A stretch of 64,000 nucleotides of DNA from Vulcanimicrobiota bacterium (GTDB taxonomy: Bacteria > Vulcanimicrobiota > Xenobia > Xenobiales > JADMJV01). Shown one piece after another: positions 1 to 64,000 of the stretch. Positions within the stretch are counted from its first letter, which is position 1, and every line of letters begins with the position of its first letter. The notes under the pieces were generated by a model. It saw nothing but the letters and a program-made list of their open reading frames with translations. It ran no database searches and was not told the DNA's origin. The position numbers and the translations under genes were made by a program. Where the stretch lies: NCBI GenBank assembly GCA_019637395.1, contig JAHBVR010000011.1, positions 124,001 through 188,000 on the forward strand. Direction: 5' to 3'.

Positions 1-2
1 TC

Positions 3-437
3 GAAGAACCCCGGCCGAAAGGCACAAGTTGCCTGCTGCTGCTTGCCCATCCGCTGGTATTCACAGGGGGGTTCTTTGCCGCGCTGATACTGTTACCGAA
101 TTTCCTACCACCCAGAGCCCAAGGCCAATTGACCGCCTGCAAATCCAATTGCAAGAACCTCGCCACCGCCCTGGAGATGTATGCCAGCGACCATCAGGGC
201 CTCTATCCGGGCAATCTGGATCGATTAATTGCCGGCAACTATTTGAAGGTGATTCCCACCTGCCCTTCCGTCAGCCGGGTAACCTATACGGACTACCGGG
301 TCTCTCCGAAACAAACTTACTTCCACTTTTCCTGTGTGGGAAATAACCACGCCCGCGCTTATACCGGTTTTGCAAGCAAGAGCAGCGACGACCTGCCCGC
401 CTACTCGTCCGAGAAGGGGCTGGTGGACCATCCGTGA
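3..437 (+). CDS. Type IV pilin-like / pseudopilin-like protein, 5' partial
   Basis: The frame is open from the left edge, so the true start lies outside the window; about 144 residues are visible. They hold a hydrophobic segment (roughly visible residues 10-35), then a soluble domain starting CKSNCKNLATALEMYASD followed by GLYP. This helix and YP pattern is common in the globular part of type IV pilins and type II secretion pseudopilins. The classic GFTLIE prepilin cleavage motif is not in the visible part, so the assignment rests on the second half. A TTG at 129 could act as a start but would remove the membrane segment, so I prefer the longer frame. The stop overlaps the GTG of the next gene (GTGA), suggesting translational coupling. 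The exact role is unknown. Confidence 0.55.
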   Translation, partial: EEPRPKGTSCLLLLAHPLVFTGGFFAALILLPNFLPPRAQGQLTACKSNCKNLATALEMYASDHQGLYPGNLDRLIAGNYLKVIPTCPSVSRVTYTDYRVSPKQTYFHFSCVGNNHARAYTGFASKSSDDLPAYSSEKGLVDHP

Positions 438-1000
438 TATGGCTCCTTTTGCATCTGGCCATCCTGGCAATGGTGGCGTCAGCGCCTCACCCCCGCACCC
501 ACGAAAGCGAACTGATCTTGTTGATGGCCTCGCTGGGCTTCGACCTGGTCTGGTTGCTGCAGCGGCGCCTGCCCGAGTATCGCACGGCCGCCACCTTGCT
601 CTTCAGCCTGGTGATCGGAGCCACTTCCGCGGTCTTTCTACTGGGCGGCAGCCTGGTGTCGCTGGCTTTCCTCTGGCCCTCGTTGATGCTGCGCTTGGAG
701 GACCATCCCGTGACGCCACGGCGGGCCGCCTTGATCGCCTGCATCCTGGCGATGGCGATGCTGGCTCGCGATCATTCTCTAGACTTCTTTCCGTTCGGTC
801 CGGTGCTTTTGAGCTTGCTCCAGTTCCGATCGGGGCGGTTGGCCGCCTGGGCCAATACAGCCGCGCTGGCCTGGTTGGTGGGCCCGCTCCTCGAAGCCGG
901 TTACTTTCCGGGAGTTCCGGCTCCCGCTCAATTGGTCCGCACGGCCGTGCTCATGACCTTGCCCCAATTGGGCCTGCGGAGGTTGAATCGTGAGTCGTAA
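434..1000 (+). CDS. Small polytopic membrane protein, unknown function
   Basis: A 188-residue protein starting with GTG, overlapping the upstream stop by 4 bp. It is strongly hydrophobic, with about five predicted membrane segments: residues 2-16, 25-42, 52-80, 94-108 and 112-155. It ends in a short basic tail. I recognise no domain. Its coupling to the pilin-like gene suggests a role in the same surface or secretion machinery, perhaps as an inner-membrane partner, but this is inference from position only. Confidence 0.6.
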   Translation: MIWLLLHLAILAMVASAPHPRTHESELILLMASLGFDLVWLLQRRLPEYRTAATLLFSLVIGATSAVFLLGGSLVSLAFLWPSLMLRLEDHPVTPRRAALIACILAMAMLARDHSLDFFPFGPVLLSLLQFRSGRLAAWANTAALAWLVGPLLEAGYFPGVPAPAQLVRTAVLMTLPQLGLRRLNRES

Positions 1001-1095
1001 CAACCACGCCGGCTTGACCACCAGCAGCAACAACTTCCCGCAGTCCAACGGCGCCGGGGGCCTGCTCGAACACCCCTGAACCAACAAACACGAAA

Positions 1096-1127
1096 ACGTC
1101 CGTGGCGAACACAATCGCAACGGACGT
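1096..1127. terminator. 8-bp inverted repeat between convergent genes
   Basis: ACGTCCGT (1096-1103) and ACGGACGT (1120-1127) form a perfect 8-bp dyad with a 16-nt loop between the 3' ends of two convergent genes. No T-run follows on either strand, so it is a weak candidate for a bidirectional terminator. Confidence 0.35.
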
Positions 1128-1151
1128 CTACGGGGGGATTCTGTTCTATTC

Positions 1152-1667
1152 TCAGGCGCCGGGAGCGTAACCTGGAAGGCCATTGTGAATCGGGACAGGC
1201 CCGGCCGACTGAGTTTCGGGCGGGGTGACCGGCGCCGGCGGACGATTCGGGGCAGCTTCACCAGCGGGTCTTTGAGTATTCCCGTCGGCGGCTCCCGCCG
1301 GGCGATTGGAGGCTGCTTCACCCCTGGAATTTTGGACGTTCCTGTCGGCGGAGCCGAAACTTCTGTTGAGTCCTTCCAACATTCCCGTCGGGATGTCCTT
1401 ATTCGGCTTCTGACGAGCCTCGGAGCTGATGCGAGACCGATCGGCGGGGTTGAGGCTCTTCTTGCGACGGGCCTTACCCGCCTTGCTGGCTTTGCCCGCC
1501 TTACCGCTCTTCTTGGCCGAACCGGCCTTCTTCTTTTTCTTAACACCGCCGGCGCCTCCGCTGCCGGAGGTCCCTCCGATGCCACCAGTACCGCCGGTAC
1601 CTTCTTCAGCCACCGAGCTTAGCGACCGAATGTCCGAACCGGAATTGCTGCGAATACTGCTAATCAT
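1152..1667 (-). CDS. Lysine-rich low-complexity repeat protein
   Basis: I chose the ATG at 1667, giving 171 residues, because AAGGAG lies 10 nt upstream of it; the frame is open further to 1733 but no ribosome site is seen there. The protein has three zones. Residues about 20-45 are Gly/Ser/Thr-rich (GTGGTGGIGG). Residues about 41-70 are very basic, with runs such as KKKKKAGSAKKSGKAGKA resembling bacterial histone H1-like tails. The C-terminal half is Pro/Ala/Asn-rich with a 20-residue repeat (NRPAG...EAAPNRP). There is no signal peptide or membrane span. The basic zone could bind nucleic acid or an anionic polymer. I recognise no family. Confidence 0.5.
   Translation of the reverse strand: MISSIRSNSGSDIRSLSSVAEEGTGGTGGIGGTSGSGGAGGVKKKKKAGSAKKSGKAGKASKAGKARRKKSLNPADRSRISSEARQKPNKDIPTGMLEGLNRSFGSADRNVQNSRGEAASNRPAGAADGNTQRPAGEAAPNRPPAPVTPPETQSAGPVPIHNGLPGYAPGA
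1243..1351. repeat. 60-bp-period direct repeat inside the lysine-rich protein gene
   Basis: Two copies of a roughly 49-bp unit, 1243-1291 and 1303-1351, share CGATT...GCTTCACC...CCCGTCGGCGG-type sequence. They are offset by 60 bp, exactly 20 codons, and so encode the 20-residue repeats of the C-terminal half of the overlapping minus-strand gene. Confidence 0.55.
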
Positions 1668-1840
1668 TATCAATTTGCTCCTTGCCGTTTTGCTTGACCC
1701 CAAATTACCACGGCCAGGTGGTGAAAAGGTCACCGCGACGCGCCTCTTGTTACATGGAAGTTAACTTGTCTCAGCAGTTTTCAGCTTTTTTTCAGAGCGA
1801 GCATATAGGGTCGGGCCCTGAAGCCCGCGAAGGCCACCGC

Positions 1841-2707
1841 ATGCTACTGCTCATCGACTATTCCAGTATGCTCTATCGCGCCTACCACTCCACGCCCGCG
1901 ACGGTGCCCATGAACGCAGTGCACGGCTTCTTAGGCTCGCTGGCCCGCATAATCCAAGACCGCAAACCCTCGGGTCTGGCCGTCTGTTGCGACAACGACT
2001 GGCGCCCGCAGTTCCGCGTCGACGCCCTACCCATGTATAAGACCCATCGGGTCGGCGATCTGCCGGATCCGGTCACTCCGCAAGAAGTGCTGGGCCGCGA
2101 ATTTCTGGATGCACTGGGGCTGGCCGTGGTCGGCTGGCCGGGTTACGAAGCCGAAGACATCGTGGCCACTCTGGCCCACGCCCACCCGGGCGAAGTCATC
2201 GAAATCCTCTCCGGCGACCGCGACCTTTTCGACCTGGTGGAAGATCCGCGCATTCGCGTGCTCTACCCCGCCAAGGGCGGCATCCAGATCGTCACTGAAA
2301 GCTGGATCACCGAGAAGTATGGGATTCCCGGACGCAGCTACGGCGACTTCGCGCTGCTCCGCGGCGACCCATCCGACGGCCTGCCGGGAGTGGCCGGAAT
2401 CGGCGAGAAAACCGCCGCCAGCCTGATGGCCCGCTACGGAAACTTGCAAGCACTGCAGTCGGCCAGCGACCTCAACCCCAAGGTGAAAGCCAAACTGGAA
2501 GCCTCCGCCGACTACCTCAAGGCGGCCGCCGAAGTGGTCATGCCGGTGCGCAATCTGCCCTTGCCCCAACGGGACCTGAGCTTGCCCGAACAGCCCCGCG
2601 ACCCCCAGACCGTCGCGCGCATCACTCAGGAATATTCCCTGAGTAACGCAGTTCAAAGGTTGCAAAAAGCTCTGCACGAATTGACCGCCCTCAAAGCAAG
2701 GTCTTGA
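1841..2707 (+). CDS. 5'-3' exonuclease (PolI N-terminal/FEN family)
   Basis: A 288-residue stand-alone 5' nuclease, comparable to the N-terminal domain of DNA polymerase I. It carries the family's acidic metal ligands: D6 in LIDYSSMLYRAYHS, E103/E105/D106 in GYEAED, D126 and D128 in SGDRD, and D176/D179 in GDPSDGLPG. A helix-hairpin-helix motif follows (GVAGIGEKT, about 183-191). It probably removes RNA primers and flaps during replication and repair. The ATG at 1841 was chosen because the catalytic core begins immediately and GAAGG lies 7 nt upstream; the frame is open further upstream but that extension resembles no 5' nuclease. It is followed 19 bp later by a PilZ gene. It could be a second copy beside a full-length polA elsewhere. 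Confidence 0.88.
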   Translation: MLLLIDYSSMLYRAYHSTPATVPMNAVHGFLGSLARIIQDRKPSGLAVCCDNDWRPQFRVDALPMYKTHRVGDLPDPVTPQEVLGREFLDALGLAVVGWPGYEAEDIVATLAHAHPGEVIEILSGDRDLFDLVEDPRIRVLYPAKGGIQIVTESWITEKYGIPGRSYGDFALLRGDPSDGLPGVAGIGEKTAASLMARYGNLQALQSASDLNPKVKAKLEASADYLKAAAEVVMPVRNLPLPQRDLSLPEQPRDPQTVARITQEYSLSNAVQRLQKALHELTALKARS

Positions 2708-2726
2708 AGCGCTCGTTGCGAATCCG

Positions 2727-3392
2727 ATGGCTATGTTGGAACTGATCCAGCGGCTCTTTGGACCCAAGTCCACCTGGAACGGAACCGAGCGGCGAAAATT
2801 CGTGCGCGCCCGCTGCCGTTTCGATCTGACTTTGGGCAAAAACCAGGGTATCGTCTCGGTCCGTGACATCGGCCAGGGCGGCCTGCGCCTGGAGTGCGAC
2901 CTGAGCCTGGCCCCCAAGCTCAAGGCCGGCTCACTGATAGAACTCACTCAGACGGGAGAGAGCTCGGCCAGCCAGGCCAAAGTCACCTGGCAAAAGAACA
3001 GCCGCAATTTCTGCAGGGTCGGCCTCAAGTTCATCAGCGCCATCCGGGGAACCTGGATGCAACAACACGTCGATGATATCGCCGGGCACCCCAAACAAAA
3101 GCGCCGCCACATCCGGGTGCGCACCGACTGGACAGTGGAGGGCCGCTCCGGAATCGACAGCTTTGAAGCCCGCATGCGCGACATCTCCATCACCGGCTGC
3201 CGCGTGGAAACCAAAGCCTCGCTCATTGTCGGTCAGCACTTGCGCTTAAGATTGGGCAACCTGGAAATCGCCGCCGATGTGCGCCGGATCTCCGGCCAGG
3301 GCGGCTTCAACCTCGTGGGCCTGCGTTTCGAAACGCGCGAACCGCAGACCAGTCAACTGGTGGCGTTGGTGCGTAAACTCACCGGCGGCTAG
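2727..3392 (+). CDS. Tandem PilZ-domain protein
   Basis: A 221-residue cytoplasmic protein with two PilZ-type beta-barrels. The first (about 20-110) shows ERRKFVRARCRF followed by DIGQGGLRLE; the second (about 124-215) shows KRRHIRVRTDW followed by DISITGCRVE. These correspond to the RxxxR and D/NxSxxG c-di-GMP contacts of PilZ domains. The second domain has the better D-x-S-x-x-G; in the first, Ser is replaced by Gly. It is therefore a likely c-di-GMP effector that may act on motility, pili or polysaccharide, in line with the pilin-like gene nearby. Its direct target is not visible. Confidence 0.85.
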   Translation: MAMLELIQRLFGPKSTWNGTERRKFVRARCRFDLTLGKNQGIVSVRDIGQGGLRLECDLSLAPKLKAGSLIELTQTGESSASQAKVTWQKNSRNFCRVGLKFISAIRGTWMQQHVDDIAGHPKQKRRHIRVRTDWTVEGRSGIDSFEARMRDISITGCRVETKASLIVGQHLRLRLGNLEIAADVRRISGQGGFNLVGLRFETREPQTSQLVALVRKLTGG

Positions 3393-3442
3393 TCGCCTCG
3401 AAATCAAGAGGGGCTTCTGAAAGGAGCCTGGGGGAGGTAGCT

Positions 3443-3583
3443 TTGAACCTACAAGCCAGCGAAACTCTCACGCAAAGACTGGGAGAACCCACCAACCAGG
3501 CGGCCCTTCACCCCAACGTCATGCGCGCCATGACCTTCCTGGTCGATTTCGGCCGCCAGTTGGAGCTTTCCCACTATGCATGA
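3443..3583 (+). CDS. 46-residue small protein coupled to the HypA/HypF chimera
   Basis: A TTG at 3443 preceded by GGGGGAGG (6 nt spacing) opens a 46-codon frame ending LSHYA, with its TGA at 3581-3583 overlapping the ATG (3576) of the next gene. The product is soluble with a central helix-like stretch (NVMRAMTFLVDFGRQLEL). The strong Shine-Dalgarno sequence and the coupling argue for translation. I do not recognise a family. It may be the broken tail of a former hydrogenase-operon gene. Confidence 0.45.
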   Translation: MNLQASETLTQRLGEPTNQAALHPNVMRAMTFLVDFGRQLELSHYA

Positions 3584-3968
3584 ACTCTCTATCGCCCACG
3601 CCATTGTGGAGACAGCGGTGGAAGCTCTCGAGCCGGGCCAAAAGGTCCTGCGGCTGCGCCTGCAACTGGGCGACCTGGCCGGGGTGACCGTCGAGGTGCA
3701 GGGCTCTCTCGCCCAATTGCAGGCCTTCCTCAGCCAGTTGTCCCTGCGCCTGCCCCGCCAGGCCTGCATCGAAGAGCTGCGGGAAGAGGCCCTGGAATGC
3801 CGCCCCGGTCAGGATTTCGTGATCGAATTCAGCCAGGCTCGGGGCGAGGGGGCCTTGATTCCGGCCGATCTGGCCCCCAGCCCGGACTGCCTGCGCGAAC
3901 TGGCCGACCCTCAGGACTGCCGTTATGCCTACCCCTTCCTCAACTGCACCGCCTGCGGCCCCCGTTAA
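3576..3968 (+). pseudogene. HypA-HypF chimeric remnant (hydrogenase maturation fossil)
   Basis: Residues 1-38 match the start of the nickel chaperone HypA: MHELSIAHAIVETAVEAL then VLRLRLQLGDLAGV. From about residue 39 the protein instead follows HypF. First comes the end of its acylphosphatase-like domain (TVEVQGSLAQLQAFLSQL, a region ending DFVIEFSQ), then the linker and start of the first zinc finger (PDCLRELADPQDCRYAYPF, NCTACGPR). It stops where HypF would continue into FTI. The HypA zinc domain, most of HypF and one finger cysteine (SPDC where TCPxC is usual) are missing. An in-frame deletion between adjacent hypA and hypF genes, plus truncation, explains this. Carbamoyltransferase activity is impossible. 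No hydrogenase genes are in the window. The 3' end overlaps a convergent gene by 4 bp. Confidence 0.65.
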
Positions 3969-4609
3969 TAGCGAAACTTACCGGCCTTCATCAAGCCCGC
4001 CTTCATTTTGCTATCCCAACCCGAAGGTTCGAGCTCCGACGGGGCTTTCACGATCAGCGAGCCGTCGGCTTTGTTATAAAATACCGCGATATCGCTGACC
4101 TTGGGAGTATACAGCAGGGTCACGTTGTAGACGCCATTGGCGGGGGTGTAGCCGTAGCCATCGCCAATGAATTCCACCAGCGTGCCGGCATAAGACACGA
4201 AATGCTCGGCTTTCTCCTTGGTCCACTTGACCCCGTCGTCTTTAAGATGGAGGGTAATCTTGCCCTTCAAACCCTGAGCCGTCTCGGCGGCACCATCCTG
4301 ATTGCCGCTGTTCTCCATGCCGGCGATATCCCCGATGCCGGTGCGCTTGGCATACTCGGTCAGGTAGCGGGGCCACCAGCTCATGCTGTGCAACAGCCGA
4401 TCCCGGGCCAGGTTCAGGCCGCTCCAACCGGCCTCGGAGAGCTCGAAAAGAATGTTGTTGGTCAGGTAGACCTCTTCCGACTTGTTGACCGTGTAGGCGG
4501 CCGCGCGCCGGCCGTTGGCCAGGTCCTGGGCCCGCTCGGTCGGAGTGTTCTGAGCCCAACAGGCGGCGCTCAAAGCCAGCGCCACCCCGAATCGAAGAAA
4601 CATCTTCAA
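3965..4609 (-). CDS. Secreted protein of unknown function
   Basis: A 214-residue protein with a clear Sec signal peptide (MKMFLRFGVALALSAACWAQ, cleavage likely after AxA-like CWA around residue 19). The mature part is soluble, with aromatic-rich helical sequence (SMSWWPRYLTEYAKRTG) and a lysine/aspartate-rich C-terminal half. I see no catalytic motif or known domain. It lies 75 bp downstream of glnS on the same strand and converges with the HypA/HypF remnant. Confidence 0.65.
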   Translation of the reverse strand: MKMFLRFGVALALSAACWAQNTPTERAQDLANGRRAAAYTVNKSEEVYLTNNILFELSEAGWSGLNLARDRLLHSMSWWPRYLTEYAKRTGIGDIAGMENSGNQDGAAETAQGLKGKITLHLKDDGVKWTKEKAEHFVSYAGTLVEFIGDGYGYTPANGVYNVTLLYTPKVSDIAVFYNKADGSLIVKAPSELEPSGWDSKMKAGLMKAGKFRY

Positions 4610-4684
4610 AGAAAGAACCTTCCTTTCACTTCAATAGAACGAAGTTTAAGGCCCCCCGCCCGCGGCCACCGTGACAGAAATCCG

Positions 4685-6391
4685 CTATTGCTTCTGGAGC
4701 ACCTTGGCCCAGCCGTCTTTGAGAGGGACAATGCGGTTGAAGACGGGCTTTTCAGCCGTCGAATCGAGATCTTTGATAAAGAATCCCTGGCGCTCAAACT
4801 GGAAGCGGTCCCCGACCTTGCTCGGAAAGAGACTGCGCTCCAGACGCGCCTCCAGCACCACCAGGGAATGGGGATTAAGAAAGTCGCGAAAATCGCCATC
4901 TTTGATGTTGTCGGGCTGTTCCACGGTGAACAACTCTTCATAAAGGCGGACCTCGGCCGTCACCGAGGTGGTGGCTTCCACCCAGTGGATGGTTCCCTTG
5001 ACCTTGCGATGCTCCCCCGACCCCCCGCTCTTGGTGTCGGGATCGTAGGTGCAATGCACCTCCACCACCTCACCGGCTTCATTCTTGATCACTTCCTGGC
5101 ACTTGATGATGTAAGCGCGCCGCAGGCGCACCTCAGCACCCGGTTGCAGGCGGAAATATTTCTTGGGCGGGTTCTCCATGAAGTCTTCTTGCTCGATGAA
5201 GAGCTCGCGGCCGAAAGGCACTTTGCGACTGCCCGGCAAGCCCACATCCTCGGGAAAGTAAGCCGCGTCCAACTCTTCTATCTGGCCCTCGGGGTAGTTG
5301 GTAAGCACGAGCTTCAGCGGGCGCAGCACGCCCATGACGCGATGGGCTTTGGTGTTGAGGTCATTACGCACACACTCGGACAGATAACTGAGCTCCGTCC
5401 AGACTTCGCTCTTGGTCACTCCGACCTTCTCACACAAATCTCGAATCGCTTCAGGAGTATAGCCGCGTCGGCGAAGGCCGGCGAGGGTCGGCATGCGCGG
5501 GTCGTCCCAACCGGCCACCAGGCCGCCTTCGACCATTTCCCGCAGCTTGCGCTTGCCCAGCATGGTGTACTGCAGCTTGAGCTTGGAGAACTCGATTTGC
5601 TGCGGGTGCACCGGCAGCTCTAGAGTATCCAAGAACCAATCGTAAAGAGGGCGATGGTTCTCGAACTCGAGGGTGCAAATCGAATGAGTGATACCTTCGA
5701 TCGAGTCAGAGATGCAGTGGGCGTAATCATACATCGGATAGATGCACCAGGCGTCCCCGGCGCGGTGGTGATGAGCCTTGCGAATTCGATAAATAGCCGG
5801 ATCACGCAAATTGATGTTGGGCGAAGCCATATCGATCTTGGCCCGCAGCGTGCGCGTACCATCCGCAAAATCGCCGTTTTTCATGCGCGAAAGCAGCTCC
5901 AGGTTTTCCTCCACCGAGCGCTCGCGCCAGGGACTGGGCCGGCCCGGCTCGGTCAAAGTGCCGCGATATTCGCGCACCTCATCGGCCGATAAATCGCACA
6001 CGTAGGCTTTGCCGAGCTTGATCAACTGCACGGCGCAGTCATAAAACTCCTGGAAATAATCGGCGGCGTGGTATTCCTTATCGCCCCAGTCAAAGCCCAG
6101 CCACCGCACGTCGCGCTTAATGGCTTCGACATACTCGGCGTCCTCCTTGAGCGGATTGGTGTCATCCATGCGCAGGTGGCAAACCCCGCCAAAAGCTTGC
6201 GCCAGACTGAAATTCAGCCAGATGGACTTGGCGTGACCGATATGCAAGTAACCGTTCGGTTCCGGGGGAAAGCGCGTCACCACGGTCTTGTGTTTGCCGC
6301 TGTGCAGATCGTCTTCCACGATCTGGCGGATGAAATTGGCGGGGGGCGCGATTTCCGTGTGCATAAGCTCCGCGTTCGGCAGGTATTCCAC
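4685..6391 (-). CDS. glnS: Glutaminyl-tRNA synthetase
   Basis: A 568-residue class I aminoacyl-tRNA synthetase charging tRNA-Gln. It starts close to the E. coli GlnRS pattern ([18 protein letters not shown]), has the HIGH motif at 50-53 ([16 protein letters not shown]), the glutamine-pocket region [14 protein letters not shown] (about 216-229) and [16 protein letters not shown]. The KMSKS-equivalent reads LGKRK at 278-282, where many GlnRS have MSKRK. A full anticodon-binding beta-barrel domain follows. An alternative start is the Met at residue 10 (6364). It begins 23 bp after the subtilase stop, so the two may be co-transcribed. GlnRS use suggests direct glutaminylation, at least in part, instead of the GatCAB route. 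Confidence 0.95.
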
Positions 6392-6414
6392 GCCGACCTG
6401 TCCCGGCCAGGGCT

Positions 6415-7449
6415 CTATTGCTTGCTTTTGAGATAATCGAGAGCGGCTTTGGCGCGCAGGACTCCAGCGCCCTGGGCGTTCGCGGGAACGTTGTCCAGAG
6501 GCCGTGAGGTGTGCTGAAGGGCTTCTTTGATCTGGTCCATGGTGACCTGAGGAAGGGCTTCTTTGAAGAGAGTGAGCACACCGGCGGTGAGGGCGCTGGA
6601 GAACGAGCTGCCGCCGTCGCCAAAGCGGTAGTAGTCGCCGCCGGGCTTGCCGGCGATGATGTCGGCGCCGGGAGCGGTCACGTCGGCTCCGTCGGGATCC
6701 CCTTCAGGAGGGCGGCTGGACTGGGGCATGAGCGTGTCGTCCCAGGCTTCTTTGCTGCCGTGGACGTCGCAGTTGGCCACGGTGAGCAGATCGGGGCTGG
6801 CTTTGAGCGCGTCGAATTTGTGGGGGGTGGGCCCGTCGTTGCCGGCCGAGGTGCAGATCAACACACCCATCTGGTTGAGTTCTTTGACCAGTTCGGCCAC
6901 TTTGGCCTGGCCTTCGCTGAGGCCGAACGACATGTTGACCACCTGGATGTTGTATCGAGCGCGGTTCTCTTTGACCCAGGTCAGGGCTTTCTTAACTTCA
7001 AAGGCCTCCACACAGCCGTTTTCGTCGGTGACTTTCAGGATGGCCAGGTTGGCGTAAGGGGCGACGCCGGACACGGGACCCCCCCGCCCGGCCGCCATGG
7101 TGGAGCAGGCGGTGCCGTGGAAGAAGTCGTCATACGGCTTTTCATTCCTTTTGTAGAAGAAGTCTTGGAATGCCACCACGCGGTCTTGCAAATCAGGATG
7201 AATGGCTCCGGAATCGAGCACCGCCAGGCAGACGTTTTTACCGGTCAGGCCTTGCTGATGGAGCTGGTCGACTTCCATAGTCTGCAAGCCCATGGCGTTG
7301 CCGGCCAGTTCAACCGGCTTGTTCCGGGGCATTTTGGGAGAACCCGGGGGCTGAGGGAAGTTCTCGATCTTCACAGGCTTCAATGTAGGGCGTGGGTCGG
7401 AAAGAAGGCTGAAATGTGAACGGAGGCCGTGTTCCCACATGGTGGCCAA
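6415..7449 (-). CDS. Subtilisin-like serine protease (S8), 5' end uncertain
   Basis: A 344-residue peptidase S8 domain without a visible signal peptide. The triad and oxyanion residues are present: D79 in [13 protein letters not shown]111 in [15 protein letters not shown]204 in SAGNDG and S282 in [13 protein letters not shown] (GSSF replaces the common GTSM). I list the TTG at 7449; an ATG follows at 7440. Neither has a ribosome site. In another frame, a TTG at 7510 sits 5 nt behind GGAGG and encodes a plausible start ([22 protein letters not shown]) that runs out of phase. A single-base indel near 7430-7450, real or from sequencing, may therefore have cut off the true N terminus. It may form an operon with glnS. 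It could be intracellular, or exported by an unrecognised signal. Confidence 0.8.
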
Positions 7450-7510
7450 AGGCCCGCACGTGAAAATTCCACTCTATCTGACGCAACCTTTGCAACCGCT
7501 CTTCAGTCAA

Positions 7511-8058
7511 AGCAACCTCCGTAAAGCCTTCTTACATCCGGCAAAAACTCTAAGCGAAGGTTGAACCACCGCTGCCACTCCGGCTCTGGCCTGATCCACA
7601 AACGTCTGGAAGCCAAAGTCGGCTAAAGGCCTGGGGGCAGATGCCGTTCAGCCAATTCCAGGCGCAACGCCTGTTGCTTTCCAAACCAAACTGGAGAACT
7701 CCGGATTCCTTGACGGCGATGCTGTAAGTCCGAACCGCCCTCTGAAAAATCTGCATGTTCTGCTTCAAAGTGTCCAGATGGTCGGGTTGCACCAAGATGT
7801 TGCAATCTTGCGTGGATGGCGAAACGCCCCTGCCGCTGGTTATCGCGCAGGCGATGCCCACCTCACGAGAAGCGCCCACCAGATCCAAATAAAGCGTTCA
7901 AGCTCCTCGAAACTGGCCATCCAGATTCGAATTTCATGACCACTGCGCTGCTTTCCCTCGCCGACCCGCACCCTCTTTCATCGCGGCACTTTAAATCGGA
8001 GGAGGCCAGCGGAAAATCCTTCCGAGGACCTCTCCCCGCCAGGGCGAATGACCCCCCT
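7511..8058. other. 548-bp intergenic stretch with a doubtful ORF
   Basis: No confident gene lies between the subtilase and the membrane protein. A minus-strand frame (7550-7888, TTG start, 112 codons) has an internal stretch LDTLKQNMQIFQRAVRTYS that faintly resembles the helix of pilin-like proteins. It lacks a ribosome site at usable spacing, and the rest looks random. The frame of the downstream gene is also open upstream to 7816, but that part has no protein-like character. It could be a decayed gene or a long regulatory region. Confidence 0.3.
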
Positions 8059-9162
8059 ATGTTGGACATCTCGGCGGCGTTGAACGACGCCTACAAACGG
8101 ACCAAATACTTGCTGTGGGAGCGCCGCAGCTTCGGACGCTGGTGGCGTTTCGCCCTGCTCAGCATGCTCACTGGCGGAGGCGGAGGCGGCGGTTTTAATT
8201 TCCGTCTGCCTCTGCAGTTGCTGCAGGCCAACAAGAAAGAAACGGCCATGCTGGGAATGGTGCTGGCCACCGGGGCGGTGGGGGACTTTGACACCGCCAT
8301 GCTCCCCTTCTTCATCGGCTTCGCCGTAGGAATTTTTGCCTTCGCCATTTTTTTCGTCTGGCTGAGCAACTGCGCTCAGTTTGTTCTGGTAGAAAGTATC
8401 GTTTACGATCGCCACGTGCTGGGCGAACCCTTCGGGCGTCTGAAGAGCAGCGGCACCGGTCTATTCCTCTGGACTTTCCTGGTGGGCCTGGCCTGTATGA
8501 TTCCCGCCGGCGGTGTAATCGCCGGTGGAATCGGAGTGGGCTACATGGCCGGCGGAGACTCTCCCGGCACCGTGCTCATGATCGGCCTCTCCACTCTGGC
8601 CTTGCTGGCGGTGTTGGGGCTGGGAATATGCACTCTGTTCGCCCTGACCACTCAGTTGGTGGTGCCCGTCGCCTATCGCCAGCGGCTCGGCATCAGTTCC
8701 GCCTGGTCGTTGGTCTGGCAAACTCTGCGCCAGCGCAAAGCCGACACCTGTCTCTTCCTGTTAGTGCTGGTCGGTGTAGCCATGGCCGGCGCCTTCGGCG
8801 TGATGATGGGAATCATGCTGGTGACCGGCCTGGTAGCCATGGTCAGCGGCATTGTCCTGGGCTTGCCGGCCTTTTTTCTCTACCAGCAGCAGATGGCCGT
8901 GCCGGCCGTGATTTGCGCGGTGCTCTTCGGAGTGGTCGTACTGGGCGCGCTGTTTGTCAGCAGCCTGGCCTTCCAGACGCCGCTGACGGTGCTCACGCGC
9001 TGCTTCGGGATGTATATCATGCAGCAAATGATGCCTGAATTCGGACTGCTGCCGCTGGGGGGTATCCCCGAACAGGCCCAGGCCGAGGAACCCATCCTCA
9101 GCCACGAGCCCCAACCGCTGGGCGCCGTGCCGCAGGATTCTTGGCAACGTCCCGAATTCTGA
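8059..9162 (+). CDS. Polytopic membrane protein, unknown function
   Basis: A 367-residue protein with an amphipathic N terminus (SAALNDAYKRTKYLLWERRSFGRWWRFALLS) leading into a glycine-rich loop (GGGGGGGFNFR) and about six hydrophobic segments, then a charged Pro/Gln-rich cytoplasmic tail. The start YKRTKYLLWERRSFGRWWRF followed by several long helices resembles membrane proteins of the DUF7544/glycerophosphodiesterase-membrane-domain type, but I cannot confirm the family. The ATG at 8059 was picked because the recognisable protein begins there. It is followed 34 bp later by a lipoprotein gene on the same strand. Possible roles include membrane organisation or transport. Confidence 0.7.
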   Translation: MLDISAALNDAYKRTKYLLWERRSFGRWWRFALLSMLTGGGGGGGFNFRLPLQLLQANKKETAMLGMVLATGAVGDFDTAMLPFFIGFAVGIFAFAIFFVWLSNCAQFVLVESIVYDRHVLGEPFGRLKSSGTGLFLWTFLVGLACMIPAGGVIAGGIGVGYMAGGDSPGTVLMIGLSTLALLAVLGLGICTLFALTTQLVVPVAYRQRLGISSAWSLVWQTLRQRKADTCLFLLVLVGVAMAGAFGVMMGIMLVTGLVAMVSGIVLGLPAFFLYQQQMAVPAVICAVLFGVVVLGALFVSSLAFQTPLTVLTRCFGMYIMQQMMPEFGLLPLGGIPEQAQAEEPILSHEPQPLGAVPQDSWQRPEF

Positions 9163-9196
9163 AGGAATTTCAAGTCCCGACCTTAATCTAAGTCCC

Positions 9197-9862
9197 ATGA
9201 AAAAGTCACTCGCTCCGGCCTTGCTGCTGCTTTTATGGGGATGCGCTCCCCCAGAAGGAACGCCCAACACGACCAGCACAGTGGCCATAAGCCACGCCAC
9301 CAGCACGGTCACCCCCAGCGCCACTCCCACCGCCGTGGCCGCCTCGGGCGCAACCGCCAAACTGCCCGAGCCGGACCTGCCCGAGAAGCTGCTCAAGAAT
9401 TACCAACCGGCACCACTGGAACCCAAGCTGAAAGAGAGCGAGACCTGGTGGGCCGACTCGGGAATTCAAGACAATCGGCTCGGATATTACACCAGCAACG
9501 ACAGCGTGGCCCAAATCGAAGCCCAGTTGGTGCCGGTTTTCACGGCCGGCGGCAACAAGCCTTATTTAGAGGGCATCGGGCCGGTCTTCGACTACGATGG
9601 CAATCGGGTCTGCATCATGAAACGCTCGGCCGGCGGCGAGCAACTCTTCGTAATCGCGCCTCTGGGAACGGCCAGGCAAGTGCCCAAGAGCCTGCGGGCA
9701 CTGAAACTGCCGCCCATCCCGGCGGAAGAACTGGCCAATAAGACAACTCTGGTGGTGCTGGCCACCGGCGAAGGTCTGGGCGAGCACATCGATCATATGC
9801 TGGGGCAGGCTGGCCTGGTCATTACACCCACCCCGGCGCCTGCGGAAACGCCCGACGGATAA
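9197..9862 (+). CDS. Lipoprotein of unknown function
   Basis: A 221-residue protein with a short type II signal peptide (MKKSLAPALLLLLWGC; lipobox LLWGC, lipidated Cys16). A Thr/Ser/Ala/Pro-rich spacer (about 20-55) is followed by a compact domain (about 70-205) with ETWWADSGIQDNRLGYY and GNRVCIMKRSAGGEQLFVIAP, ending in a Pro-rich tail. No known family is evident. It probably sits in the cell envelope and follows the polytopic membrane protein on the same strand. Confidence 0.7.
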   Translation: MKKSLAPALLLLLWGCAPPEGTPNTTSTVAISHATSTVTPSATPTAVAASGATAKLPEPDLPEKLLKNYQPAPLEPKLKESETWWADSGIQDNRLGYYTSNDSVAQIEAQLVPVFTAGGNKPYLEGIGPVFDYDGNRVCIMKRSAGGEQLFVIAPLGTARQVPKSLRALKLPPIPAEELANKTTLVVLATGEGLGEHIDHMLGQAGLVITPTPAPAETPDG

Positions 9863-9930
9863 ATGGCCGTGTGCTGATTCGGCAACATTCCATTCATCCG
9901 AAACGTAGATGCAGGGCATAGCATAGGGTC

Positions 9931-10572
9931 ATGAAGATCCAGACCGCGCCCCAGCCCCGCACCCTTAAATCCCTGCCCAAGAAGATGCCACCACAGGCTC
10001 CCAAACCCCCGAACGACCCCCATAAAAACATGCAGGACATCTGCTTTGGCGGCGCCCTGGGCACGGCCGCCTATGTGGGAGGGACCGCTTTCCCCTCCAC
10101 CTACCTTCACGAACTGGGCCACAAAATGGCCGTGCACGCCCTCTATTCAGGCGCCACCGCCGATATCACCGTCACTCCCTTCAAAGGTGGCGTAACCCGC
10201 TGGTCCGCCCAGGGACTCTCTCCCCTGGGCGAACATCTGGGCGCGGCCGGTAGCCGCTCGGTGGTGGCCATGGCCGGAACTGCCATGGACGCTCTCAGCA
10301 GCTGCGCTCTCTTCGCCGCCGGCTACAAGATGCGCCAGAAGCACCCGCTGGCGGCCAACGCCATGATGGGCTACGGCGTCATGAATATGGCCAATTCCAC
10401 TCTCTACGCCGCCAGCGGCATCGGCAAAGGCGCGGCCACCGCCAAGGCGGGCCACGACTTCGTCACCCTGCAGACCCAGCTAGGCGTTCCCTGCTGGGTG
10501 AGCACGGCCGTGGTGGCCAGCCTGATTCCGCTGACCTACCTGGCGATGCGCGCCTTAGAGAAGTCCGAGTAG
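9931..10572 (+). CDS. M50-like membrane metalloprotease (HELGH)
   Basis: A 213-residue protein with a Pro-rich N-terminal tail (about 1-32), then several hydrophobic segments. An HELGH sequence at 60-64 (STYLHELGHKMAVHALY) inside the first segment fits the HExxH zinc site of intramembrane M50/S2P-type proteases. A third zinc ligand is usually an Asp in a later membrane segment; D275 has no equivalent in this short protein, but D119 in GTAMDALSS is a candidate. There is no PDZ or CBS domain, so it is smaller than RseP or SpoIVFB. Substrate unknown. Its 3' end overlaps the convergent VOC gene by 18 bp. Confidence 0.65.
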   Translation: MKIQTAPQPRTLKSLPKKMPPQAPKPPNDPHKNMQDICFGGALGTAAYVGGTAFPSTYLHELGHKMAVHALYSGATADITVTPFKGGVTRWSAQGLSPLGEHLGAAGSRSVVAMAGTAMDALSSCALFAAGYKMRQKHPLAANAMMGYGVMNMANSTLYAASGIGKGAATAKAGHDFVTLQTQLGVPCWVSTAVVASLIPLTYLAMRALEKSE

Positions 10573-11601
10573 TTCATCCAGGATAGGTCCGGCCGCCTCG
10601 GCCATCACGTCCCTTTGCATGCGAAAACGGTCGCCAAAGAAGAGTTCGCCGATTTCCTGGTCCAGGTAGTGCCGGGCCAGGCCCAGCAGGGCGGTATGTT
10701 CATCGCAATCCATCTCCAGCACCACCAGACCGTCATCCAGACTGGCCCCCACCCCGGTTCTGCGGCCGCTCAGCCGTTCTAAATAGAGCAAGCTCAAGCG
10801 GCCCTCACGAGGTTGATGGGGAGTGGCCACACAAATGGCGCAGCGCTGCCGTTCCTCGACGGTCAGGTGGCTCCACCAAGGGAACACGGCGGCGTGCAAG
10901 TCCTCCAACTCCATGCGGGCTCCCTGTTCCAGAGCGGCGGTGAAATCGACCATGGGAGCGCCGCGCATGCACTCGGCCGCCCGAGCGTGCACCTCGGCTT
11001 TGAAAAGGTGGTAGGAAGGGGGCCGCAGAGTCAACTGTTGGCGTTGACCTCGATGGCGAAAGATCACGGAATCGGCTACCTGGAGCAGCACCGGGCGCCC
11101 GGGATTCTCGAGCCATTGCTGCAGACGCTGCTGGTAAAGTTGATGAAAGCTTTGATTCTGCTCGCGGGCCGGCCCCTCTTTCGGCTCAAAGACCGCGCCC
11201 GGCAGCGGTTCCGAGACCTCGATCAAATTCTCATCAGGGTCATAAAAATAAAGCGAGCGAATTTCGCCCTGAGCTCCCGTGCGCACCACCGGACCGGTGA
11301 TCACGGCTACCCCGTGATCGAGCAGGCGTTGCTGCATGTGGCTGAGCGGAACGGTCAGCAGGAAACACAGGTCGGCCGAGCCCGGGGTGGCCTGGCGCAC
11401 GTTGGCGTCGACGGGACGTTGCGCTTGGTGCAGATTAATTTTCTGAGTGCCGAAATGCAGCGCCTGGCGGCCTTCTCCGAAGGTGCGCAACTGCATGCCC
11501 AGCACCTGCGTGTAGAACCGCACGGTAGCGCCCACATCACGGACGGTCAGAACCAGATGGTCTAAATTGGCGATGAACAAGGCCCGGTGCTTCGCGCTCA
11601 T
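10555..11601 (-). CDS. VOC-superfamily domain fused to an unknown C-terminal domain
   Basis: The N-terminal part (about 10-130) is a vicinal-oxygen-chelate fold of the glyoxalase/dioxygenase type: NLDHLVLTVRDVGATVRFY with metal-ligand candidate H15, then QALHFGTQKINLHQ and a closing SLYFYDPDENLIEVSE with a Glu ligand near 129. About 200 further residues match nothing I recognise. They have a helical, Arg/Glu-rich start (FHQLYQQRLQQWLENP) and a second part with CDEHTALLGLARHYLD. The total length (348) is over twice a single VOC domain. It may be an isomerase, a dioxygenase, or a resistance or sequestration protein. It lies 73 bp downstream of a 53-residue membrane protein gene on the same strand. 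Confidence 0.7.
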   Translation of the reverse strand: MSAKHRALFIANLDHLVLTVRDVGATVRFYTQVLGMQLRTFGEGRQALHFGTQKINLHQAQRPVDANVRQATPGSADLCFLLTVPLSHMQQRLLDHGVAVITGPVVRTGAQGEIRSLYFYDPDENLIEVSEPLPGAVFEPKEGPAREQNQSFHQLYQQRLQQWLENPGRPVLLQVADSVIFRHRGQRQQLTLRPPSYHLFKAEVHARAAECMRGAPMVDFTAALEQGARMELEDLHAAVFPWWSHLTVEERQRCAICVATPHQPREGRLSLLYLERLSGRRTGVGASLDDGLVVLEMDCDEHTALLGLARHYLDQEIGELFFGDRFRMQRDVMAEAAGPILDELLGLL

Positions 11602-11674
11602 TCCAATGCCCGCCTTTATCAGGCCACTTTCGGGAGCGATGCCCGCGCGAGTTATCCAAAAGAACCGAAAGATT

Positions 11675-11836
11675 TCAGGAAACCGGCAAAACGCTGGCCA
11701 GAAATAGAAACAATCCGACGATCGGCATGATCAGCCACGAGGCGAGGAAATCCAGCAGGTACAGGCAAGCAAAGACAATCCTGAATAAGGACAGTTTGGG
11801 AGCCTCTTGCGGCAATTCGCTAATGCCAATCTCCAC
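11675..11836 (-). CDS. 53-residue two-helix membrane protein
   Basis: A GTG at 11836 opens 53 codons ending in TGA. After a short acidic head (EIGISELPQEAPK) the product is almost wholly hydrophobic: a segment LFRIVFACLYLLDFLASWL, then IMPIVGLFLFLASVLPV. This is the pattern of a small membrane protein with one kinked or two short helices. It starts 26 bp after the methyltransferase stop on the same strand, and nothing else fills this gap. The ribosome site is weak. It could modulate the neighbouring glycosyltransferase or methyltransferase at the membrane. Confidence 0.5.
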   Translation of the reverse strand: MEIGISELPQEAPKLSLFRIVFACLYLLDFLASWLIMPIVGLFLFLASVLPVS

Positions 11837-11862
11837 AAGTCAAGGATACCTATAACCCGACC

Positions 11863-12588
11863 CTATTCGCAAGTCCGTCCCGATGGACAACTTGCAGGCC
11901 AGCCCTTCTGCCAGATGCACAGCACCGACTTACCGAAGTGGTAGCCCAGCAACGGGTCGAGGCGGCGCGAGATGGGTACGACCACCTTATCCCAGAAGGC
12001 GACCTGGCGAGGGGTGGGCATGCTCTGGCGCAGCATGCGCGAATTGGCCAGCGAGAGAAAAAAGCCCAGGCTGTCCAGATATCGCGACCGCACCAATCGA
12101 GAACCGGGCGGGCCGCAGGCCTCCAGGGCCGTGCGGCTGTAACGGCGGAAGTGCCCGATGGCCTGATCGAACGGGGAATAGAGAAACTGGTGGGCGGGCG
12201 AGAGCACAATTAAATGGCCTCCCGGCCGCAGCCGGCGTAACGCCGACTCCAGCTCGGCCCGATCATGCTCAATATGCTCGAGCACATCGATGTACAGGAT
12301 CGAATCAAAGCTGGCGTCCGCCATCGGCTCCAGGGTCGAGCATTGCACCTCCACGAAAGAGGGCAAGCGTCCGGGCTCGATGTGTTCGCACAGCTCCGGG
12401 TCCGGCTCCAGGCACACCCAGCGTTGGTGACGAGCCCCATCGCTCAACAAAACCCGTGTCGTCCCGGCCAATCCGGCGCCCACCTCGACCACTTCAGACC
12501 CCAAAAAGGGCTTGATCTGGGTGCAAAAATAGCTCTTCCAGTTGCGCGCCTGAGCAAAAAGCTCCAGCTCGCTGCCCACATATTTCAT
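11863..12588 (-). CDS. Class I SAM-dependent methyltransferase
   Basis: A 241-residue Rossmann-fold methyltransferase. Motif I is VVEVGAGLAGTTRVL (about 33-47), the acidic end of beta-2 is CLEPDPEL, and motif IV/post-IV is FDSILYIDVLEHIEHD followed by LRPGGHLIVLSP. The later FGYH-like tail (DPLLGYHFGKSVLCIWQKG) is typical of sugar- or lipid-linked methyltransferases near glycosyltransferases. Its start overlaps the upstream glycosyltransferase stop by 4 bp (ATGA), so both products are made from one message and probably act in the same pathway. Substrate unknown; a polyprenyl-linked sugar or glycolipid is a reasonable guess. Confidence 0.82.
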   Translation of the reverse strand: MKYVGSELELFAQARNWKSYFCTQIKPFLGSEVVEVGAGLAGTTRVLLSDGARHQRWVCLEPDPELCEHIEPGRLPSFVEVQCSTLEPMADASFDSILYIDVLEHIEHDRAELESALRRLRPGGHLIVLSPAHQFLYSPFDQAIGHFRRYSRTALEACGPPGSRLVRSRYLDSLGFFLSLANSRMLRQSMPTPRQVAFWDKVVVPISRRLDPLLGYHFGKSVLCIWQKGWPASCPSGRTCE

Positions 12589-13544
12589 GCGGCCGGCTCC
12601 TTCCAGACCAGCACATCCGCCAGGTAATGCTGAAAATCACGCGCGGGCACGAAGCTCTGGTGCGTGCGGCTGCCCAACACGAAGAATACAAAGAAAAAGG
12701 AAGTGATGATCAACTGGGTCAGCAAAATCAGGGTTAAACCAAAAGCCGAGGTGGCCCAACCCGGGATGGCCAGGGTGGTAAAAAACTTGACTCCGACCAC
12801 CGTCATCATCAAGCTCAGGACCATCGCGATAAATACCTGCGAAACCAGCAACAGCCTCACTCCTACCCGGTCGGAATGAACCGAGACGGCGCTCAGCCCG
12901 TGCGTCACCAGCGCGGTCGTATTCATGCTGGAAGCCCCATCCAGGCGCTTGCCGCGCTGCGTGGGAATGTGAATATAGGGCACGCCGGTGCGCTGGATGC
13001 CGGCCGCGTAGTGGGTCCAAATCTCGGGCAGAGCGGCTATCTTTCTCAGCAGGGCCCCCGGAACCACGCTAAAGTTGCCCATACGAATGGAGTTTCCGGT
13101 CAGCATCCCGTAGAGGTTGCGATAGAAGAAATAGCCCAACCGGAAGAGCAAAGACTCGGAACGCCGGGTGCGCTGCGCGAAGACGAGCACGTCCGAGCCG
13201 TGCTCGCGGGCCGCCTGAAGCAGGCGGGCGGCATCTTCGGGACGGTCTTCCCCGTCGGCATCCATGACCAGCACCGTCCCTGGTTCTTCCCCGGCTAAAA
13301 AGGTCAACCCCATGGCGATGGCCCGTTGATGCCCCAAATTGCGCGTCAGGGTGAGCACGCGAATGCGCTGAAAGCGCGCCGAATCCACAGGCTCGGGCGG
13401 AGCGCCGAAAGGATTGTCGTTGACAATCAAGAGCTCCAACGGACCGAATTCCTCCGGGAGCGCCGCCCCCAGAGCGGGAAGCAAAGCGGCCAGCGACTTC
13501 CAGTCGTTATAGCAGGGCGTGACGACCGTGGTGGCGGCTTGCAA
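12585..13544 (-). CDS. GT2 glycosyltransferase (DPM1/GtrB-like), membrane anchored
   Basis: A 319-residue family 2 glycosyltransferase. The GT-A domain (1-225) has TVVTPCYNDWKSL, LLIVNDN, TLTRNLGHQRAIAMGL and the metal-binding DADGEDRPED at 95-104. Two hydrophobic segments (about 226-252 and 262-292) follow, as in GtrB and dolichyl-phosphate glycosyltransferases, which load a sugar onto a polyprenyl phosphate at the inner membrane. It starts 4 bp after the end of the extended SDR gene (stop at 13549) and overlaps the methyltransferase by 4 bp, forming an SDR-GT2-methyltransferase operon. Confidence 0.85.
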   Translation of the reverse strand: MQAATTVVTPCYNDWKSLAALLPALGAALPEEFGPLELLIVNDNPFGAPPEPVDSARFQRIRVLTLTRNLGHQRAIAMGLTFLAGEEPGTVLVMDADGEDRPEDAARLLQAAREHGSDVLVFAQRTRRSESLLFRLGYFFYRNLYGMLTGNSIRMGNFSVVPGALLRKIAALPEIWTHYAAGIQRTGVPYIHIPTQRGKRLDGASSMNTTALVTHGLSAVSVHSDRVGVRLLLVSQVFIAMVLSLMMTVVGVKFFTTLAIPGWATSAFGLTLILLTQLIITSFFFVFFVLGSRTHQSFVPARDFQHYLADVLVWKEPAA

Positions 13545-13548
13545 AAGT

Positions 13549-14595
13549 CTATCCCACCGGGACCGGGTGGCGCTTCACATATTCCACCAAACGCGGCAAC
13601 ACGCGGCGGATATCCGGGCAGGCGATTCCTGAGCCCTGCAGGGCGGCGCTGGTGTTATCGGCCAGATAGTGGGTGGGATGCACGAAATAATCCACCATGG
13701 CCGGAGTAAAGCCGGACCAGTTGGAGAGCGGCTTGAAGTGGCGCAAACTGGCCTTGGCCAGACTGAGCGGCACCTGCAGCGGAAAAACGCGGCGTTTGCA
13801 GGTCCGGCCCAGTTCGCTGACCATCTCCTCGACCGTCAACGGATTGGGATCGGAGAGATGATAAACGGTACCCGGCTTGCTGGCGTTCATGCTCAGGTAA
13901 GTGAGCGCGTCCAGCACGAAGTCCTGGGTGACCAGATTGATGCGCGCCACCGAAGGATCGCCGATACGCGGCAGAATCGAGAGAAAAGGAAAGCGCAGCA
14001 ACCAGCGGATGACCGGATAAGGCCCATCATATTTGAGAGTGGCGCCGCTACGGGAATCTCCCACCACCACCGAGGGTCTGTAGATGACCCAGGGCAACTG
14101 CGACTTCTGCACCTCCACCTCGGCCAGAAACTTGGTTTCCTCATAGTAGTTGTTGAAGCGCTGTCCTTTGTCCAGATCGCTCTCGCGATAAGGACCCGCA
14201 TAGCGGCCGCTTACGTAGCAGGTACTGACATAGTGCAATTTTTCCAGGCCCGACAGGCGCTCGGCGTAGCGCAAGATGTTCTGAGTGCCATCCACGTTGA
14301 TGCGCAGGCCCAGTGTGCGATCCAAGTTCAGGTCGTACAAGGCCGCGAAGTGAAAAATCTGGCTGCAGGCCAACTCTTGCTCCAGTCCCAGACCGGGGCG
14401 GGTGATGTCGCCACCGATCAGCTCGACGCGGGCGGCCAGAGCCGGATCAAAGCTGTCGAGGCGTTGTTGGGCGGTCTGCAGGAAGAGCGGCTCGACCAGC
14501 GCCAACACCTTGCTCTCAGGACGCTGCAGCAGAATGCGCGGCAACAAGTTGCTGGCCAAAAATCCAGGAAAACCAGTGACAAGAAGGCTACTCAT
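13549..14595 (-). CDS. Extended SDR, fatty-acyl reductase-like NAD(P) domain
   Basis: A 348-residue NAD(P)-dependent extended SDR, close in type to the male-sterility/fatty acyl-CoA reductase NAD-binding domain. The nucleotide motif is VTGFPGFLASN (6-16), GDITRP gives the acidic loop, and the active site is Y151-x-x-x-K155 in NNYYEETK, after YVSTCYVSGR. The ATG at 14595 has GAAGG about 8 nt upstream; the frame is open 26 codons further but without a ribosome site. It diverges from a longer paralogous reductase whose ATG lies only 52 bp away. Possible substrates are fatty acyl groups, polyketide-like acyl chains or sterol/sugar-type alcohols. Confidence 0.82.
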   Translation of the reverse strand: MSSLLVTGFPGFLASNLLPRILLQRPESKVLALVEPLFLQTAQQRLDSFDPALAARVELIGGDITRPGLGLEQELACSQIFHFAALYDLNLDRTLGLRINVDGTQNILRYAERLSGLEKLHYVSTCYVSGRYAGPYRESDLDKGQRFNNYYEETKFLAEVEVQKSQLPWVIYRPSVVVGDSRSGATLKYDGPYPVIRWLLRFPFLSILPRIGDPSVARINLVTQDFVLDALTYLSMNASKPGTVYHLSDPNPLTVEEMVSELGRTCKRRVFPLQVPLSLAKASLRHFKPLSNWSGFTPAMVDYFVHPTHYLADNTSAALQGSGIACPDIRRVLPRLVEYVKRHPVPVG

Positions 14596-14647
14596 GGGCG
14601 CACCTTCTCGCCCAGGTGAAGTACCCCTGGCAGGCGAACTCCCGCCT

Positions 14648-16468
14648 ATGAGCGCACCGGAAAACAGCCCCAATCTCTATATTGAAAAGGTCAGCCTGAC
14701 TACCGACGAGGTTCTGCCGGGAGAGGTGGCCCCGGAAGAATTGCTGGTCACCCATTACCGTGATTACCACGTGGTGGACACCTATGCCCGCTCGCTGATG
14801 AGCTGGCTGGTGCGCAGCACCGGCGATGAGGAGAAGGCGCGCGGTATCATGCGCAAGGTCCGGGAATTCGGACGTTCCACCTCCAACGTGCTGGCCAAGG
14901 CCCTGGGCAAGGACCCGGACGCTCTTTCCAAGACTCTTTTTGGCTTGAAGAAGCGCGATTACTACTTCCGTTTTAAAAAACACCTCTATTCCGCTGAGGA
15001 AATCGCCAGCCGCGTTCAGCAGCTAAAAAAGGAAGCGGTGGCCCAGGCCAGGGGCAAGAAGATGCGCGTCTTTCTGACCGGTGGCACGGGCTTCGTAGGC
15101 AAGGAGATTATGTACCAGGCGGCGGCCATCCCTGAAATCGAGCAGATGGTCGTGCTCATCCGCCCCAAAACCGTGCGCCACCGCCTCACCGGCGAGGTCA
15201 TCTCCCATCAAACGGTGGAAGAGCGCGGCGCCGAGCTGCTCAAGGAGCTGTGGTTGGAAGGCAATCCGAAGTACCGTTTTATCGACGGTGACATCGAGAA
15301 ACCGCAGATGGGCATCGCTGCCGAAACCCTCGACGAAATGTCGCGTTCCATTACCCACGTGATCCACTGCGCCGCCAGCGTGGCCTTTGATGACCCCTAC
15401 CCCGATTCATTCTCCGCCAACGTCACCGGTAGCTGCAACGCCCTGCAGTTTTCCTTGAATCTGCAACAGGCTGAAAGAAGCCCGTTCGTGGCCCACGTCT
15501 CGGTGGAAACTTCCTACATTCACGGCAAGCAGGTGCGCCAACAGGCCCGCGAAGACGAGGTCGTCTTTCCGCGCAACTTCTACAACAACTACTACGAGCT
15601 GACCAAGGCCATGGCGTCCCTGGAAACCGAGCGTTTTATGTTGGAGCACGGACTCAGAGTCGTTCAACTGTGCCCGGCTATCGTCATCGGCGACGCCCGC
15701 ACCGGCAACAACCGCGGCGATCAGAAAGTGGTCAACGCCCCGGTCAACAGCTGGGGCCGGGCCCGCAAGTTTCTCAAGGAAAGCCAGGGCGACTGGGTGC
15801 GCCGCTCTCAGGCCGAGGTGCTCTTCGCCATGGCCAAGATCTTCCCGGGCGACCCGTCGGCCGAACTGAATCTGATTCCGGTGGATTGGGTGGCGCGCGG
15901 CATCGTCAACGCCACCCTGCATCCCGAATGCATCGGCGAACGCATCCACCTGGCCACCGATAACCGCATCACCGCTGAGCGCATGATGAAAGTCATCCGC
16001 CGCGAGTTGCGCGTCAGCGTACGTCTCAGCGAACCCAACCTCAACCGCAAGCTGCACGCGCCGCTGATGACCACGGTGCTGACCGGGCTCAAACAGAAGA
16101 AGGTGGCCCACGCCCTGGGCAAACTGGGCAGCATCTTCAGCGGCTACAGCGAGTGGGGCCAGCCCGTGCACCAGGTGGGCAACGATGTCGATCTGCTGCA
16201 TTTACCCCTACCCCGCCCCAACACCGAGCACGCTTTCTGCATGCTGTGCCGCCACAACAAGCACGTGCAGGACTTCGGCACCATCAAAGACCCGCTCGAA
16301 CTGTCGCGACGCGAGAAACTCTGGCTGGAGTTTATCGAGGAAATCGAGGCGGAAACCGGCCAGCCCGCCGCCCTGATGCACTCCAAAGAGTTCTTCCGCC
16401 GTTTCACCGAAGCATTCGACCGCGACAGCTTCACCCGCCTCAAGCCAGCCGCCTTACCCGCCGGCTAG
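14648..16468 (+). CDS. Fatty acyl-CoA/ACP reductase-like protein with N-terminal helical domain
   Basis: A 606-residue protein. Residues 1-137 form a charged helical region. An SDR domain follows with LTGGTGFVGKEI (143-154) and the active-site pair Y316/K320 in NNYYELTKAMA, preceded by VSVETSYIHG. A C-terminal region (about 500-600) carries CMLCRHNKHVQD and acidic helices, resembling the FAR_C-type extension. This layout is that of bacterial FAR proteins that reduce fatty acyl-CoA/ACP to aldehyde or alcohol with NADPH. I chose the ATG at 14648; another ATG at 14594 has AAGG at good spacing and would give 18 more residues. It heads a plus-strand run of esterase, WS/DGAT and aldehyde dehydrogenase genes, which supports a wax-ester or neutral-lipid role. 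Confidence 0.8.
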   Translation: MSAPENSPNLYIEKVSLTTDEVLPGEVAPEELLVTHYRDYHVVDTYARSLMSWLVRSTGDEEKARGIMRKVREFGRSTSNVLAKALGKDPDALSKTLFGLKKRDYYFRFKKHLYSAEEIASRVQQLKKEAVAQARGKKMRVFLTGGTGFVGKEIMYQAAAIPEIEQMVVLIRPKTVRHRLTGEVISHQTVEERGAELLKELWLEGNPKYRFIDGDIEKPQMGIAAETLDEMSRSITHVIHCAASVAFDDPYPDSFSANVTGSCNALQFSLNLQQAERSPFVAHVSVETSYIHGKQVRQQAREDEVVFPRNFYNNYYELTKAMASLETERFMLEHGLRVVQLCPAIVIGDARTGNNRGDQKVVNAPVNSWGRARKFLKESQGDWVRRSQAEVLFAMAKIFPGDPSAELNLIPVDWVARGIVNATLHPECIGERIHLATDNRITAERMMKVIRRELRVSVRLSEPNLNRKLHAPLMTTVLTGLKQKKVAHALGKLGSIFSGYSEWGQPVHQVGNDVDLLHLPLPRPNTEHAFCMLCRHNKHVQDFGTIKDPLELSRREKLWLEFIEEIEAETGQPAALMHSKEFFRRFTEAFDRDSFTRLKPAALPAG

Positions 16469-16470
16469 GT

Positions 16471-16551
16471 GCCGCGGGACTTGCCAGGCAGCGGTAATTT
16501 TTACCGCCGGGCCGACAAGTCGAGGCCAGCCGCCGGGGAACTTGCCAGACA
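16471..16551. repeat. Degenerate direct repeat in the FAR-esterase intergenic region
   Basis: The 20-mers at 16471-16490 and 16532-16551 are alike and share ACTTGCCAG exactly (16479-16487, 16540-16548). They lie 61 bp apart in the 156-bp gap and could mark an old duplication or paired protein sites. Confidence 0.35.
16491..16507 (+). terminator. Perfect hairpin after the FAR gene
   Basis: GCGGTAA TTT TTACCGC gives a 7-bp stem with a 3-nt loop, 22 bp after the FAR stop. No T-run follows, so it may be an attenuator, an mRNA-end stabiliser or a weak terminator. The esterase gene starts 117 bp later. Confidence 0.4.
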
Positions 16552-16624
16552 AGTGGAGGGCCTGCCGCCATAGAATGAAATTCAAGACAAGGAACCCCTT
16601 GCCGCTTCCCGAAAAAGCCCACCA

Positions 16625-17563
16625 ATGCCCAGTACCCAAAGTTTTTTGGTGAGCCTGGCCATCCGTCGCCTGGTGAAAGATCGCAGCCGAGGGGACGTGG
16701 ACGTGCGTTTCGTGCGCTCCTGGGTGAATCGCCTGATGGTCCTGCCCATCCCTCACCTGTCGGTGACGTTCAAGCCGTTCCAAGAGGCCGGTCTCAAGGG
16801 CGAGTGGGTCCGCTCTCGAGCCGCGCACAACGAGCGCGTGGTGCTCTATTTGCATGGCGGCGGCTACTTTTTCTGCTCGCCCCGCACCCACCGGCCCGTC
16901 ACCACCTCGCTGGCCCGCCAGCTGGGCGGCCGGACCCTGGCCTTGCAGTATCGCCTGGCTCCCGAGCATCCTTATCCAGCCGCTCTGGACGACGCCGTGG
17001 CCGCCTACCGCTACCTGCTAGATCAGGGCATTTCGCCGCAACACATCGCCATCGCCGGCGATTCGGCAGGGGGCGGACTGACCCTGAGCAGTCTGATTCG
17101 CCTGCGCGACCTGCATCTTCCCATGCCCTCGGCGGCCGTGCTCTTCTCACCCTGGACCGATATGGCCGCCACCGGCGCCTCACTCGACCAGAACGACCAC
17201 ACTTGCGCCATGTTCTCGGCCGACGGCATTCGCAAGGCCCGCATGCTCTACGTGGGCCAGGATGACCCTTACAACCCCCTGATCTCCCCACTCTATGCCG
17301 ATCTCTCCGGCCTGCCCCCCATGCTGTTGCACGTCAGCGACAACGAAGTCTTGCTGGACGATTCCACCCGGCTGGCCGAACGCGCCCGCGCCGCCGGCGT
17401 CAACGTGGAATTCCGGGTCTGGAAGAACCAGCCTCACACCTGGCAACTTTTTCACAGATTGATCCCGGAGGGGCGGGAATCGCTGGATCAGGCCGCCTAC
17501 TTCCTCAATCAACATTTTGCGAAGTGTTGGGACGGCCTCGACCTGCCCTATAACCTGCCGTAG
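16625..17563 (+). CDS. Alpha/beta hydrolase, hormone-sensitive-lipase family esterase
   Basis: A 312-residue carboxylesterase of bacterial family IV. The oxyanion-hole motif HGGG is at 77-80 (VVLYLHGGGYFFCSP), the nucleophile elbow is GDSAGG with Ser147, and the acid and base are the Asp of HVSDNEVLLDD and the His of QPHTWQLF. There is no signal peptide, so it acts in the cytoplasm or at the inner membrane face. It is followed 2 bp after its stop by the WS/DGAT frame, so the two are almost certainly co-translated. In this setting it may hydrolyse stored acyl esters (wax ester or triacylglycerol) or other short to medium acyl esters. Confidence 0.88.
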   Translation: MPSTQSFLVSLAIRRLVKDRSRGDVDVRFVRSWVNRLMVLPIPHLSVTFKPFQEAGLKGEWVRSRAAHNERVVLYLHGGGYFFCSPRTHRPVTTSLARQLGGRTLALQYRLAPEHPYPAALDDAVAAYRYLLDQGISPQHIAIAGDSAGGGLTLSSLIRLRDLHLPMPSAAVLFSPWTDMAATGASLDQNDHTCAMFSADGIRKARMLYVGQDDPYNPLISPLYADLSGLPPMLLHVSDNEVLLDDSTRLAERARAAGVNVEFRVWKNQPHTWQLFHRLIPEGRESLDQAAYFLNQHFAKCWDGLDLPYNLP

Positions 17564-17565
17564 TC

Positions 17566-18879
17566 TTGGCTCGCGTTCGCCGCAGTTACACCATGAGCCG
17601 GGCCGACGCCGCCTGGCTGCACATGGAAGACCCGTCCAACCTGATGATGATCACGGCGCTCTTCACCTTCAAAGGGCGTCTCGATCCCGCCGTCATGCGC
17701 GCCATGCTGGAAGAAAAGCTCATGGCCTACGATCGCTTCCGCATGCGGGTAGGTTACCCCAAAATCGGCATCGGCCGGCCGCTTTGGAAGCAATATCGCC
17801 ACTTCAACCTGGACGATCATCTGGACGTGCGCACTCTGGATGCTCCCGGCGACGAACCCGCCCTCATGAAGCTGGTCAGCCAGTTGATGAGCACGCCTCT
17901 GGACCGCGAGCTGGCCTTGTGGAAATTCCACATTGTGCACGGCTATAACGGGGATGCCAGCGCCATGATTTGCCGCATCCATCACGCCATCGCCGATGGT
18001 ATCGCCCTGCTGCGCGTCCTCTTGAGCATGACCGAACAAGATCACTCGGTACTGGAGGCTCCTCATCGAACAGGGGCCCTGATGGTCAGCGAGGCCAGCA
18101 TCAAGGTCAAACCGAGCAAACTCATCGACGTGGCCCGCGGCTACACCACCGTGGCCCAAGACCTGGGCAAGTTGCTGATCGAAACCGAACCGCCCAGCCC
18201 CTTCCGCGGCCATCTGGGCACCAGTAAAACCGCCGCCTGCACTCAGTCGATTTGCCTGAATGCCATCAAAGAAGCGCGCCAAAGGGCCGGCTGCACCGTC
18301 AACGACGTGCTCATGGCCGCGGTGGCCGGGGGATTGCGGGCCCATCATGCCAAAATCGAAGGGGCACCCGCCTCCCACATCAATCTGCGCGCCATGATTC
18401 CCGTGGATCTGCGCAAGCCGGGCCAGGATCAACCGCTGGGCAACCGCTTCGGTCTGGTTTTCCTGGGTCTGCCGGTGGGCCTGGACAACCCGAAGGAGCG
18501 CCTGGCGGAAGTGCAAAAGCGGATGAACGCGCTCAAGCGCTCACCCCAAGCGGTGGTGGTTTTAGGATTGCTGGCCGCGGTCGGCTCCATTCCAGCCGAT
18601 ATGCAGCAGCACATCGTCGATCTCTTCGGTTCCAAAGGCACGGCCGTGGTCAGCAACGTGCCCGGCCCCCGCGAACCTCTGGCCATGGCCGGTCAAACCA
18701 TCGACAGCCTGATGTTCTGGGTTCCCCAATCGGGCCGTCTGGGCCTGGGCATCTCCGTGCTCAGCTACGGCGGCAAAGTCAAGTTCGGAGTGGCCGCCGA
18801 CGCCAACCTCAAGGTGGACGCGCAGGGATTGGCGCACGACATCGAAGCGGCCCTGCAAGAACTGATACAAGCTTTGTAA
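17566..18879 (+). CDS. WS/DGAT-type wax ester synthase/acyl-CoA:diacylglycerol acyltransferase
   Basis: A 437-residue acyltransferase. The catalytic HHxxxDG motif is HHAIADG at 139-145. Family blocks around it are present: an N-terminal RADAAWLHMEDPSNLMMI (about 12-29), PLDRELALWKFHIVHGY (111-127), the ND block VNDVLMAAVAGGLR and LVFLGLPVG/SNVPGPREPL in the C-terminal half. Such enzymes join fatty acyl-CoA to a fatty alcohol (wax ester) or diacylglycerol at the membrane, seeding lipid bodies. I list the TTG at 17566, 2 bp after the esterase stop; an ATG at 17593 is an equally good start by family comparison. Together with the reductase and dehydrogenase genes this is the core of a neutral-lipid cluster. 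Confidence 0.9.
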   Translation: MARVRRSYTMSRADAAWLHMEDPSNLMMITALFTFKGRLDPAVMRAMLEEKLMAYDRFRMRVGYPKIGIGRPLWKQYRHFNLDDHLDVRTLDAPGDEPALMKLVSQLMSTPLDRELALWKFHIVHGYNGDASAMICRIHHAIADGIALLRVLLSMTEQDHSVLEAPHRTGALMVSEASIKVKPSKLIDVARGYTTVAQDLGKLLIETEPPSPFRGHLGTSKTAACTQSICLNAIKEARQRAGCTVNDVLMAAVAGGLRAHHAKIEGAPASHINLRAMIPVDLRKPGQDQPLGNRFGLVFLGLPVGLDNPKERLAEVQKRMNALKRSPQAVVVLGLLAAVGSIPADMQQHIVDLFGSKGTAVVSNVPGPREPLAMAGQTIDSLMFWVPQSGRLGLGISVLSYGGKVKFGVAADANLKVDAQGLAHDIEAALQELIQAL

Positions 18880-18903
18880 GAGGCTTATTAGGAGGACTCC
18901 CCC

Positions 18904-20475
18904 ATGGAGGCGATCACCGCCCCGGCCCTGGACGGCTGGCTGGAAGACTTGACCCGCGCTTTGCCCGCCTGGCAGGCCACGCCCACGCCGCGTCGCCTCA
19001 GCTATCTGGCCCAGCTGCGCAAGGATTGCTACCGTTTGGCTTCGCGTTGGGCTGAAGTGTGCTGCCAGATCAAAGGGGTCGATCCCAAATCGCAGTTGGC
19101 CGGCGAAGAATGGGCCCTGGGTCCGTTGATCACGCTGCGCAACCTGCGCCTGCTGGAAAAACAAATCCAGACTCCGCCCCGCCAGGGCAGCCGGCTGGTG
19201 CGCGCCTTGCCCGGCGATACCTGGGACATGGTGCAATGGCCTATTCTGCGCGGGGAGACCTGGTCCGACCCCAACCAGAGCAAACCCGAGTCGGTCAAAG
19301 GCAAGGTCGGATTGGTGTTGGGAGCCGGCAATGTCTCCTCCATCGGCGCCACCGATGTGCTCTATAAAATGTTCATGGAAGACCAGGTCGTCCTGCTCAA
19401 AATGAACCCGGTCCACGAGCCGCTGGGTGAAGTGCTGGAAGAAGTCTTCGACTGTTTGATCAAAGACGGTTTCCTGCGCATCGTGCGCGGCGGCCCCAGC
19501 GAAGGAGCGCTGGCCTGCCGGCATCCCCAGGTGGAAGCCCTGCACATCACCGGATCGCACCACACCTACGACGCCATCCGGCGCAACCTCCCCAGCCCCA
19601 AGCCGATCACCGCGGAACTCGGCTGCGTCTCGCCGGTGATCGTGGCCCCGGCTCGCTGGTCCAACCGCCAGCTCGAATACCAGGCCCGCCACATCGCCGG
19701 CATGCTGACCACCAACGCCGGCTTCAACTGCAACGCCGCCCAGGTCCTCATCACCAGCAGCCAGTGGCCGCAGCGCGACGCTTTCCTCAACGCCCTGCGG
19801 CGCGCGCTGGCCAAGGTGCCGGCCCGGCCCTCCTACTACCCGGGATCCAGAGAGCGCCACGCCAGGCTGGTCCGGCAAAATCCCGCCGCCGAACAACTGG
19901 GGCCGCCGGCAGCCGAGGCCACCTGCTGGACACTGGTGCCCGGAGTGGATTGGGAAAAAGACCCGCGCCCGCTGCAAGAAGAAGCATTCTGCGGCGTGCT
20001 CTTTGAAGTGGCTCTGGACGTGCCCTACAACGAGTTTCTCCTGAAGGCGGCCGACTTCGCCAACGATAAAATCTGGGGCAACCTGTCCTGCTCCATGATC
20101 TTGCCGCCCGAAGCCCAGCGCAGCCAGCCCTGGCGGCGCGCTCTGGAGAACCTGCGCTACGGAGCGGTGGGCGTCAATATTTGGCCCGGCCTCGTGTTTG
20201 CTCTGGTCAACCTGCCCTGGGGCGCCTACCCCGGCAATACTCCCGACGATATCCAGTCGGGCAACGGCTTCGTGCACAACACGGCCAACGTGGAGGCAGT
20301 GCAAAAAACCGTGCTTTACGCTCCCTTCTACACTCCCATTCGCCTGCCGTGGCACGCCGGCTTCACCCGCTTCGGCAGCCTGGCCCGCATTCTCACCGAC
20401 TTCGAATACCAACCCTCCCTGAAGAGCGCCCTGAAAGCCCACTGGGAGGCCCTGCGCGGCGGACTGGGCGTATAA
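18904..20475 (+). CDS. Aldehyde dehydrogenase family protein
   Basis: A 523-residue NAD(P)-dependent dehydrogenase of the ALDH superfamily. Visible residues: K166 in VVLLKMNPV, the dinucleotide loop LGAGNVSSIG (139-148), HITGSHHTYDAI, the general base E238 in TAELGCVSP and the nucleophile C276 in NAGFNCNAAQV. The N-terminal 100 residues are longer and more divergent than in common ALDHs. AGGAGG precedes the ATG at good spacing. It follows WS/DGAT by 24 bp. A likely job is oxidation of fatty aldehydes, or acyl reduction in the reverse direction, linked to the FAR and wax-ester genes. Confidence 0.88.
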   Translation: MEAITAPALDGWLEDLTRALPAWQATPTPRRLSYLAQLRKDCYRLASRWAEVCCQIKGVDPKSQLAGEEWALGPLITLRNLRLLEKQIQTPPRQGSRLVRALPGDTWDMVQWPILRGETWSDPNQSKPESVKGKVGLVLGAGNVSSIGATDVLYKMFMEDQVVLLKMNPVHEPLGEVLEEVFDCLIKDGFLRIVRGGPSEGALACRHPQVEALHITGSHHTYDAIRRNLPSPKPITAELGCVSPVIVAPARWSNRQLEYQARHIAGMLTTNAGFNCNAAQVLITSSQWPQRDAFLNALRRALAKVPARPSYYPGSRERHARLVRQNPAAEQLGPPAAEATCWTLVPGVDWEKDPRPLQEEAFCGVLFEVALDVPYNEFLLKAADFANDKIWGNLSCSMILPPEAQRSQPWRRALENLRYGAVGVNIWPGLVFALVNLPWGAYPGNTPDDIQSGNGFVHNTANVEAVQKTVLYAPFYTPIRLPWHAGFTRFGSLARILTDFEYQPSLKSALKAHWEALRGGLGV

Positions 20476-20510
20476 GGCAGGCCGCCCTCGCCCTGCTGCT
20501 GGTTTCGCTC

Positions 20511-22760
20511 GTGGTGATGGGGGGCGAGCTGGTGGCTTATCCTTTCTTTTTCCGCGACGATCAGCAGGCTCATTTTCTACCCGGCTTCAGCGAAATCGCC
20601 CAGGCCTGGCGGGCAGGAGAGTTGCCCTGGGTCAGTCGCTATTCCTGGTGCGCCGGCGGCCTGTTGGGTGAATACCAATACGGCATCTTCAACCCCGTCG
20701 TACAACTGGCGGTGGTGGCCAGCTCGTTCATCCCCGATATGGCCCTGCGAGATGCTTGCCTGGTGGCCTTCTTTGCCTGGATCATGGCCTGGGGCAGCCT
20801 GCGCCTGGCGCGTGACCACGGGCTGGACGAGTATTTTGGATTGGCCCTGGCGGCCGTCGTCTGCTTCAATCGTTTCGCCCTGGACCTGGGCTGGCGTTCC
20901 TGGCTACCTATGGCCATCGGGGCCACCTGGATCCCGTGGTTCTGGCATGCCTGCGCCCGCCCTCGGCTGTCGGTCTGGCGATTGGTGCTCTCCCTCTATC
21001 TGGTGCTCACCGCCGGCTGGCCTTTTGCGGTGGCGGCCACGGGAACATTAGGGATCTTTTACTTTCTCGTAGCCCTCTACCGGCGCCAATGGCGCCGCGC
21101 CGCCCTGCTGGTGTTGGGGGCCGGGTGCGCCCTGGCCTTGAGTTCGCCGGCGTTGGGTGCTCTGGTCGAGCACTCGCGCACGGCCATTCGGGCCCAATCC
21201 TCGAACTGGCAATACCGTCTGGAAATCTGGGATGGGCTACCCTTCGTGCTACCTGGTCTGATCGCTCACTCCCGGGGCATGGAAATGGTCAACCTGTATA
21301 CCGATTTGGGCTGGATTCCCTGTCTGGGCATCCTGGGCGCGCTACTCCAGCGCAAGGAGCGGCAACCGCTGTGGTGGCTGGCGCTGGTCTGGTTTGGCCT
21401 GGGACTCTCCCCCTCGCTGGCCGGCATGCGTTTTTCCTTCCGCTGGCTTAACTACCTCAATCCGCTCATGGGGTTGCTCGGGCTGATCTGGCTCCAGCGC
21501 CAGGCCAGCCAGCCGGCTCATCGATTTGGACCGGCCACCTGGACGGCCCTGTTACTCGGTCAAATACTGGGTCCCCTGGGGGACAGCCTGCGCGGTTTTC
21601 CGCACCGTTGGGAAGCCGGCCCCATTCTGCTGCTGGTGCTCTTTTGCCTGGCCTGGAACGGCCGGCCCGGGCAACGCTCGCCACTGGTCCTGGGGGGAAC
21701 GCTGATCGGATTATGGCTGGCCGTGCCCCTCACCGCCTTGAGCGGGCATCAATATCCCTCGGCGCCGATTCCACCCGGCACACGGGTAAAAAACGACCGT
21801 GTCTGGCTCTCTCTCTACAGCTGGGAAGAGTTGCTGGACAATCGGGCCGAACTGGTGGTCTCGGCCCGCTACGGCAACGCCGCCATGCCGGAACGGGTAG
21901 AATTTGTCAACGGTTACTCGCCGCTTTTTGTGGCCCCGCTGATTCGCGCCTGGCCCTTTTCCAACGTGGGCTCGCTGGACACCAGCGAATGGGCGCGCGT
22001 CAACGTGGCCCTGGGCACGGCGCCGGCCGGCTTGATGGACAAACTCGGCATCTCCGGCTTGCTGCTCAGCCCGCAATGGAGCGGTCTGGGCCGGGTGCTG
22101 GCGCAAAATGGCTGGACGCCGGCCGGCGCCGAAGGACTCATGCAGGTGTGGACGCGTGGGCCCGGCCGGCGTCCCTGCTTCCAATCCCTGACCCAAGCGG
22201 CTTTTCGAGAGAAATGGGCAGCCGTGGTGGAACAGGCGCTGGAGCCCAATGGCATTGCAGTCGTGCACGGCAGCCCCGACGGGCTCCGTTCCTTCGCTCC
22301 GCTGCAATGCGGCCGGGAAATGCTGGAGCGCAACGGCGCCCAGGTGCAAATCTCGGCCAATCCGGGCAACCAGCCGGCTCTGGTGGCAGTGCACCGCTCC
22401 TACCTGGAAGGCTACCGCGCCAGCTTAAATGGACAACGCCTCAAGCTCTACAACCTGAACTTGCAGCATATGGCCGTCGAACTCCCCCCGGGCAGTCCGG
22501 CCGGCGCCCTGCAGGTCGTCTATCGGCCGCGCATCTTCGACTGGGCGCCCGCGCTGATGGTCCTGGGCTTGCTGGGAACCTTAGCGGCTCAGAAAGTCCG
22601 CCCAGCTGAGGGCGAAGAGCAAGCCGATCCAGAGCAGCGCGGCCCCGGCCACCAGGCGGATCAGGGGCGAACTTTGACGCAGGTGCATGTAGAAGACGGC
22701 CACCAGCAGCGCTTTGAGGCCGGCGATGACCAGAGCCAGCACGGTTCCCCAAATTCCTAG
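20511..22760 (+). CDS. YfhO-like large polytopic membrane protein, ends abnormal
   Basis: A protein of about 750 residues with an N-terminal membrane part (about ten helices, 1-420) followed by a soluble C-terminal half and a last helix near 22545-22590. FFFRDDQQAHFLPGFSEIAQ then ELPWVSRYSWCAGGLLGEYQYG resembles the first loop of YfhO/GT-C-type membrane proteins that modify teichoic acids or envelope glycans. Both ends are odd. The first membrane helix is already encoded from 20478, with no ATG/GTG/TTG in frame before the GTG at 20511, so a rarer start (CTG/ATA) just after the aldehyde dehydrogenase stop is possible. At the 3' end no stop occurs until 22760, 180 bp into the convergent coxD gene, adding a hydrophilic tail. 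Confidence 0.65.
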   Translation: MVMGGELVAYPFFFRDDQQAHFLPGFSEIAQAWRAGELPWVSRYSWCAGGLLGEYQYGIFNPVVQLAVVASSFIPDMALRDACLVAFFAWIMAWGSLRLARDHGLDEYFGLALAAVVCFNRFALDLGWRSWLPMAIGATWIPWFWHACARPRLSVWRLVLSLYLVLTAGWPFAVAATGTLGIFYFLVALYRRQWRRAALLVLGAGCALALSSPALGALVEHSRTAIRAQSSNWQYRLEIWDGLPFVLPGLIAHSRGMEMVNLYTDLGWIPCLGILGALLQRKERQPLWWLALVWFGLGLSPSLAGMRFSFRWLNYLNPLMGLLGLIWLQRQASQPAHRFGPATWTALLLGQILGPLGDSLRGFPHRWEAGPILLLVLFCLAWNGRPGQRSPLVLGGTLIGLWLAVPLTALSGHQYPSAPIPPGTRVKNDRVWLSLYSWEELLDNRAELVVSARYGNAAMPERVEFVNGYSPLFVAPLIRAWPFSNVGSLDTSEWARVNVALGTAPAGLMDKLGISGLLLSPQWSGLGRVLAQNGWTPAGAEGLMQVWTRGPGRRPCFQSLTQAAFREKWAAVVEQALEPNGIAVVHGSPDGLRSFAPLQCGREMLERNGAQVQISANPGNQPALVAVHRSYLEGYRASLNGQRLKLYNLNLQHMAVELPPGSPAGALQVVYRPRIFDWAPALMVLGLLGTLAAQKVRPAEGEEQADPEQRGPGHQADQGRTLTQVHVEDGHQQRFEAGDDQSQHGSPNS

Positions 22761-22832
22761 GGAAAAATGGTTGATAGCCACCGTCAGCACCAGCAAAGCC
22801 ACCAGAACCAACCAGACAATCCAATAGGTCAT
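22581..22832 (-). CDS. coxD: Cytochrome c oxidase subunit IV (small, prokaryotic type)
   Basis: An 83-residue protein with three hydrophobic segments (about 3-20, 24-45, 55-78) and the motif KALLVAVFYMHLRQSSPLIR, typical of the COX4_pro/caa3 subunit IV family (Prok cytochrome c oxidase subunit IV). It is a structural subunit of the haem-copper oxidase at the cytoplasmic membrane. Its ATG at 22832 overlaps the coxC stop by 4 bp (ATGA). It is the last gene of the respiratory operon and converges with the YfhO-like gene, whose frame runs across most of it. Confidence 0.85.
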   Translation of the reverse strand: MTYWIVWLVLVALLVLTVAINHFSLGIWGTVLALVIAGLKALLVAVFYMHLRQSSPLIRLVAGAALLWIGLLFALSWADFLSR

Positions 22833-23386
22833 GGTCGTGTTCCAATCAGATAGAGCAGCGGATACAGGAAAAACCAGAGCAGATCCACCAGATGCCAGTA
22901 GAGGCCGAGTATCATGATTTCGTCCGCCGAGCGGTAGCCAGCCCGCCAGGCAAAAAAGAGCACGGCCAGCACTCCCAAGGTCAGGTGGAACGCGTGCAGA
23001 CCGGTGAGCGTGAAGTAAAAGAAGAAAAAGAGCCGCTCTCCCACGACGCCCTGGGAATGCTCCAGGCTCCATTCGTAGCCCTTGATGCCGAGAAAGACCA
23101 GGCCCAGTAAGGCGGTAAGCCATAGCCGGCGGGCCGCCCCCCCCCGGTCGCCGCGCTCCCCCCGATCCACCGCGAAAGCCATGACGGTGGAGGAGGTCAG
23201 CAACACGGCCGTATTGACCGCCCCCAAGAGCCATTCCAGCTGCAATGAGGCCCGGGCAAACTCGCTTTGATGATAAAAGCGGCCATAGCTATAGGCCAGG
23301 AAGAGACCGCCAAAGAGCATCAGCTCGGAGCCCAGGAAAATCCACATTCCCAGGCTGTAAGACTGGTGTTGCTGGTTGCGGTCCAT
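22829..23386 (-). CDS. coxC: Cytochrome c oxidase subunit III
   Basis: A 185-residue subunit III with five membrane helices, as in the short bacterial form. LGMWIFLGSELMLFGGLF is the usual first-helix signature, and GLHAFHLTLGVLAV and YWHLVDLLWFFLYPLLYL close the protein with the conserved WHxVDxxW pattern. The ATG at 23386 shares one base with the coxA stop (TGATG); an upstream frame extension exists but begins inside coxA. The partner subunits are encoded directly on both sides. Confidence 0.93.
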   Translation of the reverse strand: MDRNQQHQSYSLGMWIFLGSELMLFGGLFLAYSYGRFYHQSEFARASLQLEWLLGAVNTAVLLTSSTVMAFAVDRGERGDRGGAARRLWLTALLGLVFLGIKGYEWSLEHSQGVVGERLFFFFYFTLTGLHAFHLTLGVLAVLFFAWRAGYRSADEIMILGLYWHLVDLLWFFLYPLLYLIGTRP

Positions 23387-24996
23387 CACAAGGCTCCTCC
23401 GAGACGCACACTGGTCAGCAGCGGCGCCATACCCCAATCCAGATCCTCAAGGCGCGGAGGTTCCACAAAGTTGTGAGCAGGCGGCGGCGAACTGGCGGCC
23501 CATTCCAGGCCGTGATGGGCGTCCCAAGGATTCTCTTCGGAACGAGTTCCGCGGAAGAGGGACCAGGTCAGATAAGTGAGCGGCAGCAGATAGCCGACGG
23601 CCAGAAAGGTGGCACCGGCTGAAGAAAGCAGGTTATAGAGCTGAAATTCAGGAGGATAGCTGTGATAGCGGCGGGGCATTCCTAGATAACCCAGCAGGAA
23701 CTGGGGCATGAAGGTCAGGTTGAAGCCCAGAAAGATCAGCAGCGCCGACATCTTGCCCAGACCCTCGTGGTAAAGCCGGCCGGTCATCTTGGGCCACCAG
23801 AAGTGCAGACCCCCCAGATAAGCCATCAACATGCCCCCCACCATGATGAAGTGGAAGTGAGCCACCACGAAATAGGTATCGTGCAGGTGCACGTCCACGG
23901 CCAGCGTGGCCAGAAAGAGCCCGGTCAGACCGCCGATGGTGAAGAGCCCGATAAATCCCAGCGCATACAGCATAGGAGTCTGTAGCCGGATGGAGGCCTT
24001 GTAGAGCGAGGCCGTCCAGTTAAAAACCTTGATGCCCGAAGGCACGGCCACCAGAAAGCTGAGGAACGAGAAAATCAGGCCGGCATAGAGCGACTGGCCG
24101 GAGACGAACATGTGGTGGCCCCAAACGATGAAACCCAGCACGGCGATAGCCAGGCTGGCCACGGCGATGTAGGCGTAGCCGAAAACCGGGCGGCCGGCGA
24201 AACAGGGCAGAATCTCGCTGACCACCCCCATGCCGGGCAAAATCATAATGTAGACGGCCGGGTGCGAATAGAACCAGAAGAGATGCTGGAAGAGCAGTGG
24301 ATCTCCCCCCAGGGCCGGGTCAAAGATGCCGACTCCAAAGAGTCGTTCAGCCGCAATCAGAATCAGCGTGCAGGCCAGCACCGGGGTGGCCAGCACCATG
24401 ATCAGACTGGTGGCATACAGACTCCAGCAAAAGAGCGGCATGCGAAACCAGGTCATGCCGGGAGCGCGCATTTTGTGGATGGTTACCATAAAATTGAGCC
24501 CGGTGAAGATCGAAGAGAAGCCGGTCACGAAAATGCCGGCGGCCATGAGAATGACGTGGCTGTTGGTGTAGGTGGTGCTGTAGGGTGTATAAAAAGTCCA
24601 GCCGGTATCCACTCCGCCGGCCAGCAGCGACCAGAGCACCAGCAGCCCACCGGCCGAGAAGACATACCAGCTCAGCAAATTCAAGCGCGGAAAGGCCACG
24701 TCGCGAGCGCCGATCATGAGCGGCAGCAGAAAGTTGCCCAGCGTGTTGGGAATGGCCGGAATCAGGAAGAGCCAGACCATCACCGTGCCGTGCAGAGTGA
24801 AGAGGCGATTGTAGATATCGGCCTCGACCAGATCGCCGGCCGGGGTAGCCAGCTCCAGGCGCATCAAGGTGGCGGCCAGACCACCGATGACGAAAAAGAC
24901 GGAAATGCTGATCAAATAAAGCCAGGCAATGCGCTTGTGGTCCTCGGTCAGCAACCAGGCTTTCCAGGAAACCGGCCCGCTCAGGTAACTGGTCAC
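23386..24996 (-). CDS. coxA: Cytochrome c oxidase subunit I (A2-type haem-copper oxidase)
   Basis: A 536-residue subunit I with about twelve helices, carrying haem a, haem a3 and CuB. Visible ligands and channels: TLHGTVMVW (haem a His), the [15 protein letters not shown] helix (CuB His with the cross-linked Tyr), [10 protein letters not shown] (two CuB His) and [17 protein letters not shown] (haem ligands). The helix reads YSHPAVY and not GHPEVY, so the D-channel Glu is replaced by the Tyr-Ser pair of type A2 oxidases such as caa3 of Rhodothermus and Thermus. It overlaps coxB by 4 bp. It reduces O2 to water with proton pumping. Confidence 0.96.
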
Positions 24997-25877
24997 GGCC
25001 GGCTCCGCAGATAAGCAATTAAGTCCAGAATCTGCTCTTCGTTAAGGCGACCGGCGTAACTCGGCATGATCGACTGAAAGCCCGGCACCACCTCGGCGTT
25101 GGGGTCGACGATTGAGCGGCGCAGATCGTCTTCGTCGGCTTTGGCCAGATTCTGCAGGCGGGGAGCCGCTACCGACCCCTCATGACATCCCTGGCAGCCG
25201 TGTTGCTGAAAGAGCAGCTTACCGCGCTGCACCGGGTCCACCTGGCCACCGTCCTGCCAGCGTTGAAAGTCCTCGGGAGTCATCACTTCCACCCAGCCGC
25301 CCATGGCCGCGTGGGAGGTGCCGCAGAATTCGGCGCAAAAAAGGCGAAACTGGCCCACCCGAGTGGGTTGAAACCACAGGTAGGTATAGCGACCGGGCAA
25401 GACGTCGTGCTTGACGCGGAAATCCGGAATGAACAGGCTGTGAATCACATCCTGCGAAATCATCCGTAAAGTTACGCGCTTACCCAGGGGCAGGTGGAGG
25501 CGGTTGATCTCCTTGGTCCCATTGGAGTAGTGCGCGATCCACATCCACTGCTTGCCCACCACGTCCACCGTTACATCGGTGCTCTCGGGCAACTGATAGA
25601 GCCGGTAATATTCGCGGGCCCCCACCCAGAAGAGGCCCAAAGAGAGCAAGGTGGGCAAAACGATCCAGCCGATCTCCAACCGGTTATTGCTCAGGGGCGG
25701 CGCGGCCCGGTCGGCCGGACTCCCCTGCCGGTAAAGGACCAGGAAAAAGACCATACAGAACAACACCGCCAGAGCAAAAAAGGAGCAGATCCCCAGCACC
25801 ACCAGGGTGACGAAATCCACACCGCCGGCCTCGGAAGCAGCCAGTTGGGGCCAGATCGGGAAAGGCCCGAGCTTCAA
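24993..25877 (-). CDS. coxB: Cytochrome c oxidase subunit II with fused cytochrome c (caa3)
   Basis: A 294-residue subunit II. After a short periplasmic head come two helices (about 23-48, 66-86). The CuA cupredoxin domain follows, with [10 protein letters not shown] and the ligand set [14 protein letters not shown]-terminal cytochrome c domain carries the haem motif CQGCH and a distal Met in [10 protein letters not shown]. The fusion defines a caa3-type oxidase. I chose the TTG at 25877, which overlaps the SCO stop as TTGA, matching the overlap style of the whole operon; the frame is open to 25931 but that would lie inside the SCO gene. Confidence 0.94.
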
Positions 25878-26602
25878 GACTTGCGCTCCTGCTGGAGCCA
25901 GTACAGGATGAGCGAGAGCAAACTCAGGCAAGTGGCCAGCCCCAGCAGTTGCAGCGTGCGCCAGATCTGCAGGCTGTAGCGCCCGCTGGCCGGATCATAC
26001 TGGAAGCACAGGTAAAGGACCGGGTCGATTTTGCCTTCGACCTGGTTCGCGGCGGCTCGCTGCAGGGCTCGTTGCAGCGCCGGACCCGAGAAGCTGATGC
26101 CAAAAAGATACGAGGAAACCCGGCCGTCTGCCGTCAAGGCCACGATCCCGGCGGGATGGGCGAACTGATCACTGCCCCGGTCGTAGCGAAACTGGAATCC
26201 GACCGCCTGACAGAGCTGGCCGATATTCTCGGGGGTTCCGGTCACAAAGCGCCAATCCGCTCCCCGGCTCAAGGCCGCCTGGCGCTTTTGCCGGGCCAGG
26301 CCGGGTCGCTCGCGCGCATCGATACTCAGACAAATCACTCGATAATCGCGGAAAGAAACCGTCTTCAGGCTGTCCAACAAACCGCTCTGCACCTGGCCGC
26401 ACAGCATGGGACAGCCGAAGTAGCCCGGCACCAGCAGTGTGGCCTTGCCCGCGCTCAAGTCAGCCATGGTCAGCGCCCGGCCGCCTTCATCGATCAGGCT
26501 CACCCCGGGGAGTGGAGCTCCGGGATGTTGTTCGAAACGGGGGACCGGTTCGGCCGCCAGCGGGGTCACCCAGAGTAGGAATAGCAGTAGCACCAGACGC
26601 AC
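25874..26602 (-). CDS. SCO1/SenC copper chaperone for CuA assembly
   Basis: A 242-residue protein: a signal sequence (RLVLLLFLLWVTPLAAEP), a thioredoxin-like domain with the copper-binding CxxxC in GYFGCPMLCGQV, a later conserved His in FAHPAGIV, and a C-terminal membrane helix (LLGLATCLSLLSLILYWL). The GTG at 26602 has a perfect AAGGAGGT site 5 nt upstream and places the signal peptide at the start. It likely loads copper or reduces the CuA cysteines of coxB, which is translated next (TTGA overlap). Confidence 0.9.
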   Translation of the reverse strand: MRLVLLLFLLWVTPLAAEPVPRFEQHPGAPLPGVSLIDEGGRALTMADLSAGKATLLVPGYFGCPMLCGQVQSGLLDSLKTVSFRDYRVICLSIDARERPGLARQKRQAALSRGADWRFVTGTPENIGQLCQAVGFQFRYDRGSDQFAHPAGIVALTADGRVSSYLFGISFSGPALQRALQRAAANQVEGKIDPVLYLCFQYDPASGRYSLQIWRTLQLLGLATCLSLLSLILYWLQQERKS

Positions 26603-26885
26603 GGGAACCTCCTTGAGAGACCACCTGCATGGCCTCCTCGATCGGGATTTGCACAAGTCCTTGAGAATGGTCCACCCATTGGTAGCGATGCAGTTCCGGC
26701 GGGTCACGCTCCACCACCGGCTCTACTCGCAGAGGGGTGGCCGCCGTCAAAGGGCCGCCCGGCTGGTGCCAGGTCCGATGCAGCCAGCCCATGGCCAGCG
26801 CGGAAAAGGCCACCAGCAGCCACACTCCGGCCCCAAACCAGAGCAACCGCCCGGGAACCGCATCACTCTGCTCGTAGTCGGCCAA
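26487..26885 (-). CDS. Small single-span protein of the ACIII-oxidase operon
   Basis: A 132-residue protein starting at a TTG with GGAGG just upstream. It has one membrane helix (LLWFGAGVWLLVAFSALAMGWL, about 12-34), a short periplasmic part, and the motif YQWVDHSQGLVQIPIEEAMQVV. Small proteins with a WVDxxxGxVxIPIExAM pattern are often encoded beside alternative complex III genes. After VVSQ the frame continues 116 bp into the SCO gene with low-complexity sequence, so the natural end may be shorter. It overlaps actF by 23 bp. Function unknown; probably assembly of the complex or a peripheral subunit. Confidence 0.62.
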   Translation of the reverse strand: MADYEQSDAVPGRLLWFGAGVWLLVAFSALAMGWLHRTWHQPGGPLTAATPLRVEPVVERDPPELHRYQWVDHSQGLVQIPIEEAMQVVSQGGSRASGATAIPTLGDPAGGRTGPPFRTTSRSSTPRGEPDR

Positions 26886-27780
26886 GGCGCCTCCTCCAGA
26901 AAGTGAAGTTGAGCAGCCAGCCGCCGCCCAGCACAAGCCAGGCACCCAGCGCCGAGGGCGCCAGGACCAGGCGTGTGGAAGCGGCCGGCCACATCAGCCA
27001 GTAAGTGTGCAGGGCACAGCCCAGCAGCAACCAGGCGGCCATGCCCCGCACGAAGCCGGGTCGGCGCTTCAGCGGCCCGGCCAGCAGCAGTAGGAAGGGC
27101 GCCGCCGCAAAGGCCACCAACAGCGCGGCGGCCAGTGGTTGCCAGGCTCCCCAAACGCGCACCTGCAACCAGGCGCTTTCTTCGGGAAGATTGCCCGACC
27201 ACAGGATCAAGAGCTGGGCGAAGTCCAGGTAAGTCAGCAGCATCAAGCAAGCCAGCAGCAGACCGCCCCAATCATGACAACGCACTTGATCCGGCGGGGA
27301 CAGCAAGACCAAGACGGCCAGCCCCGAGAGGGCCCAGCCCAAAAGCACCAGCAGACCGAAGAGACTCGAATAGAAATGAGGGTCCAGACTCATCACCAGG
27401 TCAAAAGAGAGCAGTGTTCCCAGCAGTAACAGGCTGAGCAGCCCGGCGGCGGCCGCTCCCTGACGGCGCCCGGGTCGGCTCAGCCGGAATGCGAAAACCG
27501 TCCAGAGCAGCAGCGAAAATCCCGTGCGCCCGCACACCGGAAAGGGAGAGTAGAAGGCGCGCCGGTGAGCGGGGAAATGGTCCCACGGGAAGAGCGCCCC
27601 GGTCTGCCCGCACCACAGCGCCATGGCCACCGCCATCAAGGGAAGAGCCCGGGCGGCGGCGCCGGCCAGAGGCCGCCAATTCTCGCCCCAGCGGCCCAGG
27701 GTCAGGTGATGAATCAGCAGCCAGGTCAAGGCTCCGGCGCTGACCCCCGTCCAAAACAGCCAGGCATAGAGCCAGCTCAT
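26863..27780 (-). CDS. actF: Alternative complex III membrane subunit ActF
   Basis: A 305-residue polytopic protein with about nine helices. Its position after the mono-haem actE and before the SCO gene, together with the pattern PLMAVAMALWCGQTGALFPWDHFPAHRRAFYS and SFDLVMSLDPHFYSSLFG, identifies ActF, the smaller non-quinone-site membrane subunit related to ActC. It anchors ActA and ActE to the membrane. It overlaps actE by 4 bp (ATGA). Confidence 0.85.
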   Translation of the reverse strand: MSWLYAWLFWTGVSAGALTWLLIHHLTLGRWGENWRPLAGAAARALPLMAVAMALWCGQTGALFPWDHFPAHRRAFYSPFPVCGRTGFSLLLWTVFAFRLSRPGRRQGAAAAGLLSLLLLGTLLSFDLVMSLDPHFYSSLFGLLVLLGWALSGLAVLVLLSPPDQVRCHDWGGLLLACLMLLTYLDFAQLLILWSGNLPEESAWLQVRVWGAWQPLAAALLVAFAAAPFLLLLAGPLKRRPGFVRGMAAWLLLGCALHTYWLMWPAASTRLVLAPSALGAWLVLGGGWLLNFTFWRRRLGRLRAE

Positions 27781-28262
27781 CTCAACCGCTCCTCGGCCTG
27801 GCGGCGCACCTCATCCGGCAAATCCGCCAGGCGCGCCCGGCGGCTCAGTTGCAGTGCGCGCAGGTAGGCCACCACCGCCCAGCGATCCCGTTCCGGGAGA
27901 CGATCGGCGTACGGCCACATGCGGCCCGCCCCATTGCGAATAGCCGAATAGAAGTGCTCATCGGCGGCCTGGCGCAGGCGCTCTTCGTGAAACGAGGGCG
28001 GCTGGGGAAAGCCCCGCCGGACCACTTCTCCGCGCCCGTCGCCCAGCGGCCCGTGACAGGCGGCGCAATAAATACCGTAGCGCTCCTGACCGCGCCGCAG
28101 CAAGGGCAAGTCCACCTCCGGCCGGGGCTCGGGGGGAGTGACCGCCAGCGAACCGGCCGGCACTCTCCGGGGCGGACGGTTCCAGCGGGCCGCCCGGGGT
28201 TGCGGGTCCATCTCGCCCAGACAACCGCACAAGAGCAAGGCGAGCAGCCATTCATTCCGCAT
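27777..28262 (-). CDS. actE: Alternative complex III mono-haem cytochrome c lipoprotein ActE
   Basis: A 161-residue protein with a lipobox signal (MRNEWLLALLLCGC, lipidated Cys14), a Pro/Arg-rich linker and a cytochrome c domain with one haem site, YCAACHG. A distal Met is found in GRMWPYADRLPERDRW. The ATG at 28262 lies just inside the 3' end of actD; the frame is open upstream but only within actD. ActE passes electrons between ActA and the oxidase. Confidence 0.88.
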   Translation of the reverse strand: MRNEWLLALLLCGCLGEMDPQPRAARWNRPPRRVPAGSLAVTPPEPRPEVDLPLLRRGQERYGIYCAACHGPLGDGRGEVVRRGFPQPPSFHEERLRQAADEHFYSAIRNGAGRMWPYADRLPERDRWAVVAYLRALQLSRRARLADLPDEVRRQAEERLR

Positions 28263-28743
28263 GGAACACCCCTCCCAACTGGCGAGCCGCCTCGTAGTCG
28301 CCCCGCACCTGCAGGAAAAAGCCGTTGTAGCTGGCTGCGCGAAAGGCTTCGAAATCAAAGAGCGGATGATGGTAACGTGGCAGGCCGGCCTGGGCAAAGA
28401 CGCTTACGAAGGCGGTGAGGGCGGCCAGCAGCACGCCGCATTCGAAGGTGATGGGCAGAAAAGCCGGCCAGGAAAAGAGCGGCGTGCCACCGATCTGGAA
28501 TGGGTAGGCCCAGACAGCGGACCAACTGCACAAGGCAAAACCCAAGGCGGCTCCGCTGAGCCCGGCCAGAAAAATCAGCCAGGAAGTGCGGGTCACCGGG
28601 CCACCTACTCGCTGCTGCAGCCCCTCAATGGGATAAGGAGCGTAAGCATCCAAGACTTTCAAACCGGTTTCGCGAGCCCGGTCGACCGCCTCCAGCAGCA
28701 GTTCCTGGTCAGGGAACTGCAGCAGCCAACTCCGTTCACTCAT
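28252..28743 (-). CDS. actD: Alternative complex III subunit ActD (DUF3341)
   Basis: A 163-residue protein with a cytoplasmic N-terminal domain (SWLLQFPDQELLLEAVDRARETG, then VLDAYAPYPIEGL) and two central helices (about 55-77 and 95-118). The PYPIEGL pattern and the two-helix layout match DUF3341, the ActD subunit of quinol:cytochrome c oxidoreductase. The start overlaps actC by 8 bp and the end overlaps actE by 11 bp. Confidence 0.9.
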   Translation of the reverse strand: MSERSWLLQFPDQELLLEAVDRARETGLKVLDAYAPYPIEGLQQRVGGPVTRTSWLIFLAGLSGAALGFALCSWSAVWAYPFQIGGTPLFSWPAFLPITFECGVLLAALTAFVSVFAQAGLPRYHHPLFDFEAFRAASYNGFFLQVRGDYEAARQLGGVFHAE

Positions 28744-30067
28744 GGCTTTCCTCCACCGCCTGCTTGGACAGCTCGCTGATGGAAAGGACCGGTAGAAAGC
28801 GTACGAAAAGCAGCATCAGAAAAGAGAACAGAGCGAGCGTGCCCGCGTACAAACCCCAGTCCCAGATGGTCGGCGTGTACAGACGCCAGGCCGCGGGCAA
28901 AAACTCGTGAGACAGGCTCTGCACCACGATGATGAAACGCTCGGTCCACATGCCGATGTTGATGAGCACCGAGACCACCAGCAGAACCCGAATATTGCGC
29001 CGGGCCGCCGGCCAGAAAAAGCACAGCGGCGCCAGCGAGTTGCCCAACAGCAGCACCCAGTAAATGGGTGCGTAGACTCCCTGAAAGCGGTCCAGAGCGG
29101 TGGAAATCTCCGGCCGCAGGCCGCTGTACCAGGCGCAGAACCCCTCGCACAGATAGCCGTAGCTAACTAAAATCGAGGTCAGCAGCAGCATCTTGGCCAT
29201 GGCATCCAGGTGGCGCTCGGTGATGAAGTCTTGCAGCGAAAAGAGATAGCGCAAAGGAATCACCAGCGTCACCACCATGGCGAAGCCCGAAAAAATGGCC
29301 CCGGCCACGAAAAACGGAGGAAAGATGGTGGAATGCCAGCCGGGCACCAGAGCGGCCGCGAAGTCCAGCGAAACGATGCTATGCACCGACACCACCAGCG
29401 GCGTGGCCAGACAGGCCAGCAGCAGGTAAGCGCGCTGATGCACGCTCCAGTGGCGCGACGAGCCGCGCCAGCCCAGAGCAAAGAAACCATAAATCCGGCG
29501 TTGCCACAGGCTGGTGGCGCGGTCGCGCATGACCGCCAGATCGGGTACCAACCCCAGATACCAAAAGAGCAGCGACACGGTCAGATAGGTGGAGACGGCG
29601 AAGAAATCCCAGATCAGCGGGCTGCGCCAGTTGGGCCAGAGCAGCATGCGGTTGGGGTAAGGCGCCAGCCAGTAGAAATACCAGGGCCGGCCCAGGTGCA
29701 GCAGCGGAAACAGACCGGCGCAACAGACCGCGAATAAGGTCATGGCTTCGGCGAAGCGGTTGATGGAAGTGCGCCATTCCTGGCGGGCCAGCAAGAGGAT
29801 GGCCGAAATCAGCGTGCCGGCGTGGCCGATGCCGATCCACCAGACGAAGTTGACGATGGCCAGGCCCCAACCCACCGGCCGGTTCACGCCCCACACGCCG
29901 ATGCCGCGATAGAGCAGCACGCCGATGCTGACCACCAGCCACAGCACTCCCAGCGCCGACAGCCCCAGCAGTTGCCACCACAGACGCTGGTGAGGGGGCT
30001 GCAGGATAACCCCGGCGATCCTGGCGCTGACCGTCTCGGGCGTATGCCGGCCCTCAATCCACTTCAT
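28736..30067 (-). CDS. actC: Alternative complex III quinol-binding membrane subunit ActC (NrfD-like)
   Basis: A 443-residue polytopic protein of the NrfD/PsrC family with about ten helices. Blocks such as WWIGIGHAGTLISAILLL, GRPWYFYWLAPYPNRM, WDFFAVSTYLTVSLLFWY and SVHSIVSLDFAAALVPGWHSTIFPPFFVAGAIFSG (in parts) match ActC, the proposed site of quinol oxidation. The ATG at 30067 was selected over the longer frame because the actB stop lies at 30054, giving a 14-bp overlap, and the usual start is close to this point. Confidence 0.92.
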   Translation of the reverse strand: MKWIEGRHTPETVSARIAGVILQPPHQRLWWQLLGLSALGVLWLVVSIGVLLYRGIGVWGVNRPVGWGLAIVNFVWWIGIGHAGTLISAILLLARQEWRTSINRFAEAMTLFAVCCAGLFPLLHLGRPWYFYWLAPYPNRMLLWPNWRSPLIWDFFAVSTYLTVSLLFWYLGLVPDLAVMRDRATSLWQRRIYGFFALGWRGSSRHWSVHQRAYLLLACLATPLVVSVHSIVSLDFAAALVPGWHSTIFPPFFVAGAIFSGFAMVVTLVIPLRYLFSLQDFITERHLDAMAKMLLLTSILVSYGYLCEGFCAWYSGLRPEISTALDRFQGVYAPIYWVLLLGNSLAPLCFFWPAARRNIRVLLVVSVLINIGMWTERFIIVVQSLSHEFLPAAWRLYTPTIWDWGLYAGTLALFSFLMLLFVRFLPVLSISELSKQAVEESHE

Positions 30068-32657
30068 TCGGCCTCGACAGATAGGTGGTGCGCGGCTTGG
30101 TGTTGAGCTCGCCCAGCAGGGCAAAGTTGCGCCGGTCAGAGCGAGCCCGGGCCACTCGCGAACCGGAATCGGCCAGGTTGCCGAAGACGATGGCTTGACT
30201 GGGACAGGCGGCCTGGCAGGCGGTGACCACTTCGCCATCCGCGATGGCCCGGTTCTCTTTGTCAGCGCCGATGCGGGCGGCGGAAATGCGCTGCACGCAG
30301 TAGGTACACTTTTCCATGACGCCGCGGTCGCGCACCGTCACCTCGGGATTCTTCGGCTCCCCTTCGAACCATCCCAGGTTTAAGGGGGGGCTCGGCGCCT
30401 CCCCCTTAGACCCCCGGCCCCAATAGTCGAAGAAGTTGAACCTGCGCACTTTGTAAGGACAGTTGTTGGCGCAATAGCGCGTGCCCACGCAGCGGTTGTA
30501 GACCATCTGATTGAGCCCGTCGTGGCTGTGCATGGTGGCTCCCACCGGGCAAACCTTTTCGCAAGGAGCGTTCTCACAATGCTGGCAAGGCACCGGTTGA
30601 AAGTCCACCCGCTCCCCGTGATCATAGCGGTCCACGCGGATCCAGTGCAGCTCGCGTCCCCGGGCGGCCTCGGCGGGGCCCACCGTGGGGATATTGTTTT
30701 CCACCTGGCAGGCGACCGTGCAGGCGTTGCAGCCGATACAGGCCTCCAGATCGATGACCATGCCCCAGGCCTCGCTCTCGGAGGGAGCTTTTTCACCGTA
30801 GAGGTCGACCTCCACAGCAGCGGCCTCGGTCTGCAGGATAGCCCGACCGTCCAATTGGTGGTGAGCCTGCGTACTGATCGGCAGGACCCGGCCTTCCACC
30901 TTACGCACCCCCACCGCCGCCTGCCAGGCGTCCTCTGCCCGCAGTGGATAGACGTCATAACCACCTCGCTCTCCCCCGAAGCCGAAGTGCACCGCCAGCG
31001 TTCCCTCGGGCTGCCAGGCCTCCACCCAGGCCGGCAGGGTGCATGACTGTTGCCCCACCTTCAGCTCCAGCAAGTCTCCGTTGGCCACTCCCAGGCTCTC
31101 GGCGGTGGCCCGGCCCAATTGGACGGCGTTGCCCCAGACCAGCTTGGAGAAAGGCCGGGGGCACTCTTGCAGCCAGGCGTTGCCGGCCAGCTGCCCGTCC
31201 ACCACGCCAGCATCCGGCCGAAAGATCAACACGGTTTCCGGCACCGGCGCAGGGGCCGCCCCCGGCTCCCGTTCGCTCCACTCCAGCGGCCGGCTGTGGC
31301 TGCCCTCCAAGAATCCCCGGCGCAGACTTTCGTCCCAAGGGCGCCCTCGCCAGAAGTCCCGAATGAGCGCATACCCGTCCCGCTCGTCCCCCTTCAGCCG
31401 GGCCAGCAATTCCAGCCCCGAGGTGGACTGGTGCAGCGGCTGAATCAAGGGCTGCACCAGGGAGAGCAGGCCGTCATAGGCGCGCAGGTCGCCCCAGCTT
31501 TCCAACTCGTGGCTGGCCGGCAACACCCAGTGGCAGAGTTGTGAGGTCTCATTGGCCACCCGGCTGTGGTGCAGGGTGAGTCCGGCCCGGCTCAGATAAT
31601 TGGCGAACTGGGGGCGCTCATAGACGGGATTGCCCTCCAGGATCAGCAAGACCTTGACCTCTCCCGCCTGCAGGGCGCCTTCCAGCTCGTGCAACGACTC
31701 GTTGGGACTGAGAAGATGCTGGTCCAGCGCTGGCAATACGTCCACCGGCGCGTTCAAACGCCGGTTCAAGCGCAAGGCCAGAGCCTGGGCCTGAGGCGAT
31801 AGGGTTTCGCCCGCCAGTAGCAGACCGTCGCCGCGCTTCAACTCCGCTTCCACCCGGTCCAGCCAGGCAGGCTCCACCCTCACCTCTCCCTCAGGGGCCG
31901 GAGCCATCCCAAAACGCGCGGCCAGAGCCCACAGGCCCCGTTCCACTTCGACGGGGGGCAGGCCGTGGCGCTGGCGGGCCCGCCCCCCGGTCAGAGTGGG
32001 GGTGCTTTCCAGCACGTACAGGCGCGGGCGCAGCGCCGACCATTCGCGGGCCAGGCGCAGATGCTCGGGATGCATTCCCAGGGGATCGGCATCGAAAGCC
32101 ACCAGGCAGGGCTGCAAGGGAGCGCGCAGGTGAGCAGGCCGCCGGCAGGCCAGAGAAACGGGCCAGATCGGGTCATAGCGATGCCAACGCGCACCCAGGG
32201 CGCTGATGGCGGCTTGCAAAGCCGGAGACGCCACCGTGCGCGTCAAGATGTGCAGGCCCTCAGCGCCGGCTCCCAGCCAGCCCTTGACCTCGTCCAGCAT
32301 CTGGCGAAAAGCCGCTGGTCGTCCGGAGCGTAACGGCATGCGCAGGCGTTTCTCGTCGAAGAGGTCGAAAAGAGCCGCCTGGGCATAAATATCGCTACCG
32401 CCCAGGGAAGCGGGATGGGATGGGTTGCCGTCGATCTTGATGGGCCGGCCGGCCACGCTTTCCACCAGCATTCCCCGGGCCATTCCCAAGTAGGGCAGCG
32501 CGGTGGCGAAAATTTGCTGTTCCTCGCCCGCCTCGGGAGCCACCACATAGGGCAGAAGCTCGCCGCGTGGCCGCGGCGAGCAGCCGGCCATGAGCGCCAG
32601 GGCGCCACCGCTGAGCAGCTGCAAAAAGGTGCGCCGGCCTAAAGCACCGGTCAGCAT
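30054..32657 (-). CDS. actB: Alternative complex III iron-sulfur subunit ActB
   Basis: An 867-residue protein made of a molybdopterin-oxidoreductase-like domain (about 1-660) fused to a ferredoxin-like domain (about 670-860). The N terminus has a Tat-like twin arginine and lipobox (GRRTFLQLLSGGALALMAGC). The ferredoxin part holds the cysteine sets CIGCNACTVAC, CQHCENAPCEKVC, CVGTRYCANNC, CTYC and CQAAC, enough for three to four clusters. As in other ActB proteins, a molybdenum cofactor is not expected. The ATG shares a base with the actA stop (TGATG). It transfers electrons within the complex on the periplasmic side. Confidence 0.94.
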   Translation of the reverse strand: MLTGALGRRTFLQLLSGGALALMAGCSPRPRGELLPYVVAPEAGEEQQIFATALPYLGMARGMLVESVAGRPIKIDGNPSHPASLGGSDIYAQAALFDLFDEKRLRMPLRSGRPAAFRQMLDEVKGWLGAGAEGLHILTRTVASPALQAAISALGARWHRYDPIWPVSLACRRPAHLRAPLQPCLVAFDADPLGMHPEHLRLAREWSALRPRLYVLESTPTLTGGRARQRHGLPPVEVERGLWALAARFGMAPAPEGEVRVEPAWLDRVEAELKRGDGLLLAGETLSPQAQALALRLNRRLNAPVDVLPALDQHLLSPNESLHELEGALQAGEVKVLLILEGNPVYERPQFANYLSRAGLTLHHSRVANETSQLCHWVLPASHELESWGDLRAYDGLLSLVQPLIQPLHQSTSGLELLARLKGDERDGYALIRDFWRGRPWDESLRRGFLEGSHSRPLEWSEREPGAAPAPVPETVLIFRPDAGVVDGQLAGNAWLQECPRPFSKLVWGNAVQLGRATAESLGVANGDLLELKVGQQSCTLPAWVEAWQPEGTLAVHFGFGGERGGYDVYPLRAEDAWQAAVGVRKVEGRVLPISTQAHHQLDGRAILQTEAAAVEVDLYGEKAPSESEAWGMVIDLEACIGCNACTVACQVENNIPTVGPAEAARGRELHWIRVDRYDHGERVDFQPVPCQHCENAPCEKVCPVGATMHSHDGLNQMVYNRCVGTRYCANNCPYKVRRFNFFDYWGRGSKGEAPSPPLNLGWFEGEPKNPEVTVRDRGVMEKCTYCVQRISAARIGADKENRAIADGEVVTACQAACPSQAIVFGNLADSGSRVARARSDRRNFALLGELNTKPRTTYLSRPNEVD

Positions 32658-33307
32658 CAGCGGTGGCAGACCGAGCAGTCGGTCAGTCCTTGTTTGCGAA
32701 TCTGGTAGTACTCTTTCAGCTCCGGATGGGCCACCTTCTCCCAACCCGGGTCCAGGATCTTGTCTTGTGGGCGCAGATGGGGACCCGGATCGTTGTGACA
32801 GTCCAGGCACCATTCCATGGTCAAGGGTTGATTCAACTGCACCAGAGCCATCTGATCGACCCGGCCATGACACTCGACGCAACCAAACCCTTTGGCCACA
32901 TGGATGCTGTGGTTGAAGTAGACGTAGTCGGGCAGGCGGTAGACCCGCTGCCAGCGGATGGGCTGGCCTTCAGCGTAACTGCGGCGCAAGGGCTCGAACA
33001 GGTCGTTGTCGGCGTAAAGCTGCGAATGGCAGGTCAGGCACAGGCTGCTGGACGGCATGCCGGCGCTGGCCCCGGTCTCCACGGCACTATGACAGTAGCG
33101 GCAGTCCAGGCCTACTTCGGCCACGTGGTGCCGGTGGCTGAACTGAATGGGCTGCTCGGGGGCCAACCGGCTGCGCTGAACATAGTCGGAATGTGCGTAG
33201 ATCCACAGAGCCGGCAGGCCCACCAGCAGAAGCAACAGCGCCGTCATGACCATCACGCCCAACCACTGGTCCACCCATGGGGGAAATATCTGCTCCGGCC
33301 TGCCCAC
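32657..33307 (-). CDS. actA: Alternative complex III penta-haem cytochrome ActA
   Basis: A 216-residue cytochrome with one N-terminal membrane anchor (about 14-38) and five CxxCH haem sites in order: CRYCH, CLTCH, CVECH, CLDCH and CSVCH, the last almost at the C terminus. This pattern is the ActA signature. The start is a GTG at 33307; a later GTG/ATG within 20 codons is possible. It is the first gene of an eleven-gene minus-strand respiratory operon, and its upstream region diverges from an MFS exporter 80 bp away. Confidence 0.93.
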   Translation of the reverse strand: MGRPEQIFPPWVDQWLGVMVMTALLLLLVGLPALWIYAHSDYVQRSRLAPEQPIQFSHRHHVAEVGLDCRYCHSAVETGASAGMPSSSLCLTCHSQLYADNDLFEPLRRSYAEGQPIRWQRVYRLPDYVYFNHSIHVAKGFGCVECHGRVDQMALVQLNQPLTMEWCLDCHNDPGPHLRPQDKILDPGWEKVAHPELKEYYQIRKQGLTDCSVCHR

Positions 33308-33387
33308 CCGCCCATGCTAGGTATTCCCGGCCGCCCGACCCCAGTGGCCGAGATACCGGCCGGGCCAGGACAGGAGTTGATGGGCAG

Positions 33388-34632
33388 GTGCCAAACCGCA
33401 TAACCACGGTGTCTCAAGAAATCAAGAAAGCCAGTTTTGTCTTCGTCTTCCTGTGCGTGGTGCTGGACATGCTGGCCCTGGGCATCATGGTGCCGGTGCT
33501 TCCCAAGCTGATCGTGCAGTTCGAAGGCGGCGATCATGCCCGCGCTGCCCAGGTCACCGGGATTTTCGGGTTTGCCTGGGCACTGATGCAATTTCTGGCC
33601 AGTCCAGTCTTGGGCTCGCTCTCCGATCGTTTCGGGCGCCGCCCGGTGCTGTTGCTGTCCAGTCTGGGGCTGGGGCTGGACTACGTGCTCATGGCCCTGG
33701 CGCCCAGTTTAAGCTGGCTGTTTCTGGGACGGGTCATCTCCGGCGTCACGGCCGCCACTTTCGCCACCGCCTCGGCCTATATTGCGGATATCTCGCCGCC
33801 GGAGCAGCGGGCCGCACGCTTCGGTATGCTGGGAGCGGCTTTTGGTATCGGCTTCATCGTCGGGCCGGCGGTGGGCGGCGTGCTGGGCAATGCCGGCCTG
33901 CGCCTGCCCTTCTGGGTGGCGGCCGCCTGCAGTTTGCTCAACACCGCCTACGGATTCTTCGTGTTGCCCGAGTCGCTGGCCTCCGAGAAGCGGCGCCCCT
34001 TTCAGTGGAAAGTGGCCAACCCGTTGGGAGCCTTCCAATTCTTCCTGGGACACGCCGGCGGCGGTCTGGGCCGGTTGGTGCTGGGCGCTTTCTTCTACTA
34101 TGTGGCCCACGAATCGTTGCCCAGCATGTTCGTGCTCTACACCGACTTCAAGTTTCACTGGTCCGAGAAAACGGTGGGACTGGTCCTGGGTGCGGTAGGG
34201 GTCAGTTCCATGCTGGTCTCGGCCGTGCTCACCGGCAAAGCCGTGAAACGCTGGGGGGAAGCCGCCACGCTGGTGATTGGACTGCTCTTTGGCATCGCCG
34301 GTTTCACCTGCTATGCCTACGCGCCGACCTCGACCTTTTTCCTGATGGGCGTGCCGCTGGTGGGACTGTGGGGCCTGTGCGGACCGGCCCAACAGGCGCT
34401 CATGAGTTCCCAGGTGGACGCCACCCAACAGGGCCAACTGCAGGGCTCCCTCAGCAGCCTGCGCGGTATCGCCGGCATGATCGGCCCGCTGCTCTTCACC
34501 CAGTCCTTCGCCTACGCGACCGAGCACCGAGGCTGGCCCGCCGGCCTCCCCTATTACCTGTCGGCCGCCCTGCTGGCCGCCAGCCTGCTGCTCTCATTAC
34601 CGGCTCTCAAGCGACAGGCAGGCCAAGAATAG
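33388..34632 (+). CDS. Major facilitator exporter, TetA-like (DHA1)
   Basis: A 414-residue twelve-helix transporter. The motif A loop between helices 2 and 3 is [17 protein letters not shown], motif D1 is near [11 protein letters not shown], and [10 protein letters not shown] marks helix 5 (antiporter motif C). This resembles the TetA/Bcr drug:proton antiporters, so it probably exports a small hydrophobic or antibiotic-like compound. The GTG at 33388 sits 10 nt behind AGGAG; a GTG at 33409 is an alternative. It diverges from the respiratory operon. Confidence 0.85.
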
Positions 34633-34711
34633 CAGCCGCATCCCGCATGGCCTGATCGAACGTCAGCAGCGTAAGATCGGCAATACTGCGGCGCAGGGCC
34701 ACATCGGTCAC
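34607..34711 (-). pseudogene. Possible relic of a PIN-domain (VapC-like) toxin
   Basis: Between the MFS gene and the efflux channel gene the minus strand encodes 34 codons with [20 protein letters not shown], similar to the C-terminal strand-helix of PIN ribonucleases (LxTxDxxxxxAAxxLG). It begins directly after the channel gene stop and overlaps the MFS 3' end by 26 bp. No catalytic N-terminal half or antitoxin is present. The match is short, so confidence is low. Confidence 0.28.
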
Positions 34712-36148
34712 TTAATTTTCGTCCTCAACCTTAGGATTGACCGGGCCTTCCTCGGGTTGCCAGCCGCCGCCCAACGCTTTATACAGTTGCACCAGCGAAA
34801 TCAGCTCGCCGCGCCGGGCCTGGGCCAGGGCCACTTCGGCCTGAAACAGGTCGCGATCGGCGTCCAGAGCGTTGAGCAGGCTGTCCACGCCGCCGGTATA
34901 GCGTAAGTAGGAAAGCTCGGATCGGTCCTTGAGAGTGTTCACCAACAGCTCGCGTTCCTGGCGAATCTCCTGATACTTGGAGTGGTCGATCAGCGAATCG
35001 GAGACTTCCTTGAAGGCCGTGGCCACCGTCTGCTGATACTGCACCAGCGCGATGTTGCGATTGCCCACCGCGTAGTCTTCAGCCGAACCCAAACTGCCGT
35101 CGAAGACCGGTTGGGTGATGGTCGGGTTCAGAAAGAAGGTGCCGCTATCCGGCCGAAACAGGCTGTAGAGCGCTTTGCTCTGATAGCCCAGGAAGCCGGT
35201 CAGAGTGATGCGCGGAAAGAGGGAAGCGTAGGCCACTTTGATTTGCTCCTCGCGAGCCAGCACGGTGAACTCGGCCGCCCGAATATCGGGGCGCCGGGTC
35301 AGCAGTTGCGAGGGAAGGCCAGCCGGTACTTCCGGCAGTTGCTCCTGCTCCAGCAGGCTTTTACCGCGCGCCACCGGACCCGGATAACCGCCCAGCAGAA
35401 TGTTGATCTGATTTTCCATCTGGGCGATTTGCCGTTGGGCCTCGCTGACCACGATCTGGGCGGTCTGCACCAGTTGTTCGGCCTGGCGCACATCCAGCAT
35501 GGAAGCGATGCCGCCCTCCTGCCGGGCCCGGATCAACTCCAGTGACTCGGTCCGGGTCTTGAGGGTGCGGTTGGCGATATCCAGCTCGGCGTCCAGTTCC
35601 AGCAAGTTGAAGTAGGCGCTGGCCACTTCACTGACCACCATGGTCTGCACGGCCCGGCGATTGGCCTCCACCGCCAACACTTCATCCCAGGCGGCGGCGG
35701 ACTGGTGCTTCACCCGGCCCCAGATGTCCAACTCAAAGCTCAAGAAATTGAGCAGCACCTCAAAGTAGGGACGATTGCGCGGTAGAAAACCGCCGGCCGG
35801 AAAGGTCGGACTGTTTTTGGAGGCCAGCGTCTGGTTCAGGTCGGCCTGCAAGCTCAGCTTGGGCAACAGGTTGGCGTCCTGGATACCGGCGTTGGCGCGG
35901 GCCGCGTCCACCCGCACCAGCGCCAGGCGCAAATCCAGATTGTTGGCGATGGCCGTGCGCAGCAGAGCCTGCAATTGCGCATCCTTGAAGATCTCGAACC
36001 AGCGCAGATCGCCGATCGAGACCTCGGTGGCGGGCGCATCCCGGTACTGGGGCGGGGGCGTCACGCTGCCTTCGACTTTGGCCGCGTCTTCCGGATCCTG
36101 GGCGTAAAGTGCGGCGCTCAAGCACAGCATCAATAAGAGGACTTTCAT
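34712..36148 (-). CDS. Outer-membrane efflux channel (OprM/NodT family)
   Basis: A 478-residue TolC-like factor: a signal peptide (MKVLLLMLCLSAALYAQ), without a lipobox cysteine, then two repeated efflux-protein halves with long amphipathic helices. WFEIFKDAQLQALLRTAIANNLDL, LSFELDIWGRVKHQSAAAWD (in parts) and PDIRAAEFTVLAREEQIKVA are typical NodT-family blocks. The ATG at 36148 follows GGAGGAG closely and overlaps the RND gene by 4 bp (ATGA). It forms the outer exit duct for the RND pump encoded upstream. Confidence 0.93.
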   Translation of the reverse strand: MKVLLLMLCLSAALYAQDPEDAAKVEGSVTPPPQYRDAPATEVSIGDLRWFEIFKDAQLQALLRTAIANNLDLRLALVRVDAARANAGIQDANLLPKLSLQADLNQTLASKNSPTFPAGGFLPRNRPYFEVLLNFLSFELDIWGRVKHQSAAAWDEVLAVEANRRAVQTMVVSEVASAYFNLLELDAELDIANRTLKTRTESLELIRARQEGGIASMLDVRQAEQLVQTAQIVVSEAQRQIAQMENQINILLGGYPGPVARGKSLLEQEQLPEVPAGLPSQLLTRRPDIRAAEFTVLAREEQIKVAYASLFPRITLTGFLGYQSKALYSLFRPDSGTFFLNPTITQPVFDGSLGSAEDYAVGNRNIALVQYQQTVATAFKEVSDSLIDHSKYQEIRQERELLVNTLKDRSELSYLRYTGGVDSLLNALDADRDLFQAEVALAQARRGELISLVQLYKALGGGWQPEEGPVNPKVEDEN

Positions 36149-39100
36149 TTCTCCTCCCTGCTCCCCAACGGTAACGGATCGCGTTCTTTGGCCCCGAACC
36201 CTTCCACCATCACGAAAATGGAGGGAACCAGGAAGATGCCGATAAGGCTGGCGGCCAACATGCCGCCCACCACCGTGGTGCCCATCACCTCGCGAGCCAC
36301 GCTGCCGGCGCCGGTGGCGAACCAGAGCGGCACACAACCCAGGATAAAGGCGAAGGAAGTCATCAGAATCGGGCGCAAGCGCAGGCGCGCCCCTTCCAGA
36401 GCGGCTTCCGCCAGCGGTTTGCCCTTTTCGTATTCTTCCTTGGCGAACTCAACGATCAGAATAGCGTTCTTGGCGGCCAGACCGATCAGCATGACCATAC
36501 CGATCTGGGCGTAGAGATTGTTCTCGAATTGATAGAGGTTGTTGGGCGTTACGAAACTGAACATGCGCCTTCCGAACAGGGCCAGGAAAGCTCCAAAGAC
36601 GGCGATGGGGGTGGACAGCAGCACCGAGAAGGGCAGTTTCCAGCTCTCATAGAGAGCGGCCAGAATCAAGAAGACAAAGAGCAAAGACAATCCGAAGATG
36701 ACGCTGGCCGAAACGCCCTGCTGAGCCTTTTTCTCCTGGAAGGACATGCCCATATAGTCGTAGCCCATTTCCGACGGCATGGTCTCGCGGAAGACTTCCT
36801 CCAGAGCTTTCATCGCCTGGGCTGAGCTATAGCCGGGGGAAGCGCTGCCGTTCAATTGGGCGCACTTATAGAGATTGTAGTGCATCACGAATTCCGGACC
36901 GGGCCGGGATTCGAACCTGGTCAACCCGGCCAGCGAAACCATCTGTCCGGTATTGGAGCGGACCGCGAACTGGTCGAGTTTCTTGACGTCGGTGCGATAC
37001 TCGCCCTCGGCCTGCACATAGACCTGCCACTGGCGCCCGAAACGGTTGAAGTAGTTGACAAAGATGCCGCCCATGAAACACTGGATGGTGCGGTAGACGT
37101 CCTCGACCGGCACGCCCTGCTTGAGCACCTTCTCGCGATCCACTTCGACGAACTGTTGGGGCACGGCCGGTAGAAAAGTGGTGGAAATCTGGCCGATCTC
37201 CGGTCTCTTTTTGGCTGCCTCCAGGAACGTCCCCAACTGCTTGGACAAGAAAGAAACGTCCTGGCCGGAGCGGTCTTCCAACAGGAAAGTAAAGCCCGAG
37301 GAGGTGCCTACGCCCGGAATGGCCGGCGGGGAGAAGCCGAAACCGATGGCCTCGGGTAGAGTGCCCACCGCTTTGTTGATCTCGGACTGGATAACTTTAT
37401 AAGCCCGCTCCCGGTCGGTGCGGCTACTCCAGGGTTCGAGGCTGACGAAGAAAAAGGCATTGTAGGTCGTCTGCACAGTGCTCAGCAAATTGAAGCCAAT
37501 CACGCTGGTCATATGCCGGACACCCTTGATTTTGGTGATGCGCTCTTCCACCCGGCGGGCTACTTCCGAAGTGCGCTGGGCCGAAGCACTGCTGGGTAAC
37601 TGCACGCTCACGTATGAATAGCCCGGATCTTCTTCGGGCAAAAAGCCGGACGGCAGCCGTTTGCTCAACAGGCCGGCCGCCACCGTGAAGACGATCAGCA
37701 AGACGACGGTAATCCAGCCACGCCGCACCAGGATGCCCGAGACGCTCACGTAGCCGCGGGTGGCCTTTTCAAAGCCCTTGTTGAAAGCGCCCAGCACGCC
37801 GGTGGACGGCTTGCGCGGCTTGAGCAGCAGCGCGGCCAGGGCCGGGCTCAGGGAGAGGGCGTTGAAAGCCGAAAGAATCACCGAAATGGCGATGGTCACG
37901 GCGAACTGCTGATAGAGCCGGCCGGTGATGCCGGGAACGAAAATGGTGGGAACGAACACAGCCGCCAGCACCAGGGCGATGCCGATGACCGGCCCGGTGA
38001 TCTCTTCCATGGCGATCAGGGCCGCCTCTTTGGGTTCCTTGCCTTCCTCGATATGGCGCTCCACCGCTTCCACCACCACGATGGCGTCGTCCACCACCAG
38101 GCCGATGGCCAGCACCAGGCCGAACAAAGACAGCGTATTGATGGAGAAGCCGAAGAGCGGGAAGAAGGCGAAGGTGCCGATCAGCGAGACCGGCACGGCC
38201 AGTAGCGGAATCAGCGTGGGCCGCCAACCCTGGAGAAAAACGTAAACCACCAGAATCACCAGTCCAATGGCGATGCCCAGGGTGATCACGATCTCGTGAA
38301 TACCCTCGGAGACGGCCAGCGTGGTGTCCAAGGAGATGGCGTAGTCAATACCGGCCGGGAAGCGCTGCTTGAGTTCTTTCATGAGCTTCTTGACGCCCTC
38401 GGCCGCCTGAATCGCGTTGGAGCCCGGCAACTGGTAGATGGCCACGATGGCGGCCGGCTTGCCGTCGAGGCGGGCGTTGAGATTGTAGTCAGCCGCTCCC
38501 AATTCCACCCGGGCCACGTCTTTGACGCGCACCACGCCGCCGTCGGGCGTCTCGCGCAGCACGATGTTCTCGAATTCCTGGGGAGTGGTCAAACGCCCCT
38601 GAGCACGTACCGAATAAGTGAACTCCTGGCCGGGAGGAGCGGGGTCACCGCCGATTTTACCCGCTGGATTCACCGTGTTCTGGCTCTGCAGGGCCCGAGT
38701 AACGTCGGGCACGGTAATGCCCAGCTTGGCCAACTGGTCGGGCTTCACCCAGAGGCGCATGGCATAGCGGCCGGCACCAAACACCTGCGTGCTGCCGATG
38801 CCGGGCACGCGGGTCACCTGGTCCACCACGTTGATGAAGCCGTAATTAGCCAGAAAACTATTGGTATAGCGAGAATCCGGTGAGTAAAGTGCAACCAGCA
38901 TCATGGGCGCCGAGAAGCTCTTTTGCACGGTCACGCCCTGAGTGGTCACATCGCTGGGGAGCTGCGAAGCGGCTTGCTGCACGCGCAACTGGGTGAGCAT
39001 CAGCGAGGTATTCGGATCGGCGGACACGTCGAAGTTGACGGTGGTGCGCATCACGCCGGAGGCGGCGTTGACCGACATCATGTAGTTCATGTTATCCACA

Positions 39101-39312
39101 CCCGAGAGCTGCTGCTCGATGGGCACGGCTACCGATTGCTCGATGGTCTGCGAGTCAGCCCCCGGGTAGGTAGTCTGGATGGTCATCTCCGGCGGCACGA
39201 TGGCCGGATACTGGGCAATAGGCAGGGAAGCCATGACCACCAGTCCCACCAGCACGGTGAGAATGGAAATAACCATGGCCACGATGGGGCGATTGATGAA
39301 AAAACGCGACAT
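36145..39312 (-). CDS. RND multidrug efflux permease (HAE1, AcrB/MexB type)
   Basis: A 1055-residue inner-membrane proton/drug antiporter. The start MSRFFINRPIVAMVISIL and the proton-relay helix with VVDDAIVVVEAVERH (two adjacent Asp) are diagnostic of the HAE1 family. Both large periplasmic loops, the internal duplication (GWRPTLIPLLAVPVSL and YESWKLPFSVLLSTPIAV) and the second-half relay (KNAILIVEFAKEEYEKG) are complete. Length is normal. It lies 3 bp downstream of the adaptor gene, so adaptor, pump and channel are made from one message. Confidence 0.95.
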   Translation of the reverse strand: MSRFFINRPIVAMVISILTVLVGLVVMASLPIAQYPAIVPPEMTIQTTYPGADSQTIEQSVAVPIEQQLSGVDNMNYMMSVNAASGVMRTTVNFDVSADPNTSLMLTQLRVQQAASQLPSDVTTQGVTVQKSFSAPMMLVALYSPDSRYTNSFLANYGFINVVDQVTRVPGIGSTQVFGAGRYAMRLWVKPDQLAKLGITVPDVTRALQSQNTVNPAGKIGGDPAPPGQEFTYSVRAQGRLTTPQEFENIVLRETPDGGVVRVKDVARVELGAADYNLNARLDGKPAAIVAIYQLPGSNAIQAAEGVKKLMKELKQRFPAGIDYAISLDTTLAVSEGIHEIVITLGIAIGLVILVVYVFLQGWRPTLIPLLAVPVSLIGTFAFFPLFGFSINTLSLFGLVLAIGLVVDDAIVVVEAVERHIEEGKEPKEAALIAMEEITGPVIGIALVLAAVFVPTIFVPGITGRLYQQFAVTIAISVILSAFNALSLSPALAALLLKPRKPSTGVLGAFNKGFEKATRGYVSVSGILVRRGWITVVLLIVFTVAAGLLSKRLPSGFLPEEDPGYSYVSVQLPSSASAQRTSEVARRVEERITKIKGVRHMTSVIGFNLLSTVQTTYNAFFFVSLEPWSSRTDRERAYKVIQSEINKAVGTLPEAIGFGFSPPAIPGVGTSSGFTFLLEDRSGQDVSFLSKQLGTFLEAAKKRPEIGQISTTFLPAVPQQFVEVDREKVLKQGVPVEDVYRTIQCFMGGIFVNYFNRFGRQWQVYVQAEGEYRTDVKKLDQFAVRSNTGQMVSLAGLTRFESRPGPEFVMHYNLYKCAQLNGSASPGYSSAQAMKALEEVFRETMPSEMGYDYMGMSFQEKKAQQGVSASVIFGLSLLFVFLILAALYESWKLPFSVLLSTPIAVFGAFLALFGRRMFSFVTPNNLYQFENNLYAQIGMVMLIGLAAKNAILIVEFAKEEYEKGKPLAEAALEGARLRLRPILMTSFAFILGCVPLWFATGAGSVAREVMGTTVVGGMLAASLIGIFLVPSIFVMVEGFGAKERDPLPLGSREEK

Positions 39313-39315
39313 GGG

Positions 39316-40761
39316 TTACTTGGGCCCCGCCGGGGTCGCGGAAGCTTGCGGCTCATAGGGCTTGGTCTTGACCGTGGCCCCCGGGCCCAGCTTTTGGGTT
39401 CCCTCCACCACCACCGTCTGGCCGGGCTGGAGGCCGTCGGTGATGATCCAATCCTGACCGATGCGTTCGCCGACCTTGACCGGTTGGATGGCGATCTTCT
39501 GGTCCGGTCCGACCACCGCCACCTGATAGCGATCCTGCAGCTCGGTGACGGCCCTCTGGGGTATCAGCAGAGCGCTCTTCTGTACATAGCGGACGGTGCG
39601 CACCCGGGCATATTGGCCGGGACGCAGGTTCCCCTGCGGATTAGGAAAGAGCGCGGTGAGCAAGATTGCCCCGGTATTGACGGTGACGTTGCGGTCTTCG
39701 GAGTAGAACCGGCCCGGCTGAGGATACTTGCTTCCGTCCGATTGGATCAGCTCGAAGCGCAGGGTTTTCAAGAAAGCGGCTCGGCGCGAGGCGGCCGGGT
39801 TGCGCTTGAGGCTGCTCATGTATTCCTGTTCCGGTATCGTGAAATTCACTTTGATAGGATCGATGGTGGACACCTGGGTGAGCGGTTCACTGCTGGGAGA
39901 AATCAAATCTCCCACCTGAGCGCTGGCCACCCCGGCCAGTCCGTCGATCGGAGAGGTGATTTTGGTGAATCCCAAGTTCAGTTGGGCCGTCTGCAACTGG
40001 GCATTGGCTGACTCGATCTGGGCCAGAGCAGTGGTGATGGCCGCGTCGGCGCTGCTGATCTGGGCCAGAGCCGACTGAATGGTGGAATTGGCCGCGTCCA
40101 CCTGGGCTTTGGCCGAGTTGAACTGGCCGCGCGCCGTCTGCAGTTGGGCTACTTGAGCGGCGACCTGGGCCTTGGCCACCTGGTTGTTCTGAATGGCGTT
40201 ATCCAGGTCTTGTTGGGGAACGGCTTTGCGTTCCGCCAGCGGCCGGTAGCGGTCCTCGTCCAGCTGAGTCTTGCCTTGATTGGCTTGCTGCTGAGCCAGA
40301 TTGGCTTCCGCTTGCATGACCATTCCCTGGGCCTGCTCCAGACCCGCCTTGGCCAGCAACAGCTGGCTGTTGGCCTGGGAGAGAGCGGCCTGAGCCGATT
40401 TGCGCTGGCTATTGGCGGCCTCCAATTGGCCTCGGGCCTGAGCCAACTGGCCCTGGGCCTGGGCCACGGCCGCTTCGAAGGTGCGCGGGTCCAATTCGAA
40501 AAGCAACTGGCCTTTGCGCACGAAGCTGCCTTCCTGGTACTCGCGACGCAGCAGGTAGCCGGTCACCTGGGCTTTGATCTTGGCGTTGACCAGACCATCC
40601 AGAGTACCGACCCATTCCCCGTAGACGGGCACGTCGCGCTGAGCCACTTCCGCTACGGCCACTTCGGGTGGAGGCAATTCTTTTTTGGGGGGCGGGCCGC
40701 CGGAGCAACCCATAAAACAGAGGGCCAGGCCGAGAACGGCCACAGGTTTTAAAGAACTCAT
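39316..40761 (-). CDS. RND periplasmic adaptor (membrane fusion protein), lipoprotein
   Basis: A 481-residue adaptor. The signal ends in a lipobox (LALCFMGCSGG, lipidated Cys19). Then come a barrel-sandwich half (GTLDGLVNAKIKAQVTGYLL), a very long alpha-hairpin (about residues 93-268, rich in Ala/Gln/Lys with heptad-like repeats), the second half (GFTKITSPIDGLAG) and the beta-barrel/membrane-proximal domain. AcrA hairpins are about 60-70 residues, whereas this one is about 170, with an insertion around QGKTQLDEDRYRPLAERKAVPQ. A longer hairpin could match a long channel periplasmic domain. It is the first gene of the efflux operon. Confidence 0.93.
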   Translation of the reverse strand: MSSLKPVAVLGLALCFMGCSGGPPPKKELPPPEVAVAEVAQRDVPVYGEWVGTLDGLVNAKIKAQVTGYLLRREYQEGSFVRKGQLLFELDPRTFEAAVAQAQGQLAQARGQLEAANSQRKSAQAALSQANSQLLLAKAGLEQAQGMVMQAEANLAQQQANQGKTQLDEDRYRPLAERKAVPQQDLDNAIQNNQVAKAQVAAQVAQLQTARGQFNSAKAQVDAANSTIQSALAQISSADAAITTALAQIESANAQLQTAQLNLGFTKITSPIDGLAGVASAQVGDLISPSSEPLTQVSTIDPIKVNFTIPEQEYMSSLKRNPAASRRAAFLKTLRFELIQSDGSKYPQPGRFYSEDRNVTVNTGAILLTALFPNPQGNLRPGQYARVRTVRYVQKSALLIPQRAVTELQDRYQVAVVGPDQKIAIQPVKVGERIGQDWIITDGLQPGQTVVVEGTQKLGPGATVKTKPYEPQASATPAGPK

Positions 40762-40983
40762 CAGGTCCTACATCCCCCACAGAATGGAAACAGTCGTTTC
40801 GTACTAGTATGCCTGTTTCAAGTCCGGCTTGCCTCCCTTCAGACTTAAGTCGCGAAATCATCAGCCGCAAGAAATTCACAATTTTGTAACGTTCTGATCC
40901 GTAAAGGCAATGCGATTCGAAAGTTTATTAAACGGATATAGAGTAGACTATCGGAAAGATAACTCTGAGGGTGGAGCATCGAC
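40762..40983. promoter_or_regulatory. Divergent promoter region, efflux operon / PilZ gene
   Basis: A 222-bp A/T-richer gap between two divergent starts; it must carry promoters for both. I could not find a convincing -35/-10 pair or a clear operator dyad. No local efflux regulator (TetR or MarR) is encoded next to it. Confidence 0.4.
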
Positions 40984-41325
40984 GTGGAAGAAAATTTAGA
41001 GAATGAACTCAGCAACCGGCGCGGAGCGCCGCGCCTGAGCAGGACGCTGGACATTCGCTATGTTCGCCAGGGCGGTGGAATCCAGGCCGGTCAGGCCGTC
41101 AACATCAGTCAGAGCGGAGCCCGCCTGATCCTGGACGACGCCGCCGAGAACGCCGAACTGACCGTCGAATTTGAAGGCAAAATCGCGGTGCTGGCGCGCA
41201 CCGTCTGGCGCCAGCCACTGAGCGGCGGACGCCAGATCGTAGGGGTTGTCTTCGAAGGCTTCCACTGGGGTCAAAAGGTGGCCCTGGATAACTATCTCTT
41301 CCAACTGGAGAGCCAGGCGGCGTAA
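40984..41325 (+). CDS. Single PilZ-domain protein
   Basis: A 113-residue PilZ-type beta-barrel. After an acidic head, NRRGAPRLSRTLDIRYV gives the basic N-terminal contact and VNISQSGARLIL matches the (D/N)xSxxG motif. The pattern is that of a small c-di-GMP-binding protein, though the RxxxR spacing is not perfect. The start is a GTG with GGAG 7 nt upstream. It is followed 5 bp later by carbamate kinase, so the two may be co-transcribed without an obvious functional link. Confidence 0.8.
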   Translation: MEENLENELSNRRGAPRLSRTLDIRYVRQGGGIQAGQAVNISQSGARLILDDAAENAELTVEFEGKIAVLARTVWRQPLSGGRQIVGVVFEGFHWGQKVALDNYLFQLESQAA

Positions 41326-41330
41326 CTATT

Positions 41331-42278
41331 TTGTCCGGTCTTGCCGTGGTGGCCGTCGGCGGAAACTCGCTGATTCGGGATAAGGCCCATCAGTCCATAC
41401 CCGACCAGTACCAGGCCCTGGTCGAGACGGTGGCGCATATTACCGATCTGCTCGAAGCCGGCTGGCGCGTGGTGGTCACTCACGGTAACGGTCCCCAGGT
41501 CGGTTTTGTCTTGCTCCGCTCCGAGCTGGCCCGTTCTCAGGTCCACACCATCCCCTTCGATGTGGCCGTGGCCAATACTCAGGGACACCTGGGCTATCAT
41601 CTACAACAGACCCTGCACAACGAATTCCGCCGGCGCAAGCTGGACAAGAGGGCGGTCGCGCTGCTGACCCAGGTGGTGGTGGCGGCCGACGATCCGGCCT
41701 TTCAGAAACCCACTAAACCCATCGGACCCTTCTTCGACGAGGCGGAAGCGCGCCGGCGCAAGCGTGAGGAGGGCTGGGAGACGGCCGAGGACTCCGGCCG
41801 CGGCTGGCGCCGTCTGGTGGCTTCTCCCAAGCCTCAGGAGATTGTGGAAATCGAGGCCATTCGCGCTATGCTGGCGGCCGGCTACGTGGTGGTGGCCGCG
41901 GGCGGAGGCGGCATTCCCGTCGTCTCGGATGAGCAGGGAGTCTTCACCGGCGTAGCCGCGGTGGTCGACAAGGATTCCGCCTCCGGATTGCTGGCCCGCC
42001 AGCTCGAGGCCGACCTGCTGGTGATCTCCACCGCCGTCGAGAAGGTCTGCCTTCACTTCGGCCAGCCCGAGCAAGTGGAACTGGACCGGGTCACCAGCCA
42101 GCAAGCCCGCCAATACCTGGAGGAAGGCCATTTTCAGGCCGGCTCCATGCGCCCGAAAATCGAAGCTGTGCTGGCCTACCTGGAAGCCGGCGGCCAGCGC
42201 GCCCTGATCACCAACCCCCCCAACCTCAAGCGCGCTCTCCAAGGCCAAACCGGTACCCACCTCGCCAATTCCTGGTAG
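41331..42278 (+). CDS. arcC: Carbamate kinase
   Basis: A 315-residue amino-acid-kinase-family enzyme making ATP from carbamoyl phosphate and ADP. Family blocks are clear: AVGGNSLIRDK, VVTHGNGPQVGFVLLRSE, DVAVANTQGHLGYHLQQ, RRLVASPKPQEIVE, VVAAGGGGIPVV, AVVDKDSASGLLA and FQAGSMRPKIEAVLAYLE. The start is TTG at 41331. It is usually part of arginine, agmatine or purine degradation; no ornithine carbamoyltransferase is adjacent. An arginine dihydrolase-like gene lies 15 kb away. Confidence 0.95.
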   Translation: MSGLAVVAVGGNSLIRDKAHQSIPDQYQALVETVAHITDLLEAGWRVVVTHGNGPQVGFVLLRSELARSQVHTIPFDVAVANTQGHLGYHLQQTLHNEFRRRKLDKRAVALLTQVVVAADDPAFQKPTKPIGPFFDEAEARRRKREEGWETAEDSGRGWRRLVASPKPQEIVEIEAIRAMLAAGYVVVAAGGGGIPVVSDEQGVFTGVAAVVDKDSASGLLARQLEADLLVISTAVEKVCLHFGQPEQVELDRVTSQQARQYLEEGHFQAGSMRPKIEAVLAYLEAGGQRALITNPPNLKRALQGQTGTHLANSW

Positions 42279-42320
42279 GCGCACCCGGCCCGCCGCCTGA
42301 AATTACGGGGGCTTTCTCCT

Positions 42321-42349
42321 CACGAGAGGTGCTGCGGCCTCGGCGAGGC
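42321..42349 (+). promoter_or_regulatory. Two small hairpins in front of the 304-residue gene
   Basis: CCTC-ACGA-GAGG style (about 42318-42329) and GCCTC-GGC-GAGGC (42337-42349) can fold between arcC and the next start at 42361. They could end arcC transcription or shape the downstream leader. No T-run is present. Confidence 0.3.
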
Positions 42350-42360
42350 ACTTAGGGATT

Positions 42361-43275
42361 ATGGAAAGGGTGCGGGAGTTGGCCGGCTGTCTGGGAGGTG
42401 CCACCCCCCTGTGGCTTTTCTATGCACTGCTCCAGTTGCACCCGGAGCTACCCTTCGGTCCGGTGGATTCCGAGCAGACACTGCTTTTCGCGCGCATGCT
42501 GCAAGCCCAGAATGAGGGCGCAACCGCCTTCGCCCTGGCGGACACACCCATTCAGGCCTTCCATCAACTGGTGCAGCACCCCGAGGTGGTGCAACTTTAC
42601 TGGTGGCAAGGGCAGTTCGCGCCCATACCGAGCGGCGAGCAGGCGGCCGCCGCCAATCCATTCTGGCGCTGTCCGGGCGGGACTCAGGCCTTGCTCTACG
42701 GCCACGCGCAGGTTCGGCCTCTGCATCAGTTTCTAGAAGGCCTCAGCGAAGCCCGCTATCAGTCCAGCTTTGCCGCTCTGCGCAAGCAGATCTTCAAGCA
42801 GGCCGAGCGCCGCGAGCCTCTTTTCCTGCGCTGGTCGGAGCTGGAGCAGAGCCCTGAGGCGGCCGAGGTCTTGCGCGAACTGGTGGTGGGCTGCTTGCAC
42901 TGGGGCGCCGAGCCGACGCCCATTCACTTGAGCCTGATCGCCTTTTCGCACACCATTCCCTTCCTGGAAAGCTTCCTCGGCCCGGCCGAACTCGAGAGTC
43001 TGAGAAGAGAACTGGAAGATGAGGTGCTGGGCCGCCTGCCCCGTTCGCGCTGGCTGCTGGATGGTCTCACGCCGGATGACGCGAATCCCTCCGTCATCGG
43101 AACCAGATTGACGCGGGGAAGCGAGCTGTTGTTGGGTCCGGAAAGCCGCTACGACGAAGCGGAAAAACTGCTGGGACGAGGCCGGGTGGGCCGCTGGCTG
43201 GAAGGCGAGTTTGGACGGTTGAAAGTGACCTTTGACCAAAGCGTGCTGGAAACCATCGAATGGAGGCAAAGGTGA
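42361..43275 (+). CDS. Uncharacterised protein coupled to an alpha/beta hydrolase
   Basis: A 304-residue soluble protein with no signal peptide or membrane helix and no motif I recognise. It is rich in Leu, Glu and aromatic residues, with mostly helical sequence (SEARYQSSFAALRKQIFKQ, PAELESLRRELEDEVLGRL). Trp and Pro are frequent in the first half (VQLYWWQGQFAPIPSGEQ). Its 3' end overlaps the start of the downstream hydrolase by 16 bp, so the two products are probably made together and may act together. It could be a binding or accessory protein. Confidence 0.6.
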   Translation: MERVRELAGCLGGATPLWLFYALLQLHPELPFGPVDSEQTLLFARMLQAQNEGATAFALADTPIQAFHQLVQHPEVVQLYWWQGQFAPIPSGEQAAAANPFWRCPGGTQALLYGHAQVRPLHQFLEGLSEARYQSSFAALRKQIFKQAERREPLFLRWSELEQSPEAAEVLRELVVGCLHWGAEPTPIHLSLIAFSHTIPFLESFLGPAELESLRRELEDEVLGRLPRSRWLLDGLTPDDANPSVIGTRLTRGSELLLGPESRYDEAEKLLGRGRVGRWLEGEFGRLKVTFDQSVLETIEWRQR

Positions 43276-44030
43276 CGGTAGTGATGTTGCATAGCGGCGG
43301 CATGTCGGGCCGCCAGTGGCGCAAACTGGCCGAAGCCTTGAGCGATCGCTACCGCGTGGTGCGGCCCGATTTTCTCGGATCGGGCGCCAATCCGGCCTGG
43401 CCCGCTGAACAGCCCTTCCACTTCCACCAGGACGTGGCCGAGATCGAAAAATTACTGGAAAGCCTGCACCAGCCCTATCATCTGATCGGCCATTCCTACG
43501 GCGGCCTGGTCGCCCTGACCGTGGCTCGCGCCCAACCCGAGAAGGTGGCCTCGCTCAGCCTCTATGATCCGGTCGCCTTCGGAATACTCTTTGACCAGAA
43601 CGACGCCGAGGGTCTGGAAGACCTGCGCCGGGTGGCCGCCAATCCGATCTTCACCGACGATACTCAAGGCGGTGGTGAGGCCTGGATGCACAACTTCATC
43701 GACTACTGGAACGGTCCCGGCTCCTGGCAGGCCATGCCGGAAGCCAATCGGCAAGCCTTCTTACAAGTGGGCCGCAAAGTCTACTACGAGGTCAAATCCC
43801 TCTCCGCAGATCGAACTCCGCTGGCAGCCTATACCGGCCTGACCATGCCCGCTCTGCTGGTCTACGGCGAAAAGACCCCGCCGGCAGCCCGCCGCGTGCA
43901 ACAGCTACTGGCCACTGCCTTACCTCAGGCCGACTTAAAGGTATTGACTGGAGCAGGTCACATGGGCCCGCTCACCCACGGGCCCGCCTTCCAACAATTG
44001 GTAGCCGATCACCTGGCCAGATCGGTTTGA
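43260..44030 (+). CDS. Alpha/beta-fold hydrolase
   Basis: A 256-residue serine hydrolase of the epoxide-hydrolase/menH-like type. Visible: the oxyanion loop MLHSGGMSGRQWRKLAEAL, the nucleophile elbow GHSYGG, an Asp near YGEKTPP and the catalytic His in GAGHMGPLTH. The fold and spacing are normal. The first ATG overlaps the previous gene by 16 bp. The substrate cannot be read from the sequence. Confidence 0.83.
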   Translation: MEAKVTVVMLHSGGMSGRQWRKLAEALSDRYRVVRPDFLGSGANPAWPAEQPFHFHQDVAEIEKLLESLHQPYHLIGHSYGGLVALTVARAQPEKVASLSLYDPVAFGILFDQNDAEGLEDLRRVAANPIFTDDTQGGGEAWMHNFIDYWNGPGSWQAMPEANRQAFLQVGRKVYYEVKSLSADRTPLAAYTGLTMPALLVYGEKTPPAARRVQQLLATALPQADLKVLTGAGHMGPLTHGPAFQQLVADHLARSV

Positions 44031-44066
44031 GCAAAGTCATTGCCGATATAAATTGGTGTAAACCCC

Positions 44067-46487
44067 TTAGTTGGCTTTGAACTTCGTGTCGGTCAGCTGC
44101 AATTCCAGGTTCTGCTCGGGGACCTCGATCTTGACCACCTGGTTCTTGTCGTTGAGAAGAAAGGCCATACCGGTCTCGGCTTCCAGGCGCTTCACGTCGA
44201 TCTGCTCTTCTTCCGATACTTTCAGCGTCTCCGGCTCGCGCACTTCGAGCACGATTTCCTGGCTCTTCATGCTGTCGGGCACGAAGGTGTGGAAAGTGAT
44301 TTTGTCACCCACCTTGGGCTGCTTTTCGGGCGAGGCGTCCAGGGCCTGGCCGAGCACCAGCGCCCACTGGGTCAGAAAGCGCGAGTCGGTAAAGTAGGTG
44401 CCGTAGGAGAAGGGGATCTCACGGGAGGTGGTCTTGCCCTCAGCTTCCTCTTTCTCCAGCTTGGCGGTGTCCTTTTTGAAAGAGAACTTCTGATTCTGCA
44501 ACTTGCCTTTAACGCCATTGAGCGAGAACTGCACGGGCAAGCCGTTGGGGTTGACCATCAGCTCCGAGGTGCTGTCCAGAGCGGTGCCCTCGGTAATCTT
44601 GGTGGTCGACTCGAAGCGATAAAGATCCTCATCCTCGGCCACGGTGATCTCGCGCACAGCCGCAATTTCCTGGCCGATCTTCTTACCCTTACGCAAAATG
44701 TCGTAAGTTCTCTCCTCGCCCACGCCCCAGGAGAGTTCGCGGTTGAAGAAAGCCACCCGGCGCGGAGCCCGCGGCGCATAGTTGACGATCTTGACGTCCA
44801 TGCTCTGGATGTCGCCGGAATTCCACAGGGCGATATGGGCCGCGCCGATGCGGCCGGCTTCCAGAGTGGTGGGGTCGAAGGCCGACCAACCTTCGTTGGG
44901 TCCCAGCCAGATCTCGGTCCAGTGGTGCGGCACGAACGTTCCGTCGCGGTAGAGCAGACCGCCCACGGGCCGGGCCGGCAGGCCGGCGGCGCGCGCCAAA
45001 GCCACCAGCAGCAAGGCTTTGCTTTCCGGATTGCCCACACCGGATTCCAGGGCGTAACGGGCGGAGGGCAGCGAAACTCCTTCTTCCACCTGGGTGCAGT
45101 AATTCATCAACTTGCGCGCGGCCGCGAAGGTGCTATCGGCTTTCCAGCTCAGCTCCAGGGCTTTGTTCTGCAGGGGCGGCCAGTCAGACTCCACGCCCGG
45201 ACCGGGTTTCAGGTCGGCGGCCACCTCGGCCGGCGGCTGCTCGTCCTTGCGAAAAGGATACTTGGTCTTGTGAGCCAGGTCGCTGGGCACGGAACGCACC
45301 ACCACCCGGCCTTTCATATGGCCTTCGGAGATTTCCCCGGTGAAATACTGGCGATAACCGGCGATCTGGTGGTCGACCAGGTTGCCGCCGCGCAGGCTGA
45401 GGTCGATGTCGGCCTCCAGGTGGGTCAGCTTTTCCGGCTCCGGAAAAATCACGTTGGAAGAAGCCATGCGGCGCGGCAACAGGTCGAGCGGTTTCATCTT
45501 GTCGACCTCGGCCAGCACTCCCGGCCCCGCGCGGCGAATGACCACGCCGCTGCCCACTTCGTCAACTTCGAGCAATTCCAAAGTTTTGGCTTCCACGCGC
45601 ACGCGGGCCAGCATGGTCCCTTCCATGTCGCTGATCGGATAGACCAGCGTGTTGTAGTCGACCTTCTCCAGCTTCCACTTTTCCGCCTTGGGCGCGTAGA
45701 CCACCAGCTGGCCTCCACCCCGCAAGATGGGATCGTAGGCTTTCAGGGTGCCGCCTTTAACGGCGCTACGCACCAGCAGCCAGTAATGCTCCGGGAAAGT
45801 GTCCAGGTGGCCCCACAGATTATTGAAGAGCAGCTTGGGAACTTCGCCTTCGTAGCTGTGAAAATGCTGCTGAGCGGCGGCGTTTTTGCCGGCCGTATTG
45901 GTCTGGGCCACCATGGTGCGGGAATACAGGCAGGTCACTTCAAACTGGCCGCCGCCGGCCGTTTGCTGGGCCTGAAAATAAGTGGGGGCCAGCGTCTTGG
46001 TGTCCACCATCAGCTTGCTTTCGAAAGTGGAGTCATCTTTGGAACCCACTCCCAACTTGAGGCGCGAACGGGAATTGAGAATCCAGCTGGATTCTCCCAC
46101 CAACGTCATGCGGCCGGCGACCTCGAAGATCGAATAACCCACCAGACGCTTGTCATACTCGACACGGAAAATCGCCTTCCGTTTGGGAACCAGATTGGCG
46201 TCCACGATGGGCGGACCCTGGGGAATAGGCAGCGGCTCGGGAGGAGGAGTGGCCTGCTGCTCCCTGGTCTTGTCTTCCCAGGCGGGCGGCTCGTCGGCCG
46301 GCTCTTTGTCCTCCGGGCGCATTTCTTCGCCGGGAATCTCGGGCAACCGGAGCGGAGGCAGATCCTTTTTGGGTGCCGGCAACGGCGGTAAGGTGGTGTT
46401 TCCCGCGGCGGGCTGAGACCAACCGGCGCCGTGCAGCAGGCCGCCCAAAAGGCTGATGGCGACCATGGACCTGAGGTTAGACTTCAT
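44067..46487 (-). CDS. Large secreted transglutaminase-like protein without the catalytic cysteine
   Basis: An 806-residue protein with a signal peptide (MVAISLLGGLLHGAGWSQP), a Pro-rich linker (about 25-95) and a long N-terminal beta-rich part. A transglutaminase-like core follows near residues 460-545: GVGNPESKALLLVALARAAG, LPARPVGGL, HHWTEIWLG and WSAFDPT. His (about 521) and Asp (about 536) of the Cys-His-Asp triad are present. The position usually held by Cys (G-D-C-x-E-H-A-L) reads G-N-P-E-S-K-A-L, so the core is probably non-catalytic. The C-terminal third is again beta-rich. A binding or scaffold function in the envelope is likely. Confidence 0.75.
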   Translation of the reverse strand: MKSNLRSMVAISLLGGLLHGAGWSQPAAGNTTLPPLPAPKKDLPPLRLPEIPGEEMRPEDKEPADEPPAWEDKTREQQATPPPEPLPIPQGPPIVDANLVPKRKAIFRVEYDKRLVGYSIFEVAGRMTLVGESSWILNSRSRLKLGVGSKDDSTFESKLMVDTKTLAPTYFQAQQTAGGGQFEVTCLYSRTMVAQTNTAGKNAAAQQHFHSYEGEVPKLLFNNLWGHLDTFPEHYWLLVRSAVKGGTLKAYDPILRGGGQLVVYAPKAEKWKLEKVDYNTLVYPISDMEGTMLARVRVEAKTLELLEVDEVGSGVVIRRAGPGVLAEVDKMKPLDLLPRRMASSNVIFPEPEKLTHLEADIDLSLRGGNLVDHQIAGYRQYFTGEISEGHMKGRVVVRSVPSDLAHKTKYPFRKDEQPPAEVAADLKPGPGVESDWPPLQNKALELSWKADSTFAAARKLMNYCTQVEEGVSLPSARYALESGVGNPESKALLLVALARAAGLPARPVGGLLYRDGTFVPHHWTEIWLGPNEGWSAFDPTTLEAGRIGAAHIALWNSGDIQSMDVKIVNYAPRAPRRVAFFNRELSWGVGEERTYDILRKGKKIGQEIAAVREITVAEDEDLYRFESTTKITEGTALDSTSELMVNPNGLPVQFSLNGVKGKLQNQKFSFKKDTAKLEKEEAEGKTTSREIPFSYGTYFTDSRFLTQWALVLGQALDASPEKQPKVGDKITFHTFVPDSMKSQEIVLEVREPETLKVSEEEQIDVKRLEAETGMAFLLNDKNQVVKIEVPEQNLELQLTDTKFKAN

Positions 46488-46503
46488 TCCCGCTCCAACT
46501 CGA

Positions 46504-47268
46504 TTAATGGCCCCGCAAGCGTCGCAAACACGCCTGGGGCTCTTCCGTACGGACCAATGTTTCCCCGATCAGGAACGCGTCAACCTCGGGAAAGAGGGCG
46601 AGCTGCTCAGAATTCTCAAAACCGGACTCGGAGACTTTCACGGATTCGTCAGGAAGGAGCGGTAACAGCCGCCGGGTCACCTCCAGTTCCACCCGGAAGC
46701 TGAGCAGGTCCCGATTGTTGATTCCGATCAGAGCCGGACGCAACGGAGCCACCAGGCGGGCTTCCTCCTCCGTGTGCACCTCGACCAGCGCATCCAATCC
46801 GTATTCCTGGCACAATTCCAGCATCCGCGCCAGGCGGACCGCAGGCAGAGCGGCCGCGATCAGCAGCACCGCGTCCGCTCCCCAACAGCGAGACTGAGGA
46901 ATTTCCCAGTCGTGCAACAAAAAATCTTTGCGAATCACCGGCAAAGAACAGGCCGACCGGGCCGCCCGCAAATCGGCGGCGCTGCCCTGGAAATAAGCTT
47001 CTTCCGTAAGCACCGACATGGCCACGGCTCCGCCCGCTTCATAGGCGCGCGCCTGCCCGGCCGGATCGAGCGCGCCGCCGAGCACACCTTTGGATGGCGA
47101 AGCCCGCTTGAACTCGGCGATGATACGCGGACGCGGACCGCTGCTCAGCGCGCGCCCAAATCCACGGGTGGGCGGGGCCGCCAATGCTTCTTCCCGCCAG
47201 CGGGCCAGTTGCTCCGCTCCAGGAACCGGCATCTGGCGCCGTAACGTAAGAATTTTATCGAGAAACAC
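46504..47268 (-). CDS. trpC: Indole-3-glycerol-phosphate synthase
   Basis: A 254-residue TIM barrel that closes the indole ring in tryptophan synthesis. FLDKILTLRRQM is the usual N-terminal helix, then IAEFKRASPSKG, VLTEEAYFQGS, PVIRKDFLLHDW, DAVLLIAAAL, LVEVHTEEE, IGINNRDL, SESGF and FLIGETLVR cover the active-site strands. The catalytic Lys and Glu of EFKRASPSKG and VEVHTEEE are present. The GTG at 47268 gives the usual N terminus; no ribosome site is clear. No other trp gene is adjacent. It diverges from a GNAT gene. Confidence 0.94.
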   Translation of the reverse strand: MFLDKILTLRRQMPVPGAEQLARWREEALAAPPTRGFGRALSSGPRPRIIAEFKRASPSKGVLGGALDPAGQARAYEAGGAVAMSVLTEEAYFQGSAADLRAARSACSLPVIRKDFLLHDWEIPQSRCWGADAVLLIAAALPAVRLARMLELCQEYGLDALVEVHTEEEARLVAPLRPALIGINNRDLLSFRVELEVTRRLLPLLPDESVKVSESGFENSEQLALFPEVDAFLIGETLVRTEEPQACLRRLRGH

Positions 47269-47329
47269 CAGGGCACGCGGTTCGTTTACCGGCGAGGAAG
47301 TCCTGTGCCCACTAAGAAGGGGCCCCTGC

Positions 47330-47752
47330 ATGGTTCGGTTAGTGCAAAATCCTGAGGAACGCCAGCAGGCCCTGGACATTCGCCGGCGAGTCTTTGTCGA
47401 AGAACAGGGCGTGCCGGCCGAATTGGAGTTGGACGCTCAGGACGGCGGGGCCGTGCACTGGTTGGGCTGGCGCGCCGGTCAGGCAGTGGGGACCGCCCGG
47501 CTGGTTCGCTTCGCGGATGTGGCCAAGGTGGGGCGGGTGGCGGTTTTACCCGAGTGGCGCTCGTCAGGCCTGGGGCGCGAATTGATGGAGGAAATCCATG
47601 GCTGGGCCAAAGACCAGCCCCTCCGGCAAATCCTGCTGGATGCCCAGGTGAACGTCATCCCCTTCTATGCCAAACTGGGCTATCAAACCGAAGGCGAGAT
47701 CTTTGAAGAAGCCGGCATTCTTCATCAGCGGATGGTGCGGTGGCTGGTTTAG
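47330..47752 (+). CDS. GNAT acetyltransferase (ElaA/YjcF-like)
   Basis: A 140-residue acetyl-CoA-dependent N-acetyltransferase. IRRRVFVEEQGVPAELELD is the conserved start of the ElaA/YjcF group, KVGRVAVLPEWRSSGLGREL holds the acetyl-CoA P-loop (RxxGxG/A-like), and LDAQVNVIPFYAKLGY closes the fold. The ATG at 47330 follows AAGAAGG. The substrate is unknown. Its 3' end overlaps the pseudokinase gene by 13 bp. Confidence 0.85.
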   Translation: MVRLVQNPEERQQALDIRRRVFVEEQGVPAELELDAQDGGAVHWLGWRAGQAVGTARLVRFADVAKVGRVAVLPEWRSSGLGRELMEEIHGWAKDQPLRQILLDAQVNVIPFYAKLGYQTEGEIFEEAGILHQRMVRWLV

Positions 47753-49644
47753 AACCTCAGTCCCTGGAAGGTGAAGAAGTCTCCGACCGCATCCGCGTCA
47801 CCAAACTGCGGGCCATCGGTTGGATCGGCTATGTCTATCAGGGCGAAATGCTTTCGTTGGGGCGCCCGGTGGCCAGTTGCGCGGTCAAGCTCATTCACCC
47901 GCGTCCCATGTGCTCCCCCGAGACGCTGCTCCAGGATCTGCGCGAGCAGGCGCGCTTTGTCCATCCCCATCTGCTGGCCTTGCAGCACTCCGGTCTGGTG
48001 CGCGAGGGCGTGGCCCGCGATTGGATCTACCTGACCAGTGAACTGGCCGACTACTCCATACAGGACCTGCTGACGCGCGGCTCCATCCTCACGCCCACCC
48101 AGGTGCGCGAATTTCTGGTGCAACTGCTGGAAGCGCTCCGCTATCTGCACGCCCAGGGCATCGTGCACGGAGAAATTCGCCCGCCCAACGTGCTCTCCAC
48201 CACCACCGGCTGGCGCTTGAGCGGGCTGGAATACCGCGGAACCCTGAGCCGGCGCCTGGAAGAGCTGGGCTACAACCAGAATCATTTCGTTTTTCGCGCT
48301 CCCGAAGCCCAGGAAAGGGGAGCTGACCACAGCTCGGCCGATATCTGGTCGCTGGCGGTGGTGGCCCACGCCGCTCTGACCGGGCGCCTGCCCTTCGACG
48401 AAGAGGAGTCGCGCGATCGTTCCGACCTGCTCTGGCGCATCGTCAATCAGGATCCCCAGTTCGAACACCTGGAGGAGCCCTTCGACCGGCTGATGACCCA
48501 TTGCCTGGTGCGCGAACCGCGCCTGCGCTGGACGGCCGAGCAGGCCCTGGCCTGTCTTTCCGGCCGGCCCGTGCTGGAGACCTATTTCGAGCAGATCCGC
48601 CCCAGCGGTTACGAGTCTCCGGCTCCCCCCGAGCCCGAACCCGAGCCTCTGGTGGTTTCCGCACCTCCCCCACCGCCCAGCAGCAGCCCGCTGTATGTGG
48701 GGTTGTGCGTGGCGCTGCTGCTGGTGGGGCTGTTCATCGGCAAATTCCTGCTGCCCCCGCCGCCCAAGAAGGTAATGCAAGTCAATCTGGGCGATCTGGT
48801 GAACCAGGAATACTCGGTGGCCCATCTGGATGACCGGGGACGCATCACCACCCAGCCGGCCGTGGCTCCCGTGCTCAGCGAGGACCTGGGTGAAGGCATC
48901 CACCTCGATCTGGTGCAGATTCCCGGCGCCGACTTCGAACAGGGAGCCTCCGAGGCCGAAGTGCACCGCGAACTGGACGAGTCGCCGCGCCATCCGGTGC
49001 GCATCAGCAACTTCTACATCGGCCGTTTTGAAGTCACTCAGGCTCAGTGGGCGCTGGCTTTGCGCATGCCCTCCGAAGGTCGCACCCTGCCCATGAACCC
49101 GTGGACCAAGGCCGGCTCCGATCTCCCCGTGCATACCGTCACCTGGAACGACGCCAATGAATTTTGCCGGCGCCTGACTCGTTACACCGGCCGCGTCCAT
49201 CGCCTGCCCACCGAGGCCGAATGGGAATACACCTGCCGCGGTGGACCGGTGGACACCCCCTTCCACTACGGTCCGGTGCTCACCGATCAGGTGGCCAATT
49301 TCAACCCCGACCCGCCTTTCACCCAATCCATCCCCATGGGAATGAATCGCAATGAAGTGGTCAGCGTGGAAACTTACCCCTACGCCAGCCATTTTGGGCT
49401 CTACCAACTGCACGGCAACGTCAAAGAATGGTGCCTGGACTTCTACGGACCTTACTCCAAGGAATACCAGGACAATCCGCGCGGACCCAGGAGCGGCGAG
49501 GAGAAGGTGCTGCGCGGCGGCGGCTTCCGCAGCCCGGCCGCCAATTGCCGCACCTCCGCCCGCTACCACGAGCAGCCCAATCGCTCCGGCCTGGACACGG
49601 GCTTCCGCGTGGTGGTCCCCGAAGTCGTGGCCGGCAGTGAATAA
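47740..49644 (+). CDS. Membrane pseudokinase fused to an FGE/SUMF1-like domain
   Basis: A 634-residue protein in three parts. Residues about 15-280 form a protein-kinase-like domain (AVKLIH with Lys50, DIWSLAVVAHAALTG), but the catalytic loop HRDLKPxN reads HGEIRPPN (143-150) and the DFG position reads SGL (161-163), so phosphotransfer is unlikely. A Pro/Glu linker and one membrane helix (about 316-338) follow. Residues about 380-630 are a formylglycine-generating-enzyme-like sulfatase-modifying domain: NFYIGRFEVTQAQWALAL, PVHTVTWNDANEFCRRLT, RLPTEAEWEYTCRGG, LHGNVKEWCLDFYG and LRGGGFRSPAANCRTSAR. That domain would face the periplasm. It overlaps the GNAT and HAD genes at its two ends. Confidence 0.85.
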   Translation: MAGLEPQSLEGEEVSDRIRVTKLRAIGWIGYVYQGEMLSLGRPVASCAVKLIHPRPMCSPETLLQDLREQARFVHPHLLALQHSGLVREGVARDWIYLTSELADYSIQDLLTRGSILTPTQVREFLVQLLEALRYLHAQGIVHGEIRPPNVLSTTTGWRLSGLEYRGTLSRRLEELGYNQNHFVFRAPEAQERGADHSSADIWSLAVVAHAALTGRLPFDEEESRDRSDLLWRIVNQDPQFEHLEEPFDRLMTHCLVREPRLRWTAEQALACLSGRPVLETYFEQIRPSGYESPAPPEPEPEPLVVSAPPPPPSSSPLYVGLCVALLLVGLFIGKFLLPPPPKKVMQVNLGDLVNQEYSVAHLDDRGRITTQPAVAPVLSEDLGEGIHLDLVQIPGADFEQGASEAEVHRELDESPRHPVRISNFYIGRFEVTQAQWALALRMPSEGRTLPMNPWTKAGSDLPVHTVTWNDANEFCRRLTRYTGRVHRLPTEAEWEYTCRGGPVDTPFHYGPVLTDQVANFNPDPPFTQSIPMGMNRNEVVSVETYPYASHFGLYQLHGNVKEWCLDFYGPYSKEYQDNPRGPRSGEEKVLRGGGFRSPAANCRTSARYHEQPNRSGLDTGFRVVVPEVVAGSE

Positions 49645-50452
49645 CTTCGACTTGGTGGTGCTGGATCTGGACGGCACCCTGCTCGATCCCGATCGGGAAG
49701 CGCCGGTGCGGCCGGCCGTCAAAGCCGCCGTGGCCGAGACACTGGAGCGAGGCGTGGGCATTACCTTGGCCACCGGCCGCACCTGGAACTACGCCCGCCG
49801 GCGCATCGAGGAACTGGGCCTGAGCCTGCCCATGGTTTCCAGCCACGGGGCCACCCTGGTGGCCGCCGACGGAACGGTGCTCAGCGAGCAACGTCTGGAC
49901 GACAGGCTGGCCCAGGACCTGGCCGCGCGCGCCCGCCACCTGCCCGAAGTCTTTTGTTTCTACTACCGCCACCGCGGCACCGGCCAACTGGTGATTCGTC
50001 AGAACCGCGCTCTGGAGGCCATGGACATCTACCACCACTTGCTGGGCCCTGAGACCCGAGTGGACGAAGACCTGGGAGCCTATCTGGCCGACCACCAGGT
50101 GCTCAAGTTTGTCGTCTTCGACGACCACTCCGAGGCCAGCGAGCGCTGGGGTCAGTGGGCCGGACCGCTGGCCCAGGTTAGCCGCACCCACCATCTGCTG
50201 GTGGAAGGCACGGCTCCGGGCATCGACAAAGGCGTGGGAGTGCGCCGCCTGATCGAGCACCTCCGAGTGGACCCGGCCCGGGTGCTGGCCGTCGGCGACA
50301 ACTACAATGACTTACCCATGTTCCAAGTCGCCGGCACCAGCGTGGCCATGGGCCAATCCCCGGAAAAGGTCCGCCAGGCGGCCGACTGGGTAGCCCCCAG
50401 TTTCGCCGAAGACGGAGTGGCCGCCGCCCTCCGCCACTTCATCCTCAGCTAA
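49637..50452 (+). CDS. Cof-type HAD-superfamily phosphatase
   Basis: A 271-residue haloacid-dehalogenase phosphatase. Motif I is VVLDLDGTLLDP, motif II TLATGRT, motif III the Lys of GIDKGVGVRRL, and motif IV GDNYNDLPMF. The C2B-type cap between motifs II and III is that of the Cof/YidA group, which dephosphorylates sugar phosphates and flavin or pyridoxal phosphates. The GTG at 49637 overlaps the end of the pseudokinase gene by 8 bp. Confidence 0.92.
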   Translation: MNNFDLVVLDLDGTLLDPDREAPVRPAVKAAVAETLERGVGITLATGRTWNYARRRIEELGLSLPMVSSHGATLVAADGTVLSEQRLDDRLAQDLAARARHLPEVFCFYYRHRGTGQLVIRQNRALEAMDIYHHLLGPETRVDEDLGAYLADHQVLKFVVFDDHSEASERWGQWAGPLAQVSRTHHLLVEGTAPGIDKGVGVRRLIEHLRVDPARVLAVGDNYNDLPMFQVAGTSVAMGQSPEKVRQAADWVAPSFAEDGVAAALRHFILS

Positions 50453-50459
50453 CCGCTAC

Positions 50460-51659
50460 TTAAACCTGAACCAGCTCCAACAAGGCCGAAGCCACGTTCT
50501 GGGCCACCGGCACGAAGTGGCTCATATGATAGTATTCGTCGGCCACGTGGGGATTGGCGCCGCCGCCTGGTCCGTAGAGGCAGGCTTCGGCCGGACTGCC
50601 GTCGGCTTTGCGTAAATTGCGCAGGTCGCAGTGGCCGGTGACGGCCTGGATACGAAACTCCCTTTCACCGGCTCGCAGGCGGTCCACGTTGGCCCGCAGC
50701 AACTCGGCCGGACGGTTGGGGCGCTGGCTGTGGGGAGGGGTGCACAGGGCGCCTATCCGGAAATCCCCCAGATGCTCCCGGGCAACCTCCGCGATGGATT
50801 CCGGCGTCCAGGGCGGTGGAAAGCCCAGTTGCAGCGAGACGTGGGCGCGCTCGGGCACGGAGCCGGCCCAACTGCCGCTGTGGAACTCGCCGATGCTAAG
50901 AAAGAAAGGGTTGCTGATCTCCAACCAGGTCGGGGTCCGGCGATTCTGCTCGTCCACCCAGGCGCGCAAGGCGGTGATGCGCTGGAAGGCCAGGTCGATG
51001 GGATTGACGGCTCGCGCCCAGGAACACGAGGGAGCGGCCACCCCCGGCACTTCCAGATGCAGCCAGAGCTGTCCCAGGTGGGAGTCGATGGCTCGAAACG
51101 GCCAGGTGCCGTCCAGCACGATGGCATAGTCGGTCCAAAACCCGGCCTCCATGCAGGCCAGCGAGCCATTGCCGGAATCCTCGTCCTCGATCACGCTGGC
51201 GAAAAGCAGCTCCGGGGCCTGCGCAAAATCCTGAAAAACTTCGGCCAGCAATAGCATCATGGCCAATCCGGCTTTATCATCCAGGGCGCCCCGGCCATAC
51301 AGCTTATCGCCCACCACCACCGCGCCATGAGGCGGATGGGTCCAGGCTTCCGGGTCGGTGACGGGAGCCGTATCCACATGAGCATTGAGCATCACCCGCC
51401 CCCGTCCGCTACCCGGCAAACGCCCCACCAGATTGGGTCGCCCGGAGTAATCGCGACCAGTATCGTGAAAGGGAGGCTGATTGGAGCCGAAAACGGCTTG
51501 GGGTTGCAGACCCAGATCGCGCATGCGCTCTTCCACCAACTTCTGGCAGGCCGCTTCCTGGCCGGTGGGGCTGGGACAGCTCACCAACTCGCGGAGCCAT
51601 TCGAGATAATCGGCAGCTCGCTGTTCGATCCTCGAATGCAGCTTGTGTTCGGTTGTCAA
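50460..51659 (-). CDS. M20-family metallopeptidase (ArgE/DapE/CPG2-like)
   Basis: A 399-residue zinc amidohydrolase. The ligands are visible: H94 with D96 in LNAHVDTAPV, D127 in GRGALDDKAG, the EDED pair in SVIEDEDSGNGSL (general base and ligand) and a C-terminal His in HVADEYYHM. The dimerisation lid lies between about 190 and 310. Likely substrates are N-acyl amino acids or small peptides. It is adjacent to, but convergent with, the HAD gene, and divergent from the radical SAM gene 54 bp away. Confidence 0.88.
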   Translation of the reverse strand: MTTEHKLHSRIEQRAADYLEWLRELVSCPSPTGQEAACQKLVEERMRDLGLQPQAVFGSNQPPFHDTGRDYSGRPNLVGRLPGSGRGRVMLNAHVDTAPVTDPEAWTHPPHGAVVVGDKLYGRGALDDKAGLAMMLLLAEVFQDFAQAPELLFASVIEDEDSGNGSLACMEAGFWTDYAIVLDGTWPFRAIDSHLGQLWLHLEVPGVAAPSCSWARAVNPIDLAFQRITALRAWVDEQNRRTPTWLEISNPFFLSIGEFHSGSWAGSVPERAHVSLQLGFPPPWTPESIAEVAREHLGDFRIGALCTPPHSQRPNRPAELLRANVDRLRAGEREFRIQAVTGHCDLRNLRKADGSPAEACLYGPGGGANPHVADEYYHMSHFVPVAQNVASALLELVQV

Positions 51660-51713
51660 GGTCTTGAGTCCCTAAGAGAAGGTAGGCTGGCGCGAGCGCG
51701 GAACGCCAGCCGA

Positions 51714-53288
51714 ATGTCTAAGTCTTTTCGCGTTCTGTTGGTCTGGCCCAAATTCCCTCCCAGTTTTTGGTCCTGGCAGGCCACCGTCGAAGCGGTGGGC
51801 CGCAAAGCCACCATTCCTCCTCTGGGGCTGATCACGGTGGCCGGCATGTGCCCTTCCCATTGGGATTTACGCCTCATCGACGAGGCTGACCGGCCGGTTT
51901 CCGATAAAGATTTAGCCTGGGCTGACCTGGTCATGATCAGCTCCATGGAAATCCAGCGCGAGGCCGTGGCCGCACTGCTGCATCGCTGCCGCGACGCAGG
52001 CAAGCGCACCGTCATCGGCGGCCCCTATGCGGCCAGCCACACCCCCGAATTATCCAAGCTCTGTGACCACGTCGTCTCCGGCGAGGTGGAAGATCATTTT
52101 GCCGACATCGCCCGCGCTCTGGAAGCCGGCACGGCCGAACCGGTCTATGTCTTCACCGACAAGCCGGATGTCACCACCACCCCTAAACCGCGCTACGACC
52201 TGCTCAACATGAAGGCCTACACGGCCATGTCCGTGCAGTTCTCGCGGGGCTGCCCGTTTCAGTGCGAATTCTGCGACATCATTGTGCTCTACGGGCGCAA
52301 GCCGCGCACCAAACCACCCGAGCAGTTGATCGGCGAGTTGGAATTCATGCGCCAGTCCGGTTGGAAAGGCGAGATTTTCCTGGTCGACGACAACTTCATC
52401 GGCAACCACGTGCGCGCCAAGGAACTGTGCGTTGCCCTCAAGAGCTGGCAGGAAAAGAATGGCTATCCGGTTTCCTTCTACACCGAAGCCTCGGTCAATC
52501 TGGCCCAGCGCGAAGACTTGATTTCGGCCATGACCGAGGCCAATTTCCAATACGTCTTTCTGGGCATCGAGACGCCCTCGGACGAAGGCCTCAAAGAGAC
52601 TCACAAGTTCCAGAACCTCAAGACCAGTCTGGTCGACTCGGTTCACACCCTGCTGAAAGGCGGCCTTTGGGTCATGGGCGGCTTCATCGTGGGCTTCGAT
52701 AGCGACGACGACACCATTTTCCGCCGGCAGCAAGAGTTTATCGAAAAAGCCGCCATCCCCTGGGCCATGGTGGGCATGCTGCAGGCGCTGCGCCATACCG
52801 CCCTGCACCATCGACTGGAGAAGGAAGGCCGGCTCTACGAGAATTCCACTACCGGCGACAACTTGAGCGTGCCCAACTTCCGCACCACCCTGCCGCGGCG
52901 CACGCTGGTGCAGGGCTACTGCGATCTGCTCGAAAGACTCTACTCTCCTCAAGCCTACTTCCGGCGCGCCGTGCGCTCGCTGGAATTATGGGCCCCGCGC
53001 AAGCCGCAGCAGCCCGCCAAACTCGACTGGGATCTCAAGGTCAAAGGCTTCCTGGGCGGCCTCTGGCACCTGGGCGTCAAAAGCAACTACAAACTGCCTT
53101 TCTGGAAGGCACTCGGCACCATGGTGGCGCGCTGGTGGAACCATCCCACCAAGCTGGTCCACGGCTACTCCGTCTTGCTGGCCGGTCGCCATATGATCGA
53201 GTATTCCGAGTTGCTGACCGCCCGCTATCGCGCTCTCGACCTGGAACTGCTCGAAGATCCCGTGCCGGTCACTGCCGCAGCCGGGTAA
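51714..53288 (+). CDS. B12-binding-domain radical SAM protein (DUF4070-like)
   Basis: A 524-residue protein with an N-terminal cobalamin-binding-like domain (about 1-150: RVLLVWPKFPPSFWSW, PPLGLITVAGMCP, VIGGPYAASHTPE) and a radical SAM core with C180-x3-C184-x2-C187 in RGCPFQCEFCDI. Later come LVDDNFIGN, FLGIETPSDEGLKETHK and GGFIVGFDSDDDTIF, the pattern of the family that contains hopanoid methylases HpnP/HpnR and other DUF4070 enzymes. The substrate could be a lipid such as a hopanoid, but no hopanoid genes are adjacent. A C-terminal extension (about 400-524) is basic and helical. ATG at 51714. Confidence 0.88.
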   Translation: MSKSFRVLLVWPKFPPSFWSWQATVEAVGRKATIPPLGLITVAGMCPSHWDLRLIDEADRPVSDKDLAWADLVMISSMEIQREAVAALLHRCRDAGKRTVIGGPYAASHTPELSKLCDHVVSGEVEDHFADIARALEAGTAEPVYVFTDKPDVTTTPKPRYDLLNMKAYTAMSVQFSRGCPFQCEFCDIIVLYGRKPRTKPPEQLIGELEFMRQSGWKGEIFLVDDNFIGNHVRAKELCVALKSWQEKNGYPVSFYTEASVNLAQREDLISAMTEANFQYVFLGIETPSDEGLKETHKFQNLKTSLVDSVHTLLKGGLWVMGGFIVGFDSDDDTIFRRQQEFIEKAAIPWAMVGMLQALRHTALHHRLEKEGRLYENSTTGDNLSVPNFRTTLPRRTLVQGYCDLLERLYSPQAYFRRAVRSLELWAPRKPQQPAKLDWDLKVKGFLGGLWHLGVKSNYKLPFWKALGTMVARWWNHPTKLVHGYSVLLAGRHMIEYSELLTARYRALDLELLEDPVPVTAAAG

Positions 53289-54624
53289 CCTTTCCCTTCT
53301 CGATATCGAAGGCGTCGATCTCCAGGTCCCACCAGCGATGCATGTCCAGATTGTCCAGGGTGACGCGGGTGACGCGTGCGCTGAGAATGACCTGGCCTTT
53401 GGGTATGCGCCGGGCCAACTGCAGCTCGAGGCGCTCGCGCAAAGAGCGCTGCCATTCGCCGACCTGGCCGCGCGGCAGGCGCATCCAGCGCATATCCAGC
53501 AGGTAGCTCTGCAGCAGCAAACCGCGCATACCCGGCGGGTAGGCCCTGGCAAGGGGTTTGCCATCCAGGGTGGCCCGATCTTGCACCACGAAATTGAAGC
53601 GGTCGATCCAGTCAAAAAGGTGATATTCCTGGGACATCCCCAGCGACCACTGCAGGGCGAAACCCAATCCGTAAGCCTCTCCCAGGCCCGGCACCCCTTC
53701 GCTCATGGCCAGCGCGATGCAGGCCACCACCACGGCCGCGTAGCGGGTAGCCAACCGCCGCGCCAGCGACAGCGAGGAGCGGGCCCAGCCGAAATAAAGG
53801 GCCAGATCCTCACGCAACACGATCACCCAGCAAAGCAGCCAGCACAGGTTGGCGTAAGTGACTCCGATGGTCGAAATGATGCCCAGATGCAGGCAGCAGG
53901 CTCCCAGCAAACCCAGCAGACGCAGCTTATTGCCGGGTTTCAGAAAAAACACCAGCGGCAGGCTGCATTCCAGCACCAGGGCGCCGTAATTCAAGGCTTT
54001 CAGGAAGGGAAGGGCCTCGATTCCCCACCAACCGGCGGTGCGGCTGATATTGAGCTGCAGAGCCACGTAGAGCGCCACCCCTTGGAGCCAGTAGCTGGAA
54101 GTCAACTTGGTGAGACCGGTTACCCAGTAAGCCAGCCCGAGGTTGACCACAAAGACCCGGCACACCCCGCCAGGAACGCACCGCTGCCTCCAGGCGGACC
54201 AATCCCAGGGGCGCTTCCACCACACCAGCGTGGTCCCGGTGGGCAGCAACATGCACCAGAACAGGCCCAGGTGAATGGAACTATCGTCCAGGTAACCGAC
54301 GGGAAAATTCCAGCGGAAGTGCGAGGTGGCTACCAGCCAGGCCCAAAAAGCGCAAATCCGTGGCCGCCAGCCCAACAAGACCCCCCCACAGGCCGCCCAG
54401 CCGCTCAGGAAAAGCAGATAGAGAAATCCCTCCGGCATCCAGGGCTGATACAAACTAAGGCGCGCGAACCAGAAGATCCTGCGCACCACTTCGTGATCCA
54501 GGTAGCCGTCCGGCGCCGTATAGAGGCCCCACTCGCCGTTCAATCCCCCAAAGTAAATCAACGCCACCAGTCCGATCACGGTCCGGTAAATATCCACAGG
54601 CAGGGCCGGGGTTTCCCTCTCCAC
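53269..54624 (-). CDS. HTTM-domain membrane protein (vitamin K gamma-carboxylase-like)
   Basis: A 451-residue membrane protein with about eight helices and a C-terminal soluble part. DIYRTVIGLVALIYFGGLNGEW near the N terminus and YLDDSSIHLGLFWCMLLPTG, LQLNISRTAGWWGIEALPF (in parts) match the HTTM (horizontally transferred transmembrane) fold shared with the vitamin K-dependent gamma-glutamyl carboxylase. The C-terminal 110 residues (FNFVVQDRATLDGKPLARAYPP onward) match the usual soluble tail. The active-site Lys of the eukaryotic enzyme cannot be placed confidently. GTG start at 54624. Its end overlaps the radical SAM gene by 20 bp. Confidence 0.75.
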   Translation of the reverse strand: MERETPALPVDIYRTVIGLVALIYFGGLNGEWGLYTAPDGYLDHEVVRRIFWFARLSLYQPWMPEGFLYLLFLSGWAACGGVLLGWRPRICAFWAWLVATSHFRWNFPVGYLDDSSIHLGLFWCMLLPTGTTLVWWKRPWDWSAWRQRCVPGGVCRVFVVNLGLAYWVTGLTKLTSSYWLQGVALYVALQLNISRTAGWWGIEALPFLKALNYGALVLECSLPLVFFLKPGNKLRLLGLLGACCLHLGIISTIGVTYANLCWLLCWVIVLREDLALYFGWARSSLSLARRLATRYAAVVVACIALAMSEGVPGLGEAYGLGFALQWSLGMSQEYHLFDWIDRFNFVVQDRATLDGKPLARAYPPGMRGLLLQSYLLDMRWMRLPRGQVGEWQRSLRERLELQLARRIPKGQVILSARVTRVTLDNLDMHRWWDLEIDAFDIEKGKVTRLRQ

Positions 54625-54776
54625 TCCAGGGGCTTTGTAAAGGGGCTGAGAAGATCCTGGAGGAGCACCGGTTTCGCCGTAGCCGATAACCCATTCATTA
54701 TAGCCGTTAGGGCCGCTCCGGCCCGGGGCGTCATCACCGAAAGCCAGCCTGGCTGATGGATTCAGGAGGATACGAT

Positions 54777-55112
54777 ATGAACGGGGACGAGGCTCCGAAA
54801 AAGTTTAAACTAGCCAGCCAGCGCGAACGGGACGCTCTTGACGAGGGGGTCGAGCGCGTCCTGATAGCGCTCGGACACGAGGGGGCCCTCGTCACGGACG
54901 AGTCGCTCGTCGCCGATTTCTTGGAATCTGGTGGCCAGCCTTATTGCTTTCGTCGGGGCCAGAGCGGACCCTGGCTCGGAATGCCCGGCGACCCCGCTAT
55001 TGATGAAAAGAACAAGCGAATCCTCTCGTCTGTATCCGCGGAACTCGGCGTTCCGCTAACTCCAGACGATTTTCTCGTCGACGTTGCCCGCCGCTTGTGC
55101 GGGGGCACTTAA
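54777..55112 (+). CDS. Orphan 111-residue protein with atypical codon use
   Basis: The ATG at 54777 follows AGGAGG with 6-7 nt spacing. The protein is soluble and charged, with RERDALDEGVERVLIAL and GVPLTPDDFLVDVARRLCG; it resembles no family I know. Of 13 leucines, seven are CTC and only one CTG, whereas neighbouring genes use mostly CTG. The atypical codon use, the isolated position and the neighbouring Rpn-type nuclease suggest recent acquisition. It could be an immunity- or phage-related small protein. Confidence 0.6.
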   Translation: MNGDEAPKKFKLASQRERDALDEGVERVLIALGHEGALVTDESLVADFLESGGQPYCFRRGQSGPWLGMPGDPAIDEKNKRILSSVSAELGVPLTPDDFLVDVARRLCGGT

Positions 55113-55120
55113 AAGCGTTT

Positions 55121-55138
55121 GGGCTATCGGCACAGCCC
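55121..55138 (+). terminator. Hairpin after the orphan 111-residue gene
   Basis: GGGCT (55121-55125) and AGCCC (55134-55138) form a 5-bp stem 8 bp after the stop. No T-run follows, so termination is only possible. The word TGGGCTATC occurs here and again at about 55197. Confidence 0.35.
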
Positions 55139-55201
55139 GAGTCAATAGCCAGACAGGACCGGAGCCAGATCAGGCTGCTTCCTACCCCGAAGCGGTCTGG
55201 G

Positions 55202-56119
55202 CTATCCCAAATGACTCTCGAATTCCGCCAGGTTGAAGCAGGTGCCGGCGACCACGACCAGGCGGGCCAATTCGGCTTCATCCCGACAATACTCAAGTCG
55301 CGTCCAGGCGGAGCGAGAAGCTTCACCGAAACGCTTTTCGAGAAGGAGCCGCAGAGCGTCCGCCAGGCCCTCGGCTCGCCCCTCGGCCAGCCCCTTGAGC
55401 AGTCCTTTTCTCTCCCAACTGGTCATCACATCTTGCATACTCGCTCTCTCCTCTGGCCCCAGTTCAGAAATTCTGTCATCGAGTTCCAACTCCTCAGACT
55501 CGGATAAATTCAGGTAAGCATCGATAAACTTCGACGCAACCTCGATTTTCCTTGAATCGAGTCGATGCGACACCAACAGGCGCAGGCATTCCCACTTGAC
55601 CTGGATACGCTCCGGGGGGTCGATGTGCATTCGAGCCATTAGAGCGCAAGCGACCGGATTGGGGTGACGGATGAAGTCGCGCCAGTTCAGGCGATTCAGT
55701 TGCACGGTCCGGAAACGGAAATTCACCACGATACGACCGGCGATCCGCTGGCGATAGCAACTGGGCCCAAGTCGGCGAGGCCGAGGGTACGAATAAATCA
55801 TCACCGGATAGACCGGCATTCCCAGATCCTCGTGGAGCCGGGAGTAGTAGAAGAACATGATGCGCGCGCACTGACGGCGCGGCTGGGCATCGTGCTCGAA
55901 ATGCACAATCAACGCAGCTTCCGTTCCGCGCACGCGACCGCGGGCCACCATGTCAGCTCGACGTCCGCGGCGACGGCGGCCTGGATAGAGTTCCTTGTCG
56001 ATCAGATGCAAACTGCCCGGCTCGAGATATTGGGCCATCTCAGGCACGAACAGTTGGACAAAGTCTTCCAGGAACAAGGTCAGCAGTTCTTTGAAGAGGG
56101 AGTCATGAGGCAGTGTCAT
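55202..56119 (-). CDS. Rpn-family PD-(D/E)XK nuclease / putative transposase
   Basis: A 305-residue protein of the recombination-promoting nuclease/putative transposase family. The start HDSLFKELLTLFLEDFVQLF and the core RRADMVARGRVRGTEAALIVHFEHDAQ fit the PD-(D/E)XK pattern: Asp in ADMVA and Glu-x-Gln-like EHDAQ, where EVQAQ is more common. The strand ends with YYSRLHEDLGMPVYPVMIYS. Its C-terminal third is a coiled, Glu/Arg-rich segment with a DUF4351-like tail (LLLEKRFGEASRSAWTRLE). Such genes are often mobile and variable between strains. It lies alone between an orphan gene and the arginine genes. Confidence 0.78.
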   Translation of the reverse strand: MTLPHDSLFKELLTLFLEDFVQLFVPEMAQYLEPGSLHLIDKELYPGRRRRGRRADMVARGRVRGTEAALIVHFEHDAQPRRQCARIMFFYYSRLHEDLGMPVYPVMIYSYPRPRRLGPSCYRQRIAGRIVVNFRFRTVQLNRLNWRDFIRHPNPVACALMARMHIDPPERIQVKWECLRLLVSHRLDSRKIEVASKFIDAYLNLSESEELELDDRISELGPEERASMQDVMTSWERKGLLKGLAEGRAEGLADALRLLLEKRFGEASRSAWTRLEYCRDEAELARLVVVAGTCFNLAEFESHLG

Positions 56120-56272
56120 GGCCTCATTCTGCCGGACGGTTTTCTACCAAATCTCTACCCAATCGGCTGTTCGTTTCAGAACTTCGGCCGCGATGTAAAA
56201 GTTTTCACGGCAGCCGTATATGAAGCTATAGGCATTGTCCCCCTCGTTCGCACAGGAGGCTGATACACGACC

Positions 56273-56296
56273 GTGAAACCGAAACCCAAGATATGA
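56273..56296 (+). promoter_or_regulatory. Possible 7-codon leader peptide coupled to the LOR/SDH gene
   Basis: A GTG at 56273, 13 nt behind AGGAGG (56254-56259), opens MKPKPKI and stops at TGA 56294-56296. That stop overlaps the ATG (56293) of the next gene as ATGA. It would explain why a strong ribosome site lies 33 nt ahead of the annotated start. It might instead be chance. Confidence 0.3.
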
Positions 56297-56775
56297 CTTC
56301 CGCCTTGCTGGAACTGCACGGCCATTTGATCGACTCGCTGATTTTAGCCAAAGTCATCGACCGCATCCAATTGTCCGGCTACAATTACGTGCTCGCTGAC
56401 CTGCGCGTGGGCGCGCGCAAACACGACCTTTCCACCGCTCAAATTCAGGTCTGGACGCCCAGCAGCGAAGACCTGGAGGCCCTGATTCAGGAGCTGAAAG
56501 TCCATGGTGTCCATCTGGTGGCCAATGAAGAAGCCGAATTTGCCACCGTCGTCCAGGCCGGTCTGGCGCCCGAGGCCGCCTACACGCGCCATCTACCTTC
56601 CACCGAAGTGCTCTACAAAGGCCAGTGGACCGAAGTCATGGGCTCCAAAGTCCAGTGGGTGATCGCGTTGCGCTCGGCCGGCCCGGAACTGGTGCGGGCC
56701 AGCGAACTGCTGGAAGGCGATCGGGTGCTGATCGGCCAGCGCGGATTGCGGACGGGAGCCGATCAGCAGCCTTGA
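56293..56775 (+). CDS. LOR/SDH-domain protein (ornithine-metabolism conserved domain)
   Basis: A 160-residue protein that equals the conserved LOR/SDH domain: LELHGHLIDSLILAKVIDRI, DLRVGARKHDLSTAQIQVW and LIQELKVHGVHLV are its blocks. In cyanobacterial ArgZ/AgrE this domain follows the arginine dihydrolase domain and precedes the ornithine cyclodeaminase part in one chain. Here it is a separate gene, placed first and overlapping the dihydrolase-like gene by 4 bp (TTGA). A Rossmann ornithine cyclodeaminase domain is absent. It probably forms a complex with, or regulates, the downstream enzyme. Confidence 0.75.
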   Translation: MTSALLELHGHLIDSLILAKVIDRIQLSGYNYVLADLRVGARKHDLSTAQIQVWTPSSEDLEALIQELKVHGVHLVANEEAEFATVVQAGLAPEAAYTRHLPSTEVLYKGQWTEVMGSKVQWVIALRSAGPELVRASELLEGDRVLIGQRGLRTGADQQP

Positions 56776-57572
56776 AAGCTCACATCCTGATGAGTTCACC
56801 CGACTATTTCGAGGTCTTCTACGCGATCAATCCGTGGATGAAGGGGGACGCCCCCGTCGATCGGGGGCTGGCTATGGAACAATGGCAAAACCTCAAGACC
56901 GCCTTGAAACGCCGGGCCGGAGCCCAGGTGTCCCTGGTCAAGCCGGTCCCCGGCTTACCTGACCTGGTCTTTACCGCCAACGCCGCCTTTGTCCATGGCG
57001 ATCGAGCCATTCTGGCCCACTTCAAGAACGCCGAAAGAAGACCGGAAGAACCCCACTTTCGGGCCAGCCTGGAGGCCCTCGGGTATACCGTGATCGAGCC
57101 TCCGGTCCCCTTCGAGGGCGCCGGTGACGCCCTGATCTATGAAGGTCGATTGGTGCTGGCCGGCTATCGCCAGCGCACCGAAGTCAGCGCCCATCAATTG
57201 ATCAGCCGCACCTTCGATCTACCCGTGCTCAGCCTGGAACTGCACAGCGAACACTTCTACCACGTGGACACCTGCCTGTGCCCGCTGGAAGGCGGCCACC
57301 TGCTCTACTATCCGGGGGCTTTCGACGAATATGGCCTCAAGGTGATCGAAGCCAATGTGCCCGAAGAGAAGCGTCTCACCGTCACCGGCCAGGAGGCTCG
57401 CAACTTCGCCTGCAACGCCGTCCAGGTGGGCCGCTGCGTATTTCTCAACCAGCCCTCGGCCAGGCTCAGCGAGGCTCTCAAGCGGCGGGGCTTCGAGGTG
57501 GTGGGCCTGGATTTGTCCGAGTTCTTGAAGGCCGGCGGCTCGGCCAAGTGTTTGACCTTACGTCTGAACTAA
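56772..57572 (+). CDS. Amidinotransferase/dimethylargininase-fold enzyme, arginine dihydrolase-like
   Basis: A 266-residue pentein-fold guanidine-modifying enzyme. ILMSSPDYFEVFYAINPWMK matches the start of arginine dihydrolases of the ArgZ/AgrE type. Active-site positions are clear: N70 in VFTANAAF, the acidic FEGAGDAL (114-121), H164 in HFYHVDTC and the nucleophile C260 in GGSAKCLTL. It likely hydrolyses arginine to ornithine, CO2 and ammonia, or to citrulline. The TTG at 56772 overlaps the LOR/SDH stop; a later ATG would cut into the conserved start. The nearby symporter may supply or remove an amino acid. Confidence 0.85.
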   Translation: MKAHILMSSPDYFEVFYAINPWMKGDAPVDRGLAMEQWQNLKTALKRRAGAQVSLVKPVPGLPDLVFTANAAFVHGDRAILAHFKNAERRPEEPHFRASLEALGYTVIEPPVPFEGAGDALIYEGRLVLAGYRQRTEVSAHQLISRTFDLPVLSLELHSEHFYHVDTCLCPLEGGHLLYYPGAFDEYGLKVIEANVPEEKRLTVTGQEARNFACNAVQVGRCVFLNQPSARLSEALKRRGFEVVGLDLSEFLKAGGSAKCLTLRLN

Positions 57573-57587
57573 GGCCCGCTGCGCCGA

Positions 57588-58877
57588 CTAACTGAGGGCC
57601 TCGCCCTTATCTTCGTCGGCCTCCAGCATCACCGCCACCACCATGTCGCTCATCACGTTGACACCGGTACGGGCTCGGCCAATCAGCCAATCCACCGGCA
57701 TGATCAGGGGAATGATGCCGGTGACCACGGCTGGCGGTAGACCCGAGGAACCCAGAACCAGCGGCAGCACGATCAGCCCGGCTTCGGGAACGCCGGCCAT
57801 GCCGACGCTGGCCATAATCGAAGCAGCCACGACTCCCAGTTGTTGTGAGAATCCCAGGTCGGTGCTGAGCGCCTGGGCCAGGAAGACCGCGGTCATGCAC
57901 TCATAAATGGTGATGCCGTCGTTGTTGAGGTTGGTGCCCACGCAGGCGGCCAGGCGCGAGGAAGATTCGGAGACGCCCAGTTTCTCGGTCAGACATTTCA
58001 GGGTCACGGGCACGGTGGCCAGGCTGCTATTGCACGACAGACCGGTAAGAGCCGCGTCGGAACAGCCCAGCAGGTACTCCCGCGGCGAACGCCTGCCCCA
58101 GGCCCAGGCGATGAACGGATAGTAGATCAGAGCATGAATGGCCATGGCCAGCAACAAAATTCCCACGAACGGGAAGAGCAACTTGAGCACGGCCAGACCG
58201 TTTCGGCCCACGGCGTCCGCGGTGGCGCCCAGCACCGCGTAAGGAGCCAGCGCCACGACCCACTCCAAAATCTGCACCAACACACGAAAACCGGCATTGG
58301 CCGCCCCCACCAGCGTTTTCACTCCCGGGTCATCGGGCGTCTGTTGCTGCAGGCGGCGCAGAGCCGCTCCCAGCAGCACGCCGGCCAGCACGATGCTGAT
58401 AATCGTGTTCTTGAGCAGGGGTTCAACAAAAGACTCGGGCACGTAGCCGGCCAGGTTGTCGATGGGGTCCAGACTGACATCGGTCACCTGGCGAAGCTCC
58501 TGGTGGGGCACTTCGGCCAGCATCTTATCGAGCTGCCCGCGCCACAGGTTCCCCGGATGAATCAGATTCATCAGCGCCAACCCGATTGTGCAGGCGACCG
58601 CGGCATTCAAGGCGCAGGCCCGGATCAATCGCAGGCCTTGCCGGAGGGTGAACTGGGTGCGCACGAAAGCGTCCACGATGGCCACCAAAATCAGCGGCGC
58701 GGCCAGGGCTTTGAGCAGCTTGATAACCAGCATGCCCAGTTTACCCAGTTGCTCATTGCCCATCCCCAGCAGATAGGGCTCCTTGCCGAACGCCACCCCC
58801 AAAGCGGCACCGCAGGCAGCACCGAGTACGACCTGGACAGAAAGGGGCATCTTTTTTCTGGGGTTAGGCAAGGGCAC
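57588..58877 (-). CDS. Dicarboxylate/amino acid:cation symporter (DAACS, GltP-like)
   Basis: A 429-residue glutamate-transporter fold with eight helices and two hairpins. The first hairpin has the serine-rich SCNSSLATVPVT, followed by a segment with LAACVGTNLNNDGITIYE where the NMDGT motif reads NLNNDG. The later VTGIIPLIMPVDWLIGRARTGVNVMSD closes the substrate site. It imports glutamate, aspartate, dicarboxylates or a neutral amino acid with Na+ or H+. I chose the GTG at 58877; a Met 9 codons later is possible. It diverges from kup and converges with the arginine dihydrolase-like gene, whose stop is 15 bp away. Confidence 0.9.
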   Translation of the reverse strand: MPLPNPRKKMPLSVQVVLGAACGAALGVAFGKEPYLLGMGNEQLGKLGMLVIKLLKALAAPLILVAIVDAFVRTQFTLRQGLRLIRACALNAAVACTIGLALMNLIHPGNLWRGQLDKMLAEVPHQELRQVTDVSLDPIDNLAGYVPESFVEPLLKNTIISIVLAGVLLGAALRRLQQQTPDDPGVKTLVGAANAGFRVLVQILEWVVALAPYAVLGATADAVGRNGLAVLKLLFPFVGILLLAMAIHALIYYPFIAWAWGRRSPREYLLGCSDAALTGLSCNSSLATVPVTLKCLTEKLGVSESSSRLAACVGTNLNNDGITIYECMTAVFLAQALSTDLGFSQQLGVVAASIMASVGMAGVPEAGLIVLPLVLGSSGLPPAVVTGIIPLIMPVDWLIGRARTGVNVMSDMVVAVMLEADEDKGEALS

Positions 58878-58916
58878 ATCCGTTCGTAATGCGGGCTCGG
58901 AGACCTCCCCGGGCAG

Positions 58917-58931
58917 GACCCCGATGGGGTC
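58917..58931. promoter_or_regulatory. Small hairpin in the symporter/kup divergent region
   Basis: GACCCC-GAT-GGGGTC is a perfect 6-bp stem with a 3-nt loop in the 132-bp gap between two divergent transporter genes. It may be an operator dyad or a leader structure. No riboswitch class is recognisable. Confidence 0.35.
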
Positions 58932-59009
58932 AGCCTTTGCTCCTTCAACAGTCCAATCACCAAGAATCTTTATAAAGGAAACCTCAAAGGGACACAGTAA
59001 TCTGGCCCG

Positions 59010-61085
59010 GTGAGTTCGACGACGGATCATCCCGAGTCGGTTCCGCCCGATAAAGCCTCGGATAGCTCCCAGGCAAGCGCGACCGAAAATAACGCCACTT
59101 CTACTGACAGCCCGGCCGAGCCGGTCGAAAATGCCTCACCGCCTCCGCCCGCGCCAACCGTGGATGAAGCCCCGCCTCCTTCCACAGTCCATGTAGACCC
59201 GGCCAAGACCAATGGCCACGGCCATGGCCACGATGGACTGTTGACCCTGGCCATCGGCGCTCTGGGCGTAGTTTTCGGCGATATCGGCACCAGCCCGCTT
59301 TACGCCGTTCGTGAAGCTTTCTCGCACCATATGGAAGTGACGCCCGACAACGTTTTCGGCGTGCTCTCGTTGATCTTCTGGGCCCTCATCATCGTGATCT
59401 GCACGAAGTATCTGGGCTTTGTCATGAAAGCCGACCTCCACGGAGAAGGCGGCGTGCTGGCCCTGACCGTCCAGGTCGCCAACTCGGCTGCTTCCAAGCT
59501 ACGAGCCTATCCATTACTGGTGGCGCTCGGCCTGTTCGGCACCTCACTCCTGTACGGCGACGGTATGATAACCCCGGCTATCTCGGTTCTCTCGGCGGTG
59601 GAAGGCCTGGAGTTTGTCCAACCCGCCCTGGGGCCCTACATCGTGCCCATCACCATCCTCATTCTGATCGTTCTGTTCTCCGCCCAAAAATACGGCACCG
59701 AGGCCGTGGGTAGAGTCTTCGGGCCCATCATGCTGGTCTGGTTCAGCGTGCTGGGCCTGCTGGGCCTCAACCAGGTCGTTCACAACCTGGAAGTGTTCAA
59801 ATCAGTCAACCCTTATTGGGCATTTGCCTTCATTGCCCATCACCAGCACGCCGCTTTCTTCGTGCTGGGCTCGGTCTTTTTGGCGGTCACCGGTGGCGAA
59901 GCCGTTTATGCCGACATGGGCCATTTCGGGCGCTCCCCTATTCGCTGGGCCTGGTTCGCCCTGGTCTTCCCCTGCCTGTTTCTCAACTACATGGGCCAGG
60001 GGGCCCTGATCCTGGCCGATCCGAGGCTGGCCAGCAGTCCCTTTTACAAAATGGTGCCTCCCCAGTTCCTGGTCCTGGTAGTGGTCCTGGCCACCTGCGC
60101 CACCGTCATTGCCAGCCAGGCCCTGATCTCGGGCGCTTTCTCGCTGACCATGCAGGCCGTCCAGATGGGCTTCATTCCTCGCCAAAAAGTGCTGCAAACG
60201 AGCGCCTCGGCCAAGGGCCAGATCTATGTGCCGCTGGTCAACTGGGTGCTGATGCTGGCCTGTATCGCCCTGGTGTTGGGCTTTAAGACCTCCAGCAACC
60301 TGGCCGCCGCCTACGGCATCGCGGTCACCACCACCATGGTCATCGACTCGATTCTCTTCACGGTGTTGACCATCTACGGTTGGAAGTGGGCGCCCTGGAA
60401 AGCCATGAGCATGTGTTTCCTGTTCCTCTCGCTGGAACTGCTCTTCTTCTCCGGCAACGTCATCAAGATTCCCGAGGGGGGTTGGCTACCGCTCACCGTA
60501 GGCGCCATGATCTATCTGGCCATGTCCACCTGGCGGCGGGGCCGCGAGATTCTCGGGGTCGAGATCCGCAAACGCACCATCGCCTTCAGCGACCTCATCA
60601 AGATGATCGAAAACCAGGGAGCTCACCGTGCCCCCGGGACCGCCATCTTTATGTATGGCGACCCCACCCGCACACCGCCGGCGCTGCTTTCCAATTTCAA
60701 ACACAACCGCGTCATTCACGAAAAAGTCCTCTTCGTAGGCGTGCGCATTGTAGACCAGCCCTACCTGTTCTCTTCGCAGCGGACCGAGGTTTCCTCGCTG
60801 GGCCACGGCTTTCATCTGGTACGCTTACAGTTCGGTTTTATGGACAAACTGAACGTGCCGGACGAACTATCACGCGTGGTCGTCGACGGGCTGCCGGTAA
60901 CCCAGGATGCCACCTACTTCCTGGGCAAAGAAACGGTTATTCCACGCGATGAGAAGTATTCGGCCATGCCGATCTGGCGCGAAAATTTGTTTGCTCTGAT
61001 GTCTCGCAACGCCCAGGATGCCACCGCCTTCTTCCACCTCCCTCCCGACCGCGTGGTGGAACTGGGAACCCAGGTGGAAATTTGA
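59010..61085 (+). CDS. kup: Low-affinity potassium transport system protein Kup
   Basis: A 691-residue HAK/KUP/KT potassium-proton symporter. The core begins at about residue 77 with LAIGALGVVFGDIGTSPLYA and has twelve helices, with LLYGDGMITPAISVLSAVEG and TGGEAVYADMGHFG as further family blocks. The C-terminal cytoplasmic domain (about 500-691) is complete. The first 76 residues are a disordered Ser/Pro/Glu-rich extension ending in a His-rich GHGHGHD, longer than usual. The GTG at 59010 has only a weak ribosome site; a later start inside the extension is possible. Confidence 0.93.
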   Translation: MSSTTDHPESVPPDKASDSSQASATENNATSTDSPAEPVENASPPPPAPTVDEAPPPSTVHVDPAKTNGHGHGHDGLLTLAIGALGVVFGDIGTSPLYAVREAFSHHMEVTPDNVFGVLSLIFWALIIVICTKYLGFVMKADLHGEGGVLALTVQVANSAASKLRAYPLLVALGLFGTSLLYGDGMITPAISVLSAVEGLEFVQPALGPYIVPITILILIVLFSAQKYGTEAVGRVFGPIMLVWFSVLGLLGLNQVVHNLEVFKSVNPYWAFAFIAHHQHAAFFVLGSVFLAVTGGEAVYADMGHFGRSPIRWAWFALVFPCLFLNYMGQGALILADPRLASSPFYKMVPPQFLVLVVVLATCATVIASQALISGAFSLTMQAVQMGFIPRQKVLQTSASAKGQIYVPLVNWVLMLACIALVLGFKTSSNLAAAYGIAVTTTMVIDSILFTVLTIYGWKWAPWKAMSMCFLFLSLELLFFSGNVIKIPEGGWLPLTVGAMIYLAMSTWRRGREILGVEIRKRTIAFSDLIKMIENQGAHRAPGTAIFMYGDPTRTPPALLSNFKHNRVIHEKVLFVGVRIVDQPYLFSSQRTEVSSLGHGFHLVRLQFGFMDKLNVPDELSRVVVDGLPVTQDATYFLGKETVIPRDEKYSAMPIWRENLFALMSRNAQDATAFFHLPPDRVVELGTQVEI

Positions 61086-61131
61086 CAATTCCTACTAAGA
61101 GGGTGGGAATTCGGTTTAGAAGGTAACGAAT

Positions 61132-61181
61132 AGCGGGTAGCAGTTATCTGCTCTACCCGCTGGCCCAACTTGTTCGGGCCA
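61132..61181 (+). terminator. Two adjacent stem-loops after kup
   Basis: AGCGGGTAG-CAG-TTAT-CTG-CT-CTACCCGCT (61132-61161) is a 12-bp stem with a 2-nt bulge. TGGCCC (61161-61166) with GGGCCA (61176-61181) forms a second stem. They end 10 bp before the suf promoter elements. No T-run follows either, but the strength and place suggest kup termination or insulation. Confidence 0.55.
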
Positions 61182-61190
61182 GCCATAAAA

Positions 61191-61222
61191 CTTGACACCA
61201 GCCGTCAAGTATCTTACCTTGA
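61191..61222 (+). promoter_or_regulatory. Candidate promoter and Rrf2 operator for the suf operon
   Basis: TTGACA (61192-61197) is a consensus -35; TACCTT (61215-61220), 17 bp on, is a weaker -10. The -35 lies inside a perfect inverted repeat CTTGAC-N7-GTCAAG (61191-61209). The right half also pairs with a third element as TCAAG-N8-CTTGA (61205-61222). Three half-sites of CTTGA type therefore cover -35 to -10, as expected for autorepression by the Rrf2 protein encoded 33 bp downstream. Confidence 0.6.
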
Positions 61223-61254
61223 GGCCGGTTTTCGAAAGAAAGAGGATTTCTGGT

Positions 61255-61737
61255 TTGTTTCGATTGTCGACCCGCAGCAGTTATGGACTCCGCGCCTGCC
61301 TGGCACTCGCTTGCACGGCCGCTCAACAACCCATGGCCGTGGCCGACCTTTCCAAAGACAATCAGATTCCCCGCCGCTACTTAGAGCAGATTCTCAACGC
61401 CATGCGCCACAAAGGGCTGGTGCTCTCCACTCGGGGAGCGCGTGGGGGCTACCAGTTGTCGCGCCGGCCCAGCAACATTACCATCGGCGAGATCGTGCGC
61501 GCCGTCGAGGGCGAGATGGACCCGATTCTGTGCAGTGTGCCGGAGATGCGTTCCCACAACTGCCGCACTTCCACCGGTTGCGTCAGCCGCCGGCTCTGTT
61601 ACGACCTGGAGACCACCCTGCTACGGGTTCTCGATGGCACCACCCTGGAGGACATGCGCCTGGAAGCGTTGCGCCTGCAGGGAGCCGGCGAGAACGAGAG
61701 CGTGACCGTCTCCCTGAGCAAACTTTTACCAATCTAA
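61255..61737 (+). CDS. Rrf2-family iron-sulfur transcriptional regulator (IscR/SufR-like)
   Basis: A 160-residue winged-helix regulator. FRLSTRSSYGLRACLALAC is the normal Rrf2 start, YLEQILNAMRHKGLVLSTRGA and RGGYQLSRRPSNITIGEIV form the DNA-binding wing, and four cysteines (in ILCSVPEM, HNCRTSTGC and RRLC) can bind an Fe-S cluster. The TTG at 61255 has AGAGGA 8 nt upstream and gives the canonical N terminus; the frame is open from a TTG at 61192, which lies in the promoter dyad. It is followed 20 bp later by sufC, so it should control Fe-S assembly by sensing cluster status. Confidence 0.9.
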   Translation: MFRLSTRSSYGLRACLALACTAAQQPMAVADLSKDNQIPRRYLEQILNAMRHKGLVLSTRGARGGYQLSRRPSNITIGEIVRAVEGEMDPILCSVPEMRSHNCRTSTGCVSRRLCYDLETTLLRVLDGTTLEDMRLEALRLQGAGENESVTVSLSKLLPI

Positions 61738-61757
61738 TCAAAGCAACGAGGTGACCT

Positions 61758-62531
61758 ATGTCTGAGACCCCCCTTCTGGTAATCAAAAATCTACACGCAT
61801 CCGTCGACGGCAAACCGATTCTGCGCGGACTGGATCTGACCGTCAACCGCGGTGAGATTCACGCCTTGATGGGACCCAACGGCTCAGGCAAGAGCACTCT
61901 GTCCAACGTAATTTGCGGTCATCCCAACTACGAGATCAGCGAAGGCGAAATTCACTTCCTGGGCCAGAACATCAACGAGATGGAAGCCGACGAACGCGCC
62001 AAGCTGGGCATTTTCCTGGCTTTTCAGTATCCGACCTCCATCCCGGGCGTGACCCTGGCCAACTTCTTGCTGGCCAGTGTGAAAGCCATTCGCGGCGCGG
62101 ATAACGTCAAGTTGCTGGCCTTCCGCAAAGAGCTGATCGCCCAGATGCAGGAACTCGGAATTAACCAGGATTTCGCCAAGCGCTACGTCAACGAAGGCTT
62201 CTCCGGCGGCGAGAAAAAGCGCTGCGAAATCCTCCAGATGGCCATGCTCAAGCCCTCACTGGCCATTCTCGACGAAACCGACTCCGGTCTGGACATCGAC
62301 GCTCTGCGCATCGTCTCCGACGGCGTCAATCGACTGACCACCCCCGAAATGGGCGTGCTGGTCATCACCCACTACCAGCGCCTGCTCAACCACATCAAAC
62401 CCCACAAGGTGCACGTGCTCGTTCACGGCCGCATCGTTCAGTCGGGTGGACCCGAAGTCGCCCTGCAGCTCGAGGAAAAAGGTTACGACGAGCTGCTCAA
62501 GGCCCACGGCTTAGAGCCCGCCGGCGTTTAA
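61758..62531 (+). CDS. sufC: Fe-S cluster assembly ATPase SufC
   Basis: A 257-residue ABC-type ATPase. Walker A is GPNGSGKST, the signature is [10 protein letters not shown], Walker B is [12 protein letters not shown], and the switch His lies in VLVITHYQR. The SufC-specific [15 protein letters not shown] segment is present. It dimerises with SufB and SufD and drives cluster assembly on the scaffold. GAGGTGA precedes the ATG. The gene is followed 12 bp later by sufB. Confidence 0.97.
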
Positions 62532-62543
62532 GGAGTATTGCTT

Positions 62544-63956
62544 ATGTCATCTGATGCTGCCCTCTTAGAAGAAATCGGCCAGGACTACAAATACGGCTTT
62601 CACGATGGTGAAGAGAAGTACGTCTACAAGTCCAGCAAGGGCCTCACCCGCGAGATCGTCGAGACCATCTCCAAGCAGAAGAACGAGCCGGCCTGGATGC
62701 TGGAGCGCCGCCTGGAAGCTCTGGACATCTTCAACAGCAAGCCCATGCCCGAATGGGGTTCGGATCTGTCCGAGATCGATTTCTCCGATATTCATTACTT
62801 CATGAAAGCCAATGAAGGCGTCGAGAAATCCTGGGACGACGTGCCTGAGTACATCAAGAAGACTTTTGATCGGTTAGGCATCCCGGAAGCGGAAAGAAAA
62901 TTCCTGGCCGGCGTATCGGCTCAGTATGACTCCGAGGTCGTCTATCACTCGATTCGCGAAGACCTGGAAAAACTCGGCGTCATCTTCCTCGATATGGACT
63001 CGGGCCTCAAAGAGTATCCCGAAATCGTGCAAAAATACTTCGGCACCATCATCCCGTCCGCGGACAACAAATTTGCCGCGCTAAACACGGCGGTCTGGTC
63101 CGGTGGCTCGTTCATCGTGGTGCCGGCCGGCGTCAAGGTGGAGATTCCCCTGCAGGCTTACTTCCGCATCAACGCTCAGAACATGGGCCAGTTCGAACGC
63201 ACTCTGATCATCGCCCAGCCCGGCTCCTCGGTGCACTACATCGAGGGCTGCACGGCGCCGATCTACGCCAGCGATTCGCTGCACTCGGCGGTGGTCGAGC
63301 TGATCGCCGAGGAAGGCTCGACCATCCGCTACACCACCATTCAGAACTGGTCCAACAACGTCTTCAACCTGGTGACCAAGCGCGCGTATGCTTATAAGAA
63401 CGCCACCGTGGAGTGGATCGACGGCAACCTCGGCTCCAAGATCACCATGAAGTATCCGGCCGTCCATCTGATGGAAGAAGGCGCCCGCGGCGAAGTTCTC
63501 TCCATCGCCTATGCCGGCAAAGGCCAGCATCAGGACGCCGGCGCCAAGATGGTCCACCTGGCGCCCAATACCGCCTCGACGGTTCTTTCCAAGTCGATCT
63601 CCCGCGATGGGGGGCGGACTTCCTACCGCGGCCTGGTCAAAGTGGCTCCGGACGCGCACAACGTCAAGGTCAACGTGCGTTGTGACGCTCTGCTCCTGGA
63701 CGACAAGAGCCGCTCCGACACTTATCCCTATATGGAAATCGACAACAAGGACGTGCAGGTCGGCCACGAGGCCACCGTCTCCAAGATCGGCGACGAGCAG
63801 CTCTTCTATCTGATGAGCCGCGGCCTCTCCGAGAATGACGCCATCGCCATGATTGTGAACGGCTTCTTCGAGCCCTTCATCAAGGAATTACCGATGGAAT
63901 ACGCGGTCGAGTTGAACCGCCTGATCCAGTTGGAAATGGAAGGTTCGATCGGTTGA
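62544..63956 (+). CDS. sufB: Fe-S cluster scaffold protein SufB
   Basis: A 470-residue SUF scaffold. [20 protein letters not shown] is the N-terminal signature, [20 protein letters not shown] follows, and the beta-helix core contains [20 protein letters not shown] with the conserved Cys, plus [17 protein letters not shown] and the C-terminal [19 protein letters not shown]. The ATG at 62544 has AAGGAG 8 nt upstream; a TTG 6 bp earlier is less likely. Full length and intact. Its stop shares one base with the sufD start (TGATG). Confidence 0.97.
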
Positions 63957-64000
63957 TGAGCGCTACTCTAGAACTCCCTGTCCAGGTCAAAGGCCTGGAA
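63956..64000 (+). CDS. sufD: Fe-S cluster assembly protein SufD, 3' truncated by the window
   Basis: The ATG at 63956 overlaps the sufB stop by one base and opens a frame ([15 protein letters not shown]) running off the right edge. Only 15 residues are visible; the identity is inferred from the standard sufC-sufB-sufD order. Confidence 0.6.
   Translation, partial: MSATLELPVQVKGLE

Follow-up and report, generated by a model that had tools for sequence, protein, structure and literature searches.

An in-frame hypA-hypF fusion in a Vulcanimicrobiota genome as the probable young relic of a collapsed Huc-type [NiFe]-hydrogenase operon

Background

Huc-type (group 2a) [NiFe]-hydrogenase operons carry the head DUF1641-hypA-hypB-hucS-hucL. 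Among the maturation proteins, the metallochaperone HypA requires its zinc ribbon, and the carbamoyltransferase HypF requires its acylphosphatase loop, both zinc fingers and two transferase domains. Huc operon 2 of Parageobacillus has the order DUF1641-hypA-hypB-small subunit-large subunit-protease (PMC12976888). In the DNA analysed here (64,000 nucleotides from a Vulcanimicrobiota genome, referred to as the window), one block resembles such operons in that a putative DUF1641 remnant stands directly before hypA on one strand, but this block has only approximately 573 bp, and hypB, the subunit genes, the protease gene, most of hypF and hypC to hypE are missing from it.

A first-pass annotation had described one small frame of the window as a HypA-HypF chimera and as the fossil of a deleted hydrogenase maturation locus between pilZ and glnS. 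In this study, the frame, its surroundings and the corresponding sites in related genomes were compared. In this lineage, pilZ and its convergent neighbour are separated by approximately 573 bp of hydrogenase-operon DNA, in which the first part of hypA continues in frame into hypF codons ~35-129. We consider it probable that this block remains from a Huc-type [NiFe]-hydrogenase operon, headed by DUF1641-hypA, that collapsed after its entry into the site, and that the relic is young.

Results

The chimeric frame and its two parents

The block and its flanks contain the following features (window coordinates; G001, G002 and G003 are genomes of the same genus).

2727..3392, + strand: left flank, PilZ-domain gene (pilZ), intact and syntenic in the genus
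3393..3965: whole putative hydrogenase-operon remnant, ~573 bp, each edge placed to within 1-3 nt, with no counterpart at this site in G001, G002 and G003
3443..3583, + strand: putative DUF1641 remnant, a 46-codon frame with a TTG start at 3443 and GGGAGG just 5' of it
3576..3968, + strand: chimeric frame, 130 aa, HypA residues 1 to ~37 followed by HypF 35-129
3576..3686, + strand: HypA part, HypA residues 1-37, MHE nickel motif kept, remainder and zinc ribbon gone
3681..3686, + strand: fusion point, shared Gly-Val codons GGGGTG
3681..3965, + strand: HypF part, HypF ~35-129, comprising the latter part of the acylphosphatase-like domain together with the first zinc finger, in which Cys is changed to Ser at residue 102
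3966..3968, + strand: stop codon of the chimera, derived from the flank; TAATAGCG is common to G002, where the TAA is the pilZ stop
3965..4609, - strand: right flank, convergent gene, matched by no Pfam or NCBIfam model and intact in G001 and G002

The translation of 3576-3968 is as the first-pass annotation gave it, a single continuous frame, and an SD-like GGAG lies 11 nt upstream of its ATG. The HypA-like start was recovered by Pfam PF01155, which covers residues 1-41 and scores 23.4 bits for the whole protein; residues 1-37 searched alone gave 1.3e-5 against this model. The chimera shares the first 37-41 residues of HypA, including the N-terminal MHE nickel site (MHELSIAH...), but the zinc ribbon, whose two CxxC pairs lie in the latter half of HypA, is absent, and the scores remain below the full-length cut-offs (PF01155, 23.4 vs 28.9 bits; TIGR00100, 13.8 vs 88.1).

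The likeness of the continuation to HypF is far beyond chance. NCBIfam TIGR00143 aligned residues 36-130 with profile positions 35-129 of 741 (E 2.9e-18), Pfam zf-HYPF matched residues 103-130 (2.7e-10), and the HypF structures 3vth and 4g9i matched at 2.7e-19 and 1.9e-16, respectively (phmmer against PDB); the Pfam Acylphosphatase match was weak (residues 36-83, 0.031) and spanned profile positions 37-85 only. The HypF stretch 35-129 is matched over its whole length, whereas much of what defines the family is missing. The VQGVGFRP catalytic loop of the acylphosphatase domain is absent, as the match starts at HypF position 35, past the loop. The two Cys4 zinc fingers are reduced to a first finger with Ser102 in place of the first zinc ligand, the cysteine loss already noticed in the first pass, and the second finger is absent. 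The frame ends at position 129 of 741, before the YrdC-like and Kae1-like carbamoyl-transfer domains, which are present in the intact HypF of G005, a genome of the same family. Ser102 is also the only change (1/24) among 24 near-invariant HypF positions, which were defined among 19 intact relatives; these relatives themselves change 0 to 2 of the 24.

The join falls at a shared Gly-Val (Gly36-Val37), as previously proposed, where both families can carry this pair (LSGV(V) in intact HypA and GV(T/F)IE in intact HypF). A single continuous frame would also be expected of a true HypA-HypF domain family. We give that reading virtually no credence, since no protein in 149 genomes of the phylum matched across both parts, all other matches there starting no earlier than query residue 27. 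The combination was also missing from 26 outside loci, where the sole long match (L020) was an ordinary HypF. The first-pass view that the fusion is not a protein family agrees with these searches.

A putative DUF1641 remnant before hypA

The remnant is larger (~573 bp) than the first-pass annotation described: it already begins upstream of hypA, where the coupled frame at 3443-3583 had been overlooked, as had the absence of the entire block from this site in sister species. The TGA stop of the 46-codon frame overlaps the hypA ATG by 8 nt (ATGCATGA), and the same 8-nt overlap with the hypA start was found in six Bacilli loci (L025-L027, L029, L035 and L037). The gene directly before hypA in those loci has a C-terminus like ...DPEVQPALNFVLNFARHLSKEL and is assigned to DUF1641 by its similarity to a gene of G005 that PF07849 recognises; the 46-codon frame ends with ...HPNVMRAMTFLVDFGRQLEL. 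Loci with minus-strand matches provided no further DUF1641 example beyond these six.

The curated PF07849 model gave no match in the 46-codon frame, and none in the whole genome either; therefore, a DUF1641 profile was built locally from C-termini. With this C-terminal profile, the frame was the best match in the whole six-frame window and ranked 6 of 5001 against its own shuffles. The resemblance of the C-terminal half, a short stretch, to DUF1641 C-termini is fairly secure. A likeness to DUF1641 N-termini (such as LLDRLNEPQTAAALH in Chloroflexus) is seen in the first 23 codons (LTQRLGEPTNQAALH); it is weak (118th of ~4,400 scored shuffles) and hints that these codons may represent the N-terminus of the same protein. 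If so, DUF1641 would also have undergone an internal in-frame deletion. Overall, there is fairly good support for a DUF1641 tail that immediately precedes hypA and preserves the ancestral 8-nt overlap.

Hydrogenase genes in the genome and its relatives

The window lies within a 328-kb contig of a 7.66 Mb genome (G000; 36 contigs, 97.9% complete). Searches of G000 for the NiFe hydrogenase large subunit (PF00374), HypD, a second HypA and any other HypF N-terminal part found none of them. The remaining weak TIGR00143 matches in G000 were confined to model positions 192-373, 593-732 and 3-55, all of which belong to parts of HypF that also occur in other families (YrdC-like, Kae1-like and acylphosphatase), and matches of the same kind occurred in G001 and G002. 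A functional Huc-type locus combines a large subunit with the Hyp set, of which G000 retains just the truncated HypA and HypF. An assembly or binning artefact, in which the assembler produced the chimeric join, has to be weighed in a 36-contig draft; it is very improbable here, because both flanks stand in conserved order on the 328-kb contig and meet the block without a gap or disruption, and the genome contains no second hypA or hypF copy available for mis-joining.

In G005, one strand of contig C157 carries DUF1641-hypA-hypB-small-large-protease-(accessory genes)-hypF-hypC-hypD-hypE, with hypF ~8 kb downstream within the same operon. As hypA and hypF lie on one strand of this operon, a single in-frame deletion would make the fusion. 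The earlier explanation by a deletion between neighbouring genes is thus supported as to strand and operon, whereas immediate neighbours are not required. The spacing differs among relatives: G004 (same genus) keeps hypA-B-F-C-D-E and a large-subunit-like gene, with hypB between hypA and hypF, and in G019 hypF directly follows hypA. No hydrogenase or hyp genes were found in G001 and G002, and the presence of hydrogenase genes is patchy across the genus (G001-G004).

The sole hydrogenase remnant of G003 is a hypF relic that is broken by frameshifts and lies at a different locus (C91:5191-5740, minus strand, L053), an independent second case. It is the HypF most similar to that of the chimera (56% over 79 residues) and likewise lies in a hydrogenase-less genome; it differs from the relic of the window in its locus, in spreading HypF ~2-200 over three frames and in having no hypA joined. 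The gene beside this relic was considered as a transposase, but no Pfam or NCBIfam support was found and this reading was abandoned.

The site in sister species

In the same-genus genomes G001 and G002, no hyp DNA was found between pilZ and the convergent neighbour, whose last sense codons are 6 nt and 2 nt apart, respectively. In G003, a different gene directly follows pilZ and the block is absent. BLASTN alignments to G001 and G002 end at window position ~3391 and restart at ~3966. Full hyp or hydrogenase genes at this site, for which the first pass had advised a search in relatives, were found in none of the three. Because of this absence in three sister species, an ancestral locus at the pilZ site was rejected as the simplest reading. 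The description as a fossil of a deleted maturation locus therefore holds for the HypA-HypF deletion fusion in a hydrogenase-less genome, and is not supported as regards its residence between pilZ and glnS.

In pilZ, the convergent neighbour and glnS, four-fold sites diverge by 0.39-0.61 from those of G002, the nearest relative, which points to a gain of the block on the own branch of the G000 lineage. Parsimony favours a gain over three independent exact losses. A mobile element or terminal repeats around the block were also considered and rejected, as only short internal direct and inverted repeats, and no terminal inverted pair, were present.

The convergent neighbour (3965-4609, - strand) comprises 214 codons; its homologues in G001 and G002 are 82-89% identical, none was found in G003-G006, and it represents a lineage-specific gene.

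Two Ku genes were recorded in G000 (C9:44417-44968 and C31:204177-204716), so end joining is likely available to this organism.

The gained DNA could have been filler, that is, two or three separate hydrogenase-gene scraps end-joined into a double-strand break between pilZ and its neighbour, in which case the fusion would have arisen at insertion, with no operon ever having stood there. The ends of the block at or beside the flanking stop codons, the Ku genes and the site without hyp DNA in G001, G002 and G003 are all consistent with this scenario. We nevertheless regard it as rather unlikely: operon order and strand are kept (DUF1641-hypA-hypF), the DUF1641/hypA overlap is intact and all joins are in frame, and deletions inside one piece therefore fit better.

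Discussion

Probable collapse of an acquired operon

In the preferred reading, a piece of a Huc-type operon would have entered the site between pilZ and the neighbour and then shrunk by at least two deletions. One in-frame deletion would have joined hypA codon ~37 to hypF codon ~35, removing ~8 kb if the gene order was as in G005; shorter deletions would suffice in other arrangements (hypA-hypF as in G019, or hypB between them as in G004). Another deletion probably fell inside DUF1641. The right end of the block would lie at hypF codon ~129, the stop codon then coming from the flank. The number and order of these deletions are inferred. The third-position GC of the block is host-like.

The features by which a pseudogene relic is recognised are present, namely truncated parents, absent partner genes and restriction to one lineage, and the slight decay (1/24 near-invariant HypF positions) suggests that the relic is young. 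Counted against a relic is that the two coupled frames, 46 and 130 codons long and preceded by ribosome-binding-like sites, are still open, which could also mean selection. In simulations, however, the probability that a 130-codon frame stays open was 0.57 at 0.05, 0.34 at 0.1 and 0.05 at 0.4 neutral substitutions per site; the frame of a young relic may therefore remain open by chance.

The 130-aa product is most likely functionless and on its way out, because the HypA zinc ribbon, the acylphosphatase loop, one zinc ligand and all later HypF domains are lost and the genome has no hydrogenase left for it to serve. Alternatively, the fusion might have been put to new use as a kept small protein, perhaps together with the preceding 46-aa frame. 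Its open frames, the SD-like GGAG before the ATG, the retained translational coupling and the few changes at conserved positions would suit such a protein; its absence from every relative searched, the broken catalytic and metal sites of both parents and the simulated openness of a young relic at 0.05 neutral substitutions per site make it improbable. We would assign still less probability to a newborn gene, in which the 46 + 130 aa module produced by the collapse is translated and has been kept for some role outside hydrogenase maturation; binding of a metal or a protein by the HypA MHE start and the HypF finger would be one example. The first-pass annotation had left the choice between a very recent origin and retention for use; the single lost position and the open-frame simulation favour young age, with one fusion sequence known, and retention is less favoured.

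Significance of the relic

Deletion fusions within gene relics are a familiar phenomenon, and no published description of this particular fusion was found in the part of the literature that was covered. What makes the case interesting is the loss in stages seen among relatives, rather than a new system. The locus provides a clean example of the loss of a trace-gas hydrogenase operon, with relatives at several stages: an intact operon in G005, a maturation set in G004, a differently broken hypF in G003, the relic of an in-frame collapse in G000 and nothing in G001 and G002. It also holds a warning for annotation: matches to HypA and HypF in an open frame preceded by an SD should not be taken as evidence of hydrogen metabolism.

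Short HypA genes without the zinc-ribbon half were also observed in G004 (C135:5557-5751, L054, 77 codons) and G019 (C165:39349-39546, L011, 90 codons). Both sit in operons with an intact-looking hypF and possibly represent a short HypA variant in the phylum.

Follow-up and report, generated by a model that had tools for sequence, protein, structure and literature searches.

A putative wax-ester gene cluster in Vulcanimicrobiota and a natural fusion of its predicted acyl reductase with WS/DGAT in a sister genus

A Conserved Five-Gene Cluster

The window, a stretch of 64,000 nucleotides, contains five genes, four of which lie in tandem on the plus strand (14648-20475) and encode a fatty acyl reductase (FAR)-like SDR, an HSL-type esterase, a WS/DGAT acyltransferase and an aldehyde dehydrogenase (ALDH), separated by 156, 2, and 24 bases, respectively. 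The fifth gene, encoding a second SDR (SDR2), is divergently oriented at 13549-14595 on the minus strand. A sequence-only reading had already recognized the four consecutive genes, including the HHAIADG motif of the acyltransferase, as well as the second reductase-like SDR diverging from the first, and all of them are matched by family profiles. The host lineage is Vulcanimicrobiota (Candidatus Eremiobacterota), little-studied uncultured bacteria. The lineage had been called unexpected for such genes, which is fair: of the 149 genomes available for the phylum, only seven have a strong WS/DGAT match, and these seven belong to a single order. When the gene order around WS/DGAT was compared in related genomes, the order SDR2-FAR-HSL-WS/DGAT-ALDH was found unbroken in four of the five genomes of the genus (G000, G001, G003, and G004), and in the fifth, G002, the halves of the cluster lie on two contigs, divided by the contig ends. 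The outer flanks (glycosyltransferase, methyltransferase, glyoxalase, and membrane protein) are not carried along in G004. The five-gene arrangement is not due to chance. That such a compact cluster is notable, as had been proposed, holds only partly, since the accessible part of PMC10351704 reports that Burkholderiales have AcrB-like reductases in the vicinity of WS/DGAT.

Between the two divergent start codons lies an imperfect inverted repeat, CCAGGTG-AAGTA-CCCCTGG (14612-14630, no strand assigned), which is a weak candidate for an operator. G001, G002, and G003 carry the perfect form CCAGGGG-N5-CCCCTGG, and in G004 it is altered. This conservation is expected even without selection, because the FAR protein is 90-95% identical in three of the four relatives compared. 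The repeat occurs at three exact places in the own genome versus one for a control pattern, and a regulon is not claimed. A search of 13400-20800 for sigma-70-like promoters gave none.

The 606-aa FAR-Like SDR

The first plus-strand gene (14648-16468), whose ATG start is conserved in G001-G003, encodes a protein of 606 aa with an extended-SDR reductase core of the thioester-reductase-like type (PF07993, 113 bits), which is flanked by a conserved N-terminus of about 140 aa (~1-140) and a likewise conserved C-terminus of about 150 aa. By sequence, the closest solved structures to the core are MxaA and reductase domains of NRPS/PKS, with the fatty acyl-CoA reductase 7eoz behind them, and therefore the substrate is not readable from homology. 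PF07993 is present in all 17 FAR family members scanned, and PF03015 (FAR_C) was found in none of these 17 at E 1. Against the AcrB model (PRK07201/NF005539, cut-off 549) the protein reaches only 65 bits, which places it outside AcrB, and PF00368, the fold of FcrA, gave no match in the own genome, with a control search positive in 5 of 14 known genomes. Judged by these profiles, the 606-aa reductase is neither a FarA, lacking FAR_C, nor an AcrB or FcrA. AlphaFold2 with a three-row alignment (window, L020, and L021) gave a mean pLDDT of 35.4 and a pTM of 0.26. With profiles of solved structures, positions 473-523 also matched designed armadillo repeat proteins, and these matches were judged to be composition artefacts. 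The own genome has 11 PF07993 matches, the top two both being in the present cluster and the third-best, according to its translation, an NRPS-like adenylation-reductase protein. A scan of both SDRs against a defence library gave no matches.

WS/DGAT, SDR2, Esterase, and Aldehyde Dehydrogenase

The 437-aa product of the third plus-strand gene (17566-18879) is assigned to the WS/DGAT family by a score of 357 bits with TIGR02946 (cut-off 310) and by its HHxxxDG motif, HHAIADG, and acyltransferase activity is predicted for it. Both Pfam halves, PF03007 and PF06974, are matched, and HH, D, G, and ND are invariant in an alignment of nine sequences. Its start codon is TTG, at a place where G004 has ATG.

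SDR2 (PF07993, 124 bits) matches NF005539/PRK07201 with 221.8 bits at model positions 3-353 of 657, that is with the N-terminal half only, and stays below the AcrB cut-off of 549. In AcrB/Maqu_2507, this half is a domain that has been demonstrated to act as an NADPH-using fatty-aldehyde reductase (PMC7573125). In an alignment with AcrB-like proteins of five loci, the S/T-Y-K residues of SDR2 are aligned, with Tyr and Lys kept and Ser-Thr standing in the place of Ser-Ser. The second SDR had been left without a function in the sequence-only reading, and its likeness to AcrB now links it to aldehyde reduction.

The esterase (16625-17563, plus strand) has the attributes of the HSL type, or family IV, namely PF07859 with 198 bits, HGGG, and the GxSAGG motif in the form GDSAGG. 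Its score against the GESAG subfamily model NF058651 is 280.8 bits, below the cut-off of 430, and solved esterases give scores of up to 280 bits, so that it is classified as a general family IV esterase. The aldehyde dehydrogenase of 523 aa (18904-20475, plus strand) is divergent, because PF00171 gives only 44.5 bits with a cut-off of 23; its family assignment agrees with the catalytic Cys276 and Glu238, which, together with Asn143 and Lys166, are invariant in 14 aligned sequences. This ALDH family also occurs without WS/DGAT. Relatives with 33-34% identity adjoin long-chain acyl-CoA ligases, and one of the relatives lies in a plasmid gene run together with a fatty acid desaturase, a GMC oxidoreductase and an acyl-CoA ligase.

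Fusion and Co-occurrence of FAR and WS/DGAT

One metagenome-assembled genome of a sister genus (G005) contains a single uninterrupted open frame of 1044 aa, in which a FAR (57% identical) is followed by a WS/DGAT (47%). The fusion retains YELTK and HHAIADG, and PF07993, PF03007, and PF06974 each score over their cut-offs. None of SDR2, HSL, and ALDH adjoins the fusion gene in G005. No natural bacterial FAR-WS/DGAT fusion was found among the matches listed in the open-licence PMC literature, and the accessible part of a review (PMC9113324) names only ciliate and engineered FAR-acyltransferase fusions.

Seven of the 149 phylum genomes match the FAR profile, and each of the seven also has a strong WS/DGAT, compared to nine with weak matches only among the 142 genomes without FAR (Fisher p 4e-8, counts ignoring kinship). 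In 396 genomes of Acidobacteriota, WS/DGAT is present in 8 of 14 FAR carriers versus 50 of 382 others (p 2e-4, again ignoring kinship), including all six of the closest carriers (>900 bits). In the other 6 of the 14 carriers no WS/DGAT was found at E 1e-10, and therefore FAR may serve another role. FAR was not seen adjacent to WS/DGAT in Acidobacteriota, in neighbourhoods that were built from the longest non-overlapping open frames only, missing FAR in L164 and L171, and with the WS/DGAT positions of these two genomes from a separate search. An AcrB-like reductase lies within 10 kb of WS/DGAT in 5 of 76 loci outside the genus, counting matches >45 bits only and with many of the loci short; one search among these loci covered 50 of the 76.

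A Proposed Wax-Ester Module and Its Alternatives

We consider it likely that the five genes act together as a wax-ester module, with wax esters as its probable product and storage fat. Observed are the enzyme families with their intact catalytic residues, the conservation of the cluster in the genus, the joining of FAR and WS/DGAT into one protein in a sister genus, and the co-occurrence of the two; substrates, direction, and chain length are inferred, as is the entire breakdown half. The FAR-like SDR would use acyl-CoA or acyl-ACP as the activated fatty acid and reduce it to the aldehyde, perhaps further to the alcohol, SDR2 would convert the aldehyde to the fatty alcohol, and WS/DGAT would join the alcohol with a second acyl-CoA to a wax ester. 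The esterase would hydrolyse esters from the store, and ALDH would oxidize fatty aldehyde to the acid, which could then be activated again. Of the synthesis-and-breakdown unit proposed earlier, the synthesis part is supported by the G005 fusion, the co-occurrence and the likeness of SDR2 to the AcrB domain, whereas a breakdown role of esterase and dehydrogenase is plausible and unproven, the esterase being of the general family IV type and the ALDH family occurring also without WS/DGAT. The acyl-CoA ligases beside the ALDH relatives and the lack of an FcrA match in the own genome likewise favour the module; speaking against it are the nearness of the FAR core to thioester-reductase domains, the Acidobacteriota carriers in which no WS/DGAT was found, the separate location of FAR and WS/DGAT in that phylum, and the missing SDR2, HSL, and ALDH beside the G005 fusion.

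Alternatively, FAR might supply alcohol or aldehyde for other lipids, e.g., ether lipids, with WS/DGAT acting mainly as a triacylglycerol synthase and the adjacency reflecting common use of acyl-CoA. The six Acidobacteriota carriers without WS/DGAT are in line with this, as are the natural ciliate FAR-acyltransferase fusions, which serve ether-lipid synthesis according to the accessible part of PMC9113324. However, in G005 the FAR is joined directly to WS/DGAT, and both co-occur in seven of seven cases in the phylum, which makes this explanation unlikely. We regard it as somewhat less likely still that the unit serves mainly uptake, where the esterase would open imported esters, the SDRs and ALDH would oxidize the alcohol to the acid, and WS/DGAT would store the surplus. 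Here, the ALDH retains the Glu that is typical of acid-forming members, and the plasmid gene run of its relative would fit, but SDR2 aligns with an NADPH aldehyde-reducing domain (PMC7573125, in part), and the fusion argues against uptake, because it points to alcohol being supplied to the synthase. It is highly improbable that the SDRs act as thioester reductases in the making of a polyketide or peptide, which the acyltransferase would decorate: although MxaA and NRPS/PKS reductase domains are nearest to the FAR core, no PKS or NRPS gene is present within the cluster, and the WS/DGAT clears its family cut-off and is itself the partner of FAR in fusion and co-occurrence.

Beyond the wax-ester module as such, the chances seem about even that the 606-aa SDR joins FarA, AcrB, and FcrA as a fourth bacterial class of fatty acyl reductase serving wax-ester synthesis, present in Vulcanimicrobiota and Acidobacteriota, and that its fusion to WS/DGAT in one lineage would be a single chain leading from acyl-CoA and NADPH straight to wax ester, with the alcohol passed between sites.

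Comparison with Known Wax-Ester Systems

According to the accessible part of Grossi et al. (2025; PMC11948995), FarA, AcrB, and FcrA occur in 1, 31, and 26%, respectively, of the WS/DGAT-bearing bacteria of their set, which would leave ~40% without a known alcohol source, provided that the three sets do not overlap. In the same text, the enzyme that reduces the aldehyde in the Acr1 route is listed as unknown. The cluster has candidates for both, the 606-aa reductase as alcohol source and the stand-alone SDR2 as aldehyde reductase, and a fourth class, if true, would account for part of the WS/DGAT bacteria without a known reductase. Furthermore, the natural fusion makes the reductase directly testable from one gene, and neutral-lipid storage would be placed in a single order of a phylum that is still little characterized and whose names did not appear among the matches listed in the open-licence PMC literature search.

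The mycobacterial cluster with mymA and lipR may be similar to the present one. FarA (Maqu_2220), in which PF07993 is followed by PF03015 (FAR_C), shares the PF07993 kind with the 606-aa reductase, which in contrast has no PF03015 and instead the conserved ~140-aa N-terminus and a different C-terminus. AcrB (Maqu_2507, PRK07201) supplies the alcohol for wax esters, and its N-terminal domain is homologous to SDR2; in some Pseudomonadota, AcrB-like genes are found close to WS/DGAT (PMC10351704). However, AcrB is one two-domain protein of ~660 aa, whereas here the aldehyde-reductase domain is separate and acyl reduction would fall to another SDR, of 606 aa, rather than to the Acr1-like C-terminal half of AcrB. 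FcrA, the HMGR-related fatty acyl-CoA reductase, is another possible source of the alcohol in bacteria with WS/DGAT, with which it co-occurs (PMC11948995), and its fold family is unrelated to the 606-aa reductase. In the engineered plant FAR-WS fusions, as far as described in the accessible part of PMC9113324, reductase and wax synthase share one chain as in G005, but these are laboratory-made and of other enzyme types, whereas the G005 fusion is natural.

Organization and conservation of the gene cluster

The window lies at G000:C3:124001-188000 in a genome of 7.66 Mb, the closest named relatives of which are metagenome-assembled genomes of Candidatus Eremiobacterota (now Vulcanimicrobiota at NCBI). 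Four consecutive plus-strand genes with a diverging second SDR had been proposed by the sequence-only reading, and this arrangement is borne out: a FAR-like SDR of 606 aa (FAR, 14648-16468), an HSL-type esterase (HSL, 16625-17563), WS/DGAT (17566-18879, the only copy in the genome) and the divergent aldehyde dehydrogenase ALDH (18904-20475) form a run at 14648-20475 (+) with intergenic gaps of 156, 2 and 24 bases, and SDR2 (13549-14595, -) diverges from FAR, the two start codons being 52 bases apart. The comparison of gene order in related genomes, which had also been suggested, found all five genes complete and collinear in the source genome and in G001, G003 and G004 of the same genus, while G002 has SDR2-FAR on one contig and HSL-WS/DGAT-ALDH on another. 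Since the outer flanking genes differ in G004, the unit consists of the five genes.

Downstream, the minus strand codes at 22829-26707 for cytochrome oxidase subunits and an SCO-like protein; the family comparison covers subunit III only. A single protein of the window (9931-10572) and two of another locus of the lineage (L099:16911-17408, 18411-19067) start with M(K/Q)IQ or VKIQ and continue with residues rich in Pro and Lys, possibly a lineage-specific N-terminal signal. G004 (L103:2931-4214) and the sister-genus genome G005 (L104:9599-10942) have a second WS/DGAT gene away from the FAR module.

Identity of the reductases

All 17 FAR members scanned contain PF07993 in the core, and for none was PF03015 among the matches listed. 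The closest solved relatives by profile, with matches limited to the core, are MxaA, the reductase domains of NRPS/PKS and carboxylic acid reductases, and the fatty acyl-CoA reductase 7eoz. No credible Pfam match covers residues of about 1-140 or 455-606, and among 20 sequences 13 residues are invariant within 1-140 and 32 within 440-606. T288, Y316 and K320, likewise invariant, can be read from the SDR pattern as the putative catalytic set. FarA (no PF03015 match listed) and AcrB are ruled out as identities of FAR by the features tested. An NRPS-like adenylation and thioester-reductase protein on another contig (L013:1198-3516, G000:C11) is a possible second acid reductase of the source genome.

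SDR2 matches the N-terminal half of the AcrB-type model with 221.8 bits, and S/T, Tyr and Lys are retained in the alignment with AcrB-like proteins of five loci, one of which (L094) is interrupted by unread bases. According to PMC7573125, the N-terminal half of the Marinobacter AcrB-type enzyme alone reduces aldehyde but not acyl-CoA, which is reduced by the C-terminal half. Judged by this likeness, SDR2 is likely to perform the aldehyde-to-alcohol step.

Association of FAR with WS/DGAT

FAR is present in 7 of 149 genomes of the own phylum (profile A2, E 1e-30) and WS/DGAT in 16 (profile A1, E 1e-10), namely the seven FAR carriers at 1e-170 or better and nine others that match only at about 1e-15 to 1e-21. 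Among 396 Acidobacteriota genomes, FAR (1e-40) occurs in 14, WS/DGAT in 58 and both in eight, so that co-occurrence, with kinship ignored, gives Fisher p values of 4e-8 in the own phylum and 2e-4 in Acidobacteriota. All six Acidobacteriota FARs above 900 bits are found in WS/DGAT genomes, compared with two of eight lower-scoring ones. FAR adjoining WS/DGAT was not found in the eight Acidobacteriota genomes with both genes: seven have them on different contigs, and in the eighth, G173, about 10.5 kb separates the two.

In G005, of the same family, FAR and WS/DGAT form a single open frame of 1044 aa without a stop, with 57% (FAR part) and 47% (WS/DGAT part) identity to the window proteins. The scores for PF07993, PF03007 and PF06974 exceed the cut-offs by a wide margin, and the SDR Tyr-Lys and HHAIADG are retained. 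The fusion was observed once, in one metagenome-assembled genome, and is a separate arrangement, because genomes of the genus have the esterase gene between FAR and WS/DGAT. In G006, a further genome, the contig ends within FAR (57% identity over 245 aa), and a different contig carries WS/DGAT.

Near FAR orthologues of three Acidobacteriota genomes without a WS/DGAT match, polyhydroxyalkanoate-storage genes were observed (L174:3884-4480, L175:2225-2833, L173:1984-2304). Two encode PHB_acc_N regulators (72 and 51 bits), the third a phasin-like protein (22.8 bits, below cut-off), and their presence hints at a storage-granule link for this reductase type.

Esterase, aldehyde dehydrogenase and function of the cluster

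Family IV esterases often favour short chains. HSL is of this type, close to EstD11 and Est8, and its opening of wax esters is therefore a guess. ALDH represents a divergent branch, and in an alignment of 14 sequences its Cys276 and Glu238 do not vary. In plasmid records of Klebsiella and Polaromonas, relatives with 33-34% identity are found beside long-chain acyl-CoA ligases, and in the case of Polaromonas a desaturase and a GMC oxidoreductase adjoin as well; none of these neighbours was found beside the relatives in Tsukamurella and Streptomyces. The family also occurs in G010-G013, genomes without a WS/DGAT match. That ALDH acts on a fatty aldehyde may fairly be guessed.

Taken together, the fusion, the co-occurrence and the likeness of SDR2 to AcrB make a wax-ester synthesis module the best and a probable reading of the cluster. 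Of the self-contained synthesis-and-breakdown unit envisaged before, the synthesis part is supported, whereas breakdown, and with it the full unit, is possible but unproven.

Comparison with known systems

At 76 WS/DGAT loci of genomes that do not belong to the genus, neither HSL or ALDH matches above 45 bits nor the 606-aa FAR type were found; a search of 50 WS/DGAT genomes of other phyla, which represent 50 of the 76 loci, gave a strong FAR match in two, both recorded as Acidobacteriota. SDR2-like matches at five of the 76 loci are the N-terminal part of AcrB-like genes. The proximity of AcrB-like genes to WS/DGAT has been published before (PMC10351704), so that clustering itself is not new and the compactness of the cluster is notable only in part. 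FcrA is absent from the source genome. SDR2 corresponds to the N-terminal half of AcrB, but stands alone as a separate protein. New are the architecture of FAR, its natural fusion to WS/DGAT and, with SDR2, a stand-alone AcrB-like putative aldehyde reductase.
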